Source: Kushneria konosiri
GTDB taxonomy: Bacteria; Pseudomonadota; Gammaproteobacteria; Pseudomonadales; Halomonadaceae
Length of the DNA: 64,000 bases
Direction: 5' to 3'
Assembly: GCF_002155145.1 (NCBI RefSeq)
Contig: NZ_CP021323.1
Location: forward strand, 1,860,001 to 1,924,000
Shown here piece by piece: positions 1-64,000 of the stretch (position 1 is the first letter of the stretch; every line of letters begins with the position of its first letter). Made by a program: the position numbers and the translations under genes. The notes beneath the pieces are model-generated. The model did not search any database, had not been told where the DNA came from, and worked only from the letters and a program-made list of their open reading frames with translations.

Positions 1-35
1 GCTGCCAGGACAGGCAGAATCCGTCCAATGGTCAT
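1..35 (-). CDS. Partial unknown gene, N-terminal 11 codons only
   Basis: An ATG at 33-35 on the minus strand has a GGAGC ribosome-binding sequence just upstream and opens a frame that leaves the window. The visible residues MTIGRILPVLA look like the start of a signal peptide. In pseudomonads a small DUF2782 exported protein is encoded divergently from polA, so this may be its counterpart; that is a guess from gene order only. Confidence 0.4.
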   Translation of the reverse strand, partial: MTIGRILPVLA

Positions 36-198
36 GATGAGCTCCGAAGGCTGCGTCCTGAATGTTGCGTAGTGTAAAGCGCCTGTCGATAAATAGCAGC
101 CGCCGTGATGGCTCGGGTGGACGGGTGCTTTCGCCACTGACGCCAGCGCCAGGCTTGCGTATCATGGCACCATATTCGAGTCGTTAGCTGGAGCTTCC

Positions 199-2979
199 AT
201 GGCCGCTGCCCCGATCGTCCTTGTGGACGGTTCTGCCTACCTGTACCGCGCCTTTCATGCCCTGCCGCCCCTGTCGACCTCGACCGGTGAGCCGACCGGC
301 GCCGTTCGTGGCGTCGTCTCCATGCTCAAGAGCCTGATCCGTCAGTATCCCGAAAGCCCCATGGCGGTGGTGTTTGATGCCAAGGGCAAGACCTTTCGCG
401 ATGAGCTCTATGAGCAGTACAAGGCCCATCGTCCGCCCATGCCCGATGAGCTGCGTGCTCAGGTCGGGCCGCTGCACGAGTGTGTTCGGGCGCTCGGCCT
501 GCCGCTTCTATGCATCGAGGGCGTCGAGGCCGATGACGTGATCGGCACGCTGGCGCGCATGGCCACCGAAGCCGGGCGCGATGCGATTATCTCGACCGGC
601 GACAAGGACATGGCGCAGCTGGTCAACGAGCACATCACCATGGTCAATACCATGAAAAACGAGACGCTCGATGTGGCCGGCGTCGAAGAGAAGTTCGGCA
701 TTCCGCCGCATCTGATCATCGACTATCTGGCCCTGATGGGGGATAGCGTCGATAACATTCCGGGGGTTCCGGGCGTGGGCCAGAAGACGGCGCTGGCGCT
801 TTTGACCGGCATGGATGGGGGGCTCGAGACCATCTATGGCGATCTCGACCGGATCAGGACGCTCTCCTTTCGCGGCGCCAAAACGATGGCCAAAAAGCTT
901 GAGGAGCATCGCGAGCAGGCGTTTCTTTCCTATCAACTGGCCACCATTCGCACCGATTGCGAACTGCCGGTCGGTCTCGACGGTCTCGACATTGCCCATC
1001 CCGACCGCGAAGCGCTGCTGGCGCTCTATCAGCGCCTTGAATTCAAGGGCTGGCTCAACGAGCTGCTGGAGGGTGGCAGTACCGGCGAGGCTTCCCCGGA
1101 TGTGCCAGCCGGCGAAGGGGATCTCGACGATGGTAACGGCAGCGATGAAACGTCAGCCATGGCGAGCGAGCCGCGTGACTATCGTGCGGTATTCGAGCAG
1201 GAAGACTTTGATTGCTGGATCGAGCGTTTGAAGCAGAGCCCCACCTTCTGTTTTGACCTGGAAACCACCAGCCTTAACTACATGGAGGCCGAGATCGTCG
1301 GCATCGGCCTTGGCATTACGCCGGGCGAGGCGGTCTATGTGCCGGTGGCGCACGACTATCTCGACGCGCCGGATCAGCTTGATCGCGGCGCCGTGCTGGC
1401 CGCGCTCAAGCCGCTGCTGGAAAACCCGGCGATCGCCAAGATCGGCCAGAACCTCAAATACGATATCGAGGTGCTGGCGCGCTATGACATCGGCGTGGAA
1501 GGCGCGCTGATCGATACCATGCTCGAGTCCTACGTGCTCAACTCGACCGCCACGCGCCATGACATGGATTCGCTGGCGCAGGCCTATCTGGGCCATCGCA
1601 CCATCTCGTTCGAAGAGATTGCCGGCAAGGGCGTCAAGCAGCTGACCTTCAATCAGGTCGCGCTCGAACAGGCGGTGGAATATGCCTGCGAAGACATCGA
1701 CGTCACCCTGCGCCTGCATGCTCATCTGCGCCCGCGCCTTGAGCAGGAGGGAAGGCTTGCCGAGGTCATCGACACGCTCGAGCTGCCGCTGATTTCAGTG
1801 CTCACGCGCATGGAGCGCACCGGTGTGGCGGTAGACACTGCGAAGCTCGGCGAGCAGAGCCGGTCGCTGGGCGAGCGCATCACCGAACTTGAGCGCGACG
1901 CCTTTGAGCTGGCCGGGCGTGAGTTCAACCTGGGCTCACCCAAGCAGCTCGGCGAGATCCTGTTCGAGGAGCAGAAGATCCCGGTGATCAAGAAAACGCC
2001 CAAGGGCGCACCGTCGACCGCAGAGGCCGTGCTTGAGGAGCTGGCGCTGGACTATCCGCTGCCGAAAGTCATCATGGAGCATCGCGGGTTGTCCAAGCTC
2101 AAGTCGACCTACACCGATAAGCTGCCGCAGCTGATCAACGCCACTACCGGGCGCATTCATACCAGCTATCACCAGGCGGTGACCGCGACCGGACGACTCT
2201 CGTCCAGCGATCCCAACCTGCAAAACATTCCGATCCGAAGTGATATCGGTCGGCGCATTCGCACCGCCTTTATCGCCACGCCCGGCTATCAGCTGGTGGC
2301 GGCGGATTACTCGCAGATTGAGCTGCGCATCATGGCACACCTCTCGGGCGACGAGAGCCTGCTCACGGCCTTCGCCGAGGATCGTGATATTCATACCGCG
2401 ACCGCCGCCGAAGTCTTTGGCACCTCGCTTGAGAAGGTCACCAGCGATCAACGCCGCAGTGCCAAGGCGATCAACTTCGGGTTGATCTACGGCATGAGCG
2501 CCTGGGGGCTGGCGCGCCAGCTGCGGGTCGAGCAGCGTGATGCCAAAACATGGATCGAGCGCTACTTCGACCGCTATCCGGGTGTGGCACGCTATATGGA
2601 GCGCATTCGCGCCGAGGCGGCAGAAAACGGTTTTGTGGAAACCGTCTTTGGTCGGCGTCTCTATGTGCCCGAGATCAACTCGCGCAATCATGCCCGTCGA
2701 CAGGGGGCCGAGCGTACCGCCATCAATGCGCCGATGCAGGGTACCGCCGCGGATATCATCAAACGCGCCATGATTGACGTGGATGCCTGGCTTCGTGAAG
2801 GCGAGTTCGACGCCAAAATGGTCATGCAGGTGCATGACGAATTGATCTTCGAGGTGCGTCGCGAACAGGTCGAGGCGTTCAAGGCCGAGGTCGTTAGCCG
2901 TATGCAGGGCGCAGGTCAGCTCGATGTGGCGCTGATTGTCGAGGCCGGCCACGGCGATAACTGGGAAGAGGCGCACTAG
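199..2979 (+). CDS. polA: DNA polymerase I
   Basis: This 926-residue protein fills gaps and removes RNA primers during replication and repair. An N-terminal 5'-nuclease domain (about 1-290) is followed by a 3'-5' exonuclease domain with its acidic FDLETTSLN motif near residue 352. The C-terminal polymerase carries motif A DYSQIELR with catalytic D703, the O-helix RRSAKAINFGLIYG and motif C VHDE with D880. These match the E. coli catalytic aspartates D705 and D882 and the usual family length of about 930. The ATG follows a TGGAGC ribosome-binding sequence 5 nt away. The gene is monocistronic, ends in a strong terminator and faces the convergent chemoreceptor gene. The exonuclease acidic residues look retained, so proofreading is probably active. 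Confidence 0.98.
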   Translation: MAAAPIVLVDGSAYLYRAFHALPPLSTSTGEPTGAVRGVVSMLKSLIRQYPESPMAVVFDAKGKTFRDELYEQYKAHRPPMPDELRAQVGPLHECVRALGLPLLCIEGVEADDVIGTLARMATEAGRDAIISTGDKDMAQLVNEHITMVNTMKNETLDVAGVEEKFGIPPHLIIDYLALMGDSVDNIPGVPGVGQKTALALLTGMDGGLETIYGDLDRIRTLSFRGAKTMAKKLEEHREQAFLSYQLATIRTDCELPVGLDGLDIAHPDREALLALYQRLEFKGWLNELLEGGSTGEASPDVPAGEGDLDDGNGSDETSAMASEPRDYRAVFEQEDFDCWIERLKQSPTFCFDLETTSLNYMEAEIVGIGLGITPGEAVYVPVAHDYLDAPDQLDRGAVLAALKPLLENPAIAKIGQNLKYDIEVLARYDIGVEGALIDTMLESYVLNSTATRHDMDSLAQAYLGHRTISFEEIAGKGVKQLTFNQVALEQAVEYACEDIDVTLRLHAHLRPRLEQEGRLAEVIDTLELPLISVLTRMERTGVAVDTAKLGEQSRSLGERITELERDAFELAGREFNLGSPKQLGEILFEEQKIPVIKKTPKGAPSTAEAVLEELALDYPLPKVIMEHRGLSKLKSTYTDKLPQLINATTGRIHTSYHQAVTATGRLSSSDPNLQNIPIRSDIGRRIRTAFIATPGYQLVAADYSQIELRIMAHLSGDESLLTAFAEDRDIHTATAAEVFGTSLEKVTSDQRRSAKAINFGLIYGMSAWGLARQLRVEQRDAKTWIERYFDRYPGVARYMERIRAEAAENGFVETVFGRRLYVPEINSRNHARRQGAERTAINAPMQGTAADIIKRAMIDVDAWLREGEFDAKMVMQVHDELIFEVRREQVEAFKAEVVSRMQGAGQLDVALIVEAGHGDNWEEAH

Positions 2980-3005
2980 GGTTCAAGGCTGGGTGCCCTT
3001 CATGG

Positions 3006-3033
3006 AAAAGCCGGCCCTGGGGCCGGCTTTTTT
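3006..3033 (+). terminator. Intrinsic terminator of polA, probably bidirectional
   Basis: A GC-rich hairpin (AAGCCGGCC / GGCCGGCTT) is followed by six T. It starts 26 nt after the polA stop and has A-rich sequence on the other side, so it could also stop transcription arriving from the convergent chemoreceptor gene. Confidence 0.9.
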
Positions 3034-3050
3034 GTCGAAAACGCAGAGGC

Positions 3051-5030
3051 TTACATGGCCCAGGACGTGTGTCCCGGCAGGGCATGAGCGGCGGTCGCGT
3101 CACTGTCAGAAGAAGAGGCGCCCTCGGTGCTCTGAAAGCCTGCCATCAACTGTTCGAGCGACCGGGCCTGTTCTTCCAGTGCCGAGGCCGCACTGGCAAC
3201 TTCTTCGACCAGGGCTGCGTTTTGCTGGGTCACCCCATCCATGTCGGCCACGGCATGGTTGACATCATTGATGCCGGCCGCCTGCTCTCGGGAGGCCAGC
3301 GCGATTTCGTTGACCAGCCCGGTGACGCGTTCCACGGCCGCCACCACATCCTTCATGACATCGCCCGCTTCATGGGCATGGCGGGTTCCTTCATCAATGC
3401 GCGTCATGGAGGTCTTGATCAGCACGCCGATCTCGCTGGCGGCGGTGGCGCTTCGGGAGGCAAGATTGCGTACTTCGCCGGCCACCACTGCAAAGCCGCG
3501 TCCCTGCTCACCGGCACGGGCGGCTTCGACGGCAGCGTTCAGCGCCAGCAGATTGGTCTGAAAGGCGATGCCATCGATCATGCTGACGATATCGGCCATT
3601 TTCCGCGACCCTTCGCTGATCTCCTCCATTGACGTGATGACACGGGTCACGCGGGTGCTACCCTGTTCGGCCACGCTTGAAGCCTCACCGGCCAGTCGGC
3701 TGGCTTCGCCGGCGCTGTCGGCGTTATGGCCGACCGTAGAAGAGAGTTCTTCCATGGCCGAGGCGGTCTCCTCAAGGGCTGCCGCCTGTGATTCGGTGCG
3801 CCGCGACAGATCCATATTGCCTACCGAAATTTCACGGGAGCGGCTGCCAATGGTCTCGGAGACCATGCTGACGTCGTCGAAAAGCTGGTTGAGCCTGGCC
3901 GCGTAGCGGTTGACGGCGCCTCGCAGGGCACCGATTTCGTCGGGGCGGGTGATGCTGAGCGCATCGCGCTGCGCGCCGCCTTCTCCCATCCGTTCGATCT
4001 GTCGGGTGGTTTCACTGATCTGGGCCAGCAACATGCGACTGCCCAGCCAGGCCAGGCCCAGCAGCAGTGCGACAACCGGCAGGATAAAGAGCAGCAGGTC
4101 CCGAATCAGGGAGCTGGCCAGATGCGTGACGGTCCGCATGGGCGTCACAAGCCCGATGGTCCAGCCGGTACCCGCCATGGTGAACTGCTTGACCATGGCC
4201 TGATCCTGCAGGGTCGGGTCTTCAAGACGTACCTCGCCGTCCTTTTGAACGGCCGTGGTCAGCGGGGCAAGCCAGGGCAGACGTGATGCCAGCTGTGACA
4301 GGCTCTGCATGCCGTTCCTGAAATCGGTGCCCGGGAAGTACATGACGTTGCCTTCCTTGTCCAGCACATAGGCATAGCCACCGGTGGCGTTGCCATGCGT
4401 CGTCATGAAGTCGGCAAGGCCTGCAAGGCTGACATCGGTGGTCGCCACGCCCGCAAATTGGCCATTTCGCTGATAGGGGATGCTGCAGGTCACCATCGGG
4501 GCCTGAGTCACCGGGTCAAGATAGGCCGCTGACCAGACGCACTGGCCGCCCGGGGCACCCACGGCGGCGCGATACCAGGGTTCGCTCTGGTAGGGGCTGC
4601 TGTCAGGCGCGTTATACTCCTCGGTATAGGCCAGCGCGCCATTCTGACCGCGGCCCCAGAAAAAGCTTCGTTTCTCGACGCCGGGGGTAAAGGCGCCCGG
4701 CTCCGGCCACAGTCCGCCACCGGCGATGGCGCGATTGCCATTGGCATCAATGATGTCCGGCAGGGTGGTGACATAGAGCGCGGGATCGGTTGGCATGGTC
4801 GCGGCCATGCTGGCGACGCTGGCCGTCAGGCTTTCAATGCGTCCCATCTGCGCCTGCAGACCATTAACCATGGACTGTCCGCTCTGACTGACCAGTGTGT
4901 TACTCGCCTCGATCAGGCGGGGTTTTCCTCTGAGCGTCATGACGCCGTAGATGGAAAGGCCGATCAGTGTCGTGAGCAGTATCCCGCCCAGGGTAATCTT
5001 TCCTGCAATGGTGCGCGGCAGCAGTGGCAT
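3051..5030 (-). CDS. Methyl-accepting chemotaxis protein with periplasmic Cache sensor
   Basis: This 659-residue chemoreceptor relays periplasmic ligand binding to CheA/CheW. A first membrane segment lies at about residues 10-32. It is followed by a large periplasmic region of about 280 residues that resembles a double Cache domain ([17 protein letters not shown] and [15 protein letters not shown] stretches). A second membrane segment (about 315-335) precedes a HAMP domain and the cytoplasmic signalling hairpin, with the hallmark tip [20 protein letters not shown]. The C terminus has no CheR-docking NWxxF pentapeptide. The ATG has a GGGGAG ribosome-binding sequence 9 nt upstream. No che genes are nearby, so it is an orphan receptor gene. 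The ligand cannot be read from sequence; Cache receptors often sense amino acids or organic acids. Confidence 0.95.
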
Positions 5031-5132
5031 TTTTTGTGCTCCCCGTTATTTGCCCAACTGCTGTTATCGGCACGTCTGGACGTACCATTGAGGGACACTC
5101 TTCACATTCATCGGTATCACAGGGGCTGACAC

Positions 5133-5510
5133 ATGAATCGTTTCCATGCCGCGCTTTCCGTAACGGGGCTGGTGCTGGCGACCGGCCTGGCCGGCTGTGC
5201 CACACAAGAATCACAGACTTCCCAACAGGATGAGGCGCTGGCGCAGGCAACGCTGAGCTTTGACGGTTATCGCGTCAGCGGTAGCGGCGGCTGCAACCGG
5301 ATCTTTGGTCCGGCACAGGTCGAGAATGGCCGGCTGATCGTCGGCCATCTGGCCTCGACCCGTATGGCCTGTCCGGATGGAGCGGCGGGGGATCAGGCGC
5401 TGATCGATTTTCTGGAAAGCGAGCCGCGTCTGATTCAGGGCGATAATGACGAATGGCGTCTTGAGGGAGCGTCCCTGCAAATGCCGATCGAGCGTGTGCT
5501 CATGCAGTAG
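5133..5510 (+). CDS. META/HslJ-domain lipoprotein
   Basis: This 125-residue exported lipoprotein has a basic, hydrophobic signal peptide ending in lipobox LAGC, so Cys24 is the predicted lipidated residue. The rest is one META domain: GSGGCNRIFG, then GHLASTRMACPDG, then a C-terminal strand. This pattern is shared with E. coli HslJ and related heat- or antibiotic-stress proteins whose biochemical role is unclear. AGGGG stands 7 nt before the ATG. It is divergent from the chemoreceptor gene and convergent with the Crp/Fnr regulator, so it is probably a single-gene unit. Two cysteines in the domain (GGCN and MAC) are typical of the family and may form a disulfide. Confidence 0.85.
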   Translation: MNRFHAALSVTGLVLATGLAGCATQESQTSQQDEALAQATLSFDGYRVSGSGGCNRIFGPAQVENGRLIVGHLASTRMACPDGAAGDQALIDFLESEPRLIQGDNDEWRLEGASLQMPIERVLMQ

Positions 5511-5527
5511 GGCGCCGCCCGGGGCGG

Positions 5528-6289
5528 CTAGCCCATCGGTGCCTCACTGTCGTTGGGATCGACTTCGAGCATGTGGGTCAGATCGAGCTGAATGTAGGTT
5601 TCATCGAACTGGGCTTCACGATAAAGACGTTCATAGTCGAGGATTTCCAGCGTGCGGCGCTGCTTTTTTACCATGCCCTCCCGGGTCAGTTCGCCGAGCA
5701 TGCGGCTGACGTGCACGCTGGTCAGCCCCAGAAGGCTTGCCATCAGCTTCTGGTTCATCGGAAATTCAAAGCGAAGGCCCATCTCGGGGTGCGTATGCTT
5801 CAGGCGCAGGTACATTTCGATGATGAAATGGGCAATCTTCATGCGAGCGCTGCAGTGCATGAGGTTGGTCACACGTTCGGTCATCAGCGCCTGATCCCGC
5901 GAGGCGGTCGCAAAAAAGGCGGCCGACAGCGCGCGTGATTGCTGGCAGGCTTCCAGAATGTAGCGATAGGGGAAGGCGCAGACGGTGCCGTCGGTCATCA
6001 TGCGCACGTCGGTCAGGTGACGACCGAAGGTAAAGTCGCGCAGGCCGATGATGTCGCCAGGCGTGAAAATTTCGACCACCTTCATTTCACCCATCAGGGA
6101 GATCTTGTAGGCGTAGGCCCAGCCCTCCTGCAGCGTGTAGAGCGTCTGCGTCGGCTCGCGGAAATGCCACAGGCTCTCGTGGCGCCTGACCGCTCGGGCA
6201 TCCTTTTCAAAATGCGCCAGTAGTGCCTTTTCGTGCTCGCTGAGTGAAATCAGATTGCTGAAGTTTTCAACGATACAGCCATGACTCAT
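5528..6289 (-). CDS. Crp/Fnr-family transcriptional regulator
   Basis: This regulator has an N-terminal cyclic-nucleotide-binding-like beta barrel (about 30-130) and a C-terminal winged helix (about 150-220) with the recognition segment LMASLLGLTSVHVSRMLGELTREG. The start is set at 6289 because GGAG lies 6 nt before this ATG, whereas it directly abuts the ATG at 6295. The barrel lacks the Cys cluster of oxygen-sensing Fnr and the usual cAMP-contact motif, so the effector is unknown. It resembles the broad group of Crp-like regulators in Halomonas and rhizobia. A palindrome at 6434-6448 upstream might be its own operator. It is divergent from gnd with a 405-bp gap. Confidence 0.88.
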   Translation of the reverse strand: MSHGCIVENFSNLISLSEHEKALLAHFEKDARAVRRHESLWHFREPTQTLYTLQEGWAYAYKISLMGEMKVVEIFTPGDIIGLRDFTFGRHLTDVRMMTDGTVCAFPYRYILEACQQSRALSAAFFATASRDQALMTERVTNLMHCSARMKIAHFIIEMYLRLKHTHPEMGLRFEFPMNQKLMASLLGLTSVHVSRMLGELTREGMVKKQRRTLEILDYERLYREAQFDETYIQLDLTHMLEVDPNDSEAPMG

Positions 6290-6433
6290 CGTCATCTCCT
6301 GCTGTGTCGGTCGCTGGTGCCAGTAGCGCTCTGGTCAAGGCCCACTCATCAAACCGGAAGATTCCGGCGATTGTCATGAGACTCTGTCACCATTAGCGTG
6401 TATTTATTAGCTTTTTTCATGGTGAAGCGCACA

Positions 6434-6448
6434 ATGAGCATGGCTCAT
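6434..6448. promoter_or_regulatory. Palindrome, possible regulator operator
   Basis: ATGAGC-ATG-GCTCAT is a perfect inverted repeat with 6-bp arms, 145 bp upstream of the Crp-like gene start and in the gnd promoter region. It does not match the Crp (TGTGA) or Fnr (TTGAT) consensus, so assignment to the adjacent regulator is only positional. Confidence 0.35.
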
Positions 6449-6628
6449 GTGGCCTTTGTTCACCACCTCTGACAAGGTAATGACGACGAAATGATCATTC
6501 GTGCGTAGTCTGTGCGCACACGCGCAGGGACAATCGCTGCGCGCTCTGCCAGACTGGCCTGTCACCGCGTTGGCGTGGCACATTCTTCAAGCGACAGCAT
6601 GCTGTCCATCCCGTACGGGACATCAGGG

Positions 6629-6659
6629 CGTGTTGCCGGACCGCAGCGTCGGCAACACG
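6629..6659 (+). promoter_or_regulatory. Hairpin in the gnd 5' untranslated region
   Basis: CGTGTTGCCG and CGGCAACACG form a perfect 10-bp stem with an 11-nt loop, ending 35 nt before the gnd ATG. There is no T-run after it, so it is not a standard terminator. It could stabilise the leader or control gnd translation; E. coli gnd is also leader/translation controlled, but by an unrelated internal sequence. Confidence 0.45.
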
Positions 6660-6694
6660 TCGTAGTTCAATGACTGCTGGAGTAGTGAAAGGCA

Positions 6695-8107
6695 ATGACC
6701 AGACAACAGATTGGTGTCATGGGAATGGCAGTAATGGGGCGCAATCTGGCGCTGAATATCGAAAGCCGTGGCTATACGGTGTCGATCTATAACCGTTCCT
6801 CTGAGAAAACCGACGAAGTACTGGCTGAAAACCCCGATAGCAAGCTGGTCCCGTTCTATGAGATCGAGACGTTTGTGGCCTCTCTTGAAAAGCCGCGTCG
6901 TATTCTGTTGATGGTGGCCGCCGGTGAAGCGACCGACAAGACCATCGAGTCCCTGAAGCCGTATCTCGACAAGGGCGATATCCTGATCGATGGGGGCAAC
7001 ACCTACTATCCGGATACCATTCGCCGTAACCGCGAGCTTTCCGAGGCGGGCCTGAACTTTATCGGCACCGGCGTTTCCGGTGGTGAGGAGGGTGCCCTCA
7101 AGGGACCATCGATCATGCCCAGCGGTCAGCGTGAAGCCTATGACATGGTGGCGCCGATCCTTGAAAAGATCGCCGCGCGCGCCGAAGACGGCGAGCCGTG
7201 CGTCAACTATGTGGGTCCCGATGGCGCCGGTCACTACGTCAAGATGGTGCACAACGGCATTGAATACGGTGACATGCAGCTCATCAGCGAAGCCTACGCC
7301 ATCCTCAAGGAAGGTCTGGCACTGTCCAACGACGAGCTGGCCGATGTCTTCACCGAATGGAACGAAGGCGAGCTCGACAGCTACCTGATCGACATCACCG
7401 CGCGCATCTTCAGAAAGCGTGATGAAAACGGCGAATACGTGGTCGACACGATTCTCGACTCCGCCGGCCAGAAGGGCACCGGCAAGTGGACCAGCAAGAG
7501 CGCGCTGGATCTGGGCGTTCCGCTGCCGCTGATCACCGAGTCCGTCTTTGCCCGTTTTATCTCTTCTCTCAAGGAAGAGCGCGTGGCGGCCTCGAAAGTG
7601 CTCAAGGGTCCGGCCGAAAAGCCCTTTGAAGGCGATCGCGCCGAGTTTATCGAGAAAGTGCGTCAGGCGCTTTATTTCAGCAAGATTGCCTCCTACGCCC
7701 AGGGCTTTGCCCAGATGCGTTCGGCCAGCGATCACTACGACTGGAATCTCGACTACGGTCAGGTGGCCAAGCTCTTCCGCGCCGGCTGCATTATCCGTGC
7801 CCGGTTTTTGCAGAAGATTACCGATGCCTACCAGGAAACGCCTGATCTGTCGAACCTGCTGATGGCGCCGTATTTCTCCGACATTGCTGATCGTTACCAG
7901 CAGTCGCTGCGTGACGTGATCAGCCATGCGGTGCAAAACGGCATTCCGGTCCCGACCTTCTCGTCTGCCGTGGCCTACTACGACAGCTACCGCGCCGAGA
8001 AGCTGCCGGCCAACCTGGTACAGGCCCAGCGTGACTTCTTCGGTGCCCACACCTACAAGCGCCTTGATCGCGACGGTGTCTTCCATACCGAATGGCTCGA
8101 AAAGTAA
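6695..8107 (+). CDS. gnd: 6-phosphogluconate dehydrogenase, decarboxylating
   Basis: This cytosolic enzyme oxidises and decarboxylates 6-phosphogluconate to ribulose 5-phosphate with NADP+ in the pentose phosphate pathway. At 470 residues it is the long E. coli-type form. The N-terminal Rossmann motif [12 protein letters not shown] is followed by the substrate motif [19 protein letters not shown]. The catalytic block [11 protein letters not shown] places K183, H186 and E190 at the same numbers as in E. coli. The all-alpha C-terminal domain ends normally. The ATG follows GAAAGG. The gene stands alone, preceded by a leader hairpin and followed by a strong terminator. It would use the 6-phosphogluconate made from gluconate taken up by the GntP/Idn genes 20 kb away. 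Confidence 0.98.
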
Positions 8108-8130
8108 GCACCACTGCTTTTTGATGCACC

Positions 8131-8160
8131 AAAACCCCGCGCCTGTCGCGGGGTTTTTTT
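8131..8160 (+). terminator. Intrinsic terminator of gnd
   Basis: AACCCCGCG / CGCGGGGTT hairpin followed by seven T, 23 nt after gnd. Its T-run touches the end of the convergent LysR gene. Confidence 0.92.
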
Positions 8161-9073
8161 ATTCTGACAGCAACGAGTCGGTCCGGCCGTGGCTCACCAG
8201 CGCCTCGAGCAGCGCAAGGCCGCCGCCGGGCAGGGCGGTGGCATCCCGCACTACTACGCTGCGCTCGCGTACCGCCCAGGGCGCGTCGATATGAATCATG
8301 GCCAGCGTCATGAGCAGGCAGTGGCGCCGTGCCGCACTCTCCGGAATGATGCCGATCCCGACGCCGGCGGCCACCAGCCGGCAGATCGCCTCGAAACTCG
8401 AGACCTGAACGCGCAGTTTCAATGTCGCGCCGATGTCCTGAAACCGGTGCGTGAGAAACTGCATCAGACTGCTGCTGTCATGCAGGCCCACATGGTAGTG
8501 ATCGACCATGTCGCCGAGTGTAATGCCTTCGCATTCGGCCAGCGCATGATCGGGCGGAGTAATCAGCACCAGCCGGTCGGTGCTGAAGTGATAACGCTCA
8601 AGCGTGCCTGCCGCCACGGGCCCTGCCACGATGCCCATGTCGGCACTGCCTCGGGCCACGCCCCGTACGATGTCATGATTGAGCCGCTCGCGAAGATCGA
8701 TGGTCAGGCGCGGTCGTTTGGCCAGAAAAGTGCTCAGTACGGCCGGCATCAGCTCGGTGACGGCGGTGGTGTTGGCCAGAATGCGCAGATGGCCTTCCGG
8801 TGACTGTGTCTCCGACATGTCTTCGATGAGGTCATCCATCTGGTGCAGGACGCGCCGGGCATGAATAAGCAGGCGCTGACCGGCAAGGGTCATCTCCATG
8901 CCGCGGGAGCTTCGATAAAAAAGCTGCTGGCCCAGTCGAGCCTCGAGTTGCTGAATGCGAGCGCTGGCGGCAGCCGTCGAGATATGGGCGCGACGAGCGC
9001 CCCGGGTAAGGCTGGGGGCTTCGGCAATATGGACAAAAAGGCGCAGATCGATCAGATCGGGAGACATGAGCAT
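8159..9073 (-). CDS. LysR-type regulator divergent from CoA-transferase operon
   Basis: This 304-residue LysR regulator has an N-terminal winged helix (about 5-64, with TRGARRAHISTAAASARIQQ) and a periplasmic-binding-protein-like effector domain from about residue 90. ATGs at 9073 and 9067 are both possible starts (MLMSPD or MSPD). Its position, divergent from the CaiB/HpcH pair across 117 bp that holds a perfect LysR-type palindrome, points to control of that pair and of itself. The inducer is unknown; a dicarboxylic or branched C5 acid would fit the neighbours. Confidence 0.92.
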   Translation of the reverse strand: MLMSPDLIDLRLFVHIAEAPSLTRGARRAHISTAAASARIQQLEARLGQQLFYRSSRGMEMTLAGQRLLIHARRVLHQMDDLIEDMSETQSPEGHLRILANTTAVTELMPAVLSTFLAKRPRLTIDLRERLNHDIVRGVARGSADMGIVAGPVAAGTLERYHFSTDRLVLITPPDHALAECEGITLGDMVDHYHVGLHDSSSLMQFLTHRFQDIGATLKLRVQVSSFEAICRLVAAGVGIGIIPESAARRHCLLMTLAMIHIDAPWAVRERSVVVRDATALPGGGLALLEALVSHGRTDSLLSE

Positions 9074-9090
9074 TTACTCTGGAAAGTCGA

Positions 9091-9111
9091 GCGTTAGGCC
9101 GAGCCTAACGC
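9091..9111. promoter_or_regulatory. LysR-type operator palindrome
   Basis: GCGTTAGG-CCGAG-CCTAACGC is a perfect inverted repeat with 8-bp arms and contains the T-N11-A core typical of LysR recognition sites. It lies 18 bp from the LysR start and 80 bp before the CoA-transferase start, as expected for a divergent regulator. Confidence 0.65.
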
Positions 9112-9190
9112 GGGGTCATGAAAAGACCAATTCTGGCATGTCCTGAAACCGGGCATTCTGGAGGCAAACGCATGACGTAAAAGGCCTGTT

Positions 9191-10411
9191 ATGACGACTC
9201 ATGTCCCTCCAACAGCGCAATCTGCCATCGGTGCCCGTCCGCTGGACGGCGTGCGGGTGATCAGCCTGGAACATGCCATCGCGGCGCCCTTTTGCTCGCG
9301 TCAGCTGGCAGATCTGGGCGCGGAAGTGATCAAGATCGAACGCCCCGGCACAGGAGATTTCGCCCGACATTACGACAGTCGCACCCGCGGGCTGGCTTCT
9401 CACTTTGTCTGGACCAACCGTGGCAAGCAGAGCCTGACGCTGGACGTCAAAACGCGTGAGGGCCACGAGGTGTTGCTGGCGCTTCTGGAGGATGCTGATG
9501 TGCTGATTCAGAACCTGAGTCCCGGCGCCAGTGCACGACTCGGGCTCTCCTTTGAGGCCCTTCACGAGCGGTTTCCTCGCCTGATCGTCTGCGATATTTC
9601 GGGCTACGGCAATGATGGCCCCTACGCCAGCAAGAAGGCCTATGACCTGCTGATTCAGAGCGAATCGGGCCTGGTGTCGCAGACCGGCACGCCTGACATC
9701 CCGGTCAAGGCCGGGGTTTCGATCTCCGATATCGCGGCCGGCATGTATGCCTACAGCAACATCCTCGCTGCACTTCTGGCGCGTGCGCGCAGCGGCGAGG
9801 GTCGCCATATCGATGTCTCGATGCTGGAGGCGACCGTCGAGTGGATGGGTTATCCACTTTATTACGCCTTCGAGGGAGCCGAGCCGCCGCCGCGTGCCGG
9901 GGCATCACATTCGACCATCTATCCTTACGGCCCTTTTCCGGCAGGCGACGGTCAATCGGTGATGCTGGGGCTTCAGAACGAACGCGAATGGGTGCTGTTC
10001 TGTGAGCAGGTGCTCAGGCGTCCGGCCCTGATTGACGATCCACGCTTTGCTACCAATGCCGATCGCAGCGAGGCGCGCCGGGCGCTGGATGGCGTCATCG
10101 ATGAGGTCTTCTCGACCCTGACCGCCGATGACATCGTGGCGCGGCTGGGTCAGGCCGGCATCGCCAATGCTCACGTCAACGATATGGCCGGGGTGTGGGC
10201 GCATCCACAGCTGGCGGCCCGTGACCGCTGGCGTGAGGTTTCTTCGCCCGCGGGGCCACTGCCGGCGCTACTGCCGCCGGGGCAGGGGCGTGACTTCAAT
10301 ACGGTCATGGGCGCCATTCCGGCGCTGGGTGAACATACCCGGGAGATTCTGGTCTCACTGGGTCATGACGACATAACCATCGCCGCTTGGCGGGAGAGAG
10401 GAGTGGTGTAA
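9191..10411 (+). CDS. CaiB/BaiF family (class III) CoA-transferase
   Basis: This 406-residue class III CoA-transferase moves CoA between carboxylic acids. It opens with LDGVRVISLEHAIAAPFCSRQLADLGAEVIKIERPGTGD, written here only to show the family pattern in parts: LDGVRV, then AAPFCSRQLADLGAEVIKIE. The catalytic aspartate motif falls in KKAYDLLIQSESG (D of AYDLL). The ATG follows a weak AAGG. It directly abuts the CoA lyase gene, so the pair is one operon. With a citramalyl/malyl-CoA lyase-like partner, a likely substrate is citramalate, itaconate or a related diacid with succinyl-CoA as donor. Specificity inside this family cannot be read from the sequence. Confidence 0.9.
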   Translation: MTTHVPPTAQSAIGARPLDGVRVISLEHAIAAPFCSRQLADLGAEVIKIERPGTGDFARHYDSRTRGLASHFVWTNRGKQSLTLDVKTREGHEVLLALLEDADVLIQNLSPGASARLGLSFEALHERFPRLIVCDISGYGNDGPYASKKAYDLLIQSESGLVSQTGTPDIPVKAGVSISDIAAGMYAYSNILAALLARARSGEGRHIDVSMLEATVEWMGYPLYYAFEGAEPPPRAGASHSTIYPYGPFPAGDGQSVMLGLQNEREWVLFCEQVLRRPALIDDPRFATNADRSEARRALDGVIDEVFSTLTADDIVARLGQAGIANAHVNDMAGVWAHPQLAARDRWREVSSPAGPLPALLPPGQGRDFNTVMGAIPALGEHTREILVSLGHDDITIAAWRERGVV

Positions 10412-11275
10412 ATGACAGTATCCAACGAGGCGGCGAGTCTCATGCGCCAGGCACGTTCAGCGCTTTTTGTCCCGGCGACCCGACCTGATCGCATCAAAAA
10501 GGCGCTCGCCAGTGAGGCGGATCTGGTCATCATCGACCTCGAGGATGCCGTCGCACTGGAGGACAAGTCATCGGCGCGCGAGATGCTGGAGCAGTTTTTG
10601 GAGGAGGCGCCGCAGGTGTCGCTGTACGTGCGTATCAATGCCCCTGGTAGCGAACACTTTGATGCCGATCTGGATCTTTGTGCCCGCCTGTCAGGCGTCT
10701 CGATGATCATGGTGCCCAAGGCGGAATCGGCCATGGCGCTTCAGCAGGCCGCCGCGCTTGGTCGCCCCCTGTGGCCGCTGATTGAAAGTGCGGCCGGTCT
10801 TGACTGGATCGACGAGCTGGCGGCTGTGGAGGGTGTGGAGCGGCTGAGTTTCGGCGCGCTGGATCTGGCGCTGGATCTTGGACTTGAAAGCGAGACGCCA
10901 GGCGCCGAGGCGATCCTGGATCAGGCGCGCTATCAGCTGGTGCTGCATTCGCGGCTCGCCGGGCTGGCGCCGCCGATGGCGGGTGTCTCGCCCGTGCTTG
11001 ACGATGACGAGGTGCTCCATGGTATGGCGCTGCGGGCCCGTCAGATGGGCTTTGGCGGCATGCTCTGCATTCATCCGCGCCAGCTTGACCCGGTGCATCG
11101 CGTCTTTACCCCCGATGCCGAGCAGCTTGCGTGGGCGCAGAAAATTGTCACGGCGGCCCGAACGCAGGGCGGTGCCTTTCGAGTCGATGGGCAAATGGTG
11201 GACGCCCCGGTGATCGAACGGGCCCGACGGCTGCTGGCGCGCGTCGACCCGTCATCGACGGGCACCGTGGCCTGA
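10412..11275 (+). CDS. HpcH/HpaI-type CoA ester lyase (citrate lyase beta-like)
   Basis: This 287-residue TIM-barrel enzyme belongs to the citrate lyase beta / malyl- and citramalyl-CoA lyase family, which splits a 3-hydroxyacyl-CoA into acetyl-CoA and a keto acid using a divalent metal. Visible family motifs are RSALFVPATRPDRIKKA, DLVIIDLEDAV (metal/CoA pocket), YVRINAPG, MVPKAES, PLIESAAGL and the metal-binding FGALDLALDLG. AGGAG lies 8 nt before the ATG, which begins immediately after the CoA-transferase stop. The two enzymes would activate and then cleave one acid. No enoyl-CoA hydratase is present between them, unlike in itaconate operons (ict-ich-ccl). Confidence 0.9.
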   Translation: MTVSNEAASLMRQARSALFVPATRPDRIKKALASEADLVIIDLEDAVALEDKSSAREMLEQFLEEAPQVSLYVRINAPGSEHFDADLDLCARLSGVSMIMVPKAESAMALQQAAALGRPLWPLIESAAGLDWIDELAAVEGVERLSFGALDLALDLGLESETPGAEAILDQARYQLVLHSRLAGLAPPMAGVSPVLDDDEVLHGMALRARQMGFGGMLCIHPRQLDPVHRVFTPDAEQLAWAQKIVTAARTQGGAFRVDGQMVDAPVIERARRLLARVDPSSTGTVA

Positions 11276-11327
11276 GGGCTGACGGGGTGACCATTTCCGT
11301 ACGGCCCTCTCGGTCCGGCGCTTGCCT

Positions 11328-12716
11328 TCAGACCGGGTCTGGAGGTCCTTTCCCGTTTTTCATTGCCAGGCCCATGGCGGCCAGCAGGGTGATAATCGTT
11401 GCCAGTACCAGCGCCCATGTCGGGTCACGATCGGCCCTGAGCAGGTAGCCCGACCACGTGCCCGCCAGCATGAAAAGCGAGGCCAGTGAAAAGGCGATAC
11501 CGACCATGTCGGGATATCGCCTGCCGGCAAAGCGTTTCTGACGGGCGCAGAGGTTGGCCACATTGCAGTAGGAAGCTGACAGATAAAGACCGAAATTCAG
11601 GGCCATATAGAGGGCAAGCACCGACATCGACAGGTCGTTGCCATACACCAGCACCATGGCCAGCGTGATCAGCTCGTCAAGCGCTACGATGAACATGGCC
11701 AGCGTCACATGCAGGCGATAGTGTCCCAGGTGTTTCAGGGCATGAAACAAAAGCGGCCCGACCATCGAACCCAGTCCCCCGAAAATGCCCGCAACGGCCA
11801 CGATCTCTCCCTTGTTATCGGCTCCGGCGGCCAGCCACAGCGGCATGTAATAGAGAAACAGTCCCATGGACAGATAGACCAGCGGTGTGGTCATGGGTGA
11901 GCTGGCTGAAAGGCACAATATATGGCCACGAAAATAGCGCAGGCCTTCCATCAGGTTGAGTCGTGGCGTGTCGCTGTCCTCGAGCGTCTGTTGGTTCTGA
12001 TCGGCAGCAAAAAGAGTGTCGCGCTTCATTGCTGCCCAGCGAAAGACAAACGAGGCCAGCGTCATCATCAGATTGATGGCGAGCACGAGGTTGATGGAGT
12101 AATCGATCAGCCAGCTCCCCAGCGGTCGGCCGATCACCAGCGTGGCAAGGGTCAGAAAGCTCAGGGAAAAGGCGTTGAAACGGACGGCAGTTCTTTCCGA
12201 TCTCAGCGCTATGGCGCCGGCATAGGTGCCGTTGGCGATATTGGTGATGACCGGAATCACGGACGTCAGGATGACGTAGGTGATCAGCACGATCGGCGTT
12301 GACAGTGAGCCCACATGGAGTAGCCACAGTGCTCCAAGGGTGATGACCATGTCGTAGACTTCGCAGATCAACAGCACCCGGTAGGGCGAGTAGTGCCCGA
12401 GCAGTCTTGCCATGACATAGGCACAGGCACTGATGACTCTGGAAAAGGTGGTGTAAAGCGCAATCCAGGCCGGGGAGAGCATGCCTGCCGCGACCAGCGT
12501 CGGGACGGCACCCTCGATCACGGAGGAGCCGGCATAGGAAAACATCAACCCCACAAGCATCAGCACATGGGGTTGTCGTAAAAGGGCCACTAGCGACATG
12601 CACGACCCTGATAGCAAGGTTGGCCCCTCAAACGGGAGGATATCTTCAGAGGGGGCAGCATCCTCTGGGGACGTGCCCCGGTCGACACTACTGTTGACCG
12701 GCCCGGCAACAGGCAT
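11328..12716 (-). CDS. MFS transporter, probable siderophore exporter
   Basis: This 462-residue major facilitator protein has about 12 hydrophobic segments and a long central loop (about residues 230-265, FAADQNQQTLEDSDTPRLN). It starts 6 nt after the siderophore-interacting protein gene and lies in the Fur-type siderophore locus, so export of the hydroxamate is the likely role, as for DfoS in Erwinia. The first 39 residues are polar and not MFS-like, and the ATG at 12716 lacks a ribosome-binding sequence. An ATG at 12599 (MSLVALLRQP) has AGGG 6 nt upstream and may be the true start. Uptake of siderophore rather than export cannot be excluded. Confidence 0.82.
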   Translation of the reverse strand: MPVAGPVNSSVDRGTSPEDAAPSEDILPFEGPTLLSGSCMSLVALLRQPHVLMLVGLMFSYAGSSVIEGAVPTLVAAGMLSPAWIALYTTFSRVISACAYVMARLLGHYSPYRVLLICEVYDMVITLGALWLLHVGSLSTPIVLITYVILTSVIPVITNIANGTYAGAIALRSERTAVRFNAFSLSFLTLATLVIGRPLGSWLIDYSINLVLAINLMMTLASFVFRWAAMKRDTLFAADQNQQTLEDSDTPRLNLMEGLRYFRGHILCLSASSPMTTPLVYLSMGLFLYYMPLWLAAGADNKGEIVAVAGIFGGLGSMVGPLLFHALKHLGHYRLHVTLAMFIVALDELITLAMVLVYGNDLSMSVLALYMALNFGLYLSASYCNVANLCARQKRFAGRRYPDMVGIAFSLASLFMLAGTWSGYLLRADRDPTWALVLATIITLLAAMGLAMKNGKGPPDPV

Positions 12717-12722
12717 GAGGTG

Positions 12723-13649
12723 TTATGGATGCGCCTTCCCCTCACACCAGTAGCCCATGGCGGACACCTGCCGTTTGGGGACCGCCAGCTCATTGATCAG
12801 GTAGCGACGAATGTTGAGACAGACCCTGGATTCGGACGCAATCCAGGCGTAAAAGCTGTCGCTGGATTCGGGGACGGAAGCCTCCCAGAGGATCTCTTCA
12901 TCGATATCGATGGCCGGCTCGGCACCGTCGACAGACGCCGCTGACGTGGATGGCTGCTTCAGCGGCAGGGTACGCACGGCACGGGAAAGTCTCTCGCCGT
13001 GACAGCACCGGGTCTCCTCACGCGGCAGCCAGTGGGCGTCAATCCACTGTGGGATACAGCGACAGTCCGCTTTCAAGGGGACCTCGAGCAGGGCCTGCAC
13101 TCTGGGTTTGGGCGCATCGGCAAAGCGCTTGTCAAGTTCCTCGATGATCCCCATGACAGCAGGCAGGGCGGTTTCATCCGCGACCAGCAGAAGATGCTCG
13201 ATATTGGCGGGTGGGCGCCACTCGCAGCCGATCGCCTTGCCGGTGTAGTGGCTGCACGGGGCATTGATCGAGAGGGCATCCCCCGGGCGGGCTCTGCTTG
13301 CCCAGCGTGAGGCAGGGCCGGTATCGCCGTGCAGCACAAACTCGATATCCAGCTCCTTTTTTTGCGGCCGGACCGCGCGAATCGTATAGGTTCGCATGGG
13401 CGGGCGCTGCTCGGCCGCCATGTTTTTATAGGCACTGTACCAGTCTTCCCCGTCGGCAAATTTTGCCGCCATGCCGACGCTGCCCTGATTTTCGGGAGGG
13501 AAAAAGAGCTTCACTCTCTGATCCGGTGCAAACGTCGTGGCGATATCCAGATCATTGGCCGTGAAGGTGAAGTTCACCATGGACGGCGAGAGCTGCTCTC
13601 GTCGCTTGAGCGTCATGTCAAAAAGCCGATAGGCCGTCGTTGCTGGCAT
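12723..13649 (-). CDS. Siderophore-interacting protein (FAD ferric reductase)
   Basis: Cytosolic flavoprotein of the SIP/ViuB family that reduces ferric siderophores with NAD(P)H so that iron is released. The FAD-binding barrel contains MRTYTIRAVRPQKKELDIEFVLHGDTGPASRW in pieces: MRTYTIR (FAD contact) and VLHGDTGPASRW. A Rossmann part follows with LLLVADETALPAVMGIIEEL, and the family C terminus is present. The start at 13649 (MPATTAYRLF, 308 residues) is preferred, because an ATG 60 nt upstream (13709) lies inside a Fur-box-like sequence and would be within the promoter. It leads the exporter gene in a two-gene operon and probably recycles iron from the locus's own hydroxamate. Confidence 0.9.
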   Translation of the reverse strand: MPATTAYRLFDMTLKRREQLSPSMVNFTFTANDLDIATTFAPDQRVKLFFPPENQGSVGMAAKFADGEDWYSAYKNMAAEQRPPMRTYTIRAVRPQKKELDIEFVLHGDTGPASRWASRARPGDALSINAPCSHYTGKAIGCEWRPPANIEHLLLVADETALPAVMGIIEELDKRFADAPKPRVQALLEVPLKADCRCIPQWIDAHWLPREETRCCHGERLSRAVRTLPLKQPSTSAASVDGAEPAIDIDEEILWEASVPESSDSFYAWIASESRVCLNIRRYLINELAVPKRQVSAMGYWCEGKAHP

Positions 13650-13693
13650 GTTGGTAACACCTGAGTGTAGGAGGCGCGTCGCCTTAAAAAGAA

Positions 13694-13708
13694 TAATAAT
13701 ATTTCTCA
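13694..13708 (-). promoter_or_regulatory. Fur-box-like site before the siderophore reductase gene
   Basis: On the minus strand TGAGAAATATTATTA matches 12 of 14 defined positions of the 7-1-7 Fur consensus TGATAATNATTATCA. It lies 45 nt before the chosen start of the reductase gene, which suggests iron repression of the reductase-exporter operon. Confidence 0.6.
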
Positions 13709-13774
13709 TTTGGAATCAAGGCGTCGGCCATGAAATGTGATGTTGTCCTGATTGTGATCCCGCCATGGCTCAAA

Positions 13775-14338
13775 TCATGTGACCTGCCGACGAGGGGCAT
13801 CCGGCAATCCTTGTGAGGGGCGGGATGGCTCATTGGGTAGATTCATCGTCTCCAGTTCGGCCTGGCAGGTTGTCACGGCCCGAGCGATATAGCGCCCGGC
13901 CATGCGCTCGGAAACGCCCAGCCGCTCGCCGATCTCACGCTGGGTCAGCCCCTCCATTCGGTGCCAGATCAGGGCCTGACGCAGGTGGTCGGGCAGTGTC
14001 GATAGCGCCTCACCCAGACGATGGACGCACTGCTGCTGTTCACACAGTCTTGCCTCGGGGCAGGCCCGCGGGCACACCAGCACTGGTGTCAGCGTATCGA
14101 TGGCAATCAGGTGATTGGCCTGACGGCGATGGTGGTCGGTCAGCAGATTGCGCGCGATGCGAAACAGATAGGCCCGCGGGTTGTCGAGCGCAGGGATGTC
14201 ATCGGACCGGATCAATCGCAGATAGACCTCGTGACACAGATCCGCCGCCTGCTCGTGGCAGGGGAGCTGGCGCTTGAGAAAGCGCATCAGCTGCTGATGA
14301 TGTTCACGGTAGAGCGAATCGATGGTCGCTGCGTGCAT
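13775..14338 (-). CDS. ECF sigma factor, FecI-like
   Basis: This 187-residue extracytoplasmic-function sigma factor has region 2 at about 5-75 (LYREHHQQLMRFLKRQL, then NPRAYLFRIARNLLTDHHRR) and region 4 at about 110-165 (LPDHLRQALIWHRMEGLTQREIGERLGVSERMAGRYI split by helix-turn-helix). FecI-type factors direct transcription of iron-uptake genes and are normally held by a FecR anti-sigma protein. No FecR gene is adjacent, and the TonB receptor of this locus lacks the N-terminal signalling domain. The gene sits between the biosynthetic operon and the reductase operon on the same strand, so it could help transcribe either. Its own promoter region shows no clear Fur box. Confidence 0.88.
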   Translation of the reverse strand: MHAATIDSLYREHHQQLMRFLKRQLPCHEQAADLCHEVYLRLIRSDDIPALDNPRAYLFRIARNLLTDHHRRQANHLIAIDTLTPVLVCPRACPEARLCEQQQCVHRLGEALSTLPDHLRQALIWHRMEGLTQREIGERLGVSERMAGRYIARAVTTCQAELETMNLPNEPSRPSQGLPDAPRRQVT

Positions 14339-14368
14339 CGTGTAACCCCACTGGCAATATCATGAATG

Positions 14369-14397
14369 CCGGATAACCACGGGCAGTGGTTATCCGG
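14369..14397 (-). terminator. Hairpin after the dfoC gene
   Basis: CCGGATAACCAC and GTGGTTATCCGG form a perfect 12-bp stem with a 5-nt loop, 38 nt beyond the dfoC stop and 31 nt before the sigma factor start. There is no T-run, so it may be a weak or Rho-assisted terminator or an mRNA 3' stabiliser. Confidence 0.5.
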
Positions 14398-14434
14398 TAC
14401 GGGCCGTGGCCAGAGCTGGCAGGCAGCCGGCGTT

Positions 14435-16951
14435 TCAGGGCTCGCCTGTTATCCCTGCCATGTCTGTCACCTCTGAAGTGCTCGTCAAGCCCTCGGGAGG
14501 CGTCTGGACCTGCGGACGATACCTGGCGATCGGGTTGACCAGCTCGCCGGCGAACTGCAGATTTTTGGCCGGGTCGGCAAGGTCGATCATCTGGCGGTTG
14601 TTGCGCAGTTGCAGCCGGTTGAGACATGAGAGCGTGAAGGTCGGTGCGAACAGGTCAAAGCGTGCGAACCTTTCTGCAAGTTCCGGATGGCGGCGCTGGT
14701 AGTCGACCACGCAGGTCCCGACCCGAGCCCAGAACGTCTGAGCCTCCAGGGTGTCGGTTTCGACCAGAATCTGCGCCAGAAAGCGGAAGAAGCAGTCGAA
14801 CAGGTCATTGAAGATCGACAGGATTCTCAGGTGCTCCGGGACTTCAACGGCAATGCGTCGAGCCGTTTCGGGCAGTGCCTGGCCGTTGTCGAAAATGGCG
14901 GTTTCCTCGCCGATGTCCTTGAGAATTGCCCCCACCGGCACGTGATCTTCAAGTTTCAGGATCAGGTTCTCGCCATGGGGCATGAAGACCATGTCGTAGG
15001 CGTAGAAACAGTGCAGCAGCGGCGTCATATAGGCGGCGAGGTAGCGATCGATCCACGTCGCCGCGTCGAGTCCGGAGGCCTTGATCAGCGCCGGCAGCAG
15101 CGGGCGGTCTTCGGCGTCGCGATGCAGCAGCGCCGCCATGGTCATCAGCCCTTGACGGTCGGAAACCTGCTCACAGGGACTTTCGCGCCACAGACAGGCG
15201 AGCATCTTCTGATAGGGACTGTGCTTGTCACAGGCGGCCTCGAAACCGGCGTGGTGATAGCCAAGCGTTGCCACCTCACGCAGCACGCCAAAGCCCAGGG
15301 CCTTGAGTTCAGGGTCGTCGTTGACCACCTCTTGGACCCAGCTGTTGATGGCCGGCGTGCCATGCATGTAGTGAGGCGAGAGCCCGCGCATGAAGCCCAT
15401 GTTGATAATCGACAGCGCGAACTTGACGTAGCGGCGCTGTGGACGGGAAGCGTTGAACCAGGTCCGGATCGACTGCTGCGGCTGATAATCGTCGTCGCCC
15501 TCGCCCAGCAGTACGATGCGCTGTTCGGCGACCTCGCCGGCAAAGGTGATGGCGAGCTTGTGCCGCCACTGCCATGGATGCACCGGCATAAAGTAGTAGT
15601 CGGCGGGATCAAGCGTCAGGCCTTCCAGCCGGGCGGTGAAGCGCTGGTAGGTACGCTCGTCGAGCTCGTCGCGCAACAGGGTATCGATATCCAGCCCGTC
15701 GATGGCGCTGTAGTCGGTGCATGCCCGGGCCACTGCCAGCCACAGCGGGCGCACCCGTGCGCCGGCTTCCGGGGCGTAGCGGTGATAGTCCTCGGCGTCG
15801 AAGCCGATACGGCCGCTGTTGGCAATGAAGCACGGATGGCCCTCGCTCATGGCCGCCTCCAGCGTCTGAAAATCGGCCAGCGCCAGCGTTTCGGCATCAG
15901 GCAGGCCGCGCCCCAGCTTGTAAGCCATGCCGGCAAGCGTACTGGCGATCTCTTCCAGGTAGGTCGGCAGGTTGTCGGGATCGATCCCGAGACGCTGGCG
16001 AAACTCGAGCAGAAAGGCTTCGACCGACAGCGGTCGCGGCTCGTCGCCTGCCTCCTGCGCCGTTGGCTCAAGCGAACGCTTCTCCAGCGAGTGTTTGTCG
16101 ATCCACCACTGGTCAAGCTCGAGCCGACGGGCCCGGAAGCGATACTGCATCGATGCTGCCTCAAGACGATACTCTCCCCACCCTGAGGCGTCCGGCACGA
16201 CTGTCTGCTCCGGAATCAGCAGGCGCTCGTGGGCAAGCTCGGCAATCGCTTTGGTCAGCAGATCGCGATTGGCGCGTGCCCATCGCCGTGGTTCGAGATG
16301 GGCGCTGGTCTGGTCGCCCCTGATGGGCTGATGGGCGTCGGCGGTTTCGGCGCTTGATCGCGTACAAAACGCCAGGTGGGCGGTCTTCTTGCCGAGGCGG
16401 ATTTCGCGGTCATAGACAAAGCCGGCGCGGCGGTTGAGCGAATGAATCGCGTCGTTGTTGACGTCGGGTTCGACCACGATGCGCTGCGTGGACGACTCCC
16501 TGAACAAAAACGCCACGATGGTATTAATCACCGCCTGACTGAAGCCGTGAATCGGCGCCGTCGCCGGCGGTCCTACCAGAAAGTGCATGCCGCGATCGCC
16601 CGGCGCTACCTCGTACTGCGTTCCGACCGGGTCATGGCGCGGGTCGTAGCACTCGACCAAAAACGCGGGGCCGCCATCGTGGAGCCCCAGATACGCCCGG
16701 GCCGTCGTGCCCTTTTGCATGTGGCGATAAAAGGCGTCGACCTGCTTTCGGCTGTCGCCGATCATGCCCCAGAAGCGGGCGAAGGGGTGACTCACCCAGT
16801 CGTAAACCGTATCGAGATCGTGTTCCGGATCAAGCGGGCGCAGCGACAGCGTGCCGATGCCGGGCCAGTCGCGGTAAAAGCGCTCATCAGGGGTATCAGG
16901 ATCGGTGCCGGCCTGCCCGGCATGAAACGGTGTCGTGGAAAGCGGGTTCAT
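14435..16951 (-). CDS. dfoC: Fused N-acyltransferase / NIS siderophore synthetase (DfoC-like)
   Basis: This 838-residue bifunctional enzyme completes hydroxamate siderophore assembly. Residues about 30-200 are a GNAT acyltransferase of the IucB/RhbD type (TLSLRPLDPEHDLDTVYDW, FLVGPP, RRAGFVYDREI) that would acylate N-hydroxycadaverine. Residues about 225-838 are an IucA/IucC NIS synthetase with EGHPCFIANSGRIGFD, FMPVHPWQW, KFALSIINMGFMRGLSP and HGENLILKLEDHVP, closing with an FhuF-like tail. The same fusion occurs in Erwinia DfoC and in bisucaberin BibC, whereas Streptomyces uses separate DesC and DesD. The ATG follows AGGAAG. It is last in the dfoJ-dfoA-dfoC order, 85 nt after dfoA. Product length and macrocyclisation cannot be read from sequence. 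Confidence 0.92.
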   Translation of the reverse strand: MNPLSTTPFHAGQAGTDPDTPDERFYRDWPGIGTLSLRPLDPEHDLDTVYDWVSHPFARFWGMIGDSRKQVDAFYRHMQKGTTARAYLGLHDGGPAFLVECYDPRHDPVGTQYEVAPGDRGMHFLVGPPATAPIHGFSQAVINTIVAFLFRESSTQRIVVEPDVNNDAIHSLNRRAGFVYDREIRLGKKTAHLAFCTRSSAETADAHQPIRGDQTSAHLEPRRWARANRDLLTKAIAELAHERLLIPEQTVVPDASGWGEYRLEAASMQYRFRARRLELDQWWIDKHSLEKRSLEPTAQEAGDEPRPLSVEAFLLEFRQRLGIDPDNLPTYLEEIASTLAGMAYKLGRGLPDAETLALADFQTLEAAMSEGHPCFIANSGRIGFDAEDYHRYAPEAGARVRPLWLAVARACTDYSAIDGLDIDTLLRDELDERTYQRFTARLEGLTLDPADYYFMPVHPWQWRHKLAITFAGEVAEQRIVLLGEGDDDYQPQQSIRTWFNASRPQRRYVKFALSIINMGFMRGLSPHYMHGTPAINSWVQEVVNDDPELKALGFGVLREVATLGYHHAGFEAACDKHSPYQKMLACLWRESPCEQVSDRQGLMTMAALLHRDAEDRPLLPALIKASGLDAATWIDRYLAAYMTPLLHCFYAYDMVFMPHGENLILKLEDHVPVGAILKDIGEETAIFDNGQALPETARRIAVEVPEHLRILSIFNDLFDCFFRFLAQILVETDTLEAQTFWARVGTCVVDYQRRHPELAERFARFDLFAPTFTLSCLNRLQLRNNRQMIDLADPAKNLQFAGELVNPIARYRPQVQTPPEGLTSTSEVTDMAGITGEP

Positions 16952-17036
16952 CGAAGGCTTCCTGTTTTTTCAACGTCATGTTCTGGAATACGCGTCCTCG
17001 GAGGTCGCGTCGGTGCATGTCGCGAGACGGGTGAAT

Positions 17037-18380
17037 TCAGGCATCGGTGGGGCGTCGCGCCTCGCAGGTACGCTCGGGCGAGAAGACGCTGTTGTCCGGC
17101 GCACCGAAGCTCTGGAACGTGACGCTGCGTTCGACCGGATAGACCTCACGGCCGGTCAGTTCGCGGATGATGCAGGCATTGCGATAGCACGCCATGCCCA
17201 GATCCGGCGCGACCAGCCCATGCGTATGCAGCTCGGCGTTTTGAACGAAAAGGTCGTCATGAGCGTTGATGCTGTAGTAGCGCCCGACCACGTAGCGACC
17301 GGCGTCGTCGCGGCGGATGCGGTGCTCGATCGGGGCCAGAAAGTCCGATGCGCGGGGCATGTAGCCGGTGGCCAGGATCAACCCCTCGGTGCGGTGGTTA
17401 AAGCGCCGGGCCTGCTCGGTATGGCCAAACGTCAGCTCGAAGCTCTGGTTCGCGGTGTTGTAATGGCACTGCTCGAGCGCGGCGCAGGTCAGCAGGTTCG
17501 TGTCCACCGGGCCGTTGAGGCTCAGGGTGTAGAGCCGGTCGTAGATGGCGTTGATCAGCTCGAGGTTGATGCCCTTGTAGAGTCCCTTCTGCTCGCGCAT
17601 CAGACGGTCGCGGGTCGAGCGGGGCAGGGCGTGGAAATAGTCGATGTAGTCCGGCGAGGTCATCTCGAGCGTGAGCTTGCCGTACTCGAGCGGGAAAAAG
17701 CGTGGCGAGCGCGTCACCCAGTTGAGGGTATAGCCGTGCTTATCGAGGCCTTCGAGCAGGTCGAGATAGATCTCTGCCGCGCTCTGGCCGCTGCCCACCA
17801 GGGTGATGGAAGGCTTCGCCTGCAGCGCCGCCTTTTGCTCGAGATACGCCGATGAATGCACCAGATGGTCACGCACCTCGCGGCAGCAGGTCGGAATCAT
17901 CGGTTCGGTGCCGGTGCCGAGCACCAGCCGTCGGGCCCGGTGAATACGCAGCTCACCGCTCAGGGTGTCGCGGCTGTGTACCTGATAACAGCCGGCCGTC
18001 TCGTCGTAATCGACACGTGTCACATCGCGATTGAATCGCAGCGTCCTGAGCTGGGTGGTGACCCACTGGCAGTACTGGTTGTACTCGTTGCGCAGCAAAA
18101 AAAACTGTTCGCGGATATAGAAGTTATAGAGCCGGCCCTGGGATTTCAGATAGTTGAGAAAGCTGAAGCGGCTGGTGGGATCGGCCAGCGTCACCAGGTC
18201 GGCCAGAAACGGCGTCTGCAGCGTGGCCTCTTCCAGCAGCAGCCCGGGATGCCAGTTGAAGCTCGGGCGGCGCTCGAGAAACAGTCCGTCGAGATCGTCA
18301 ATGGGGTCGGTCAGACAGGCCAGGCCAAGATTGAATGGCCCCAGCCCGATGGCGATGAAATCGTGAATGCGACGGTGCAT
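17037..18380 (-). CDS. dfoA: L-lysine/cadaverine N-monooxygenase (DfoA-like)
   Basis: This 447-residue flavin monooxygenase of the IucD/PvdA/DesB family hydroxylates a terminal amine with FAD, NADPH and O2. The FAD motif GLGPFNLGLA lies at residues 12-21, the NADPH motif LVGSGQSAAEIYLDLL is central, and the ATGYMPR signature lies near the C terminus. The start at 18380 is preferred to longer frames because GGAGAG precedes this ATG by 5 nt and the family N terminus (FIAIGLGPFN) then begins normally. It follows the decarboxylase by 22 nt, so cadaverine is the likely substrate. Lysine or putrescine hydroxylation remains possible. Confidence 0.92.
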   Translation of the reverse strand: MHRRIHDFIAIGLGPFNLGLACLTDPIDDLDGLFLERRPSFNWHPGLLLEEATLQTPFLADLVTLADPTSRFSFLNYLKSQGRLYNFYIREQFFLLRNEYNQYCQWVTTQLRTLRFNRDVTRVDYDETAGCYQVHSRDTLSGELRIHRARRLVLGTGTEPMIPTCCREVRDHLVHSSAYLEQKAALQAKPSITLVGSGQSAAEIYLDLLEGLDKHGYTLNWVTRSPRFFPLEYGKLTLEMTSPDYIDYFHALPRSTRDRLMREQKGLYKGINLELINAIYDRLYTLSLNGPVDTNLLTCAALEQCHYNTANQSFELTFGHTEQARRFNHRTEGLILATGYMPRASDFLAPIEHRIRRDDAGRYVVGRYYSINAHDDLFVQNAELHTHGLVAPDLGMACYRNACIIRELTGREVYPVERSVTFQSFGAPDNSVFSPERTCEARRPTDA

Positions 18381-18402
18381 GAAACTCTCCTCGTTGGCCG
18401 GA

Positions 18403-20025
18403 TCAGCGTGCAATGGACGGGGCATGGCGTGTCCCGGTGTGGTTATCGCTGGCAGGCGTGGTGGTCTCTTTGGAGCCGTTGTCGGCATCCATCGTGGTGG
18501 TAAACGCCTCGCCGTGGATCGCAATCCGTGTGATCAGTCGGTTCATGTCCTCAAGGCGCGTCTGCGGGTTGAGCAGGGTGAACTTGAGATAGAAGCGTCC
18601 GTTGACGCGGGTCCCGGCAACGACGCCTTCGCCGCGCCGGGAGAGGGTGTGGCGAATGTGATGGTTGATGGTTTCGATGGTGGTCTCATCGCTGATGCCG
18701 GCAGGGCAGTAGCGAAAGATCAGGGTGCTCAGCGCCGGCGTGGTCAGCACGTCGATATCGTCGCGCTCGCGCTCGCGCATCAGGCGGCAGGTCTGGCGGG
18801 TCAACGCGATCACGTCATCGAGATAGCCGCCGAGTGCGTCCGCCCCCAGGGTGCGCAGGGTCAGCCATAGCTTGAGAGCATCGAAGCGCCGGGTGGTCTG
18901 CAGGCTCTTGTTGACCAGATCCGGAGTGCCGGCGTCGGCCTGGTCGTGCGGATTGAGGTAATCGGCATGATAGGTGACGTGGCCGAGCTGGTGTCGGTCG
19001 CGCACCAGGCAGGCACTGCAGCTGACCGGCTGAAAGAAGGTCTTGTGATAGTCGATACTGACCGAGTCGGCCTGCTCGATACCGGCCAGCCAGTGGCGAT
19101 AGCGTCGCGACAGCAGCAGCCCTCCGCCGTAGGCGGCATCCACGTGCAGCCATATCCCGCGAGACTGGCACAGCTCGGCGATACCAGGGAGCGGGTCGAT
19201 ACTGCCGAAATCGGTGGTGCCTGCGGTGGCGACCACGGCGAAGGGCAGTAACCCATCGTTGTGGCAGTCATCGAGACGCGCGCGCAGCGCAGCGACATCC
19301 ATGCGATTGTCATCGTCGCACGGCACTGGGATCACGGCGTTATGGCCCAGTCCGAGCAGGGCGGCGGCTTTCTGTACGCTGAAGTGGCTCACCGCTGAGG
19401 CGAGGATGCGCAGCCGGTGATGATCGGCGGGCAGTCCGTGGTGGCGGTTGCCGCCATGGCCGGACAACCGTTCACAGGCGGCATCTCGTGCCATTAAAAG
19501 CGCCATCAGGTTGGACTGGGTCCCGCCGCTGGTGAAGACGCCATCGGCTGCCTCGCCAAGGCCGATGCGTGCGGTGACCCAGTCAATCAGCTTTTGCTCG
19601 ATCAGTGTGGCACCGGCGCTCTGGTCCCAGGTCTCCACCGCGGTATTGAGTGGCGTGGCGATCGCTTCGGCGAGAATCGAGGGCAGAGTGATCGGGCAGT
19701 TGAGGTGGGCGACGTAGCCCGGGTCGTGAAAGTGGACGGCGTGATCAAGATAAAGCCGCTGGATCTCTTCGAGACCCGCGTCGACATCTGCCAGCGGCCG
19801 GTCGAGATCGATGGCGTCGAACTCGGGTTGCAGTTCGCCGGGCTCAACCCCGCTGCAAGGCCTCTGGTGACGAATCAGCGAGCGCTGCACCAGTGATACG
19901 CAGCGCTGCATGCCCAGGCGATAGGGCTCAAGGGAGTGATTGCCGAACAGCGTCAGCAGGTGCTCCGGCCTTGGCTCGTGACGGCGCAGGGGTATGGCGG
20001 TGGCGAACTCCGTGTCGTAGCGCAA
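18403..20025 (-). CDS. dfoJ: PLP-dependent decarboxylase, probable lysine decarboxylase (DfoJ-like)
   Basis: This 540-residue group II pyridoxal-phosphate decarboxylase belongs to the DesA/DfoJ/2,4-diaminobutyrate decarboxylase family. It would make cadaverine for hydroxamate assembly. The PLP lysine is K328 in SIDYHKTFFQP; upstream are the HVDAAYGGG aspartate motif and GGTQSNLMALL. Translation appears to start at TTG: AGGAGG is 8 nt before this codon, while the nearby ATG at 20028-20030 is out of frame. A Fur-box-like site lies 74 nt upstream. It heads the dfoJ-dfoA-dfoC operon and is divergent from the TonB receptor. Ornithine as substrate cannot be ruled out. Confidence 0.9.
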   Translation of the reverse strand: MRYDTEFATAIPLRRHEPRPEHLLTLFGNHSLEPYRLGMQRCVSLVQRSLIRHQRPCSGVEPGELQPEFDAIDLDRPLADVDAGLEEIQRLYLDHAVHFHDPGYVAHLNCPITLPSILAEAIATPLNTAVETWDQSAGATLIEQKLIDWVTARIGLGEAADGVFTSGGTQSNLMALLMARDAACERLSGHGGNRHHGLPADHHRLRILASAVSHFSVQKAAALLGLGHNAVIPVPCDDDNRMDVAALRARLDDCHNDGLLPFAVVATAGTTDFGSIDPLPGIAELCQSRGIWLHVDAAYGGGLLLSRRYRHWLAGIEQADSVSIDYHKTFFQPVSCSACLVRDRHQLGHVTYHADYLNPHDQADAGTPDLVNKSLQTTRRFDALKLWLTLRTLGADALGGYLDDVIALTRQTCRLMRERERDDIDVLTTPALSTLIFRYCPAGISDETTIETINHHIRHTLSRRGEGVVAGTRVNGRFYLKFTLLNPQTRLEDMNRLITRIAIHGEAFTTTMDADNGSKETTTPASDNHTGTRHAPSIAR

Positions 20026-20098
20026 GACATCTTCCTCCTGAACGTGGATTGACGGCGTTGTTCCGTCATTGCAGCGGCCTCACCAGTTCTTCTTTAAT

Positions 20099-20117
20099 GA
20101 GAATGAAAATCATTATT
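20099..20117 (-). promoter_or_regulatory. Fur box before the dfoJAC operon
   Basis: GAGAATGAAAATCATTATT matches 16 of 19 bases of the classical Fur box GATAATGATAATCATTATC. It lies 74 nt before the dfoJ start and predicts iron repression. Confidence 0.8.
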
Positions 20118-20263
20118 TAGTGGTGTGGGTCAGAAGACGCATCGACTCGAATTTTCTGAATCAAATTAACAATTTGTTTCAAAAACATGGCTGTGGAGTT
20201 ACGACAGGCTCAGGAAAAGCACCATCAGGCGGCCGAGCGGAAAGATGAAGATTGCCATCATAT

Positions 20264-20282
20264 GCTAATGAGAATTATTATC
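20264..20282 (+). promoter_or_regulatory. Fur box before the TonB receptor gene
   Basis: GCTAATGAGAATTATTATC matches 16 of 19 bases of the Fur consensus, 84 nt before the chosen receptor start. With the site at 20099-20117 it gives each side of this divergent promoter region its own box. Confidence 0.8.
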
Positions 20283-20365
20283 TTTTGGGAAAATTGAATA
20301 ATGATTTAAATCCGGTCGTCGTGAAGGCGGCGCATTCCTTTCGAGACAGGGGAGTCGTTTTTCCA

Positions 20366-22567
20366 ATGTTGTCAGGCAAGTCCTTCAAGGGACCCATGAA
20401 AGGTCTTTCCCGTGTGCCACTGCTTGCGGGCGTCGTACTGAGTGGATGGGCGGGCGATGCGCCGAGCCAATCGGCGCAGGCCGGCGAGCAGGCCACGGAC
20501 ACAATGGTGATCACCGGTCAGAATCTATCGGATGTCGATGGTCCGACGCAGGGGTATACCGCGCAGGCCAGCGAGGCTGGCACCAAGACGGCCACACCAT
20601 TGGCGGAGACCGCACGCACGATCAACGTGGTCACGCGCCAGCAGCTGGATGATCAGGGCGTTGACAACATCAACGATGCCCTGCTCTATACGCCGGGCGC
20701 CTTTACGGGGCTGGCGGGGGCATCCAAACGCTCGGATGTGGTCTCGTTGCGCGGCTTTCATGGTGGCGACGTGGACAACACCTTCCTTGATGGTCTGCGA
20801 CTGCAGTCGGACCCCGGCGCCTACTCGGCGATGCAGATCGATCCGTTCTTTCTGGAGCGCATCGATGTGGTCAAGGGGCCGGCCTCTGCGCTGTATGGCC
20901 GGACCATGCCGGGTGGCATGGTGTCGATGACCACAAAAAAACCACAGCAGAAGCAGCAGGGGATGTTTCGCCTTTATGGCGGCAGCTTTGACAGCTACGG
21001 GGCCGGCATCGATGTCACCGGCCCTCTGAACGATCCGGACCTGGGCGCCTATCGCGTCACGGCGCTGGGCAGCAGTTCCGACACCCAGTTCGATGTCGCT
21101 GGACGCGAGCGCTATGCGGTCATGCCGCAGCTGACGCTCTACCCGGACGAAGACACCGACCTCACCCTGCAGGCCTATCTTCAGCATGACCCGGCCGGAG
21201 ACTATCATGGCGCGGTGCCCTATGACCTGAGCGTGAGCGGCGCTCGCTTTGGCCGAACGGTTGATCCTTCCTGGTCGGACGCCGATCCGGCCAATGACGT
21301 TTTCAGGCGCAACCAGCGCATCTTCTCCTATCAGCTGCAGCACCGCTTCAACGATCAGCTGACATTCAACTCGCGCGCTCGCTACACCAACATGGATGTG
21401 GAGGTAGGCCAGGTTTATCAGACCGGGTTCACCGGCAACGGTGCGGAGCTTTCACGTTACTACTCCGGCTCTGATGAGGACCTCAAGGCCTTCTCGTCCG
21501 ACAACAACCTGCAGTACGAACTCATGACGGGCGAGGTGAAGCACACCCTGCTGGCAGGCTTTGACTTTCAGCGGCGTAAAAATGACGTGAGGTTCAGCAG
21601 TGCCGGTGCCAGAGCGCTTGATCCCTTCAATCCGGATTATTCCGGCAGTGCGCTGATTGATGCGCCGAGCAGAAGCAGCGATGACACCCGCAGAGTGCAG
21701 CAGGGCGGCCTCTATCTGAAGGATCAGATGCGCTGGAATCAATGGCACCTGACGCTTGGCGGGCGTCAGGATTTTCTGGATCGCGAGTATCACTCTCACC
21801 TCAGTGGTGCCACCGACAGCCGCAGCGACGAGGCGTTTTCGGGCAGTGCGTCCCTGCTGTATCGCTTCGATTCAGGCATCGCACCCTATTATTCCTACAG
21901 CGAAGGGTTCAATCCCAGTCCTGATGCCTCGGTGGATGGGATCGTACCGGAGCCGGTAAAGAGTCATCAGCATGAAATCGGCGTCAAGTATCAGCCGCCC
22001 GGCACAGAGGATCTCTATCAGCTCGCCTTCTATGACCTGACGCAGAAAAACGTTCAGCAGCGCACCAGCGTTAGCCCGGTAAGCTATATCAGTGCCGGCG
22101 ACATTCGCTCGCGCGGGGTGGAACTGTCCGCCAACGCGGCGCTCACCGATCGGCTCCACGCCATCGCCGGCTACAGTTACAACGATATCGAGTATCGCGA
22201 TAGCGTCAGTCAGGACGGCGTCAACATTGAATCCGGCAATACGCCGGTGCTGTCTCCCGAGCAGACCGCATCGCTATGGATGCAGTACGACTTTCCGCGG
22301 GGTATTCGCGGCGGTATTGGCGGTCGCTACGTCAAGGGCAGCTACGCCAATGCCGAGAATACGCGCAAAACCGATGACTACATGCTGGCCGATGCCTTTG
22401 TCAGCGTGGATCTGGGTGAGTTCTCCAATGAGCTGGACGGCGCCACGCTCAAGCTCAACGCGACCAATTTGTTTGACAAAAAGCATGTGACGGGCTGTTT
22501 CAGCGAAGACTATTGCTATTTCGGCGATGAACGACAGGTGACCGCGACGCTGGACTACCGCTTCTAG
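20366..22567 (+). CDS. TonB-dependent ferric siderophore receptor (FoxA/FhuA class)
   Basis: Outer-membrane beta-barrel receptor of 733 residues that imports the ferric hydroxamate with TonB-ExbBD energy. A signal peptide (LLAGVVLSGWAGDA) is followed by a possible TonB box (DTMVITG), the plug domain (RTINVVTRQQLDDQG, VSLRGF, GPASALYGRTMPGGMVSMTTKKP) and 22-strand barrel sequence ending in Phe (TATLDYRF). No N-terminal STN signalling domain precedes the TonB box. The start at 20366 has AGGGGAG 11 nt upstream. A longer frame from a TTG at 20252 would run through the Fur box and is rejected. Specificity for the locus's desferrioxamine-type product is inferred from location. Confidence 0.93.
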   Translation: MLSGKSFKGPMKGLSRVPLLAGVVLSGWAGDAPSQSAQAGEQATDTMVITGQNLSDVDGPTQGYTAQASEAGTKTATPLAETARTINVVTRQQLDDQGVDNINDALLYTPGAFTGLAGASKRSDVVSLRGFHGGDVDNTFLDGLRLQSDPGAYSAMQIDPFFLERIDVVKGPASALYGRTMPGGMVSMTTKKPQQKQQGMFRLYGGSFDSYGAGIDVTGPLNDPDLGAYRVTALGSSSDTQFDVAGRERYAVMPQLTLYPDEDTDLTLQAYLQHDPAGDYHGAVPYDLSVSGARFGRTVDPSWSDADPANDVFRRNQRIFSYQLQHRFNDQLTFNSRARYTNMDVEVGQVYQTGFTGNGAELSRYYSGSDEDLKAFSSDNNLQYELMTGEVKHTLLAGFDFQRRKNDVRFSSAGARALDPFNPDYSGSALIDAPSRSSDDTRRVQQGGLYLKDQMRWNQWHLTLGGRQDFLDREYHSHLSGATDSRSDEAFSGSASLLYRFDSGIAPYYSYSEGFNPSPDASVDGIVPEPVKSHQHEIGVKYQPPGTEDLYQLAFYDLTQKNVQQRTSVSPVSYISAGDIRSRGVELSANAALTDRLHAIAGYSYNDIEYRDSVSQDGVNIESGNTPVLSPEQTASLWMQYDFPRGIRGGIGGRYVKGSYANAENTRKTDDYMLADAFVSVDLGEFSNELDGATLKLNATNLFDKKHVTGCFSEDYCYFGDERQVTATLDYRF

Positions 22568-22625
22568 GACCTGCGTCTTCTGCGCGTCAGGAGCAGGGCG
22601 TCAACCGGTTGCATGACAATGAAGT

Positions 22626-22648
22626 CCGCGCCGCATCGGCGCGGTTTT
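22626..22648 (+). terminator. Terminator of the TonB receptor gene
   Basis: CCGCGCCG / CGGCGCGG stem with a 3-nt loop and TTTT tail, 58 nt after the receptor stop. Confidence 0.8.
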
Positions 22649-22769
22649 ACTGCGTTTTTATCCACTTTTGGATTGACGCTGGTGTGATCAGTGCGCAGGC
22701 CAGTGGCGCTTGGCGTGCGTGGAAATGCCATACTGGGGCTTCATGTTATCCACACCCGGTAGGCCTTCG

Positions 22770-23891
22770 ATGACCCGATTACTCGTGCTGGTACTGACGG
22801 CTGCGCTGGCCGCCGGGGCACTGTCTGCTGCCGCCACAGCCACTCCGTTTGAATCCCGTTTCCTGCGCGCCTCGGCCTTTGATGCGCTGCCGGAGACGGT
22901 CGTGCGCACGCTCGATCATGAGTCAGAGGCGCTCAATACGCTGTTTCTGGCCTGGTCTGACGATCAGGCACTGGTGTTCAACGGCACGCTGGCGCTGATC
23001 CGTCACAGCGATACTGCCCGTCGGGTCCTCACGGAATATGGCTTTGACCCCGGCTTTCAACAGGTGCTATCGCGTTTCGGGCCCGACGCTGTCCTGCCGG
23101 TGGGCTGGTTTCACGATAACGACATGCCGAGCCTGGCCGCGCGCCACTGGGCGACACAGCGCTATCGCGAGGCCCGTGGTGCCATTACCGGCTGGTGGAA
23201 CGATAAAGGCAGTGACACCGCCGCCTCGGATACCGATGAGCAGCGCGGCCTGACGCCGCACCAGCGTGGTCTCTACGCCGTCGCCTTTTTGCAGCAGGAG
23301 GGCTACGGCTTTCTCGACCAGTTCGTGGTGGATGAGCATGACGCCGTGCACTGGTTGCAGGGTGAGCGGCTGGTGGCGGGCGTGAGCGATTTTCTTACCG
23401 GCGGGCTGCGCGATCTGGAGCGCACCGTACAGGGGCCGGCCGCCGTCGGGCCTGCCGATATTGCCTGGGCCGGGGTCGATGTCGTCATGATGGCGGGGGC
23501 CATCAAATGGCTGAGGGCCGGTCGGGCCATGCGTATCGGCGCACTGGAAAGCCGCACGGCGGCAGGAGCCAGCGGCGAGCTGCGCACCGGTCGGGCGCTG
23601 GTGCCGGCCGGGCTTCGCTTTACCCGTCTGTCACGGCCGGCAAAACTGGCCGCCGTAGGTGCCACGGCCTGGGTGGTCGTGCGCCATCCCGACCTGATCA
23701 ACGGGCTCGGAGTCAGTCTGGCACAGTGGCTGGGCTGGCCGGCCAGGCTCGGCCAGTTTGTGCTCTGGTTCATGATAATACTGCCGTTTTTGTGGCTTGG
23801 ACGGCAGCTCTGGCGCTGGTTGATTCGACCCCTTTTGTGGATTTTGCTCACCGTGAGGCAAGGGTCCAGGCGGTTATATACCAAGGTCTAA
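22770..23891 (+). CDS. Unknown exported/membrane protein
   Basis: This 373-residue protein is not assigned to a family. From the preferred ATG it begins with a signal peptide (MTRLLVLVLTAALAAGALSA, cleavage probably after ATA). A mostly helical soluble region of about 210 residues follows, rich in Trp and Tyr (WFHDND, ITGWWNDKG, QEGYGFLDQF). A membrane-prone segment lies near 230-250 (IAWAGVDVVMMAGAIKWL) and a second hydrophobic block near 320-365 (FVLWFMIILPFLWLG), ending in a basic tail. It therefore looks like an inner-membrane protein with a large periplasmic domain. Longer starts exist at 22710 but would remove the N-terminal position of the signal. It stands alone between the receptor terminator and the TRAP operon. 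Confidence 0.75.
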   Translation: MTRLLVLVLTAALAAGALSAAATATPFESRFLRASAFDALPETVVRTLDHESEALNTLFLAWSDDQALVFNGTLALIRHSDTARRVLTEYGFDPGFQQVLSRFGPDAVLPVGWFHDNDMPSLAARHWATQRYREARGAITGWWNDKGSDTAASDTDEQRGLTPHQRGLYAVAFLQQEGYGFLDQFVVDEHDAVHWLQGERLVAGVSDFLTGGLRDLERTVQGPAAVGPADIAWAGVDVVMMAGAIKWLRAGRAMRIGALESRTAAGASGELRTGRALVPAGLRFTRLSRPAKLAAVGATAWVVVRHPDLINGLGVSLAQWLGWPARLGQFVLWFMIILPFLWLGRQLWRWLIRPLLWILLTVRQGSRRLYTKV

Positions 23892-24995
<1,104 letters not shown>

Positions 24996-25022
24996 GACGG
25001 CGACGCCACGGGAGTCATGGCA

Positions 25023-25673
25023 ATGAAGACATTGCTCAATCTCTGGAACCATCTTGAAGAGGGCCTGGTGGCCCTCTTTTTGACGGCCATGACGCTGATC
25101 ACGTTTGTCTACGTGATGTTCAATAACCTCTACGTGGTGTTCTACGCCGGTGCCGACGCCTTCCCGGCGCTGGAAGGGCCCATGTTTGCCATCGGCGATG
25201 TGCTGCTCGATACCGCGCAGAACATGACCTGGAGTTCGGCGCTGACGCGGGTGTTTTTTGGCTGGCTGATCTTTCTGGGGATCTCCTATGGCATTCGCAC
25301 CGGCGCCCACATCGGCGTGGATCTACTGGTAAGAACCTTCAGTGCTCCGATCAGACGGGTCTGCTCCATACTCGTGCTGCTGATTGTGCTGGGCTACGCG
25401 GTACTGATGATGATCTCGAGCTATGACTGGGTGAAAGCGCTGTATGACGCAAGACTCGGTGCCGAGGATCTCGATGAGTTTCATATCATGCAGTGGCATA
25501 TCACGATGATCGTGCCGCTTGGCTTTGCGCTGGTGATCGCCCGTCTGGTGGAGGCCTTCGTGCTAACGCTCAAGGGGCAGCAACATGGTCTGCAGATGGC
25601 GGATGAAGCCGCCGATGCACTCAAGCTGGCGACCGATGTCCACCCGGACATCTCGAAGGAATCACGGTCATGA
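25023..25673 (+). CDS. dctQ: TRAP transporter small permease DctQ
   Basis: The 216-residue small membrane subunit of the dicarboxylate TRAP system has four hydrophobic segments (about 17-38, 68-95, 110-130 and 158-178) and the family motif GIRTGAHIGVDLL. GGGAG is 8 nt before the ATG at 25023 and only 2 nt before the in-frame ATG at 25017, so the later start is preferred. It follows dctP by 27 nt and overlaps dctM by 4 nt (ATGA), indicating translational coupling. DctQ scaffolds the receptor-permease interaction. Confidence 0.93.
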   Translation: MKTLLNLWNHLEEGLVALFLTAMTLITFVYVMFNNLYVVFYAGADAFPALEGPMFAIGDVLLDTAQNMTWSSALTRVFFGWLIFLGISYGIRTGAHIGVDLLVRTFSAPIRRVCSILVLLIVLGYAVLMMISSYDWVKALYDARLGAEDLDEFHIMQWHITMIVPLGFALVIARLVEAFVLTLKGQQHGLQMADEAADALKLATDVHPDISKESRS

Positions 25674-26950
25674 CCATCGCCTTTTTGTTTGTCGCCCTGT
25701 TTGTACTGCTGTTTTTAAGCGTGCCGATTGCAATCTCGCTGGGGCTTTCAGGTGCACTGACGATTCTGCTGTTCAGTCAGGACTCGATTCGTTCACTGGC
25801 CATCAAGCTCTTTGAAACCTCCGAGCACTATACGCTGCTGGCCATTCCGTTTTTCCTGCTTTCCGGGGCCTTCATGACCAGCGGTGGCGTGGCGCGTCGA
25901 TTGATCGACTTTGCCAACGCCTGCGTGGGGCATTTTCGCGGCGGTCTGCCGATCGCCTCGGTCATGGCCTGCGTGCTCTTTGCGGCCCTGTCCGGCTCCT
26001 CGCCGGCCACCGTTGCGGCCGTTGGCTCGGTGGTCATTGCCGGCATGGTGCGCTCGGGCTATACGCAGTCGTTTGCCACCGGCATTGTCTGTAACGCCGG
26101 GACGCTGGGCATTCTGATCCCGCCCTCGATCGTGATGGTGGTCTACGGTGCGGCGACCGAAACCTCGGTGGGCAAGCTCTTCATGGCCGGTGTGGTACCG
26201 GGACTGTCGCTGGGCCTTCTGCTGATGGTGACGATCTATATCATCGCACGCATCAAGAACATGCCGGCCCTGCCGCGCGTCCCCCTGAAGGAAACCCTGC
26301 GGCTGGCGCGCAAGTCCTTCTGGGGACTGATGCTGATCGTGATCATTCTGGGGGGCATCTATACCGGCATGTTTACGCCCACCGAAGCGGCCGCCGTCGC
26401 GGCGGTATATGCGGCCTTCGTGGCGCTGGTGGTCTATCGCGACATCAGCTGGCGCGAGTGCCCGAAGGTGATTCTGGAGGCGGCAAAACTGAGCATTGTG
26501 CTGATGTTCATCATCGCCAATGCCATGCTCTTTGCCCATGTGCTGACCACCGAGCAGATCCCCCAGGTGATCACCCAGTGGGTGGTGGATCAGCAGTTCT
26601 CACCGATTACCTTCCTGCTGGTGGTCAACATCATCCTGCTGGTGGCGGGCAGCTTCATGGAGCCTTCGGCGATCATCCTGATTCTGGCACCGATCCTGTT
26701 CCCGATTGCCATGCAGCTGGGCATCGACCCGGTCCATCTGGGCATCATCATGGTGGTCAACATGGAGATCGGCATGCTCACGCCGCCCACCGGACTCAAC
26801 CTGTTCGTGGCCTCGGCCGTCACCGGCCAGCCGCTGACGGCGGTCATCCGCGCCTCCAGCCCGTGGCTTCTGCTGCTGATCAGTTTCCTTTTGCTGATCA
26901 CCTACGTGCCCTTTATCTCGCTGGGGCTGCCCAATCTGCTCGGCATGTAA
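25670..26950 (+). CDS. dctM: TRAP transporter large permease DctM
   Basis: This 426-residue sodium-coupled permease of the IT superfamily has about 12 membrane segments. Family motifs visible are LLAIPFFLLSGAFM, SGSSPATVAAVGS (first substrate/Na+ hairpin), NAGTLGILIPPSIVMVVYG, PTEAAAVAAVYA and the second hairpin NMEIGMLTPPTGLNLFV. It moves the C4-dicarboxylate delivered by DctP. The start overlaps dctQ as ATGA and has AAGGA upstream. A hairpin follows the stop. Confidence 0.95.
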   Translation: MTIAFLFVALFVLLFLSVPIAISLGLSGALTILLFSQDSIRSLAIKLFETSEHYTLLAIPFFLLSGAFMTSGGVARRLIDFANACVGHFRGGLPIASVMACVLFAALSGSSPATVAAVGSVVIAGMVRSGYTQSFATGIVCNAGTLGILIPPSIVMVVYGAATETSVGKLFMAGVVPGLSLGLLLMVTIYIIARIKNMPALPRVPLKETLRLARKSFWGLMLIVIILGGIYTGMFTPTEAAAVAAVYAAFVALVVYRDISWRECPKVILEAAKLSIVLMFIIANAMLFAHVLTTEQIPQVITQWVVDQQFSPITFLLVVNIILLVAGSFMEPSAIILILAPILFPIAMQLGIDPVHLGIIMVVNMEIGMLTPPTGLNLFVASAVTGQPLTAVIRASSPWLLLLISFLLLITYVPFISLGLPNLLGM

Positions 26951-26981
26951 CGGCCCGCCGCGTTCTGCCTCGATTGACCTG

Positions 26982-27012
26982 CTGCCCCCTGACGACTCGT
27001 CGCAGGGGGCAG
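26982..27012 (+). terminator. Hairpin after dctPQM
   Basis: CTGCCCCCTG and CAGGGGGCAG form a perfect 10-bp stem with an 11-nt loop, 31 nt after dctM. There is no T-run, so some read-through into fumarase is possible. Confidence 0.55.
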
Positions 27013-27115
27013 ACAGGCGTATGATGCGCCGGTCACCGAGAGACTCACTTCGACCGGGTAGCGCCCTTGTCACCGGCGCTGCATGAGAATCGAAAGGAAC
27101 AAGGAAAACCGTGTC

Positions 27116-28618
27116 ATGACCGTGATTCGCCAGAATGACCTGATCGACAGCGTGACCAATGCGCTGCAGTACATCTCCTACTACCATCCGAAAGACTTCA
27201 TCGATGCCATGCATCAGGCGTATCAGCGCGAGGAAAACCCCGCGGCGCGTGATGCCATTGCCCAGATCCTGATCAATTCGCGCATGTGCGCCACCGGCCA
27301 TCGTCCCATCTGTCAGGACACCGGCATCGTGACCGTGTTCATCAACGTGGGCATGAACGTGCAGTGGGACGCCGACATGAGCTTGGATGACATGATCAAC
27401 GAAGGTGTGCGTCGGGCCTACAACCATCCGGACAACATCCTGCGCGCCTCGATTCTCGAGGACCCGGACGGTGCACGTCGCAATACGAAGGACAATACCC
27501 CCGCCATCATCCACCACCGGCTGGTGCCGGGCGATCAGGTCGAGATTCATGTGGCGGCCAAGGGCGGCGGCAGTGAGGCGAAATCGAAGTTCGCGATGCT
27601 CAATCCTTCTGACAGCGTGGTGGACTGGGTGCTCGAGCAGGTGCCGAAAATGGGTGCCGGCTGGTGCCCGCCGGGCATGCTGGGCATCGGCATCGGCGGT
27701 ACCGCCGAACAGGCGATGAAGATGGCCAAGGAGTCGCTGCTGGATCCGATCGATATTCAGGATCTTCAGGCGCGCGGCGCCTCGAGCCGGTCTGAGGAGC
27801 TGCGGCTGGAACTGTTCGAAAAGGTCAATCGCCTGGGCATCGGTGCCCAGGGGCTGGGCGGGCTGACCACGGTGCTCGACATCAAGGTCAGGGACTGTCC
27901 GACGCATGCGGCCAACAAGCCGGTGGCGATCATTCCCAACTGTGCCGCCACCCGCCACGTGCATTTCCATCTCGATGGCAGTGGACCGGCGAGTCTGCCG
28001 GTGCCGGAAATTGACGACTGGCCGGAAATTGCCTGGGAAGCCGGCGAGGGCGTCAAGCGCGTCAATCTGGACGGCATTACCCCGGAAGAAGTGGCCACCT
28101 GGTCGCCGGGCGACACGCTGCTGCTCTCCGGCAAGCTGTTGACCGGGCGTGATGCTGCGCACAAGCGCATGGTCGACATGATCTCGAAGGGCGAGCCGCT
28201 GCCGGTCGACCTCAAGGGCCGCTTCATCTACTACGTGGGTCCGGTGGACCCGATGGAAGGCGAGGTCGTGGGTCCGGCCGGGCCGACCACCGCCACGCGC
28301 ATGGACAAGTTCACCCGCACCATTCTCGAAGAGACCGGTCTTCTGGGCATGGTGGGTAAATCCGAGCGCGGCCCGAGCGCCATCGAGGCGATTCGCGATA
28401 ACGGGGCGGCCTATCTGATGGCCGTGGGTGGGGCCGCCTATCTGGTCGCGCAGGCGATCAAGGGCTCGAAGGTGCTGGCCTTTGAAGATCTTGGCATGGA
28501 GGCGATCTACGAGTTTGACGTCAAGGACATGCCGGTGACCGTCGCCGTGGATACCCGGGGTGACAGCGTTCACACGCTGGGCCCGGTCAAGTGGCAGGAG
28601 ATCATCGCGCGTCGTTGA
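27116..28618 (+). CDS. Fumarate hydratase, class I ([4Fe-4S])
   Basis: This single-chain class I fumarase (500 residues) interconverts fumarate and malate in the TCA cycle with an oxygen-sensitive [4Fe-4S] cluster. The alpha part (1-about 300) contains cluster cysteines in CATGHRPICQDTG and IIPNCAATRHVHF. The beta part starts near residue 330 and includes GKLLTGRDAAHKRM and YYVGPVDP. ATG at 27116 with AAGGAAAA upstream is preferred to a start 33 nt earlier. It lies directly after the dicarboxylate TRAP operon, so uptake and metabolism of C4 acids may be co-expressed. A strong terminator follows. Confidence 0.95.
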   Translation: MTVIRQNDLIDSVTNALQYISYYHPKDFIDAMHQAYQREENPAARDAIAQILINSRMCATGHRPICQDTGIVTVFINVGMNVQWDADMSLDDMINEGVRRAYNHPDNILRASILEDPDGARRNTKDNTPAIIHHRLVPGDQVEIHVAAKGGGSEAKSKFAMLNPSDSVVDWVLEQVPKMGAGWCPPGMLGIGIGGTAEQAMKMAKESLLDPIDIQDLQARGASSRSEELRLELFEKVNRLGIGAQGLGGLTTVLDIKVRDCPTHAANKPVAIIPNCAATRHVHFHLDGSGPASLPVPEIDDWPEIAWEAGEGVKRVNLDGITPEEVATWSPGDTLLLSGKLLTGRDAAHKRMVDMISKGEPLPVDLKGRFIYYVGPVDPMEGEVVGPAGPTTATRMDKFTRTILEETGLLGMVGKSERGPSAIEAIRDNGAAYLMAVGGAAYLVAQAIKGSKVLAFEDLGMEAIYEFDVKDMPVTVAVDTRGDSVHTLGPVKWQEIIARR

Positions 28619-28642
28619 GTCGTATCTGCGTGAGCATCATGT

Positions 28643-28676
28643 AGCGCCGCCCCGGTCCGGGGCGGCGCTGTCGTTT
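28643..28676 (+). terminator. Terminator of the fumarase gene
   Basis: AGCGCCGCCCC / GGGGCGGCGCT is an 11-bp GC stem followed by GTCGTTT, 24 nt after the stop. Confidence 0.8.
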
Positions 28677-28786
28677 CAGGGCTCCTGTGACCTCGTTGGC
28701 TGGTCAAACGGACTTAACGCGCTCGGGGGACGGTGGTCTAATAAGCCCTCTTCATCCTTTATTCCTATCGTTCAAGCGAGGCAGTC

Positions 28787-29203
28787 ATGGCCGGTCATCA
28801 CGGCAATAATCAGGAGCCCGGTGCAGCACTGGGATTCATGGGGCGACTAAGTGGCGCCATGGTCGCACCGGTCGCGGTCTATATGCTGCTTTGGCAGGTC
28901 GGCCTGCGGCTGGTTCACGAGTTTGCCGGCACTGCACAACAGGGGGTAAGGATCAGCATTTTGTCCGTGGCCATCCCGGCGCTGGGCGTGCTGGCGTCGG
29001 TGGCCATTGCCGGTCGTCGCTCCGGCGCGCTGGTGGGCGGTGGGGTCATGATGCTGTTCTTTTTATACCTCTATATCTCTTCGGCGGCGACGCTCGAATG
29101 GGGGCCACCGCTTCTGACCCTATTGGGGGTAGGCATTGCCGCGGCGCTGGCCCGTTGGTGCCCCACGATGGGCGAGGAACTCTTTGATACCTTCAAGCGC
29201 TGA
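28787..29203 (+). CDS. Small four-helix membrane protein of unknown function
   Basis: This 138-residue protein has hydrophobic segments at about 22-42, 58-78, 83-105 and 108-128 and little else. A GAGGC ribosome-binding sequence is 3-8 nt before the ATG. I do not recognise the family; it resembles the small uncharacterised inner-membrane proteins common in Halomonas. It sits alone between the fumarase terminator and the gluconate module, with about 140 bp on each side, so no functional link is supported. Confidence 0.75.
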   Translation: MAGHHGNNQEPGAALGFMGRLSGAMVAPVAVYMLLWQVGLRLVHEFAGTAQQGVRISILSVAIPALGVLASVAIAGRRSGALVGGGVMMLFFLYLYISSAATLEWGPPLLTLLGVGIAAALARWCPTMGEELFDTFKR

Positions 29204-29341
29204 ATGGGTTCAGTCTGTGCTGCATCGATATTCACCCTGAGTCTATAGACTTAAGTCTGATTCCGGGGGTGATGCCCTCCTGTAAGATGCCTCGGGTCAT
29301 AACGTTCGTTATTGGCAGGGGTTCGTTCAAGGGGATACAAG

Positions 29342-30721
29342 ATGGATGGTTGGACACAGACAATGACGGCCGGCCCCCTGCTGGGGATTGCCGCGGCGGC
29401 CGTTGCGGCACTGCTGGTACTGGTGATTCGATTCAAGCTGCATGCCTTTCTGGCACTGATTCTGGTGAGTCTGATCACGGCCTTTGCCACCGGTATTCCG
29501 GTCGATCAGATTGTGCCGACACTGGTCAACAACTTCGGCAAGACCCTGGGCGCAGTGGCCCTGCTGGTAGGCCTTGGCGCCATGCTGGGACGGCTGGTTG
29601 AAAACTCCGGCGGTGCCCGGGTACTGGCCGATCGCATGATCGAGCTGTTCGGTGAAAAGCGGGCGCCGCTGGCACTGGGTGTGGCCTCTCTTTTGATGGG
29701 CTTCCCGATCTTTTTTGATGCCGGTCTGATCGTGATGCTGCCGATCGTTTTCGCCGTCGCGCGTCGTCTCGGCGGGCCGATTCTCCTGTACGCCATTCCC
29801 ACCGCCGCGGCCTTTTCCGTCATGCACGTGTTTGTGCCGCCGCATCCGGGGCCTGTCACCGCGTCGGAACTTTACGGGGCCAACCTGGGGCTTTTGATGC
29901 TGTCCGGTCTCGTGATCGTTCTGCCCATGTGGTATCTCTCCGGCTATCTGTGGGGCAAGTTCTGCGCCAGACACTACAGCTTTCAGCTGGCCGAGAGCTT
30001 TTTTGGCGGTGCCGATGATGACGAGATCAAGAATCCGCCTTCGGTCGGTACGGTCATCAGCATGCTGCTGCTGCCGCTGGTCCTGATCTTCATGAACACC
30101 GGTCTGGATTTTCTGCGCGCCGCCGGCGTCGTCGATGCCGATCAGACCTGGTTTCAGGTGCTCTCAACGCTGGGCAGCACGCCCATTGCGCTGCTGATCT
30201 CGGTACTGGTGGCCGCCCTCGTACTGGGCAAACGCCGGGGTGAAAACGGCAGTGCGATCGAAAAGATTCTGGAAAGCTCGCTGGGCCCGATCTGCTCGGT
30301 GGTATTGATTACCGGTGCCGGCGGCATGTTCGGCGGGGTGCTGCGGGCCTCGGGTATCGGGGATGCGCTGGCGGACTCGCTGGGCAATCTGGGCCTGCCG
30401 GTGATTGTAGCGGCCTACGTGGTGGCCGTGGTCATGCGTCTGGCCCAGGGTTCGGCGACCGTGGCGCTGGTGACGGCGGCCGGTCTGATGGCGCCGGCTC
30501 TGGCGGCAGGCGATTACAGCACCATGCAGGTTATCGCGGTAACGCTGGCCACGGCGGCGGGCTCGGTCTTTGCCGGCCACGTCAACGATTCCGGCTTCTG
30601 GCTGGTTGGACGTCTGCTGGGCATGGATGTGCGCAACACGCTCAAGACATGGACCGTTCAGCAGACCATTGAGTCACTGGTCGGCTTCGTTCTGGCCTAC
30701 ATCATGTTCATTATTTTCTAG
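29342..30721 (+). CDS. GntP-family gluconate/idonate permease
   Basis: This 459-residue proton symporter of the GntP family has about 12-14 membrane segments. Family motifs seen are LVGLGAMLGRLVENSGGARVLADRM, quoted in part as GLGAMLGRLVENSGGA, MGFPIFFDAGLIVM, PTAAAFSVMHVFVPPHPGP, GAGGMFGGVLRASGIG and MRLAQGSATVALVTAAG. The ATG at 29342 with AGGGG upstream is chosen over one 30 nt earlier. It is the first gene of a module with an SDR and an MDR dehydrogenase, so gluconate, idonate or a ketogluconate is the likely cargo. The SDR start is 11 nt after its stop. Confidence 0.95.
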   Translation: MDGWTQTMTAGPLLGIAAAAVAALLVLVIRFKLHAFLALILVSLITAFATGIPVDQIVPTLVNNFGKTLGAVALLVGLGAMLGRLVENSGGARVLADRMIELFGEKRAPLALGVASLLMGFPIFFDAGLIVMLPIVFAVARRLGGPILLYAIPTAAAFSVMHVFVPPHPGPVTASELYGANLGLLMLSGLVIVLPMWYLSGYLWGKFCARHYSFQLAESFFGGADDDEIKNPPSVGTVISMLLLPLVLIFMNTGLDFLRAAGVVDADQTWFQVLSTLGSTPIALLISVLVAALVLGKRRGENGSAIEKILESSLGPICSVVLITGAGGMFGGVLRASGIGDALADSLGNLGLPVIVAAYVVAVVMRLAQGSATVALVTAAGLMAPALAAGDYSTMQVIAVTLATAAGSVFAGHVNDSGFWLVGRLLGMDVRNTLKTWTVQQTIESLVGFVLAYIMFIIF

Positions 30722-30732
30722 AGGACGCTTTC

Positions 30733-31503
30733 ATGGCGGTTAACCCGTTTGACATCAAGGGAAAGCTGGCACTGATTACCGGCTCCTCACGTGGCCTGGG
30801 CTTTGCCCTGGCTCAGGGGCTTGCCGAGCAGGGGGCCCGCGTCATCATTCACGGACGCAATGAAGAGACGGTCCAGCAGGCGGTGCAGGCCATTGTGGAG
30901 GCTACCGGTGCCGAAGCGTTCGGGGTGACCTTTGATGTCACCCGCAGCGACGAGGTCAAAACGGCGCTGACCGATCTGATCGAGACCCATGGGGTGCCGG
31001 AGATCCTGGTCAACAACGCAGGCCTCCAGCGCCGGGCGCCGTTTACCGAGTTTGACCCGGCCGACTGGGACGCGGTCATTGCCACCAACCTCTCCAGCGC
31101 GTTCTACGTGTCCAGCGCGCTGGGACGTCACATGGCCGAGCGCGGTCATGGCAAGATCGTCAACATCGGCTCGGTGCAGTCGTTGCTGGCGCGCCAGACG
31201 ATCGTGCCCTATTCGGCCTCCAAGGGGGGCGTGGCGATGCTGACCAAGGGCATGGCGGCGGATCTGGCGCGCTTTAATATCCAGGTGAACTGCATCTCAC
31301 CGGGGTATTTCAAGACCGACATGAATACGGCGCTGTGGCAGGACGAGGCGTTCAATAGCTGGGTCGAGAATCGCACACCGGCGCAGCGCTGGGGCAATGT
31401 CCAGGAGCTGGTCGGTACGCTGCTTTATTTCTGCTCGGATGCCTCGAGCTTTGTCTCGGGTCAGAACATCTTCGTGGATGGCGGCATGACCTCGGTGGTC
31501 TGA
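30733..31503 (+). CDS. idnO: SDR oxidoreductase, probable gluconate 5-dehydrogenase (IdnO-like)
   Basis: This 256-residue short-chain dehydrogenase would reduce 5-ketogluconate to gluconate. It has the cofactor motif TGSSRGLGFA, NNAG (residues 92-95 region), catalytic Ser in NIGSVQSLL, and YSASK with the Tyr and Lys. The opening NPFDIKGKLALITGSSRGLG and the VNCISPGYFKTDMN loop fit the IdnO/Gno group. GAGGA precedes the ATG. It lies in an operon with the GntP permease, and a terminator separates it from the idonate dehydrogenase-like gene. Specificity is inferred from context. Confidence 0.88.
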   Translation: MAVNPFDIKGKLALITGSSRGLGFALAQGLAEQGARVIIHGRNEETVQQAVQAIVEATGAEAFGVTFDVTRSDEVKTALTDLIETHGVPEILVNNAGLQRRAPFTEFDPADWDAVIATNLSSAFYVSSALGRHMAERGHGKIVNIGSVQSLLARQTIVPYSASKGGVAMLTKGMAADLARFNIQVNCISPGYFKTDMNTALWQDEAFNSWVENRTPAQRWGNVQELVGTLLYFCSDASSFVSGQNIFVDGGMTSVV

Positions 31504-31510
31504 GTTGCCA

Positions 31511-31539
31511 GCAGGGGCCTTCGGGCCCCTGCATTGTTT
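31511..31539 (+). terminator. Terminator between idnO-like and idnD-like genes
   Basis: GCAGGGGCC-TTCG-GGCCCCTGC: a 9-bp stem closed by a TTCG tetraloop, with a T-rich tail (ATTGTTTG). It could reduce transcription into the next dehydrogenase gene. Confidence 0.75.
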
Positions 31540-31576
31540 GTGTCATCCAATTTTTTGCCTGTAACGGAGCATGACG

Positions 31577-32602
31577 ATGAAAGCACTGGTCATTCATGGC
31601 AAGCAGGATCTGCGCGAGCAGGAGTGGGCCACCCCCGAGCCGCAGGACGGTCAGGTGCGTGTGCGTATTGCCTGGGGCGGTATCTGTGGCTCCGATCTTC
31701 ATTACTATCACGAAGGGGCCAATGGCGCCTTTGTGGTGCGCGAACCCCTGATTCCGGGCCATGAGCTCTCGGGCACCGTTGATCTCGATCCTTCCGGCGA
31801 GCTGGCGCCGGGTACGCCGGTGACCTTCCACCCGGCGACCTTCGGTGAGTGCCAGCCGGGGCTCGAGGAGCTGCCACACCTGTGGCCGAAGGGCGCCTAT
31901 CTGGGTTCGGCCTCGACCACGCCTCACACTCAGGGGGGCATGAGCGAATACCTGGTGGTCACACGCGGCATGATTCGCGTACTGCCCGAAGGGCTCTCGC
32001 TCAAGCGCGCTGCGCTGACAGAGCCATTGGCCGTGGCCCTGCATGGCATCAACGTGGCCGGCGGTGTCGAAGGCAAGCGGGTACTGGTGTGCGGCTCCGG
32101 CCCGATCGGGCTTCTGACCGCTGCCGCCGCACTGGCGAAGGGCGCGCGTGAAGTCACCGCCACGGACGTTTTTGAAGGGCCGCTTGAGCGTGCCCGCGGG
32201 CTTGGTGTCCATCACACCATTCGCATCGGTGAGCAGACACCGGATGCCGAAGCCTATGATGTGGCGCTGGAGTGCTCCGGTGTGCCGGCCTCGATTGATA
32301 CCGCCATTCGCGCCGTGCGCCGGGCCGGTATCATCGCCCAGATCGGCATGATGGGCGCCGGCCCCCAGCCGCTGGAGCTGGCCATGCTGATCTCGAAGGA
32401 GATTCAACTGCGTGGCTGCTTCCGGTTCAATCAGGAAGTCGACGAGGCCATCGAGCTGCTCGCGCGTGATGACCGCTTTGACCAGGTCATCACCCACGAA
32501 GTGCCGGCCGATCGAGCCGTGGACGCCTTTGCCACCGCAAAGGATGCCCAGGTGTCCGGCAAGGTGCTGGTCAGCCTCTGGCCTCAGCAGCAAGGCACTT
32601 AA
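31577..32602 (+). CDS. idnD: Zinc-type alcohol dehydrogenase, probable L-idonate 5-dehydrogenase
   Basis: This 341-residue medium-chain dehydrogenase would oxidise L-idonate to 5-ketogluconate. Catalytic zinc ligands are visible: C37 in GGICGSDLHY and H62-E63 in PGHE. The Rossmann motif VCGSGPIGLL is present. The start at 31577 is chosen because GGAG lies 7 nt upstream, versus 1 nt for the ATG at 31571. The structural-zinc lobe, which in E. coli IdnD has four cysteines, holds a single Cys here (HPATFGECQPG), so this protein probably lacks the second zinc. It shares the gluconate/idonate module with GntP and the SDR. Other polyol substrates are possible. Confidence 0.85.
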   Translation: MKALVIHGKQDLREQEWATPEPQDGQVRVRIAWGGICGSDLHYYHEGANGAFVVREPLIPGHELSGTVDLDPSGELAPGTPVTFHPATFGECQPGLEELPHLWPKGAYLGSASTTPHTQGGMSEYLVVTRGMIRVLPEGLSLKRAALTEPLAVALHGINVAGGVEGKRVLVCGSGPIGLLTAAAALAKGAREVTATDVFEGPLERARGLGVHHTIRIGEQTPDAEAYDVALECSGVPASIDTAIRAVRRAGIIAQIGMMGAGPQPLELAMLISKEIQLRGCFRFNQEVDEAIELLARDDRFDQVITHEVPADRAVDAFATAKDAQVSGKVLVSLWPQQQGT

Positions 32603-32629
32603 AAGACAGGCGTCGCACAGGAGAACGAG

Positions 32630-33595
32630 ATGCATATTGTCATTACCGACTGTGACCACGACAGTGTCGCGATCGAACGCGACGCCGTTGAGGCCGCCGG
32701 TGGCCGTCTAACGCTGTGTCAGGACATCACGCCCGAGGGCATTATCGACAATGCTCGTGATGCCCAGGGGCTGATCGTGCAGTACGGCCGTATCACCGAT
32801 GAGGTGCTCTCGGCGCTGCCCGAATTGCGCGTGGTGTCGCGCTATGGGGTCGGGGTGGATACCGTCGACGTTGAGGCGGCCACCCGTCACGGGGTGGCGG
32901 TGTGCAATGTGCCGGACTACGGCACCGAGGCCGTCTCGGATCATGCGATCACGCTCGCACTTGCCGTACTGCGCGACGTCACCGGACTGGATCGACGCCT
33001 TCGTGAAGGTCAGCCATCACTGGGACCGGCGCAGCCGATCTTTCAGCTGCGCGGGCGTCGCTTCGGTGTGGTGGGCGCCGGCGCCATTGGTATGGCGACG
33101 GCGCACAAGGCGGCAGGACTGGGTTTTGAGGTCATGCTCAGTGATCCGCGACTGACGCCGGGGGAAACCACGCCCGAAGGCTTCACGGTAGTGTCCTTCG
33201 AGGATCTGCTGGCCTTGTCACAGGTGGTGTCACTGCACCTGCCGCTGATCGAGCAGACCCATCACTTGATTGATGCGGCGGCGCTGGGTGCCATGCGCGA
33301 GGATGCCATCCTGATCAATACCGCCCGCGGCGGTGTGGTAGACACCGAGGCGCTGGTCGAGGCGCTCTCGCAGGGGCGTCTGATGGGGGCAGGCCTTGAC
33401 GTGCTGGAGGAAGAACCGCTGGCCGTGGATCATCCGCTGACCCGCCTCGAGCGTGTGATTCTCACCCCGCACGCCGGGTTTTATACCGAGGAGTCCTACG
33501 CCGAGCTCAAGGCGCGTACGGTGCAAAACGCCGTGGACGTTATTGCCGGCAGGCGTCCGCGCAACATTCTCAATCCGGAAGTGCTGCACGGATAA
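32630..33595 (+). CDS. D-isomer-specific 2-hydroxyacid dehydrogenase (CtBP group)
   Basis: This 321-residue NAD(P)H-dependent enzyme reduces a 2-keto acid to the D-hydroxy acid. Visible are GVGVDTVDVEAA, the NAD motif VGAGAIGMATA, the catalytic Arg in INTARGGVV, the Glu in DVLEEEPL and the catalytic His in LTPHAGFYTEES. The sequence fits the C-terminal-binding-protein-like bacterial group. AGGAGA precedes the ATG, and it follows the idonate dehydrogenase by 27 nt. In this setting 2-ketogluconate or hydroxypyruvate/glyoxylate reduction is plausible. A terminator ends the operon. Confidence 0.88.
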   Translation: MHIVITDCDHDSVAIERDAVEAAGGRLTLCQDITPEGIIDNARDAQGLIVQYGRITDEVLSALPELRVVSRYGVGVDTVDVEAATRHGVAVCNVPDYGTEAVSDHAITLALAVLRDVTGLDRRLREGQPSLGPAQPIFQLRGRRFGVVGAGAIGMATAHKAAGLGFEVMLSDPRLTPGETTPEGFTVVSFEDLLALSQVVSLHLPLIEQTHHLIDAAALGAMREDAILINTARGGVVDTEALVEALSQGRLMGAGLDVLEEEPLAVDHPLTRLERVILTPHAGFYTEESYAELKARTVQNAVDVIAGRRPRNILNPEVLHG

Positions 33596-33622
33596 GGTCT
33601 CATCACAAGCATCAGTAAAATT

Positions 33623-33655
33623 GCGGAGAAATGCCCGGCGCTTCTCCGCTTTTTT
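33623..33655 (+). terminator. Terminator of the gluconate/idonate module
   Basis: GCGGAGAA / TTCTCCGC stem followed by six T, 27 nt after the hydroxyacid dehydrogenase stop. Confidence 0.88.
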
Positions 33656-33791
33656 ATATCCCTTCCCATCGTATACCTCGCACCAATGACATCGATAGCT
33701 TGCGTGACCCTCAATCCTTGCCATGCTGTTAGCCGGCTAATTCAAATGACGGCGGATAAGCCGGTCGTCATGTCGACGAGGAGGGCATGTC

Positions 33792-34778
33792 ATGGACTAC
33801 CGCAATCTGGGCCGCACCGGGCTCAAGGTATCACCGCTATGTCTGGGCACCATGACCTATGGCACGCCACAGTGGCGCGACTGGGTACTGGATGACCAGC
33901 AAAGCCGACCGTTCATTCAGCAGGCGCTCGATGCCGGTATCAACTTTTTCGATACCGCTGATATGTACTCCGACGGTGCCTCCGAAGAGGTCGTGGGGCG
34001 AGCGCTCAGGGATTTTGCCCGCCGTGAGGAAGTGGTACTGGCCACCAAGGTCTATAACCCGACCGGCAACAAAACGCCCAACGAGCAGGGGCTGTCACGC
34101 AAGCATATTCATCATGCCATTGATGCCTCACTTACCCGGCTGGGGATGGATTACGTCGATCTCTATCAGACCCATCGCTGGGACTACGACACGCCCATCG
34201 AGGAGACCATGGAAGCGCTGCACGAGGTCGTCAAGGCCGGCAAGGCGCGCTACATCGGTGCCTCAAGCATGCACGCCTAGCAGTTCGCGAAAGCACAGCA
34301 CATCGCCGAGAAAAACGGCTGGACGTCATTTTCTACCATGCAGCCGATGGTCAATCTCATCTATCGCGAGGAAGAACGCGAGATGATTCCTCAGTGCCTC
34401 GATCAGGGCGTAGGGGTCATCCCCTGGAGTCCGCTGGCGCGTGGTATCCTGGCTGGCAGCAAGCCGGTGGGCGGTCAGGGTCAGACCACGCGTGCCAGAA
34501 GCGATGAGCAGATGCGGGCATGGAATCTGGGACTTGAGCGGGATACGCCGGTCATCGAGGCATTACACGATGTGGCCGAGGCGCGAGGGGCATCCCCGGC
34601 GCAGGTCGCGCTGGCCTGGCTGTTGCAAAAGCCCGGTATTACGGCGCCAATCGTGGGCGCCAGCAAGTCCCATCACATGGATCAGGCCCTCGGGGCGCTC
34701 GAGATCACGTTAAGCGAGGCCGAGGTCGAACAGCTCGAGTCCCCCTACGTGCCTCACGAGGTGGTCGGCTTCGTATAA
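33792..34778 (+). pseudogene. Aldo/keto reductase (YajO-like) interrupted by an in-frame TAG
   Basis: The frame 33792-34778 encodes a full-length AKR of about 328 codons but has a TAG at 34278-34280 (codon 163). Before it are the AKR signature (FDTADMYSDGASEEVVG), the lysine strand (LATKVYNPTG) and TH (LYQTHRWDYDT). After it the same frame continues with QFAKAQHIAEKNGWTSF and finishes normally (ITAPIVGASK). In relatives such as YajO this site reads AWQFAKAL, so TGG (Trp) became TAG. GGAGGG precedes the ATG. Either the gene is newly inactivated, a suppressor reads the stop, or the base is a sequencing error. Otherwise it would be an NADPH-dependent carbonyl reductase. Confidence 0.9.
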
Positions 34779-34810
34779 ATCACACTACTTCGATGACATC
34801 GTGTTGACAC

Positions 34811-34840
34811 AAAAGCCCCGGCGCCTGCCGGGGCTTTTGT
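34811..34840 (+). terminator. Terminator after the aldo/keto reductase gene
   Basis: AAAAGCCCCGGC / GCCGGGGCTTTT stem with a 4-nt loop, 33 nt after the stop. Confidence 0.9.
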
Positions 34841-34888
34841 GTGTGTCATCTGACAGGTTACCTGAAGGTGACAGGCGGGCGTGCGGAT

Positions 34889-34919
34889 AAAAAAACGACG
34901 CCTGCAGGCGTCGTTTTTT
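34889..34919 (-). terminator. Terminator of the DUF3618 operon
   Basis: AAAACGACGCCTG / CAGGCGTCGTTTT is a near-perfect palindromic hairpin with A and T runs on both sides, 24 nt beyond the DUF3618 gene stop. It can act in both directions. Confidence 0.88.
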
Positions 34920-34942
34920 ACCGATTCACATCAGCGGGGCAA

Positions 34943-35968
34943 CTACCGGGGAGTGTTGCCCGGCACATGATCCGTTGAAGTGCTGCCAAAGCGCGGCTCG
35001 CGATCACTGCTGTCTGAAGACGACGGGCCGTGATTGCTCGACGACGGGCTGCTCGATGACGATGCGTGACGATCACTTGAGGACTGCTGATCAGTGCTGC
35101 CTGAATCGTTGCTATCGGAAGTGCGCTTGTCTGCTTCTTCCTGCGCCTTTTCACTGGCGCGTTCCATTTGCTCGGAGCCCATCTCGCTGGCGCGATCGAC
35201 CAGCTGATCGCGGGTATCGCCCATGGCTCGTCGTTCGGCACGCGAGGCAGGGAGAAGCGAGCCCAGCAACGCACCGGCGGCCAGACCCAGAGCGCCGGCG
35301 GCGACCGGGTTATCATGCGCCATGTCGCTCAGCCATGAGCCGGTGTCACGCGCCCTGGAGGAGGCACTGTGAAGGCGATCGCTCGAGCCCTGCTTCATGC
35401 GATGCATTCGGTCACCGGCACCGCTTTTCATGTTGCGCGCCCGATCACCGGCCCCATGCAGGGCATCACTGGCGCGCTGGCCCACCCCGCCACTGCTGCT
35501 TTGGGAGGCGCTTTCGCGACGGTACTGATCAACGGACTCGCCTTCGCTGTAAAGCGGCTCATCAAAAAGCGGTTCGTCGTAGAGCTCATCATATTCGTGC
35601 GTCTGCGGGGTGGTTTCAGCCGCTGCGTGACGCGCCTGTTTCTGACGCTTGTCGTTAAAATGGTTCGGCACACTGCCACGGCCTGAACCTGAATTGCTGG
35701 AGTAGATCAGCCAGCTGATGCCGACGCCGATCAGCGCGGCCGGCATCGGGTTATCCCGTACCGAACGTCCCAGGTTGGAGAAATAATCCCGGGCGGAATC
35801 ACTTTTCACGTATTCCATGGCGCTGTGCATCATGCTGTCGGAAGAAAAACGCTCCTGGAAATCGCTGAGCGTGTCATCCAGATGAGAGCGGGTCCTGTTG
35901 ATATCGGCCTCGATCTCTTCGGGGCTGCGAGTATCCTGCTGATCCTGATTCTGGTCCTGATCGCTCAT
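34943..35968 (-). CDS. DUF3618-domain membrane-associated protein
   Basis: This 341-residue protein opens with the DUF3618 signature RSPEEIEADINRTRSHLDDTLSDF (residues about 14-37), followed by a short hydrophobic segment (NPMPAALIGVGISWLIY). A low-complexity Ser/Arg/Met region holds repeated GDRMHRMK-like units. A second glycine-rich hydrophobic segment follows (PVAAGALGLAAGALLGSLLP) and the tail is Ser-rich. The ATG overlaps the stop of the upstream holin-like gene (ATGA) with GAGGAGA 7 nt upstream. The function is unknown; DUF3618 genes often accompany holin-like DUF1469 genes and are linked to envelope stress. It is the last gene of a three-gene operon. Confidence 0.85.
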   Translation of the reverse strand: MSDQDQNQDQQDTRSPEEIEADINRTRSHLDDTLSDFQERFSSDSMMHSAMEYVKSDSARDYFSNLGRSVRDNPMPAALIGVGISWLIYSSNSGSGRGSVPNHFNDKRQKQARHAAAETTPQTHEYDELYDEPLFDEPLYSEGESVDQYRRESASQSSSGGVGQRASDALHGAGDRARNMKSGAGDRMHRMKQGSSDRLHSASSRARDTGSWLSDMAHDNPVAAGALGLAAGALLGSLLPASRAERRAMGDTRDQLVDRASEMGSEQMERASEKAQEEADKRTSDSNDSGSTDQQSSSDRHASSSSSPSSSNHGPSSSDSSDREPRFGSTSTDHVPGNTPR

Positions 35969-36437
35969 TGCTTGTTCTCCTCATCCTTGTGGCGGCCGGC
36001 ATGTTCCTTGAGCATGGACTGATCCTGCTGCAGGTTGTCCATGGTGCGATCCGGCGTCATGGCCTGTGTGCTCAGCGTATCTCTGGCCTTTTTCATCATG
36101 CTCATGCCGATCAGGGCGACAATCCCCCCACGATCAGGGCCGACAGCCACGGGGCCAGCACATGACTGAGACCCAGTACGGCAGCGGCCAGCAATACCAG
36201 AAGGCCCGCATTGAGTACGGCACCTGCGACCACCATGGAGGCAATTGCAGCACCGGCCCGCTTGATGTTCTGCTGCATCTCGGCCTTGCCGAGTGCAATC
36301 TCCTGTCTTACTAGGGTAGTCACGTCATTGAGCAGCGAAGAGAGCATGCCTACCATGCCGCGCGATTCACCGCTGTCTTCCTCGCTGTGTCGGCGCTCTT
36401 CGATGCTGGGGTCTTTATGACCAGAAGGTTGTGTCAT
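35965..36437 (-). pseudogene. Phage-holin-like DUF1469 protein with a one-base frameshift
   Basis: The first frame (36437 to 36111) has an acidic N terminus, an amphipathic helix (LLNDVTTLVRQEIALGKAEM) and two membrane helices, then hits a stop after ALIVGG. The following residues of the family (VALIGMSMMKKARDTL) continue in the next frame to the stop at 35965. The break lies at a run of six C on the plus strand (36124-36129). A seventh base would restore VGGIVALIG and one 157-residue protein. The restored stop overlaps the DUF3618 start as ATGA, which supports an originally intact coding frame. GGGAGAG is 8 nt before the ATG. It is either a sequencing error or a switchable homopolymer tract. 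Confidence 0.85.
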
Positions 36438-36509
36438 GATCGAACTCTCCCTGTTGATCCGAACAATACAAGATGGTGTGCCTGTCGGGTGGCCCGACCA
36501 GGGACGTGA

Positions 36510-36962
36510 TCAGCGATTGGAGCTTTTCAGAAAACGCGACAGCAAAAAGCCGCCTGCGACCATGCCACCGATAAACAGCGCCGGTTCACGGCGAGAGAAA
36601 TCCTGCGCCTGTTTCAACAGTGATTCGCTGTTTTCGTCGCGTAGACGGTCGGCAAGCGTGTCGGTTCGATCGGCCAGCCGATAGGTATAGTCCGCCAGCG
36701 AGACCTGATCCTGATCCTTGAACTGCATGGCCATGCTGCGTACGGCTTCAGAGAAGTTCGAGATATAGTCGGCAACAAAACCCTTCTGGGCATCAGCACG
36801 CCTCAGGGCTTCCTCACGGGCCCGATCGGCGGTTTCCCTTGCCTTCTGCTGCGCCTGCTCCCTGTTTTGCCGAGCCTGGTCGCTGCCCTGCGATCCACCA
36901 GTGCCATTGTTGCTCTGCTGGCGGTTATCGCCATGCATGAAACGGTCATCCGTGTCGCTCAT
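36510..36962 (-). CDS. Small membrane-anchored helical protein of envelope operon
   Basis: This 150-residue protein has a Gln/Asn/Arg-rich N terminus and a long charged helix with Arg/Gln/Glu repeats (about 30-65, QNREQAQQKARETADRAREEA). A second helical region follows (SEAVRSMAMQFKDQDQVSLADYTYRLADRTDTLADRL), and a single C-terminal membrane segment ends PALFIGGMVAGGFLLSRFLKSS. The ATG at 36962 is chosen because AAGGTG lies 6 nt upstream; an earlier start at 37001 would add a non-conserved stretch. It is the first gene of the operon with the holin-like and DUF3618 genes. The family is not named with certainty and the function is unknown. Confidence 0.8.
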   Translation of the reverse strand: MSDTDDRFMHGDNRQQSNNGTGGSQGSDQARQNREQAQQKARETADRAREEALRRADAQKGFVADYISNFSEAVRSMAMQFKDQDQVSLADYTYRLADRTDTLADRLRDENSESLLKQAQDFSRREPALFIGGMVAGGFLLSRFLKSSNR

Positions 36963-37295
36963 GATGTGCACCTTAAAACCAGTAAATTTAATCTGAATCA
37001 AGAATGTCGAGAGACTCGAATTTTCTCTTCAACGCCTGCCTTGAAACAGTAGATTGCAGCAGCACATCGTCAAGGTGACTGATACCAATGACACTATTAT
37101 CCGCCCGGAAATGCGGTTATTAATGGTTAAATCATGCTTCATGTTAAGAAACATGTGGCGCGGTGGTCGCAGGCAACAAAGGCCGTTATGACGGGGCGAT
37201 GGCGAAAAAAAAGGGTAGGGGACCGAATATAAAAGGCTGTGTTTTTATTTCGAATAAAGAAAATGAAGGACCTTTTATTTTTCAGTAACTGCTCG
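36963..37295. other. AT-rich intergenic region
   Basis: About 330 bp, clearly richer in A/T than its surroundings, between the start of the envelope operon and the end of the TetR gene. It should hold the promoter of the minus-strand operon. No gene, RNA or clear operator is visible. Confidence 0.6.
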
Positions 37296-37943
37296 TCAGA
37301 TGTCAGGAGCCCTTTGCCAGATCACAATGCTACCGAGCAGCGTACTGACCACCTTGTCACTATCATGCGCCAGTTCAAAAAGGGTCTGTCTGACCAGCCA
37401 GTCCGTCACTACACCCTTGATGCAGGAGAGCAGCATCGAGGCCGCGATTTCGGGAGAAAGACCGTTACGGAGCGTGATTTCACCGCAGTCGATGCCACGA
37501 CAAAGTGTCTGACGGATCATGTCACGACATTCGTGCATGTGGAGGTCGAGCTGATCATTGACCCAGGCGAATTCCCCAATGAACTCATTGCGTGATGAGG
37601 TCAGCAGCAAAATGCGTTGCAGTCGATGATCCCTGGACAGGGATTCAAGATCCTGTATCAACGTCATGCGAAGAATGGATACCGGTGCATGAGCACGCTG
37701 TTCGCACTGCGCCAGGTGGGCGGCAAGGCGTTCGGTCATCTGGCGCTTGCGCTCCAGAAGGGCCGCCAGAATACCGGTCTTGCCCTCCGGAAAATGCCAG
37801 TTCAATGCGCCCCGGGTCACACCGGCGCGCGTGGCAATATCATTGTGTGTGGTGCGGTTGAGCCCCTTTTCAATGAAAAGATGCTCTGCGGCATTCATCA
37901 GTGACTGCCGGGTCAGTTCCGCTTCTTCCTTGGTCTTTCGCAT
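37296..37943 (-). CDS. TetR-family repressor, AcrR/TtgR type
   Basis: This 215-residue repressor opens RKTKEEAELTRQSLMNAAEHLF and has the helix-turn-helix IATRAGVTRGALNWHF (about residues 36-51), the exact pattern of AcrR, TtgR and SmeT. The C-terminal ligand domain contains ELAHDSDKVV and the typical ILRMTLIQDLESL helix. Such proteins repress RND efflux pumps, yet no pump gene lies nearby. It is divergent from the first PaoABC-like operon across 443 bp and may control it instead. The ligand is probably a hydrophobic or aromatic compound. Confidence 0.9.
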   Translation of the reverse strand: MRKTKEEAELTRQSLMNAAEHLFIEKGLNRTTHNDIATRAGVTRGALNWHFPEGKTGILAALLERKRQMTERLAAHLAQCEQRAHAPVSILRMTLIQDLESLSRDHRLQRILLLTSSRNEFIGEFAWVNDQLDLHMHECRDMIRQTLCRGIDCGEITLRNGLSPEIAASMLLSCIKGVVTDWLVRQTLFELAHDSDKVVSTLLGSIVIWQRAPDI

Positions 37944-38386
37944 GGACGTCGTCTCGACGTTAACCTGTCATGGATAAGCATGCTGCGCGGACAGGGCTTT
38001 CACGCAGGCGGATGCACGATAATGCATACATGCGCGATTGTATATTTGCGTCCTGCCATCAGGAATAGATCATTGGTCGTTTTCATGACTTTCAGCGTTT
38101 TAGCACGATGACCGACATGTGCATCGCATCAGGCTTTGTGTATTAGCGAGTTGATGGCCCGGAATTCGTTACCTACCTTATAAACTGCTGGCTGAACGTA
38201 GACTGAACCCATAAGGCCCATGACCACGTATCGTGGCGCCCCTCAAGCATGACCAACACTAAAACGGTTCCACGCATGAACCGCATTCGAGACCTGCAAG
38301 CGTGATCCAGCACCTGTCCTGTCGGGTGCCTGAAGTGATCACGACAACGTAGTGACCGTACAAGACGACTGATGAGGATCTGACTC
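37944..38386. other. Divergent regulatory region of TetR gene and oxidoreductase operon
   Basis: A 443-bp gap with no credible gene. Apart from the imperfect operator-like repeat at 38026-38043, I see no conserved element. The distal half (38200-38386) could be a long leader of the molybdoenzyme operon. Confidence 0.55.
38026..38043. promoter_or_regulatory. Possible TetR operator
   Basis: ATACA-TGCGCGAT-TGTAT is an inverted repeat with 5-bp arms, 83 bp upstream of the TetR gene start. The TACA/TGTA half-sites resemble AcrR-type operators. The assignment is tentative. Confidence 0.35.
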
Positions 38387-38980
38387 ATGGCACCTGTTAA
38401 CCGTCCTTCCACGGGCGTGGGATTTTGTTCTCCCAGCGCTCAGGCAGACATTGCCGAACGCCCCAGCGCCGCTTCCGGCAAAACCTCCGAGACTCGCCAC
38501 ATCACCCTGACCGTCAACGGACAGCAGCATGGGCTCAAGGTAACGCCCAATGCCGTACTGCTGGATGTGCTGCGTGAACAGCTCGGACTTTTCGGCACCA
38601 AAAAGGGCTGTGACCACGGCCAGTGCGGTGCCTGCACCATTCATGTCAATGGCCGCAGCGTCAACAGCTGCCTGATGCTGGCCTGCCTGCAGGAAGGTGC
38701 CGAGATCGTCACCATCGAAGGGCTGGCCGAAAGCGCAGGCTTTGAGCAGGGCCATCATCCGGTACAGGAAGCCTTTCTTGCCCACGATGCCTATCAATGC
38801 GGCTACTGCACGGCGGGTCAGATGATGACCGCCTCGGCAGTGATCAGCGATGAGAGCATCGACGGCGATGAAACTTCGCTGCGCGAGGCCATGAGCGGCA
38901 ACATCTGCCGCTGCGGGGCCTACAAGAACATTCTTGATGCGGTCCAGAGTGCCCGCGGCAAGATGCGGGGAGGGCAATAA
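38387..38980 (+). CDS. Molybdenum hydroxylase [2Fe-2S] subunit (PaoA-like), no Tat signal
   Basis: This 197-residue iron-sulfur subunit passes electrons from the Mo site to FAD. The plant-type cluster motif CDHGQCGACTIHVNG plus SC and the second cluster motif CGYCTAGQM ... SGNICRCGAY are complete. The first 45 residues are polar with no twin arginine and no hydrophobic stretch, unlike E. coli PaoA and unlike the second copy in this window. The complex would therefore stay in the cytoplasm unless it is carried by another subunit. It is followed one base later by the FAD subunit gene. Substrates of the PaoABC group are aromatic or aliphatic aldehydes. Confidence 0.93.
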   Translation: MAPVNRPSTGVGFCSPSAQADIAERPSAASGKTSETRHITLTVNGQQHGLKVTPNAVLLDVLREQLGLFGTKKGCDHGQCGACTIHVNGRSVNSCLMLACLQEGAEIVTIEGLAESAGFEQGHHPVQEAFLAHDAYQCGYCTAGQMMTASAVISDESIDGDETSLREAMSGNICRCGAYKNILDAVQSARGKMRGGQ

Positions 38981-38981
38981 C

Positions 38982-39971
38982 ATGCGCGCGTTTGAACTTG
39001 AAAGTGTCGAGGCCGTCGATCAGGCCGTCAGTCATCGCCGTGTCCACGATGGCGACGCCTTTATTGCCGGTGGTACCACGCTGCTGGATCTGGTCAAGCT
39101 GGATGTCATGCAGCCCGAGAAGGTGGTCGACGTTTCCCGCCTGCCGCTCAAGCAGATCGAGGTGCAAGGCGACGGACGTCTCAAGGTGGGTACGCTGGTC
39201 TCCAATACTGACCTTGCCAAGCACGAGATCGTGATGCGCGACTACCCGGTGATCAGCGAGGCGCTGCTTTCCGGCGCCTCGACCGGGCTTCGCAACATGG
39301 CCTCCACCGGTGGCAACGTCATGCAGCGCACCCGTTGCCCCTATTTCCGTGACCCGGACATGCCGTGCAACAAGCGCGAGCCGGGCACGGGCTGTTCGGC
39401 CATCGACGGCATCAACCGCAATCACGCCGTGCTGGGCACCAGCGAGCAGTGCATCGCCACGCACCCCTCCGACATGTGTGTCGGCATGGTGGCCGCTGGT
39501 GCCACGCTGCTGCTTGAAGGCCCCGACGGTCAGCGTGAAGTGGCCTTTGAAGACTATCACCTGCTGCCGGGCGATACCCCCGAGCGTGAGCATGACCTGA
39601 AGCCTGGCGAGTTGATCACCCACGTGCTTCTCGATGCACCCCGCGGCGGCGGTCAGCACTACCTCAAGCTGCGTGATCGCGCCTCATACGAGTTCGCGCT
39701 CGCCTCCTGTGCCGCCATCGTCAACCTGGACGGCGACAGCATCAGCGAGGTGCGTCTGGCACTGGGCGGTGTGGCGACCAAACCCTGGCGCGCGACTGCC
39801 GCCGAAGAGGCCCTTAAAGGGCAGCCGGCCACACAGGAAAGCTTTGAACGTGCGGCCGAGGCCGCCTTCAAGGATGCCGTGGCCTACAGCCACAACGGCT
39901 TCAAGATCACGCTGGGCAAGCAGGCCATCGTGCGTGCGCTCAGAGACGCTACCGCTGCCGCCCGCGGCTGA
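38982..39971 (+). CDS. Molybdenum hydroxylase FAD subunit (PaoB-like, extra [4Fe-4S])
   Basis: This 329-residue FAD subunit has the FAD-binding motif AGGTTLLDLVK and the LRNMASTGGNVMQR block. The cysteine set TRCPYFRD...PCNKREPGTGCSA, followed by EQCIATHPSDMC, is the signature of PaoB/YagS proteins, which carry an additional [4Fe-4S] cluster absent from ordinary xanthine dehydrogenase FAD subunits. The ATG at 38982 follows GGGAGGG; an earlier frame start at 38934 lies inside the previous gene. It is the middle gene of an A-B-C operon, and the large subunit starts 15 nt after its stop. Confidence 0.93.
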   Translation: MRAFELESVEAVDQAVSHRRVHDGDAFIAGGTTLLDLVKLDVMQPEKVVDVSRLPLKQIEVQGDGRLKVGTLVSNTDLAKHEIVMRDYPVISEALLSGASTGLRNMASTGGNVMQRTRCPYFRDPDMPCNKREPGTGCSAIDGINRNHAVLGTSEQCIATHPSDMCVGMVAAGATLLLEGPDGQREVAFEDYHLLPGDTPEREHDLKPGELITHVLLDAPRGGGQHYLKLRDRASYEFALASCAAIVNLDGDSISEVRLALGGVATKPWRATAAEEALKGQPATQESFERAAEAAFKDAVAYSHNGFKITLGKQAIVRALRDATAAARG

Positions 39972-39986
39972 TCACGGAGAGATCAC

Positions 39987-42233
39987 ATGACCACCGAAAC
40001 ACAAAAGCCGCAGCGCGTTGACGGCACGTTGACCAGCATCGGTCAGAAAAAGCCGCGCATTGATGGCACGCTCAAGCTGACCGGCGGTGCCGACTATGCC
40101 GCCGACCGCAATCTGCCCAACCAGACCTGGGGCTATCCGGTCTCCAGCACCATCGCCAAGGGGCGACTGGTCGCGCTGGAGCTGGATGAGGCGCTGGCAA
40201 TGCCAGGCGTGCTGGATATTTTCCACCACGACAACTTCGATAAGCTCAGCCGCTCACCCAACGATTTCGCCGCGGCCAACAAGGTCGGTGAGTCGCGTCT
40301 GCCGTTTGAAGACAACGAGATCTACTATCACGGCCAGTACATTGCGCTGGTCGTGGCCGACACCTTTGAGCATGCCCGCGCGGCGGCCAGAAAGGTCAGG
40401 GCGCAGTACGAGAAAAGCGATGATCAGCTCACTGACATCCTCGCTCTCGACAGCGGTCAGGGTGATCTGCCGGGCGAGGACGTCCCGGGAGACGCCAGCA
40501 GCCGCGGGGATGCCGACTCGGCGTTTGAATCAGCCAGTATTCAACTCGATCAGCGTTACTCGATCGCCCACGAAAACCACAGCGTCATGGAAATGCACGC
40601 CTCGGTGGCGCAGTGGGAAAACGACATGCTGACCGTGTACGAATCCTCCCAGGGCGTGGTCTTTCAGCGCAATGCGCTGGCAAAGATCTTCGGCATCCCG
40701 CAGGAGAAGGTCACGGTCATCTCGCACTTTATCGGCTCGGGCTTTGGCAGCAAGCTCTTCATGTGGCCACACGCCGTCATGACGTCCGTGGCTGCCCGTC
40801 GCCTGGGTCGTCCGGTCAAGACGGTCGTGCCGCGCGAGCTTGAATATCTCAACACCGGCTATCGCCCGACCTCGCTGCAGCGTGTTCGTCTGGGCGCCGA
40901 TGACAGCGGCAAGCTGCTGTCCATCCATCACGACGGCTGCAACGAGACGTCGCCGGCCGGTCTGCACGATGACACCGTCAGCGGTGCCACCCCCAGCATG
41001 TATGCCTGCGACAACGTGGCCGTGACCAATCGGCTGGTAACGGTCAACAAGGGCACGCCGACCTCCATGCGGGCCCCGGGTGAGGCTTCCGGTGCCTTCG
41101 CACTGGAAACGGCGCTGGATGAGCTGGCGGTCAAACTTGATATGGACCCGCTGGCACTGCGCCATAAAAACTTCGCTGACCGCGACCCCGCGGCCGACCT
41201 GCCCTGGTCGAGCAACCATCTCAAGGAGTGCTGGGACAACGCGGCCCAGCGCTTTGGCTGGAACAAGCGCAACCCGACGCCCGGGGCGATGAAGGACGGT
41301 GACGAAATCATCGGCTACGGCATGGCGACCCAGAGCTGGGAAGCGATGCGTCTGCACTGCAGCGCACGCTTTGGCTTTCGCGATGACGGCACACTGCTGG
41401 TCGCCTGCGGCACGCAGGATATCGGTACCGGCACCTATACGATCGTGGCGCAGACTGCCAGTGAAATGACCGGCGTGCCCATCGAGATGATCGATGTGCG
41501 CCTCGGGGATTCCTCGCTGCCGTCGGGCCCGCTTTCCGGGGGCTCGTTTGCCACGGCGACCGTGCTGCCGGCAGTCTCCGCGGCCATGAAGGAAGCACTT
41601 GCCGAGCTCAAAACGCTGGCCACGGCTGAAGGCGGCGTGTTTGAAAACGTCGATCAGGACAGTATCACCCTCCGTGACGGCCGGCTGGTCAGCGGTGACA
41701 ACAGCATCGAGATTGCCGAGCTGCTGCGCCAGAACCGGATCGGATTGGTCGATGGCGAGGCGAGCACGAAGCCCGGCGACGAGCAGGATCAGTACAGCTT
41801 CCGCTCCTTTGGCGCCGTGTTCGTGGAGGTGCGTTGGGATCCGGGCATTTCGCGCCTGCGCGTGGCGCGCGTCTGTTCGACCATCGATATCGGCCGCGCC
41901 ATCAACCCGCTCACGGCAACCAATCAGGTCGAAGGCAGCATCGTGATGGGCATGGGCATGGGGATGTTCGAGCAGATCGAATACGACGCTCATGGCTATC
42001 CCTACAACAACAGTCTGGCGGACTACGTCGTGCCGGTAAATGCCGACATGCCGCAGATTGAAGTGGAGCTGCTCGACTATCCCGACTACCTGCGCAACGA
42101 GTTTGGTGCGCGCGGCGTGGGCGAGGTCGGCCTGACCGGCGTGGCGGCCGCCATTTCCAACGCGGTCTACAACGCCACCGGCAAGCGCATTCGCGATATG
42201 CCGATCTCGATCGAGAAACTGCTGGCCTCCTGA
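39987..42233 (+). CDS. Molybdenum hydroxylase large subunit (PaoC-like)
   Basis: This 748-residue molybdopterin subunit is the catalytic part of the aldehyde oxidoreductase complex. It has the substrate-channel and cofactor blocks GSGFGSKLFMWPH, MRAPGEASGAFALE, CGTQDIGTGTYTIVAQ and SGGSFATATVLPA. The catalytic glutamate is E713 in GARGVGEVGLTG, matching the conserved Glu that activates the Mo-bound water. GGAGAG precedes the ATG. The gene is intact and full length, unlike its paralogue at 44229-46459. A terminator follows 27 nt after the stop. The physiological aldehyde is not known. Confidence 0.93.
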   Translation: MTTETQKPQRVDGTLTSIGQKKPRIDGTLKLTGGADYAADRNLPNQTWGYPVSSTIAKGRLVALELDEALAMPGVLDIFHHDNFDKLSRSPNDFAAANKVGESRLPFEDNEIYYHGQYIALVVADTFEHARAAARKVRAQYEKSDDQLTDILALDSGQGDLPGEDVPGDASSRGDADSAFESASIQLDQRYSIAHENHSVMEMHASVAQWENDMLTVYESSQGVVFQRNALAKIFGIPQEKVTVISHFIGSGFGSKLFMWPHAVMTSVAARRLGRPVKTVVPRELEYLNTGYRPTSLQRVRLGADDSGKLLSIHHDGCNETSPAGLHDDTVSGATPSMYACDNVAVTNRLVTVNKGTPTSMRAPGEASGAFALETALDELAVKLDMDPLALRHKNFADRDPAADLPWSSNHLKECWDNAAQRFGWNKRNPTPGAMKDGDEIIGYGMATQSWEAMRLHCSARFGFRDDGTLLVACGTQDIGTGTYTIVAQTASEMTGVPIEMIDVRLGDSSLPSGPLSGGSFATATVLPAVSAAMKEALAELKTLATAEGGVFENVDQDSITLRDGRLVSGDNSIEIAELLRQNRIGLVDGEASTKPGDEQDQYSFRSFGAVFVEVRWDPGISRLRVARVCSTIDIGRAINPLTATNQVEGSIVMGMGMGMFEQIEYDAHGYPYNNSLADYVVPVNADMPQIEVELLDYPDYLRNEFGARGVGEVGLTGVAAAISNAVYNATGKRIRDMPISIEKLLAS

Positions 42234-42553
42234 GTCCTACGCGGTAACTCGTGACCAACGGGCCGGCTCCTGCAGAGGAGCCGGCCCTTTTATCAAATGC
42301 CATCTTCCCGGGATGAGTCGGCCTGAACAGGGTCTGAAAGCCCCTCGCCTGTCGCTGGCAATCTTGCTGCTGCCGGTCCAGGCTTGAATCGTTCGCCAGC
42401 AAACGAGTTGCCCGGCCACCACTGATGTTCCACACCATTTCAGAGCGCCCGAAGGCGCCATTACTGGCAGCCGACACTGCCAGAGCTCATATCGACCGTG
42501 ACGAGACAGGGTGCGATACAACACCAATGCCCTGATGCAATGAGGAGTGACAC
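42234..42553. other. Gap between the two molybdoenzyme operons
   Basis: A 320-bp region containing the first operon's terminator (42260-42291) and then about 250 bp that must hold the promoter of the second operon. No gene or clear operator is visible. Confidence 0.6.
42260..42291 (+). terminator. Terminator of the first molybdoenzyme operon
   Basis: GGGCCGGCTCC / GGAGCCGGCCC is an 11-bp stem with a 6-nt loop and TTTT tail. Confidence 0.92.
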
Positions 42554-43228
42554 ATGAGTGATCACCACAAGGATGATGGATCAAGGGTCGAGACCTTCGA
42601 TGCCCGGTCGCCTTCCAGGCGACGTTTTCTCAAAACCATGGGGGCGTCGAGCCTTGCCGCGGCGACGGCGCCGGCCTGGGCACAGATTGCCCAGGCCGGC
42701 CAGCAGTCCGAGCCTGTCAGGCCGCAGACCGATGGCGCACCCGGTGAGGGCGAGCAGCAGATTCAGCTGGTCGTCAATGGCGTGGAACATACCCTGAACG
42801 TCACCCCCAACGCCGTGCTGCTTGATGTACTGCGTGATCGCCTGATGCTGACCGGCACCAAGAAGGGCTGTGATCAGGGCCAGTGCGGCGCCTGTACGCT
42901 GCTGGTCAACGATACGGCGATCAATTCCTGCCTGTCACTGGCCGTGTCCCACGATGGCGACGAGATCACCACCATTGAAGGGCTCTCGAAAGGCGATGAG
43001 CTGCATCCGGTGCAGGCCGCCTTCTGGGAACACGATGCCTACCAGTGTGGCTACTGCACATCGGGTCAGATCATGAGTGCGGTCGCGATTCTCAAGGATG
43101 ACAACATCGGGCGCGATGATGCCTCGGTCCGAGAAGCGATGAGCGGCAATATCTGCCGCTGCGGTGCCTACAAGAACATTCTGGCCGCCGTGCAGGATGC
43201 CCGTGGCAAGATGGAAGGAGCGAGCTGA
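42554..43228 (+). CDS. Molybdenum hydroxylase [2Fe-2S] subunit with Tat signal (PaoA-like)
   Basis: This 224-residue second copy of the iron-sulfur subunit carries a clear twin-arginine signal: SPSRRRFLKTMGASSLAAATAPAWA, quoted here only as the SRRRFLK motif followed by a hydrophobic stretch and an AWA cleavage site. The folded complex would be exported to the periplasm, as for E. coli PaoABC. Cluster motifs CDQGQCGACTLLVND and CGYCTSGQIM...SGNICRCGAY are complete. AGGAG precedes the ATG. It overlaps the FAD subunit by one base (TGATG), a tight translational coupling. Confidence 0.94.
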   Translation: MSDHHKDDGSRVETFDARSPSRRRFLKTMGASSLAAATAPAWAQIAQAGQQSEPVRPQTDGAPGEGEQQIQLVVNGVEHTLNVTPNAVLLDVLRDRLMLTGTKKGCDQGQCGACTLLVNDTAINSCLSLAVSHDGDEITTIEGLSKGDELHPVQAAFWEHDAYQCGYCTSGQIMSAVAILKDDNIGRDDASVREAMSGNICRCGAYKNILAAVQDARGKMEGAS

Positions 43229-44232
43229 TGCGTTCATTTGACTATGCACGTGCCGACAGCACCGGTCAGGCTGTGTCCACACACGGCGCGAATGAGCAGG
43301 CCGCCTACCTGGCCGGTGGTACCACGCTGCTGGATCTGGTCAAGATCGACATCATGCGGCCGGATCAGGTGGTCGATATCAACCGGCTTGATCTCAATGA
43401 GATTGAAACGCTGGGTGACGGCCGCACCCGCATCGGCGCGCTGGTGACCAACACGGCACTGGCACGTCATGACCGGATCAGGAGTGATTACGCCGTGCTC
43501 AGCGAAGCGCTCTTGTCAGGCGCCACCACGCAACTGCGCAACAAGGCCACCACCGCCGGCAACGTCATGCAGCGTGTGCGCTGTCCGTACTTCCGGGATG
43601 GTGTCTCGAGCTGCAACAAGCGCGAGCCGGGCTCGGGCTGTGCCGCCATCGAAGGTCACAATCGCAGCGTGCACGCCGTACTCGGCACCAGCGAGCAATG
43701 CATTGCTACCCACCCGTCTGACATGTGCGTGGCCATGGCCGCCATCGGCGCGACGGTCACGGTCGAAGGCCCGGACGGCCAGCGCGATATCGGCTTTCTC
43801 GACTTTCACCTGCTGCCGGGTGATACCCCCGAGCGCGAGCACGCCCTCAAGCCGGGCGAGCTGATCACCCACGTGACGCTGGACGCGCCGCTTGAAAACA
43901 GCCGCTCGGGCTATCTCAAGCTGCGCGACCGCGCCTCCTATCAGTTTGCACTGGCCTCGAGTGCCGTGATCGTCACGCTGGAGGGCGACACCATCACGAA
44001 CGCTCGCGTGGCGCTGGGCGGGGTGGGGACCAAACCCTGGCGGGCCCTTGAGGCCGAGAAGGCGCTCAAGGGCCAGAAGATCGGTGAGGCGAGCTTTACG
44101 CATGCCGCCGGGATCGCGTTCAAGGGCGCCACACCCTACGCCCACAACGCCTTCAAGATTCCGCTGGGTCAGCAGGCCATCGTGCGCAATCTCACCACCC
44201 TGACGGCGCAGGAAGACAGGAGAACGTCATGA
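43228..44232 (+). CDS. Molybdenum hydroxylase FAD subunit, second copy (PaoB-like)
   Basis: This 334-residue paralogue of the FAD subunit at 38982 has the same layout: AGGTTLLDLVK, LRNKATTAGNVMQR, and the additional cluster cysteines VRCPYFRD...SCNKREPGSGCAA with EQCIATHPSDMC. GGAGCGAGC lies upstream of the ATG. It overlaps the Mo subunit gene by 4 nt (ATGA). The conserved extra [4Fe-4S] signature places both copies in the PaoB group rather than with xanthine dehydrogenase. Confidence 0.93.
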   Translation: MRSFDYARADSTGQAVSTHGANEQAAYLAGGTTLLDLVKIDIMRPDQVVDINRLDLNEIETLGDGRTRIGALVTNTALARHDRIRSDYAVLSEALLSGATTQLRNKATTAGNVMQRVRCPYFRDGVSSCNKREPGSGCAAIEGHNRSVHAVLGTSEQCIATHPSDMCVAMAAIGATVTVEGPDGQRDIGFLDFHLLPGDTPEREHALKPGELITHVTLDAPLENSRSGYLKLRDRASYQFALASSAVIVTLEGDTITNARVALGGVGTKPWRALEAEKALKGQKIGEASFTHAAGIAFKGATPYAHNAFKIPLGQQAIVRNLTTLTAQEDRRTS

Positions 44233-46459
44233 GTGACAGCATCATGGACGCCGGTGTCATTGGCTCAGGTCCCAGGCGCATCGACGGGCAGCGCAAGGTC
44301 ACGGGCGCAGCGCCCTACGCCGCCGACCATCATCCCGACAACATGGCTTACGGCTACGGCGTCTTCAGTACCATCGCCAGTGGCACCATCACCGGGCTCG
44401 ACCTGGACGCGGCGCGCCAGTCCCCCGGGGTGATCGATATCTTTTATCACGATCACTTCCCGGAGCTTCACCGCTCGCCGGCCTCCTTTGCTCAGGGCAA
44501 CAAGGTTGAGGAAACCCGGCTGCCGTTCGAGGACAATCACGTCTACTACGAAGGCCAGTTCGTGGCACTGGTGGTCGCGGACACGTTCGAAAATGCCCGC
44601 GCCGCCGCACGCAAGGTGGGCGTGAGCTACAAAAGCTCCGAAGCGATTGCCAATCTGGATCAGGGCGTGAAGGCCCACGGCACAACCTCCGGTAGCGGCA
44701 ATCATGAGCGTGGCGACGCCGCGGCGCATTTTGACGGTGCTGCCCACAGCATCGATGTGACCTACACCACGCCGGTCGAGACCCACAATCCGATGGAAAT
44801 GCATGCCTCTGTGGCAAGCTGGGACAATGATCGCCTGACCATTTTTGAATCCTCCCAGGGGGTGGTGGTACAGCGCAACGCGCTTGCCAAAATCTTTGGC
44901 CTTCCACCGTCGCATGTTCGGGTTGAATCACCGTTTATCGGTTCAGGCTTTGGCTCAAAGCTCTGGATGTGGCCGCATGCGGTGGCCGCGTCCGCGGCTG
45001 CCCGCGAGATCGGCCGCCCGGTACAGCTGGTGGTGCCGCGCCAGCAGATGTTCACGACCACCGGTCATCGCCCCGAGACACGTCAGCGTCTGAGGCTTGC
45101 CACCGACAACAACGGTCGGCTGGTGTCGCTGCGTCACGAGTCGATCAACACGACCTCGTTTACCGACCAGTACGTTGAAACCTGTGGCAGCGTGACCAAA
45201 AGCCTCTATTCGTGCCCCAATCTGCTGGTCAGTCATGAGACCACGCAGGTCAATCGCGGCACGCCCACCTCGATGCGCGCACCGGGGGCGGCGCCGGGAC
45301 TTTTTGCGCTGGAGTCGGCCATTGATGAGATGGCACATGAGATCGGCGTCGATCCGCTCGAATTTCGCATGAACAACTATGCCGACCGCGACGAGAGTCT
45401 GGATCTCGATTTCTCCAGCAACCACATCCGCGAGGCCACCGAAAGGGCCGCCGAGAAGTTCGGCTGGCATGACCGCAACCCGGAAGTCGGGTCCATGCGC
45501 GAAGGCCATGAAATCATCGGCTATGGCATGGCGGCCTGTAACTGGGAGGCGCTCAAGCGCGAATGCGAGGCGCGGGTGTCGCTGCGCGCCGATGGCACGG
45601 CGTATGTCACCTGTGCCACTCAGGATATCGGCACCGGCACCTACACCATCATTGCCCAGACCGTGAGCGAGCTGACCGGGCTGCCGCTTGAGAAGGTCAC
45701 CGTGCGACTGGGGGATACCAGCTATCCTGCCGGCCCGGTTTCGGGGGCTCCTGGGCCACGGCCACCACGCTGCCGGCCATCGCCGCGGCGACGCGTGAAG
45801 CCATCCAGGAACTCAAGGGCTACGCCACCAGTGACAAGGGCGACTTCTCTGGTGTCGATGGTGACAGCCTCACGTTTGAAAACGGCCAGCTCACCCATGA
45901 TGGGCAGCGCGTGGATTACGTTGACGTACTCAAGGGCCAGCGGCTTGCCAGCGCTGATGGGCATGCACACACCAAGGGCGCTGACGACAAATACTCCTAT
46001 CGCTCCTTCGGGGCGCATTTTGTCGAAGTGCGCTGGGACCCGGGCATTTCGAATCTGCGTATTGCGCGCGTGGTCAGCGCCATCGATGTCGGGCGCGTGA
46101 TCAACTCGATGACGGCCCGCAATCAGGTCGAAGGGGCGATCGTGATGGGACTGGGCATGGCCCATTTCGAGGCCACCGAGTATGACGCGCGCAATGGTCG
46201 GCCGGTGAACAACAACTATGCCGAGTACGTGGTGCCGGTGCATGCCGATCAGCCGCCGGAGGTCGATGTGATTCTGCTCGACTATCCTGATCTTGAATTC
46301 AACGAATTTGGCGCCCGCGGCATCGGTGAGATCGGCATCACCGGCATGGCGGCGGCAGTGGCCAACGCCGTCCATCACGCCACCGGCAAGCGCATCCGCG
46401 ATCTGCCGATCTTCAAGGAGAAGCTGATGGAAAACGTGCCTGACGTGCGCTCTGCCTGA
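44229..46459 (+). pseudogene. Molybdenum hydroxylase large subunit, second copy, one-base frameshift
   Basis: The frame from 44229 encodes a PaoC-like subunit with GSGFGSKLWMWPH, MRAPGAAPGLFALE and CATQDIGTGTYTII up to GPVSG. It then leaves the family pattern at a run of five G (45743-45747). The expected continuation GGSWATATTLPAIAAATREA follows in the next frame, which runs on through GTRIGE-type catalytic sequence (RGIGEIGITGM) to the stop at 46459. One additional G restores a full protein of about 743 residues. The intact paralogue has the same SGGS motif at that place. As read, the protein would lack the catalytic Glu and half the cofactor site. A sequencing error is the simplest explanation. 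Confidence 0.9.
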
Positions 46460-46483
46460 GCCATTTCGCGTTGTCTTCATGTC

Positions 46484-46512
46484 TGCCGGTGCCCGCGGGT
46501 GCCGGCATTTTA
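46484..46512 (+). terminator. Terminator of the second molybdoenzyme operon
   Basis: TGCCGG / CCGGCA stem around an inner GCCCGCGGGT palindrome, followed by TTTTATT, 24 nt after the stop. Confidence 0.75.
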
Positions 46513-46569
46513 TTATCCGAAGCGGCCCCGTGAGGTCGGCACGATCACTGTTACCCAGGAGAGCACGAC

Positions 46570-47469
46570 ATGCCGTTGAATCATCTACGCCATCACGAGC
46601 GCTTTGACTATCGCCCGATCACCGATCGCGACGATTTTCGCTGGCCCGGTGATACCCGTCTGGCGGTCTACGTTGGCATCAACCTGGAGCATTTTGCCTT
46701 TGGCGAGGGCCGCGGTCCCGGCATTGCACCGCCGGCGCCGGAAGGCGAGCCGGATGTGCTCAACTACGCCTGGCGGGAATACGGCAACCGTGTGGGTGCC
46801 TGGCGCTTTCTCGAGATGCTGGAAGCGCTGTCACTGCCGGCCGGCGTGATCGCCAACACCTCGATTCTCGATCACTGCCCCGAACTGCTGGAGGCCTTCA
46901 TGGCCCGCGGCGATGAGTTGATCGGCCACGGCCACACCAATGCCGAGCGTCAGGGGCTGATGTCGCCGAGTGAGGAGACCGCGCTGATCAAGCGCTGTCG
47001 CGAACGCATGGCGAATCACTTCGGCACCGCCCCTGAAGGCTGGCTGTCGCCGTGGATTTCGGAAAGCGATCGTACGCCGGACCTTCTTCAGGAAGCCGGG
47101 TTTTCCTATACGCTCAACTGGTCGCATGATGACCGCCCTACAGCCATGCGCACGCGTCATGGGCAGCTTCTGTCGATTCCCTATCCTCAGGAGCTTAACG
47201 ACATCCCGACCATTTCGACCCATCGCGTCAGCATGAACGAGTTTGCCACCATGATGCGCGATCAGTTTTTCGAGCTGCTGGAGCAGTCCCGCCATCAGCC
47301 GCTGGTCATGGGAATCGCCCTGCATCCCTGGCTGACCGGTCAGCCCTTCCGGCTGCGTCTGCTGCGCAAGGTACTTGCCGATCTGGCCGAACATCGCGAA
47401 GCCGAAGGGGTGTGGTGGACCACGCCGGGCGCCATTGCCCGCCACGTGACCAGGCCCTCGATTACCTGA
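46570..47469 (+). CDS. Polysaccharide-deacetylase-fold hydrolase (PuuE-like)
   Basis: This 299-residue protein belongs to the NodB/polysaccharide deacetylase superfamily, in the branch with PuuE allantoinases and peptidoglycan/amide hydrolases. Opening RHHERFDYRPITDR and LAVYVGINLEHF replace the usual first Asp motif. The HGHTNAERQG block supplies the metal-type histidines, and GWLSPWISESDRTPDLL and LHPWLTGQPFR follow in family order. AGGAG is 8 nt before the ATG. It lies downstream of the molybdoenzyme operons and convergent with a CobW GTPase gene (4-nt gap). Purine or amide breakdown is plausible, but no other purine genes are here, so the substrate is unknown. Confidence 0.82.
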   Translation: MPLNHLRHHERFDYRPITDRDDFRWPGDTRLAVYVGINLEHFAFGEGRGPGIAPPAPEGEPDVLNYAWREYGNRVGAWRFLEMLEALSLPAGVIANTSILDHCPELLEAFMARGDELIGHGHTNAERQGLMSPSEETALIKRCRERMANHFGTAPEGWLSPWISESDRTPDLLQEAGFSYTLNWSHDDRPTAMRTRHGQLLSIPYPQELNDIPTISTHRVSMNEFATMMRDQFFELLEQSRHQPLVMGIALHPWLTGQPFRLRLLRKVLADLAEHREAEGVWWTTPGAIARHVTRPSIT

Positions 47470-47473
47470 GCGC

Positions 47474-48691
47474 TCAGCCCCAGGCCGGGAAGGGGTCGCT
47501 GAGCCCGGCCGTCGCCTCAGGAATGGGCACCTCCCGGGGCAGATCGATCAGGCAGCTCTCCAGCGCCGAGCGGATGGCATGCTCATCCATGTGCTGGCCG
47601 ATAAAGACCAGTTCGGTACGGCGATCCCCATACTGCGTGTCCCAGTAGCGATCCATGACCTCTCGCCAGTGTGGGTCGTCCGGCCAGCGCGACTGCGGTA
47701 TGCCGGCCCACCAGAACCCGTAGCGCTCGGTACGAATGAAGGCGCCGGCCTGACTCATGACGCCTACATGGTCGGGGCGGGTGGCCAGCCAGAACAGCCC
47801 CTTGGCACGTACCACGCCGGTCCAGAGCGGATGATTCTTGATAAAGTCATTGAGCCGCTGCGGGTGGAAGGGACGTCGGGCCCGGAACACGAAGCTCTTG
47901 ATGCCGTACTCCTCGGTCTCCGGCACGTGGGTATCGAATCCATTGAGCTCACGAAACCAGAGCGGGTGCTGGCGTGAGCGCTCGGGGTCGTAGAGTCCGG
48001 TATCGAGCAGCTGATCGATCGCCACGTCGGCGTAGTCGGTCTCGACGACATCGGCCCCGCCGTTGAGGCTTTTGATGATCTCGCGCACTGAAACCTGTGC
48101 CGTCGGAGAAGCATCGCTGATCTTGTTGAGAATGATACGATCGGCGAATTCGATCTGATCGACCATCAGGTCCACCAGCGTGCGGGCATCCGCATCGCCG
48201 TTGACCTCACCTCGCTCCTGCAGGAATTCTGTCGAGGCGTAGTCCTTGAGCAGGCTGGCGGCATCCACGACCGTAATCATGGCATCGATGCGGGCGATAT
48301 CGGCCAGTGAAAACCCCGCCTCGTCGCGAAAGTCGAACGTGGCCGCCACCGGCATGGGCTCCGAAATGCCGGTGGATTCGATCACCAGCGCGTCAAAGCG
48401 GCGTTCCCCTGCCAGGCGACTGACCTCCTCGATCAAATCACCGCGCAGCGTGCAGCAAATGCAGCCGTTGGACATCTCCACCATGGTCTCTTCCGTGCGC
48501 GAGAGGCTGTTGTCTCCACCTCGCACCAGCTCGGCATCGATATTGACCTCTGACATGTCATTGACGATGACAGCGACTTTTCGATTGTCCCGATTGGCCA
48601 GAAGTCGGTTGAGCAGGGTGGTCTTGCCGGCCCCCAGAAACCCCGAAAGAATCGTGACCGGAAGCCGGTCGTCTGAAGCTTTTGTGGTCAT
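47474..48691 (-). CDS. CobW/COG0523 GTPase, probable zinc metallochaperone (ZigA-like)
   Basis: This 405-residue G3E-family GTPase has Walker [10 protein letters not shown] (residues 17-25), metal-binding CxCC in [12 protein letters not shown], a Walker B-like [10 protein letters not shown] and the guanine motif LNKISD. The CobW C-terminal domain follows ([23 protein letters not shown]). The ATG at 48691 is preferred to a TTG 15 nt upstream. A Zur-box-like palindrome lies 14-32 nt before the start, so it should be induced in zinc limitation and deliver zinc to a client enzyme. It is followed by nothing in operon and is convergent with the deacetylase gene. Confidence 0.9.
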
Positions 48692-48704
48692 GTTGGTGTC
48701 TCGC

Positions 48705-48723
48705 AATGATATATCGTAACGTT
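48705..48723 (-). promoter_or_regulatory. Zur-box-like palindrome before first CobW gene
   Basis: AATGATATATCGTAACGTT matches 14 of 18 defined positions of the gammaproteobacterial Zur palindrome AATGTTATANTATAACATT by eye. It lies just before the GTPase start, which fits zinc-dependent repression. Confidence 0.6.
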
Positions 48724-48784
48724 TAAGGTGGCATCGCCGTCCAGGTCGACGCGCCCCGTGAGGTGAGCGCGTCGTCAGGGCAGA

Positions 48785-49906
48785 TCAGCTATTCAGAAAG
48801 TCACCCAGCGTCATTTCAAGCGTCTCTCTTGGAATGTCGCGGGTAATGAAGACCAGCCGAGAGAAGCGCTCACCGCCCGGCCAGGCCTCGAGTTCGACCG
48901 GAGGGTGGAAGAGATGCTGTACGCCATGGATGACCAGTGGCCTGTCGCGCCCCTCGATATCGAGCATGCCCTTGATACGCAGCATGTCGTGGCCCATGAG
49001 GCTGGTGACCAGTGACAGCCAGGCCTCAAGACGTGCGGCCTTGATCGGGTGTTCGAACACGAAGCAGTGTGCCCGGATATGGTCGTCGTGGCGGTTGAGG
49101 TCGGGTGACGGCGCCGTCGGCATCTGGCCTGCGCGCACCTCGGCCTTGCCGACGCTTGCAAACAGGGCATTGGGGGAGAGTGTCGGGGCATGAGGAGCCG
49201 CGCGCTGCGAAGCCGCCTCGCCCAGCCAGCGCTGAATGTCGTCGTTTCGGGCCTCCATGTCTTCCGGCCCCAGGCCGAGCAGCGCGTCGGCTTCGATGTG
49301 ACCATGATCCAGCAGCTGCAGGGGCGCGCTCGGGTTGATCGCGCTCAGCCGCTGTCGCAGGGCGTCGAGCTGATCTTTTGAAGCTACATCCTGTTTGGTG
49401 ATCAGCAGCAAATCCGCCATGGCGGCCTGACGCAGAGCCTCTTCGTGACGATCCAGGGTTGTGCTGCCATTGGCGGCATCCACGACCGTCACGATGCCGT
49501 CCAGGGCGTAGTGGCGTGCCACCCGCGTCTCGCTCATCAGGGTATGTACGATGGGCGCCGGGTCAGCCAGTCCCGTGGTCTCGATGATCAGGCGATCAAA
49601 CTGACGCTTTCCTTCGCGGGCAAAGCGCCACACCGCATTTGTGAGGGTTTGCGCCAGGTCGGTGCGAATCGAGCAGCAGATACAGCCGTTGCTGAGCTCG
49701 ATCTGCTCACCATCGGTACTGGCGGAAAAGAGCTCGTGATCCAGTCCGATCTCGCCAAACTCGTTGATGATGACCAGCGCCCGCGACATGCTCGGCTGCT
49801 GTACCAGCTGATTGAGCAGGGTCGTCTTGCCGCTGCCCAGAAACCCTGTCAGAAGGGTGACCGGGATGCGTTTTGCGGGCGGTGAAGAGGTATCGAAATA
49901 GGACAT
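48785..49906 (-). CDS. CobW/COG0523 GTPase, YjiA-like, second copy
   Basis: This 373-residue G3E GTPase has Walker A GFLGSGKTTLL (residues 21-31), CxCC in SNGCICCSIRTD, the VVDAAN and TKQD guanine-binding blocks, and a C-terminal CobW domain with HCFVFEHPIKAARLEAWL and VIHGVQHLFHPPVELEAWP. The sequence resembles the YjiA/YeiR group of zinc-binding GTPases. It is read toward the first CobW gene, 94 nt upstream of it, and both have their own Zur-like site. Two such GTPases side by side may serve different zinc enzymes. Confidence 0.9.
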   Translation of the reverse strand: MSYFDTSSPPAKRIPVTLLTGFLGSGKTTLLNQLVQQPSMSRALVIINEFGEIGLDHELFSASTDGEQIELSNGCICCSIRTDLAQTLTNAVWRFAREGKRQFDRLIIETTGLADPAPIVHTLMSETRVARHYALDGIVTVVDAANGSTTLDRHEEALRQAAMADLLLITKQDVASKDQLDALRQRLSAINPSAPLQLLDHGHIEADALLGLGPEDMEARNDDIQRWLGEAASQRAAPHAPTLSPNALFASVGKAEVRAGQMPTAPSPDLNRHDDHIRAHCFVFEHPIKAARLEAWLSLVTSLMGHDMLRIKGMLDIEGRDRPLVIHGVQHLFHPPVELEAWPGGERFSRLVFITRDIPRETLEMTLGDFLNS

Positions 49907-49945
49907 GTCATGGCCTGAAGAAAAGCGGCGGTGTTGTGTGCCAAT

Positions 49946-49964
49946 AATGTTACTTTATAACAAA
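49946..49964 (-). promoter_or_regulatory. Zur-box-like palindrome before second CobW gene
   Basis: AATGTTACTTTATAACAAA matches 14 of 18 defined positions of the Zur palindrome and is stronger in the central TGTTA/TATAACA arms. It lies 40-58 nt before the GTPase start. Confidence 0.65.
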
Positions 49965-49985
49965 ATGGTCAACCGCTTGCGTCTT

Positions 49986-50429
49986 TCAGGTGCTGACCGA
50001 GGCGCCTGGTCTGCGTGAGGCCGGAATGGGAAAGACGATGTCATAGAGCCAGTTGAAGACAAAGGCATAGATCACATAGAAGAGCGCCAGCGAAGTGACC
50101 AGCGGTGCGGTCTCAGCAAGTGTCTGGCTCAGATAGAGCGCGATCAGCGGCAACAGCACGCAGATCAGACCCAGTTCGAAACAGATGGCATGAAAAACCC
50201 GCATGATGACGGTCTTCTGCACGTGGCCCCGCAGTCGCAGCAGGGCATGATCCACCCCCAGGTTGTAGAGATAGTTCCAGAGCGTGGCGACCACGGCGCT
50301 GATCACGCCGACCAGGCCCATGTGGGTCGTGTCCAGCGAAAAGAGCAGATGGCCCAGCGGAATGACGATCAACAGGCCGATGATTTCAAACATCACCGTA
50401 TGGCGAATACGGTCAAGGGTGGTGCGCAT
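49986..50429 (-). CDS. PACE-family multidrug/biocide efflux protein (AceI-like)
   Basis: This 147-residue inner-membrane protein has two bacterial-transmembrane-pair repeats, giving four helices. The first repeat contains RIRHTVMFEIIGLLIVIP with the conserved membrane Glu and WNYLYNLGVDHALLR. The second contains MRVFHAICFELGLICVLLPL and FNWLYDIVFP. PACE proteins export chlorhexidine or short-chain diamines by proton antiport. It is divergent from a LysR regulator across 120 bp, exactly as aceI-aceR pairs are arranged, so the LysR protein is its likely activator. Confidence 0.93.
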   Translation of the reverse strand: MRTTLDRIRHTVMFEIIGLLIVIPLGHLLFSLDTTHMGLVGVISAVVATLWNYLYNLGVDHALLRLRGHVQKTVIMRVFHAICFELGLICVLLPLIALYLSQTLAETAPLVTSLALFYVIYAFVFNWLYDIVFPIPASRRPGASVST

Positions 50430-50549
50430 GGTGAGAGCTTCCGGTCAGTGTTGCCACGCACTATCATTCATGAAAGTGCCAAACCCAAGTTGGAATCCAT
50501 CTGTTTAATAGATGGCTTCTGAATCAATGACGTCATGATGGAGCCCTTG

Positions 50550-51461
50550 ATGACGCCGACGCTTGAACAGCTCAATGCACTGGTGGCCACTGCCGATACC
50601 GGTTCGTTCTCGGCCGCGGCCCGGCGGCTGGGCAAGGCGCAGTCGCTGGTCAGCACCCATGTGGCCAATCTGGAGCTGGATCTGGGGCTGAGCCTGTTTG
50701 ATCGCAGCGCCCGGCTGCCGGTGTTGACGGCAAATGGGGCGCGCATGGTGGAGGAGGCCAGAGGTGTGCTGGCCCGGCGCGAGCGTTTTCTGGGCGTGGC
50801 GCGCCAGCTCGAAGCCCATATTGAGCCGCGTCTGAGTCTGGCGATCGATGAGTTCTATCCCGAGCATCTGATCGGCGCACTGATGCAGGATTTTGCCCAT
50901 CAGTTCCCGGGCGTGGAGCTCGAGATGCATTTTCCATTGCTGGAGGATGTCGGGCGCATGCTGGAATCCGGCCAGGCCGATCTGGGCGTCATCTGCCGCC
51001 CGCAGCCCCTGTTCCCGGCGCTCGAGACGCGTCCGCTGGGGCGGGTGCCCCTGAGACTGGTCTGTGGACAGAGCCACCCGCTGTCCGATGAGGCCAGCGT
51101 GACGCTGGAGGCGCTGAGGCAGCATCGCCAGCTGATTGTCGCGACCCGGGGTCAGCCCGGCTCAAGACGAGCCGAGCGTGTAGGGGCCGATGTCTGGTGG
51201 GTCGAAAGTCATTTCGTGATGCTGGAACTGGTCAAGCACGGCGTTGGCTGGACGCTGATGTCCGATCATGTGATCGCAGCGTCACCGGCGCGCCCGTCAC
51301 TGGTCACGCTCGCAGCGCCGGCGCTCGAGCGCTGGGTGGCGCTGGAGCTGGGCTGGCATGCCGGACGCGGGCTGGGCGTTGCCGGCTGCTGGCTGCGCGA
51401 TCGCTTTCTCGCTCAGCCCCTGACGCCGCCGGTACCGCTCGAGCGCGGCCTGGTACCCTAA
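50550..51461 (+). CDS. LysR-type regulator of the PACE efflux gene
   Basis: This 303-residue LysR regulator has an N-terminal winged helix (about 4-62, TADTGSFSAAARRLGKAQSLVSTHVANLE) and an effector domain. The ATG at 50550 has GGAG 7 nt upstream and is preferred to the earlier one at 50535. The divergent arrangement with the PACE gene mirrors Acinetobacter AceR-AceI, where the regulator senses chlorhexidine or diamines. Its last 4 nt overlap the end of the convergent HD-GYP gene. Confidence 0.92.
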   Translation: MTPTLEQLNALVATADTGSFSAAARRLGKAQSLVSTHVANLELDLGLSLFDRSARLPVLTANGARMVEEARGVLARRERFLGVARQLEAHIEPRLSLAIDEFYPEHLIGALMQDFAHQFPGVELEMHFPLLEDVGRMLESGQADLGVICRPQPLFPALETRPLGRVPLRLVCGQSHPLSDEASVTLEALRQHRQLIVATRGQPGSRRAERVGADVWWVESHFVMLELVKHGVGWTLMSDHVIAASPARPSLVTLAAPALERWVALELGWHAGRGLGVAGCWLRDRFLAQPLTPPVPLERGLVP

Positions 51462-53235
51462 AAGGGCGTCAGGCCGAAACTTTCAGGACGCACGAGCGCT
51501 TCAAGCGTCCCGAGCTGGGGGAAATCGACCCGGCTCAGAATGTCGTTCAGGTTCTGTTCTCCCCGTCCAAGGTGGCGTACCACGCGAACACGCTGAGGCT
51601 GTCCGCTGTCATCGAGCTCCATCACCCACGCCAGATAGCCGTTGGAAAACTTCACCAGACTGCCGATGGGATAGAAGCCGTGGCGCTGAACGTAGCGCGT
51701 GACCCAGTGTTTATCGAAGCACTCCGGTTTCTGATAGAGGTAGCGATAGGCTTCAACGGCCGTTTTGCCCGGACGATCGCCACGGGTACGTGTCATCGCA
51801 TCCACGGTGTCGATCACGGCAGCCATGCGGGCGATCGGAGAAAGGGACGCTGCCCCGAGTCCCCGGGGTAGCCACTGCCATCCATGCGCTCGTTGATGCA
51901 TTCAATCACCTCGTGACGCATGAACGGTGTCAGCCAGGCCGCGCCTTCCAGCGGTTTCAACAGCTCGGCGACATGGCTGCGAAGATGCTGGCGCTGACGG
52001 GCATCAAGCTGGCCGTCGATGGAGGGAAGATGATCGTTGATCAGCATCATCTTGCCCATATCGTGTAACAGGGCCGCAACCACGGCCTCGCGTGCCCGGT
52101 GGGCATGCTCGGGTTCGCTCAGCACCAGATCTCCCAGCCGTACACTCACATTGAGCGAGTGCTGTATCCATGCCGGTTCATCATTGAGGCAGTGCAGGGC
52201 GTAGAAAAGATGCTGGCGGTTGACCTCCAGCAGACGCAGCAGTATATCGGCCGCTTTAAGCACACACTTTGCGGGCAGTGGACGATGGTTCTGCAGGGCC
52301 AGTAAAAAGATATGCAGCTGCCGGGCCACTTCGAGCAGGGCATTCACCAGCGGCGAGCACTCGGTATGCCTGCGAGCGCGCCCCGTACGCTTGTAGCCGG
52401 GCTCGCTGGAGGAGTAAAGCGGCGACGGAAAGCTCATCCGACCGCCTTCACCATTACGGTAAGCCACCTCCCGCTCGGTTTCGTTGGCCAGGTAGGTCAG
52501 GCGCTGTACATCAGCGCGATTGGTATTGATAAAGCTCACGCCGATGGCGGCAAAGCGTGACCGTCCTGCCGGATTGACGTGGAGAATGTGCGCCATCGTG
52601 GTGAAGTTCTCGGCATTGGGAAAAGCGATCGCCAGTTGCGCGATGAACTCATTCACTCTCAGTGGGGCACTGTCCCCCAGCGCCACCTCAAGCAGTGCGC
52701 CACCAATGGAAAGATTGTTCAGCCGCCCGGTGATGGGGGCTGCGTTTTCATACAGGCTGATGCTGACGGGCACCTGCATGCCATCCAGCAGCGTGATGCG
52801 CCGGCTGTTGCGCTTGGAGGTGGTATGCATCGTCTCGGGCAGAGAACAGGTGATTTTGAGCACATCCTTCTGGCGCAGCACCTCAAGCGCAATCAGCTGC
52901 TCAAAGCGCAGCGCTTCAGTATCCTCTTCTGCCAGCAGGGTCAGCGACTGATTCACAAGCCCCGCAGCATCAAGGCTCTGGGCATCCAGCAGGGAAAGCG
53001 AGAGCGTGCGGGCCTTGTCATCAACGCGACGCAGCGTGACCGGATAGGCGGTTGAAGTGTCGCCTGAACGAATCGACAGCGCATGCGTGTGATAGCTCAG
53101 AGCCTCGATAACCTCTGCAATATGCTTGGTATCGCGGATTTCGATCTGTGGCAGATCTTCTGCCTCGATGGTTTCCATTAATGACGCCTGCTCAAGAGTT
53201 TTGGGCACGCGACGACGTGTCACGGTTCTGGCCAT
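51458..53235 (-). pseudogene. PilZ/HD-GYP cyclic-di-GMP protein with a one-base frameshift
   Basis: The frame from 53235 encodes a YcgR-like N-terminal part, a PilZ domain (about 145-250: KRNSRRITLLDG, NLSIGGALLEV) and an HD-GYP phosphodiesterase core with H391-D392 in LLHDMGK. It breaks after ERMDGSGYP at a CCCCGGGG run (51861-51868). The family continuation RGLGAASLSPIARMAAVIDTVDAMT follows in another frame to a stop at 51458. One additional C restores a protein of about 592 residues. A c-di-GMP-hydrolysing enzyme that also binds the nucleotide through PilZ is expected if the frame is intact. A sequencing error is more likely than loss, because both parts remain well conserved. Confidence 0.88.
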
Positions 53236-53587
53236 GCTATCGGCAAGGGATGAATTAAATTGAGGGGTTACAGAAGGAACGGTTGATGTTCGGGCGTGTA
53301 TGGAACCCGCTGTCAGCGAACGTTTTCCTAACGAAAATCATGCTGGTGAGCGCCCTGAGGCATGCGTTCGGAGGGCAACATAGACAAGGCCAAATAGCGC
53401 CTTAGGGAGAAATCATCATCGCGTGCGTGCATTGCCTCGTAATTAATATATGTTTGTATTTTGACGTTGATGCCAGGTTGTATGCGACAACAGTGCTAAC
53501 GCCCTGATTCATCGGACGTGCGGTCAGACGCCGTTGACATCGACAAGAGGCAGCGGAAGTCGAATCAATAAGGAAAGGACGTACAGC
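53236..53587. other. Divergent promoter region of HD-GYP gene and katG
   Basis: A 352-bp region with an AT-rich stretch around 53440-53465 that probably includes the katG promoter. No OxyR site could be assigned by eye, and no gene is seen. Confidence 0.55.
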
Positions 53588-55876
53588 ATGAGCGAAGAGA
53601 TAAAGATTACTGGCAAGTGCCCGTTCGCAGGCGATTCAGTGGGCGGTGCTGCCGGTTCAGCGCCCACCACCGACCACTGGTGGCCCAACCGCCTCAAGGT
53701 AGAACTGCTGCATCAGGACCCGCGCGAAGCCAATCCGCAGGATGAGGATTTCAACTACGCAGAAGCCTTCAGCCAGCTGGACCTGGCCGAAGTCAAAAAG
53801 GACATCAAGGCGCTTTTGACCTCATCACAGGACTGGTGGCCCTCGGACTACGGCAACTACGGCCCGCAGATGATCCGCATGGCGTGGCACTCCGCCGGTA
53901 CCTATCGTATCGCCGATGGTCGCGGTGGCGCGGGTGAAGCCATGCAGCGCTTTGCGCCCATCAACAGCTGGTGGGACAACGGTAACGTCGACAAGTCCCG
54001 GCGTCTTTTGTGGCCGATCAAGCAGAAATACGGCGCCGCGCTTTCCTGGGCGGATCTGATCGTGCTCACCGGCAACTGCTCGCTGGAGATCATGGGCTTT
54101 CCGACTTTCGGCTTTGCCGGCGGTCGTATCGATGCATGGGAGCCGGATAACCTGACCTACTGGGGCCCTGAATCCTGGTATGGCAAGAAGATCGAGGATG
54201 CGCCGCGTGGCCCGTTCGAAGGCCATCCGGATCAGATGGTCAACCGTGACCTGCGCTGGACCGGTGAAGCCGGCGACGAGAACTACGATCTCGAAGCGCC
54301 GCTGGCCGCCTCCAATTCCAACCTGATCTACGTCGATCCGGAAGGCTCCGCCAAAAAGGGCATACCGGAAGACTCCGCAGCCGATATTCGCATCACTTTC
54401 GGCCGCATGGCGATGAACGATGAAGAGACCGTGGCGCTGATCGCCGGCGGTCACGCCTTCGGTAAATCCCACGGCATGACCCCGCCGGACCAGATCGGCT
54501 TCGCGCCTGAAGGCGCACCGATGGAAGCCCAGGGGCTTGGCTGGCATAACCCGCGTGGCAAGGGTAATGCCGAAGACACCATGACCAACGGCATCGAAGG
54601 CTCCTGGACGCAGAACCCGATCCAGTGGGACAACAGCTATCTCGAGAACCTGTTCAACTTCGAATGGGAGCAGACGCGCAGCCCTGCAGGCGCCCTGCAG
54701 TGGACGCCGGTCGACAAGAACGCACCGCGTACGCCTGACGCGCACCTTGAAGGCGTCGATCATCCGCTGATGATGATGACTTCCGACATCGCCCTGAAGG
54801 TCGATCCGTCCTATCGCAAGATCTGCGAGAAGTTTCTCGAGGACTTTGACTACTTCACCGACGCCTTCTCGCGCGCCTGGTACAAGCTGACTCACCGTGA
54901 CATGGGACCGAAGGCGCGTTATCTCGGCCCGGAAGTCCCGCAGGAAGATCTGATCTGGCAGGACCCGATTCCCGCCGTCGACTTTGAACTCGTCGATGCC
55001 GGTGACATTGCCGATCTCAAGCGTCGCATTCTCGACAGCGACGTCAGTGTCTCCCAGCTGGCCGCCGTGGCGTGGGGCTCTGCCTCCACCTTCCGTACTT
55101 CCGACAAGCGCGGTGGTGCCGACGGTGCCCGCATTCGTCTGGCCCCCATGAAGGACTGGCCGGTCAATAACCCGGATGACCTTTCGAAGGTGCTCAACGT
55201 ACTGGAAGGCATCAAGCGTGACTTCGATGGTGCCCAGAGTGGCAACAAGAAGGTCTCGCTGGCGGATCTGATTGTGCTGGGCGGCTGTGCGGCAGTTGAA
55301 AAGGCAGCCAGCGATGCCGGTGTTTCCGTTGAAGTGCCCTTTACGCCGGGCCGCAATGACGCCACCGCCGAACAGACCGACGTACAGACCTTCCGCTGGC
55401 TCGAACCGGTCTCCGACGGTTTCCGCAATTTCCATCGCGATGACATCAAGTACAACGTCTCGCCGGAAGAGATCTTCATGGATCGTGCGGCCCTGCTGGG
55501 TCTGTCAGCGCCTGAATGGACCGCTCTGGTGGGTGGCCTGCGTGTGCTCGACGTCAATGCGAAGGGCGCCTATCAACAGCACGGTGTCTTCACGGATCGT
55601 CCGGGTGTGTTGACCAATGACTTCTTCCTCAATCTGACCTCACCTGATTTCGAGTGGAAAAAGGTGGATTCCGAAGGGCTGGAGTTTACGCTCAACGATC
55701 GCAGGTCAGGCGAGACGAAGTTCAAGGCGACCCGTTGCGACCTGATCTTCGGCGCCAACTCTCAGCTGCGTCAGCTTGCCGAGTTCTACGCCCAGAAGGG
55801 TGGTCACGAGAAGCTCGTGCGTGACTTCGCGGCGGCCTGGAACAAGGTCATGATGCACGACCGCTTCGACGTCTAA
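53588..55876 (+). CDS. katG: Catalase-peroxidase
   Basis: This 762-residue bifunctional haem enzyme destroys hydrogen peroxide. The distal site is R97, W100 and H101 in [10 protein letters not shown]. The Trp-Tyr-Met adduct is complete: W100, Y248 in LIYVDPEG and M274 in [10 protein letters not shown], with the same Tyr-to-Met spacing of 26 as in M. tuberculosis KatG. The proximal haem ligand is H289 in [10 protein letters not shown]. The C-terminal non-haem repeat follows, to VMMHDRFDV. The start at 53588 has AAGGA upstream; a longer frame from 53534 adds a non-family leader. It is a single-gene unit closed by a terminator that abuts the CRISPR array. Confidence 0.97.
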
Positions 55877-55909
55877 GCCCGCCTTTCAGGCGAGACGATG
55901 TCAAATGAT

Positions 55910-55938
55910 ACCCGGCGCCCATGGCGCCGGGTTTTTTT
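55910..55938 (+). terminator. Terminator of katG, fused to the distal CRISPR end
   Basis: ACCCGGCGCC / GGCGCCGGGT stem followed by seven T. The T-run overlaps the first bases of the degenerate last repeat of the array. Confidence 0.9.
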
Positions 55939-57461
55939 ATGCGGCCTATGCGGCAGCCAAGGCAAAAAGCCTTTTGAAACCCTTTAAGGGTAATTTCTGA
56001 GCTGCCTGGGCGGCAGCCAACGGACATCGGTCGATGATGTCTGGGGCGTTGGTTTTCTGAGCTGCCTGTGCGGCAGCCAACTGATCGCTGCTTGTTACCA
56101 ATCAAGCCGATGTTTTCTGAGCTGCCTGTGCGGCAGCCAACGCGTACTCGTTCTCGAGCGTGGACACGTACCATTTCTGAGCTGCCTGTGCGGCAGCCAA
56201 CAACCGCCCCATGGGGTACGCCCTGTCACGGCATTTCTGAGCTGCCTGTGCGGCAGCCAACAAGCCGTGAGCCTTTCGCGAAGACGTGGAGCGTTTCTGA
56301 GCTGCCTGGGCGGCAGCCAACTACATCAAAGTCGACGCCGGCGACGGTCTCCCTTTCTGAGCTGCCTGGGCGGCAGCCAACACGGCCCACAGGTGCGCCT
56401 CAGCGATCGAGTCTTTCTGAGCTGCCTGGGCGGCAGCCAACCGTAATCGTTGACGACACACTGAACATGGGTGTTTCTGAGCTGCCTGGGCGGCAGCCAA
56501 CAGCTGGCGCAACACACCTAGCAAACCTGTGCCTTTCTGAGCTGCCTGGGCGGCAGCCAACTTGAGGGCGCGAAAGCAGGCCGAGCATCCGCATTTCTGA
56601 GCTGCCTGGGCGGCAGCCAACAACTGCCAGTGCTTTCCCAGCATTACCAGCCATTTCTGAGCTGCCTGGGCGGCAGCCAACGATGAGGCGACCAGCTACG
56701 CGGTGGACGATGATTTCTGAGCTGCCTGGGCGGCAGCCAACGTGTCACCTTCTGCAGTTGTCCAGCCGTTGATTTTCTGAGCTGCCTGGGCGGCAGCCAA
56801 CCACAGAACAGCTCCCATGCCTCGACGTGCTCCTTTCTGAGCTGCCTGGGCGGCAGCCAACGCGCCTTTTATCTTGCCCGAAAGAAAGTCCCATTTCTGA
56901 GCTGCCTGGGCGGCAGCCAACGCGCCCACCCTCCCAAATGTTGATCGAGCGCATTTCTGAGCTGCCTGGGCGGCAGCCAACGCAGGGTTGCCGCCACTTC
57001 CCAGAACGGCTTGTTTCTGAGCTGCCTGGGCGGCAGCCAACCTCAAGCTGCACCTGGAGGCCGAGGCCCGTGCTTTCTGAGCTGCCTGGGCGGCAGCCAA
57101 CTTGTACTGCTGGGACTCAGATTGATAGCGTTCTTTCTGAGCTGCCTGGGCGGCAGCCAACACTGTTGTGTTGCAAAGCCGCCGCCCGTCATGTTTCTGA
57201 GCTGCCTGGGCGGCAGCCAACGGCTCGGGCGCGCTCGAGCGGCTGGTCAAGCTTTTCTGAGCTGCCTGGGCGGCAGCCAACCCGCCCGTCATGGGCGACG
57301 CCTCCTCTGACATTTTCTGAGCTGCCTGGGCGGCAGCCAACATGGAGCCATTGACCGGGATCGACATTGTAATTTTCTGAGCTGCCTGGGCGGCAGCCAA
57401 CCTCAGCTGTGCGGTTATCTGGCGGGTGGTGTTTTTCTGAGCTGCCTGGGCGGCAGCCAAC
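55934..57461 (-). CRISPR. Type I-F CRISPR array, 26 repeats and 25 spacers
   Basis: Repeats are 28 nt and spacers exactly 32 nt, giving an unbroken 60-bp period from 55994 to 57461 (25 repeats), plus a degenerate terminal repeat at 55934-55961 (22 of 28 bases match). In crRNA direction (minus strand) the repeat begins GTTGGCTGCCGCCCAGGCAG and ends CTCAGAAA; CTGCC/GGCAG form the Cas6f hairpin with a 5-nt loop. The leader and cas genes lie on the right and the degenerate repeat on the left, so the newest spacers are near 57430. Four repeats (56054, 56114, 56174 and 56234) carry A instead of C at position 13 of the crRNA-direction repeat, the centre of the loop. The repeat family matches E. coli/Pseudomonas I-F repeats. 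Confidence 0.99.
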
Positions 57462-57590
57462 TAGATAAAAATATATTTAATGCCCGGTTTTTAAAGAGCT
57501 TTCGAGCCAATTACCCTATCGAACCCTTTTTCAAAGCCTTTCTATAAGTCATTGATTTTGCGAGCGTCGAAAAACGCTCGCAAAAAAGGG
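57462..57590 (-). promoter_or_regulatory. CRISPR leader
   Basis: An AT-rich 129-bp stretch between csy4 and the first repeat. It contains a TAGATAAAAATATATTTAAT segment at the repeat end and a TTTGCGAGCG / CGCTCGCAAA hairpin (57557-57584) next to the csy4 stop. The leader carries the array promoter and the integration signals in I-F systems. The hairpin lacks a T-run, so it is not a standard terminator. Confidence 0.85.
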
Positions 57591-58160
57591 TCAAAACCAG
57601 GGGATCGTGGCTTCGTGGCTCAGGCCGTAGTGGTTAAAGCGACCATTGGCGGGCTGTGATTGCGGCTTGCCGTGCTCGATAAAGAGGCAAAAGCGCTGCC
57701 GGGTCGAGCGACTGGCCAGTTCAACGAAGGGAAGCGAGATCTGCTTGCCCGCCACTCCGGCGTAGATCTCTCGAGCCTGTGCTTCGGATACGTCGTGACG
57801 CTTGGCATAGCGTCGGACCCGACTGGGGCTGCCGGTATTGAACTGCCGTCGCTGTACGACGCAATGATGCACTCCGGCCGGAACAGGCGCGATCTCACTG
57901 CACGCCACAAGCTCACGAAGCCCTTTCAGCCATGGTTGCGCCAACAGCGTCTCAAGACGCTTTTTTTCGCCATGAAGTCGGAGTCGGTCGCCTGGGGTGC
58001 GCGCTCGTACGCCGGTTTTGTGGTCAGGAAAACTGACGCCGATGTCATTGGCGTCAAGGTCCTGAAGCGTCCGATGCAGCTTGCCGTACAGCGCCCCCAT
58101 CAGCATGGGAGGGGGGAAGTCCGGGTCCGGCCTCAGCCGAATGTCCACATAATGGTCCAT
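57591..58160 (-). CDS. cas6f: CRISPR RNA endonuclease Cas6f (Csy4)
   Basis: This 189-residue protein cuts the pre-crRNA at the base of the repeat hairpin and stays bound to the 3' end of the crRNA. Catalytic H29 (GKLHRTL) is at the same number as in Pseudomonas aeruginosa Csy4. The Arg-rich helix is represented by RVRRYAKRH (about 114-122), which reads the repeat stem. The C terminus ends GLSHEATIPWF. It begins 3 nt after the csy3 stop, and its ribosome-binding sequence lies in the end of csy3. It is the last cas gene before the leader. Confidence 0.97.
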   Translation of the reverse strand: MDHYVDIRLRPDPDFPPPMLMGALYGKLHRTLQDLDANDIGVSFPDHKTGVRARTPGDRLRLHGEKKRLETLLAQPWLKGLRELVACSEIAPVPAGVHHCVVQRRQFNTGSPSRVRRYAKRHDVSEAQAREIYAGVAGKQISLPFVELASRSTRQRFCLFIEHGKPQSQPANGRFNHYGLSHEATIPWF

Positions 58161-58163
58161 GGT

Positions 58164-59198
58164 TTACCCCGCATCGCCGAAGACGCCGCCGCGGATCAGG
58201 GTCGCCATCACGAAGTGCTGGTTTTCGACCGACGGTGTTTGATCTTTTAACAACCAGTTGTCCAGCAGATTGTAGAAGTCGACCTTCTGCTTCGGCTGAC
58301 GGTAGGCCGCACCCTGCGTCGTGACCGAACCGTAGGGCTCCACGGCGATAGGGCCCAGGTCGGCGCCGTCTTCAGGGGCCGGATACCAGGTATCGATGGT
58401 ACGCAGGGCATTGCCGAGCTTTTGCGAGTGGATGGCGGCGTTTTTGTCGTCGCCAATGCTGTAGAGTGTTTTGCTCTTGTCACCGCGCGCGCGATCCAGA
58501 ATCAGCTCCTGGGACGGAAAGACTTCCTGACCGGTCCCCACGCGCGCGAACGCCACCACGTCGAGCAGCAGATACTGCTCGCCAGCGAGCGCGGCGGCGA
58601 TGCTCTCGCCCAGCTGGCGGGTATCTTCGGTGCCGGCGAAATCACGCATCGAGTGCTCGAGCGCGTCAAAGGTCCACGTCTTTTCCGCCTGACCGCCTTT
58701 CATCTGACGGACCGTGACCGCCACCTGCTCGGCGCCCATGCGGTTGCGCCAGAGAAAGCGACCGTTGGCAAGGTTGCAGGCATAGCGGTGCGCCAGCTCA
58801 TGAAAACCGTGTTCGCTGACGTAGCCGCTCACGGTTTGTTTGAGCTTGTGCTGATACTCGGCATTGTTGCAGGCGGAGGGTTTGCCGGCACCGGCCAGCA
58901 CGCGCAGGGTGAAACGCACCGCAAGCGTATCGGCGTTGTGGGGCAGGGCGGCGACATCAACAGTTTGAAGATTGGGGTTTTCAATGGCGGCGTCGAGTTT
59001 GGCCGGATCCTGATCCTTTGCCTTCAGTCGGTTGGAAATGGTGCCACGCACCGATTTCTCGCGAACCGGAATGCCGGGCCATGTCATGTATTGCTCGCGT
59101 GCGTCCCATGAGCCTGCGCTGAACAGCGCATCGGAAGGGTCGAGCTTGCGCTCGAATGCGAGGACGGAGGCAGTCTTGAGAGCGTCACTTTTAGCCAT
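58164..59198 (-). CDS. csy3: CRISPR Cascade backbone protein Cas7f (Csy3)
   Basis: The 344-residue RAMP-fold subunit polymerises along the crRNA as six copies in the I-F surveillance complex. The opening [23 protein letters not shown] and the [21 protein letters not shown] block are typical Csy3 sequence. GGAG precedes the ATG. It follows csy2 by 17 nt and precedes csy4 by 3 nt. Confidence 0.97.
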
Positions 59199-59215
59199 GG
59201 TGTTCTCCTTGATGA

Positions 59216-60208
59216 TCAGTCGTTGTCAGCGTGGGTAAGGACATAGTCGTTGGTCAGGCGATAGACGCCGCGTTCAAGATCGTTGTTGACGAACCACAGC
59301 AGTGCATCGGCCGAACGCAGGCGGTGCGGGCTGACCCACTCGCCGATTGAATAGAGGCTTTCGACGAACTGAAACGGCACGCTCGGATCGCGGGCATTGG
59401 CAACGTCGCCGGGATCAAACAGTTCGGAAATGGCGCCGTAGCCGACCGGAATCGGCACCAGCCAGCCGGGGTAGGGGCGGCGAATCCCCCACGTCGCCAC
59501 GTCCTTGTCCTGACCATTTGAATCCTGCTGTGTCTCGATCCGGCACTCATGATTTAAACGGCAGAGGTCGAGCCAGGCATCGAGCGCGGTGGCACTGTCG
59601 TTCGTGGCCTTTAGCGTTTCGGTGTGCTCGGTCAGATAGTCATCGCGCAGCACCAGTGCAAATCCGGGCAGCAGCCGACGTTTGAGCCGGCGCCATTGCC
59701 TGGCGCGCTTTTCCTCGTCGGCATCGAAAGTGATCAGTTCGGGACGCTGACGTGTCGAATCGCTCAGGGGTGGCATCACGCTGCCGCCGGCAATGCGCAT
59801 ACCCTGCACCTGTTCGAATAATCGCCTGGCGATATCCAGGCGGCGCTCAATGCTGGCGAGGTCATCGCCATCGGACTCGACGCCGATCAGTAGCGAGACC
59901 TCCAGGTGCGCACGCCCCTCTTCGACGATGGCCGCCGTGTTGCCAGACTTGTCCACCGGGTTGCGCGTGAGGTGGAATGCCCTGGTGAAACCGCCCTCTA
60001 TCACCTGCGGTTCGATGTGATGACACACCACACCGATACCTTCGAAGAGAAGCTTGATATCTTCGGGCAGGTGGCGCTCCAGTGCATGAATCGCGCCCAT
60101 GAACGCGCTCATGGCGGGAAAACCCCATGTCATGGCGCTCGAGATGGCATTAGCGTTTTGAATGCGCAGGCGCGGCAGGATGAGAAGATGCTGGATAGGC
60201 TCGGTCAC
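59216..60208 (-). CDS. csy2: CRISPR Cascade subunit Cas5f (Csy2)
   Basis: This 330-residue subunit pairs with Csy1 at the 5' handle of the crRNA. The opening [32 protein letters not shown] is split here as [13 protein letters not shown] and [10 protein letters not shown], characteristic of Csy2. The start is GTG at 60208, forming GTGA with the csy1 stop (4-nt overlap). The protein is full length, with no break. Confidence 0.96.
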
Positions 60209-61551
60209 GCTGCGTCTCCTTCGGCTTCGTCGTCATCACGCAGAACGTCCTGCAGGTCGTCGAGCTGGCGGCGGAAGCTTTTCAGCACGCCATCGAACCG
60301 GTTTTTCCAGTGTTCGTGCTCAACGTCGCCAAGGTTAAGAGAGCTTTTGCGGTTCAGCGCGCGATTGAGCCACACGGCGGCTCGTTGACGGATGTCCTCG
60401 TGCCATTCGGTCTTTCGGCGAGCCTCGGCAAACTCAACATCCTGCTCGGCGCGTCCGGGGTCGAGCCAGTACTGCTCTTCCGGTGCGAGCTGACAGCGTT
60501 CGTCGGTTGTCCATCCGGCCTGAATCGAATGAATGTCGAAAGTGAACAGCATCAACTCGTCGACCAGCATGGCGGTCAGGTCGTCGCGCAGATCGCGTGT
60601 ATGCATGTTCGCCGCGGGGTCGGATTCGAGAAAGCGCTTGAGGTCATCGAGCGTGCGTCGGACGTTCTGACGCCGGCCAAACGTTTGAAACGCATCGCGC
60701 ATGGGGGGGTAAACATCGCGTGATTGCCAGTGGGGCGGTAGTGAGGCGAGCAGGTAGTTCTGGCCGCCGCGCTCGCTATTGAGCTGGGAGATATTCTGCG
60801 GCTTGGTGCCGCCGAATTTCTGCACGGCCAGATTGAGATAGTCGGCGTAACCGCCTTCAAACACTGCATTGTCTCGCCGCGCTTTACGACCGGCTTTGGC
60901 ACGTTCGCCGAAGCGCGCCTCGCTCAGCTGTGCGTAGAAGGGATGCGCCAGGGCCGTGGCATAGAGCGGCGACAGCAGGCGATAGTTTGCATCCTCGCAG
61001 GGATCATCACCGACCAGCCAGTACAGCTGTTTGCCGCGCGCGTGAGAGCTCGGTGTACCCTTGGGTTCGACGATATCTGCGAAGGCCTGCACCCAGGACT
61101 GTGCCTCGTCGCAGTCGTCACTGAGCGCTTCTATCAGGGCTTTATCGCCTTCCAGCGCCCGCTCCAGCAGGGAGCGTCCTTCCCACTGAAGCTTCAGGAA
61201 CTTGTAGACGTCCAGGGCGGCTGCATTGCCGACCACATCGCCATCAAAATTGACAGGTAGGCAGTGGCTGCCGACCAGCGCGCTGCGCTCGAGCTGGCCG
61301 GGCTCTACGTAGAGATTGGTGCCTTTGGCGTCCGGGTGAATCGCCTTGAGTGAATGGGTGACCACCTGAAGCTGACTGACGCGTCGTGCGGCGTCGGCCA
61401 GCCAGGCCTGCGGCTCGAACTGCTGCTGCAATTTGAGATAAGCGGGATCATCCGGGGCAAGCTTTTCCGTTTTGGTCTGAAAACGGTCTCGGATAAAGCC
61501 ATGAAGCAACGCTTTTAGTGATGGCGGTGGGCTATCGACTGGTTCTGACAT
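60205..61551 (-). CDS. csy1: CRISPR Cascade large subunit Cas8f (Csy1)
   Basis: This 448-residue subunit recognises the PAM and recruits Cas3 in the I-F complex. The sequence from SLKALLHGFIRDRFQTKTEKL on, the NLYVEPGQLERSALVGS region and GGTKPQNISQLNSERGGQNYLLASLPP (quoted in pieces as GGTKPQNISQLN) are family typical. The ATG at 61551 with GGGGGAAGC upstream is preferred. An ATG at 61581 overlaps the cas3 stop as ATGA and would add 10 residues. It overlaps csy2 by 4 nt. Confidence 0.95.
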   Translation of the reverse strand: MSEPVDSPPPSLKALLHGFIRDRFQTKTEKLAPDDPAYLKLQQQFEPQAWLADAARRVSQLQVVTHSLKAIHPDAKGTNLYVEPGQLERSALVGSHCLPVNFDGDVVGNAAALDVYKFLKLQWEGRSLLERALEGDKALIEALSDDCDEAQSWVQAFADIVEPKGTPSSHARGKQLYWLVGDDPCEDANYRLLSPLYATALAHPFYAQLSEARFGERAKAGRKARRDNAVFEGGYADYLNLAVQKFGGTKPQNISQLNSERGGQNYLLASLPPHWQSRDVYPPMRDAFQTFGRRQNVRRTLDDLKRFLESDPAANMHTRDLRDDLTAMLVDELMLFTFDIHSIQAGWTTDERCQLAPEEQYWLDPGRAEQDVEFAEARRKTEWHEDIRQRAAVWLNRALNRKSSLNLGDVEHEHWKNRFDGVLKSFRRQLDDLQDVLRDDDEAEGDAA

Positions 61552-61577
61552 GCTTCCCCCATTGATAGAGTTGATGG

Positions 61578-64000
61578 TCATTTCCTCCTCACAAATCCCA
61601 GCGCGGGATGAAAGTGCCATCCCTGCGGGGCGCGATCGGGTTTTAAACGAATGCGGCCAAAGCGCTCCGCGCAACGCGTCAGCGTCATGTCCATGGCATC
61701 GGCTTGTTCGGTCAGCGCAGCAATGTAGTCGTGCTCGTTCCAGGGTGTGATGCGAGGATTCATCAGTCCCTCGTCTGACAGACGATCCAGCTCGGACTCA
61801 GTCGGTATCAGCCTTTCCTCTTTGCCATCCTGCTCTATACGTCGAAATCCATAATTCTCTTCGCTCTCATCCGGATACAGCACGAATTCGGCATCCGGTT
61901 CGTTATCCTCGCGAAAGGGTTGTTGCTGGATTGGCACGGCGCTCAACGACATCGCTGACGGCCGATAAAATAGATAAGCGCCCAGATGGATCGGTTTCCT
62001 GCGACGGGAGCGTCGCTGTTCGTATGCGGATAGGTCTGCAACGCCTTCGACCATCAGCGCCCTGAGTCGCGCGTGCTCCAGATCGACCAGCCTGGTCGCG
62101 GGTTCAGGCGGCTCGGCCGCCAGCAGTCGAGGTCGGGAGTCGATGACGTCAATCTCTTCATCGCGCAGTAGCGCGGTGAGCCGGTGCTTGCTCAGCGGCC
62201 ATACCTGTTCTGTCTCAAAGCCGGGGCGGCAGAAGGCCGGGCGCTTGCGCGAAAGATGACGCACGTTGGCATCGAGCAGCGCAATATTGGAGGCAGTGAC
62301 AGGCTCATGGCGGTGACGACGTACACGTCCGGCAAGCTGAATAATCGAGCGCATGGACGATGGCTCAACCACAGCCCAATCGTAGTCATGATCCCGCCCT
62401 ACCTCGGTTACCGGTGAGCCGAGCACGATAAACAGGTGGTCCCTGGGCTTGCCATTTAACCGCTGGCGAATATCCGGCAGCTCGAATACGGCCTCGGGCA
62501 CGCGTCGATCGAGTGCCTGATCCAGCCGATACTCCAGGCGCGAGCGCAGCAACAGCGGAAACTGAGAGTGGTAGACGCAGAGATGAATCTGCGTGCCCTT
62601 GGGAATCTCGGCGCGGTAGAGGGCCTGTGCCACCGCCACCAGCGGCTCGATGTTGGCCATGCGTATCAGGCCGAAACTGACGCGCTTGCCGCTGTTCGGG
62701 TCGATGCTGTGGTGGTGCCGGTGAAGCGTCATGGCCTCTTCAAGGACCGTACCGGCCACGGCATCATGCACGTCATCAGGATGGGGCGAGGCGGCGGAGA
62801 TCGGGACGATATAACCCCGTCGGCGTGGCGTCAGTGCGGCAAGTTTCGAGGCGCGCTGACGAGCAAATGTCTCATGCGCAGCGTCAAATGCCTCGCCCCT
62901 GGCGCAGTGTTGATGCGTGCAGCCGTGCTCGTCGAACCAAGCACACACTGGATTAACCGGAGCGCCGGGCATGCCACGGTGGCGCTGATATTCGGCGCGG
63001 CCTTCCCGATAGGCATCGAATAAACCACGCACCAATGCCGGCGGCAGGGTGGCGGAAGAGAGCAGCACGCGCGAGCCCAGCAGGCCGGTCCAGTAGACCA
63101 GCCTTGTCAGCGCAGGCAGATCATCAATATCGAAGTCATCCGGCTCATCCAGTACCAGATCGCCACTCATTAAACGCAGCATGGGAGCGATTTGGTGGCC
63201 GCCTCGGAGGCTTTCCGTCGCGGGCATCAGATGATCGATGGTGCACACCAGCACAGGCGCCTGAATCAATGCCTGTGCCTGTGGATCTGCCACGATCCTG
63301 CCCAGCACGCGGTGCGCCTCAGGGTCGCCTTCAAACACCACGTGACTCTCATCATCGAGCAGCTCGGCGCGGGACTCCGAGCCGCCGGATCTCTGCTGAT
63401 GTTCAAACAGCGCGCGGCTGGCGCTACCGCCCACCCGAATGGCCAGTTCGTCACCATTCAGCCCGAGCCGTTCGCGATAGGCCTGCCCGGTCTGCAGGGT
63501 CAGGGTGCGCAGGCCGAGTGCAATCGAGAAGCGCGCGCCGGTCTCCGGATCCGCCAGCGCGTAGAGAATACGGCCGTTGGCGATGGTCTTGCCGCAGCCG
63601 GTCGAGGCCATGTTGATGCCAAAAAAGCCATGCTCATGGGCCTTGTTGCGTAGCCCTGCCGCCAGGTCGTACGCCTTGTCCTGCCAGCGAAAACGCGCGT
63701 CGCGGCTGCGGGCCCTGAATCCTTTATGACGGGCGATGCGTGGCAGCGCCGAGGTCATGTCCGGCAGGTGATGGATGATCTCACCGGTCGCCCGCACCAC
63801 GCCCAGAAGATGCTCGATCAACGGCTGGCACAGATGACGTTTGCCATTAATGAACGTGGTGTTGGCGTACAGTGGGCCGGTCCACTGACCGTCCAGACGC
63901 CCTTTGTCGGTCAGACTGGAGTAATGGTGGTCTGCCAGCATCAGCGCCAGCCGTGCCAAGTGCATCACCCAGGGCGATTCGAGCGGCGGTGTTTCCCAGC
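61578..64000 (-). CDS. cas3: Cas3 helicase-nuclease of type I-F (partial, likely Cas2-3 fusion)
   Basis: The frame is open from the window edge and ends at 61578, giving more than 800 residues. The HD-type LADHHYSSL sequence is near the visible start. Helicase motif I MASTGCGKTIANG, motif II LVLDEPDDFD, motif III SSATLPP and the conserved QLAGRVRRH motif VI are all present in order. In type I-F, Cas3 carries an N-terminal Cas2 domain; that part would lie beyond the window, as would cas1. It degrades DNA bound by the Csy complex and also takes part in primed adaptation. It is coupled to csy1 with no gap. Confidence 0.96.
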   Translation of the reverse strand, partial: WETPPLESPWVMHLARLALMLADHHYSSLTDKGRLDGQWTGPLYANTTFINGKRHLCQPLIEHLLGVVRATGEIIHHLPDMTSALPRIARHKGFRARSRDARFRWQDKAYDLAAGLRNKAHEHGFFGINMASTGCGKTIANGRILYALADPETGARFSIALGLRTLTLQTGQAYRERLGLNGDELAIRVGGSASRALFEHQQRSGGSESRAELLDDESHVVFEGDPEAHRVLGRIVADPQAQALIQAPVLVCTIDHLMPATESLRGGHQIAPMLRLMSGDLVLDEPDDFDIDDLPALTRLVYWTGLLGSRVLLSSATLPPALVRGLFDAYREGRAEYQRHRGMPGAPVNPVCAWFDEHGCTHQHCARGEAFDAAHETFARQRASKLAALTPRRRGYIVPISAASPHPDDVHDAVAGTVLEEAMTLHRHHHSIDPNSGKRVSFGLIRMANIEPLVAVAQALYRAEIPKGTQIHLCVYHSQFPLLLRSRLEYRLDQALDRRVPEAVFELPDIRQRLNGKPRDHLFIVLGSPVTEVGRDHDYDWAVVEPSSMRSIIQLAGRVRRHRHEPVTASNIALLDANVRHLSRKRPAFCRPGFETEQVWPLSKHRLTALLRDEEIDVIDSRPRLLAAEPPEPATRLVDLEHARLRALMVEGVADLSAYEQRRSRRRKPIHLGAYLFYRPSAMSLSAVPIQQQPFREDNEPDAEFVLYPDESEENYGFRRIEQDGKEERLIPTESELDRLSDEGLMNPRITPWNEHDYIAALTEQADAMDMTLTRCAERFGRIRLKPDRAPQGWHFHPALGFVRRK

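Follow-up and report, generated by a model that had tools for sequence, protein, structure and literature searches.

Two spacers of a natural type I-F CRISPR array in Kushneria konosiri share 12 nt and imply a CC PAM

Two spacers of a type I-F CRISPR array in Kushneria konosiri, here called S3 and S5, share 12 nt and were very probably taken from one invader, at stretches of its DNA that overlap. S3 also contains the two bases that would have preceded the S5 protospacer, and these are CC. We regard it as likely that the two are siblings of one adaptation burst, captured beside CC at one invader locus, and this is the best explanation of the pair that we can offer. Although ordinary, the pair illustrates a known process well and clearly. 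Here, we describe the locus and the overlap, place the pair in a survey of overlapping spacers from other type I-F arrays, and weigh the ways in which it may have arisen.

The type I-F locus

The window, which is the whole stretch of DNA analysed, comprises 64,000 nucleotides of contig NZ_CP021323.1. It contains one CRISPR array (array 1) and most of the associated operon, which continues beyond the window into locus L004:

55934..57461, minus strand: type I-F CRISPR array 1, with 25 canonical or near-canonical 28-nt repeats, a degenerate distal repeat and 32-nt spacers
55934-55961, minus strand: the degenerate distal repeat of array 1
57462..57590, minus strand: candidate leader between array 1 and cas6f, assigned by position only
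57591..58160, minus strand: cas6f/csy4 (TIGR02563, 164 bits)
58164..59198, minus strand: csy3 (cas7f; TIGR02566, 450 bits)
59216..60208, minus strand: csy2 (cas5f; TIGR02565, 307 bits)
60205..61674, minus strand: csy1 (cas8f; TIGR02564, 390 bits), start codon uncertain, profile match from residue 84
61578..63968, minus strand: the part of cas3f (Cas2-3) inside the window (TIGR02562, 862 bits, profile positions 314-1109 of 1110)
L004 1905-2885, beyond the window after cas3f: cas1f (TIGR03637, 505 bits)

By its genes, repeat, spacer length and PAM, the locus is a type I-F1 CRISPR-Cas system. Csy1, Csy2, Csy3, Cas6f, Cas3f and Cas1f all score above the NCBIfam curated cut-offs (6/6, with Cas3f scanned as its in-window part). 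The array 1 repeat, GTTGGCTGCCGCCCAGGCAGCTCAGAAA, reads on the minus strand, and its 28-nt length and the 32-nt spacers are those of type I-F1; the Rfam CRISPR-DR4 cut-off is attained on only four of the repeats. There are 24 spacers within 25 repeats and a 25th ahead of the degenerate end repeat, so that the figure of 25 spacers in the original prediction was a fair one. The sense of the repeat, the degenerate distal end and the position of cas6f on the right together suggest that the crRNA strand is the minus strand and that the leader lies on the right. With the leader on the right, the low-coordinate spacers would be the oldest, and S5 would be older than S3.

A second array (array 2, in L004 outside the window) is small, has the opposite orientation and lies at the other end of the operon. 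Its two leader-proximal repeats (L004 3837-3920) are 26 nt long, with a 2-bp deletion relative to the farther 28-nt repeats, as would be expected if a later acquisition had duplicated an already shortened repeat. An ORF resembling VapC, with a PIN domain scoring under the curated cut-offs, lies between cas1 and array 2 (L004 3277-3708). A 74% match beside array 2 was considered as leader similarity and rejected, as it maps back to repeat and spacer alone.

The overlap between S3 and S5

The features that make up the pair are these:

57162..57193, minus strand: spacer S5, fifth from the leader, the older member of the pair
57182..57193, minus strand: the 12 nt in common with S3, which form the 5′ (seed) end of S5
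57222..57253, minus strand: spacer S4, between S3 and S5 and overlapping neither
57282..57313, minus strand: spacer S3, third from the leader, the newer member of the pair
57282..57295, minus strand: CC (57294-57295) and the copy of the S5 seed (57282-57293) within S3, read from the sequence

The sequence CCGCCCGTCATG ends the spacer at 57162-57193 (at 57182-57193) and starts the spacer at 57282-57313 (at 57282-57293). In crRNA sense the two spacers dovetail over CATGACGGGCGG, with S3 upstream at an offset of 20, and merge into one 52-nt target. Direct reading and parsing of array 1 therefore bear out the 12-nt overlap and the 52-bp merge that had been proposed. The proposed flanking bases were also found: on the plus strand of the merge the first spacer (57162-57193) is followed by GG, i.e. 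CC in crRNA sense, and S3 read in crRNA sense holds CC and then the first 12 nt of S5, which makes the implied S5 PAM CC. The CC PAM is thus read in the array for S5, and expected for S3. The two protospacers lie on the same strand, S3 on the PAM side of S5, and exactly one spacer (S4) separates S3 from S5 in array 1.

Among the 24 spacers between canonical repeats, S3 and S5 form the sole suffix-prefix match of at least 7 nt, and all other pairs have at most 8 nt in common on either strand. A null model of 20,000 first-order Markov sets, each of 24 spacers and scored for same-strand suffix-prefix matches, yielded no set with 12 nt or more (0/20,000; maximum 11). Under uniform base frequencies, the chance of the array 1 overlap is 4.4e-5, or about 3e-6 with CC included. 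The earlier judgement that such a match is very unlikely by chance is upheld by both calculations.

Overlapping spacers in other type I-F arrays

Overlaps of this kind were surveyed in two sets of arrays. For a family set, 62 arrays were parsed and one spurious array was dropped; some of these arrays lie outside the family, since they were chosen among the matches listed. A class-wide set, gathered via cas6f (present in 35 of 369 genomes), supplied 29 arrays, and the survey comprised 90 arrays from 74 genomes with 5,008 spacers of 30-35 nt. Overlaps were counted if they were exact, at least 12 nt long and between spacers of the same genome, with identical spacers excluded. Left uncounted were 11-nt overlaps (two same-strand with CC, one opposite-strand without), overlaps with mismatches, and 61 identical spacer pairs, which were taken as array duplications.

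The survey gave 20 exact placements of at least 12 nt, from 19 pairs, against 0.2 expected from the different-genome rate. Where the PAM was readable it was CC in 15 of 16 cases, S5 included (14/15 without it), with the readings partly non-independent as three head-to-head pairs and one tandem-repeat pair (in L073) give two each. For comparison, CC was found in 3 of 13 different-genome overlaps of the same length, and it makes up 7.1% of the dinucleotides in family spacers. The single other reading is TC (L117), whose C is the first of CCC; perhaps this reflects the slipping described for type I-F in excerpts of PMC5059440. A held-out set, for which 28 of 37 genomes had cas6f, amounted to 957 spacers in 29 parsed arrays of 25 genomes. 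It contained three overlapping pairs with a CC PAM in each (3/3), after removal of two L160 rows in which one array had been read on both strands, and whose four PAM readings were not CC. Across all arrays other than array 1, the held-out set included, CC accounts for 17 of 18 readable PAMs, which are again partly non-independent.

Sequence shared beyond chance, as is expected of overlapping protospacers, is therefore present in S3 and S5. The overlap and PAM counts of the survey and the held-out set indicate that their merge very probably reproduces an actual contiguous target, with CC as the PAM. We infer a single contiguous invader behind the pair, and one invader locus with a CC PAM is strongly supported. 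On this basis the PAM is readable from arrays alone, for unidentified invaders.

Two further arrangements were seen in these arrays. Spacers 13 and 19 of L073 overlap twice, by 20 nt at one end and 19 nt at the other, implying that the target probably holds a tandem repeat of about 25 bp; CC is the implied PAM in both cases. The 61 identical spacer pairs in family arrays (L037, L040, L083 and others) often form blocks at constant spacing; such blocks are segment duplications within I-F arrays.

How the pair arose

In the explanation that we favour, each protospacer would have been chosen beside a CC PAM, and the DNA from which S3 was taken would have carried the S5 PAM and its first 12 nt intact. 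Cas1:Cas2-3 would have worked one strand of a region, and S3 and S5 would be sibling captures of the same infection or adaptation burst, a reading to which few pairs contribute. Uptake was most likely interference-driven and may have been set off by another spacer, rather than by S5 priming S3 canonically. If the two spacers share a locus, the S5 PAM and 12 nt held by S3 mean that S5 had not been escaped there by a PAM or early-seed mutation, which favours interference-driven uptake over escape-driven priming.

The spacing of overlapping pairs within arrays suggests sibling capture. In the survey, eight of nine exact same-strand pairs lie at most six spacers apart (2.0 expected), as against one of nine exact opposite-strand pairs (1.06 expected). 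This strand contrast was noticed after the fact and then fixed as a hypothesis before the held-out arrays, in which two of three same-strand pairs lie at most six apart (0.34 expected) and opposite-strand pairs number zero. Pooled, the counts are 10/12 same-strand (2.4 expected) versus 1/9 opposite-strand (Fisher p 0.002), a pair in L048 that spans two arrays having been excluded from the spacing count. Each set also holds one exact same-strand pair that is far apart, at 46 and 36 spacers. The closeness of exact same-strand pairs, which opposite-strand pairs do not share, points to sibling captures in one burst. Strand and spacing of overlapping pairs thus offer a target-free handle on natural adaptation bursts.

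This closeness is limited to exact pairs. Of the 11 within-array rows in which same-strand spacers overlap with 1-3 mismatches, 10 show a distance of more than six spacers, so that lying on the same strand is not sufficient by itself. Mismatched same-strand rows include L040 15/49, L049 1/35, L057 45/99, L113 4/75 and 46/94, and L114 11/43. The far mismatched pairs look as if they were later captures from diverged relatives of one invader.

The original prediction had proposed repeated and probably primed acquisition from one locus. Its first part is supported by the overlap, the CC PAM, the I-F genes and the survey. Its second part stands less well: priming by S5 fits poorly, with S3 on the same strand as S5, and is weakly supported, although another spacer may have primed both captures. 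Under canonical priming, S5 would have matched a returning, perhaps mutated, invader and recruited Cas1:Cas2-3, and S3 would have been taken alongside. Consistent with this, S3 is the newer spacer and touches the S5 protospacer, and primed spacers in type I-F cluster near the priming protospacer and fall off with distance, according to excerpts of PMC4117759. For type I-F, Staals et al. (2016; PMC5059440) place about 60-65% of the first spacers gained by priming on the non-primed strand and 5′ of the protospacer that primes, while the spread on the primed strand is more uniform and primed-strand spacers are present on both sides. S3 does not match that dominant strand geometry: it has the same orientation as S5 and lies on its PAM side, which puts it outside the main class of products expected from priming by S5; as the strand rule is a majority trend, this lowers the claim rather than excluding it. 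The head-to-head geometry that direct priming predicts is found in only 3 of 9 exact opposite-strand pairs, and the intact S5 PAM and 12-nt seed in the S3 source also speak against it. Taken together, we judge canonical priming of S3 by S5 unlikely.

Overlapping spacers would also result if one common invader had been met twice, independently and at different times, and sampled at a single naive hotspot on both occasions, and naive I-F acquisition does have hotspots, as described in part of PMC5059440. With a single spacer between S3 and S5, however, and with exact same-strand pairs lying much nearer to each other than random pairs do (10/12 at most six spacers apart, against 2.4 expected), we consider this course of events quite improbable. 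A chance 12-nt identity between unrelated spacers is improbable in the extreme, for although different-genome pairs do yield overlaps of 12-13 nt (10 placements in 12.3 million pairs), such overlaps number 4 in same-genome pairs against 0.18 expected, and the probability for array 1 is 4.4e-5 with the CC fitting too.

Searches for the target

The database search put forward with the original prediction was run against phages, plasmids, IMG/VR, genome_contigs and 275 genomes of the host family, and gave no match covering the 52 bp in these collections, which may omit records of the source genome or very near ones. With blastn, the merged 52-mer had no match covering 80% of its length among phages, where 12 records matched in part (the best over 34/52 bases at 88%, E 0.03), or among plasmids, where 45 records matched in part (the best of 8 shown at E 0.08). 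The viral_contigs of IMG/VR held no exact match (0) to the 32-nt core of the merge, to its codon-degenerate core, or to a 20-mer of S5 or of S3; a control scan of the same contigs with a 20-mer of the P2 sheath gave at least 120 matches. Thirteen exact matches to the 20-nt junction core in genome_contigs were rejected as chance, since 24-33 of the 52 bases agree overall, 20 of them by force of the search.

Within the 275 host-family genomes, and with up to three mismatches allowed, S3 and S5 were found in their own array only, each without a second copy in its own genome, and the degenerate merged pattern was found in none (0/275). S3, S4 and S5 had no match of 24/32 or better in 128 loci, made up of 8 stretches around S18 matches and 120 IMG/VR loci. 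Three cores taken as controls from further overlapping pairs likewise had no match in IMG/VR, and for one control pair the merge was not covered by any phage match; support for the merge is therefore statistical. Translated on the crRNA strand, the merge gives a 17-residue peptide without a stop codon. This peptide had no relative with the patterns used, and it was accordingly not called as a gene start.

Across the whole array, spacers matched 45 phage records and 12 plasmid records. Two of these array-wide matches were examined further, and the informative one belongs to a single spacer:

56382..56413, minus strand: spacer S18, matching a P2-like tail sheath gene, an external check of the PAM

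S18 agrees with gene FI (tail sheath) of phage P2 at 28/32 positions and, its own array aside, reaches 29/32 in 4 of the 275 host-family genomes; Pfam identifies the matched ORF as a phage sheath in L179, which belongs to one of the four. CC stands upstream of the S18 target in all five cases (5/5, P2 and the four family genomes). The CC 5′ of the protospacer in crRNA sense that characterises type I-F1 is thus found for S5, as read from S3, and for S18 in five targets. Spacer b4 of array 2 (L004 4041-4072) matches at 26-28/32 in three of the prophage neighbourhoods with S18 matches, preceded by TC, TC and CC. In one of the three, L304, which is the G049 contig that also carries an S18 match, Pfam assigns the ORF matched by b4 to the GPA-type phage replication proteins. 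The S18 and b4 matches indicate that the host records P2-like phages, and nothing in the evidence ties S3 and S5 to these. A weak match of S19 (25/32, preceded by CC) lies at about position 2373 of L308 (G150) on the minus strand, not far from the S18 match on that contig; a reversed-spacer control for it reached 24.

Overlap length and self-targeting

A same-strand or head-to-head overlap means that one spacer holds the PAM and seed of the other, and hence that the array is a partial target of its own crRNA. In array 1, crRNA S5 would have such a partial self-match, PAM included, at positions 57282-57295 within S3. In the survey and the held-out set together, exact PAM-side overlaps (n=15, one with TC in place of CC) range from 12 to 25 nt, and overlaps of 26-31 nt are all without a PAM (three of the seven PAM-less overlaps, one of them a 1-nt shift). 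The comparison at 26-31 nt, 0/15 PAM-side versus 3/7 PAM-less, gives a Fisher p of 0.023 with a cut that was picked after seeing the data; with the cut at 27, it is 0/15 versus 2/7 (p 0.09). Two inexact PAM-bearing overlaps of 26-27 nt, with 2-3 mismatches, occur in L040 and L081 (PAMs read by eye).

In excerpts of Tuminauskaite et al. (2020; PMC7296934), R-loops of up to 26 bp keep Cas2-3 of type I-F1 off and those of 32 bp switch it on. It is conceivable, if doubtful, that natural I-F arrays tolerate a self-match only below the R-loop length that activates Cas2-3, and that the overlap lengths record this checkpoint. If true, arrays would record the R-loop length tolerated by a cell within its own genome.

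Comparison with known systems

The merging of overlapping spacers has a precedent in an archaeon, in the work of Erdmann and Garrett (2012). In the excerpts of this work (PMC3468723), new spacers of Sulfolobus solfataricus were assembled into contigs, and overlaps are described as rare in natural Sulfolobus loci. Reading a PAM from overlapping spacers is likewise already known, and is reviewed in part of PMC4390879, and clustered uptake in type I-F is established by the excerpted accounts in PMC4117759 and PMC7056967. Among the titles and abstract openings listed for searches of open-licence PMC text with the terms used, there was no report of the strand-dependent spacing of overlapping spacers, or of the self-target limit.

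Compared with type I-F1 systems in general, the Kushneria konosiri locus is alike in genes, repeat, spacer length and PAM. Array 1 shows no notable difference from them, and array 2 differs by its two shortened repeats. The Sulfolobus solfataricus study, in its excerpted form (PMC3468723), likewise merged overlapping spacers into a target contig and read a PAM from it. There the spacers were acquired in experiments and the archaeal PAM was CCN, whereas our material is a natural I-F array together with a survey of natural arrays. Finally, I-F adaptation in Pectobacterium, as excerpted from PMC4117759 and PMC5059440, resembles the present case in its clustered uptake of several spacers from a single invader, its 32-nt spacers and its CC/GG PAM. 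The dominant strand geometry of its first primed spacers differs from that of S3 and S5, which here is known from the array alone.
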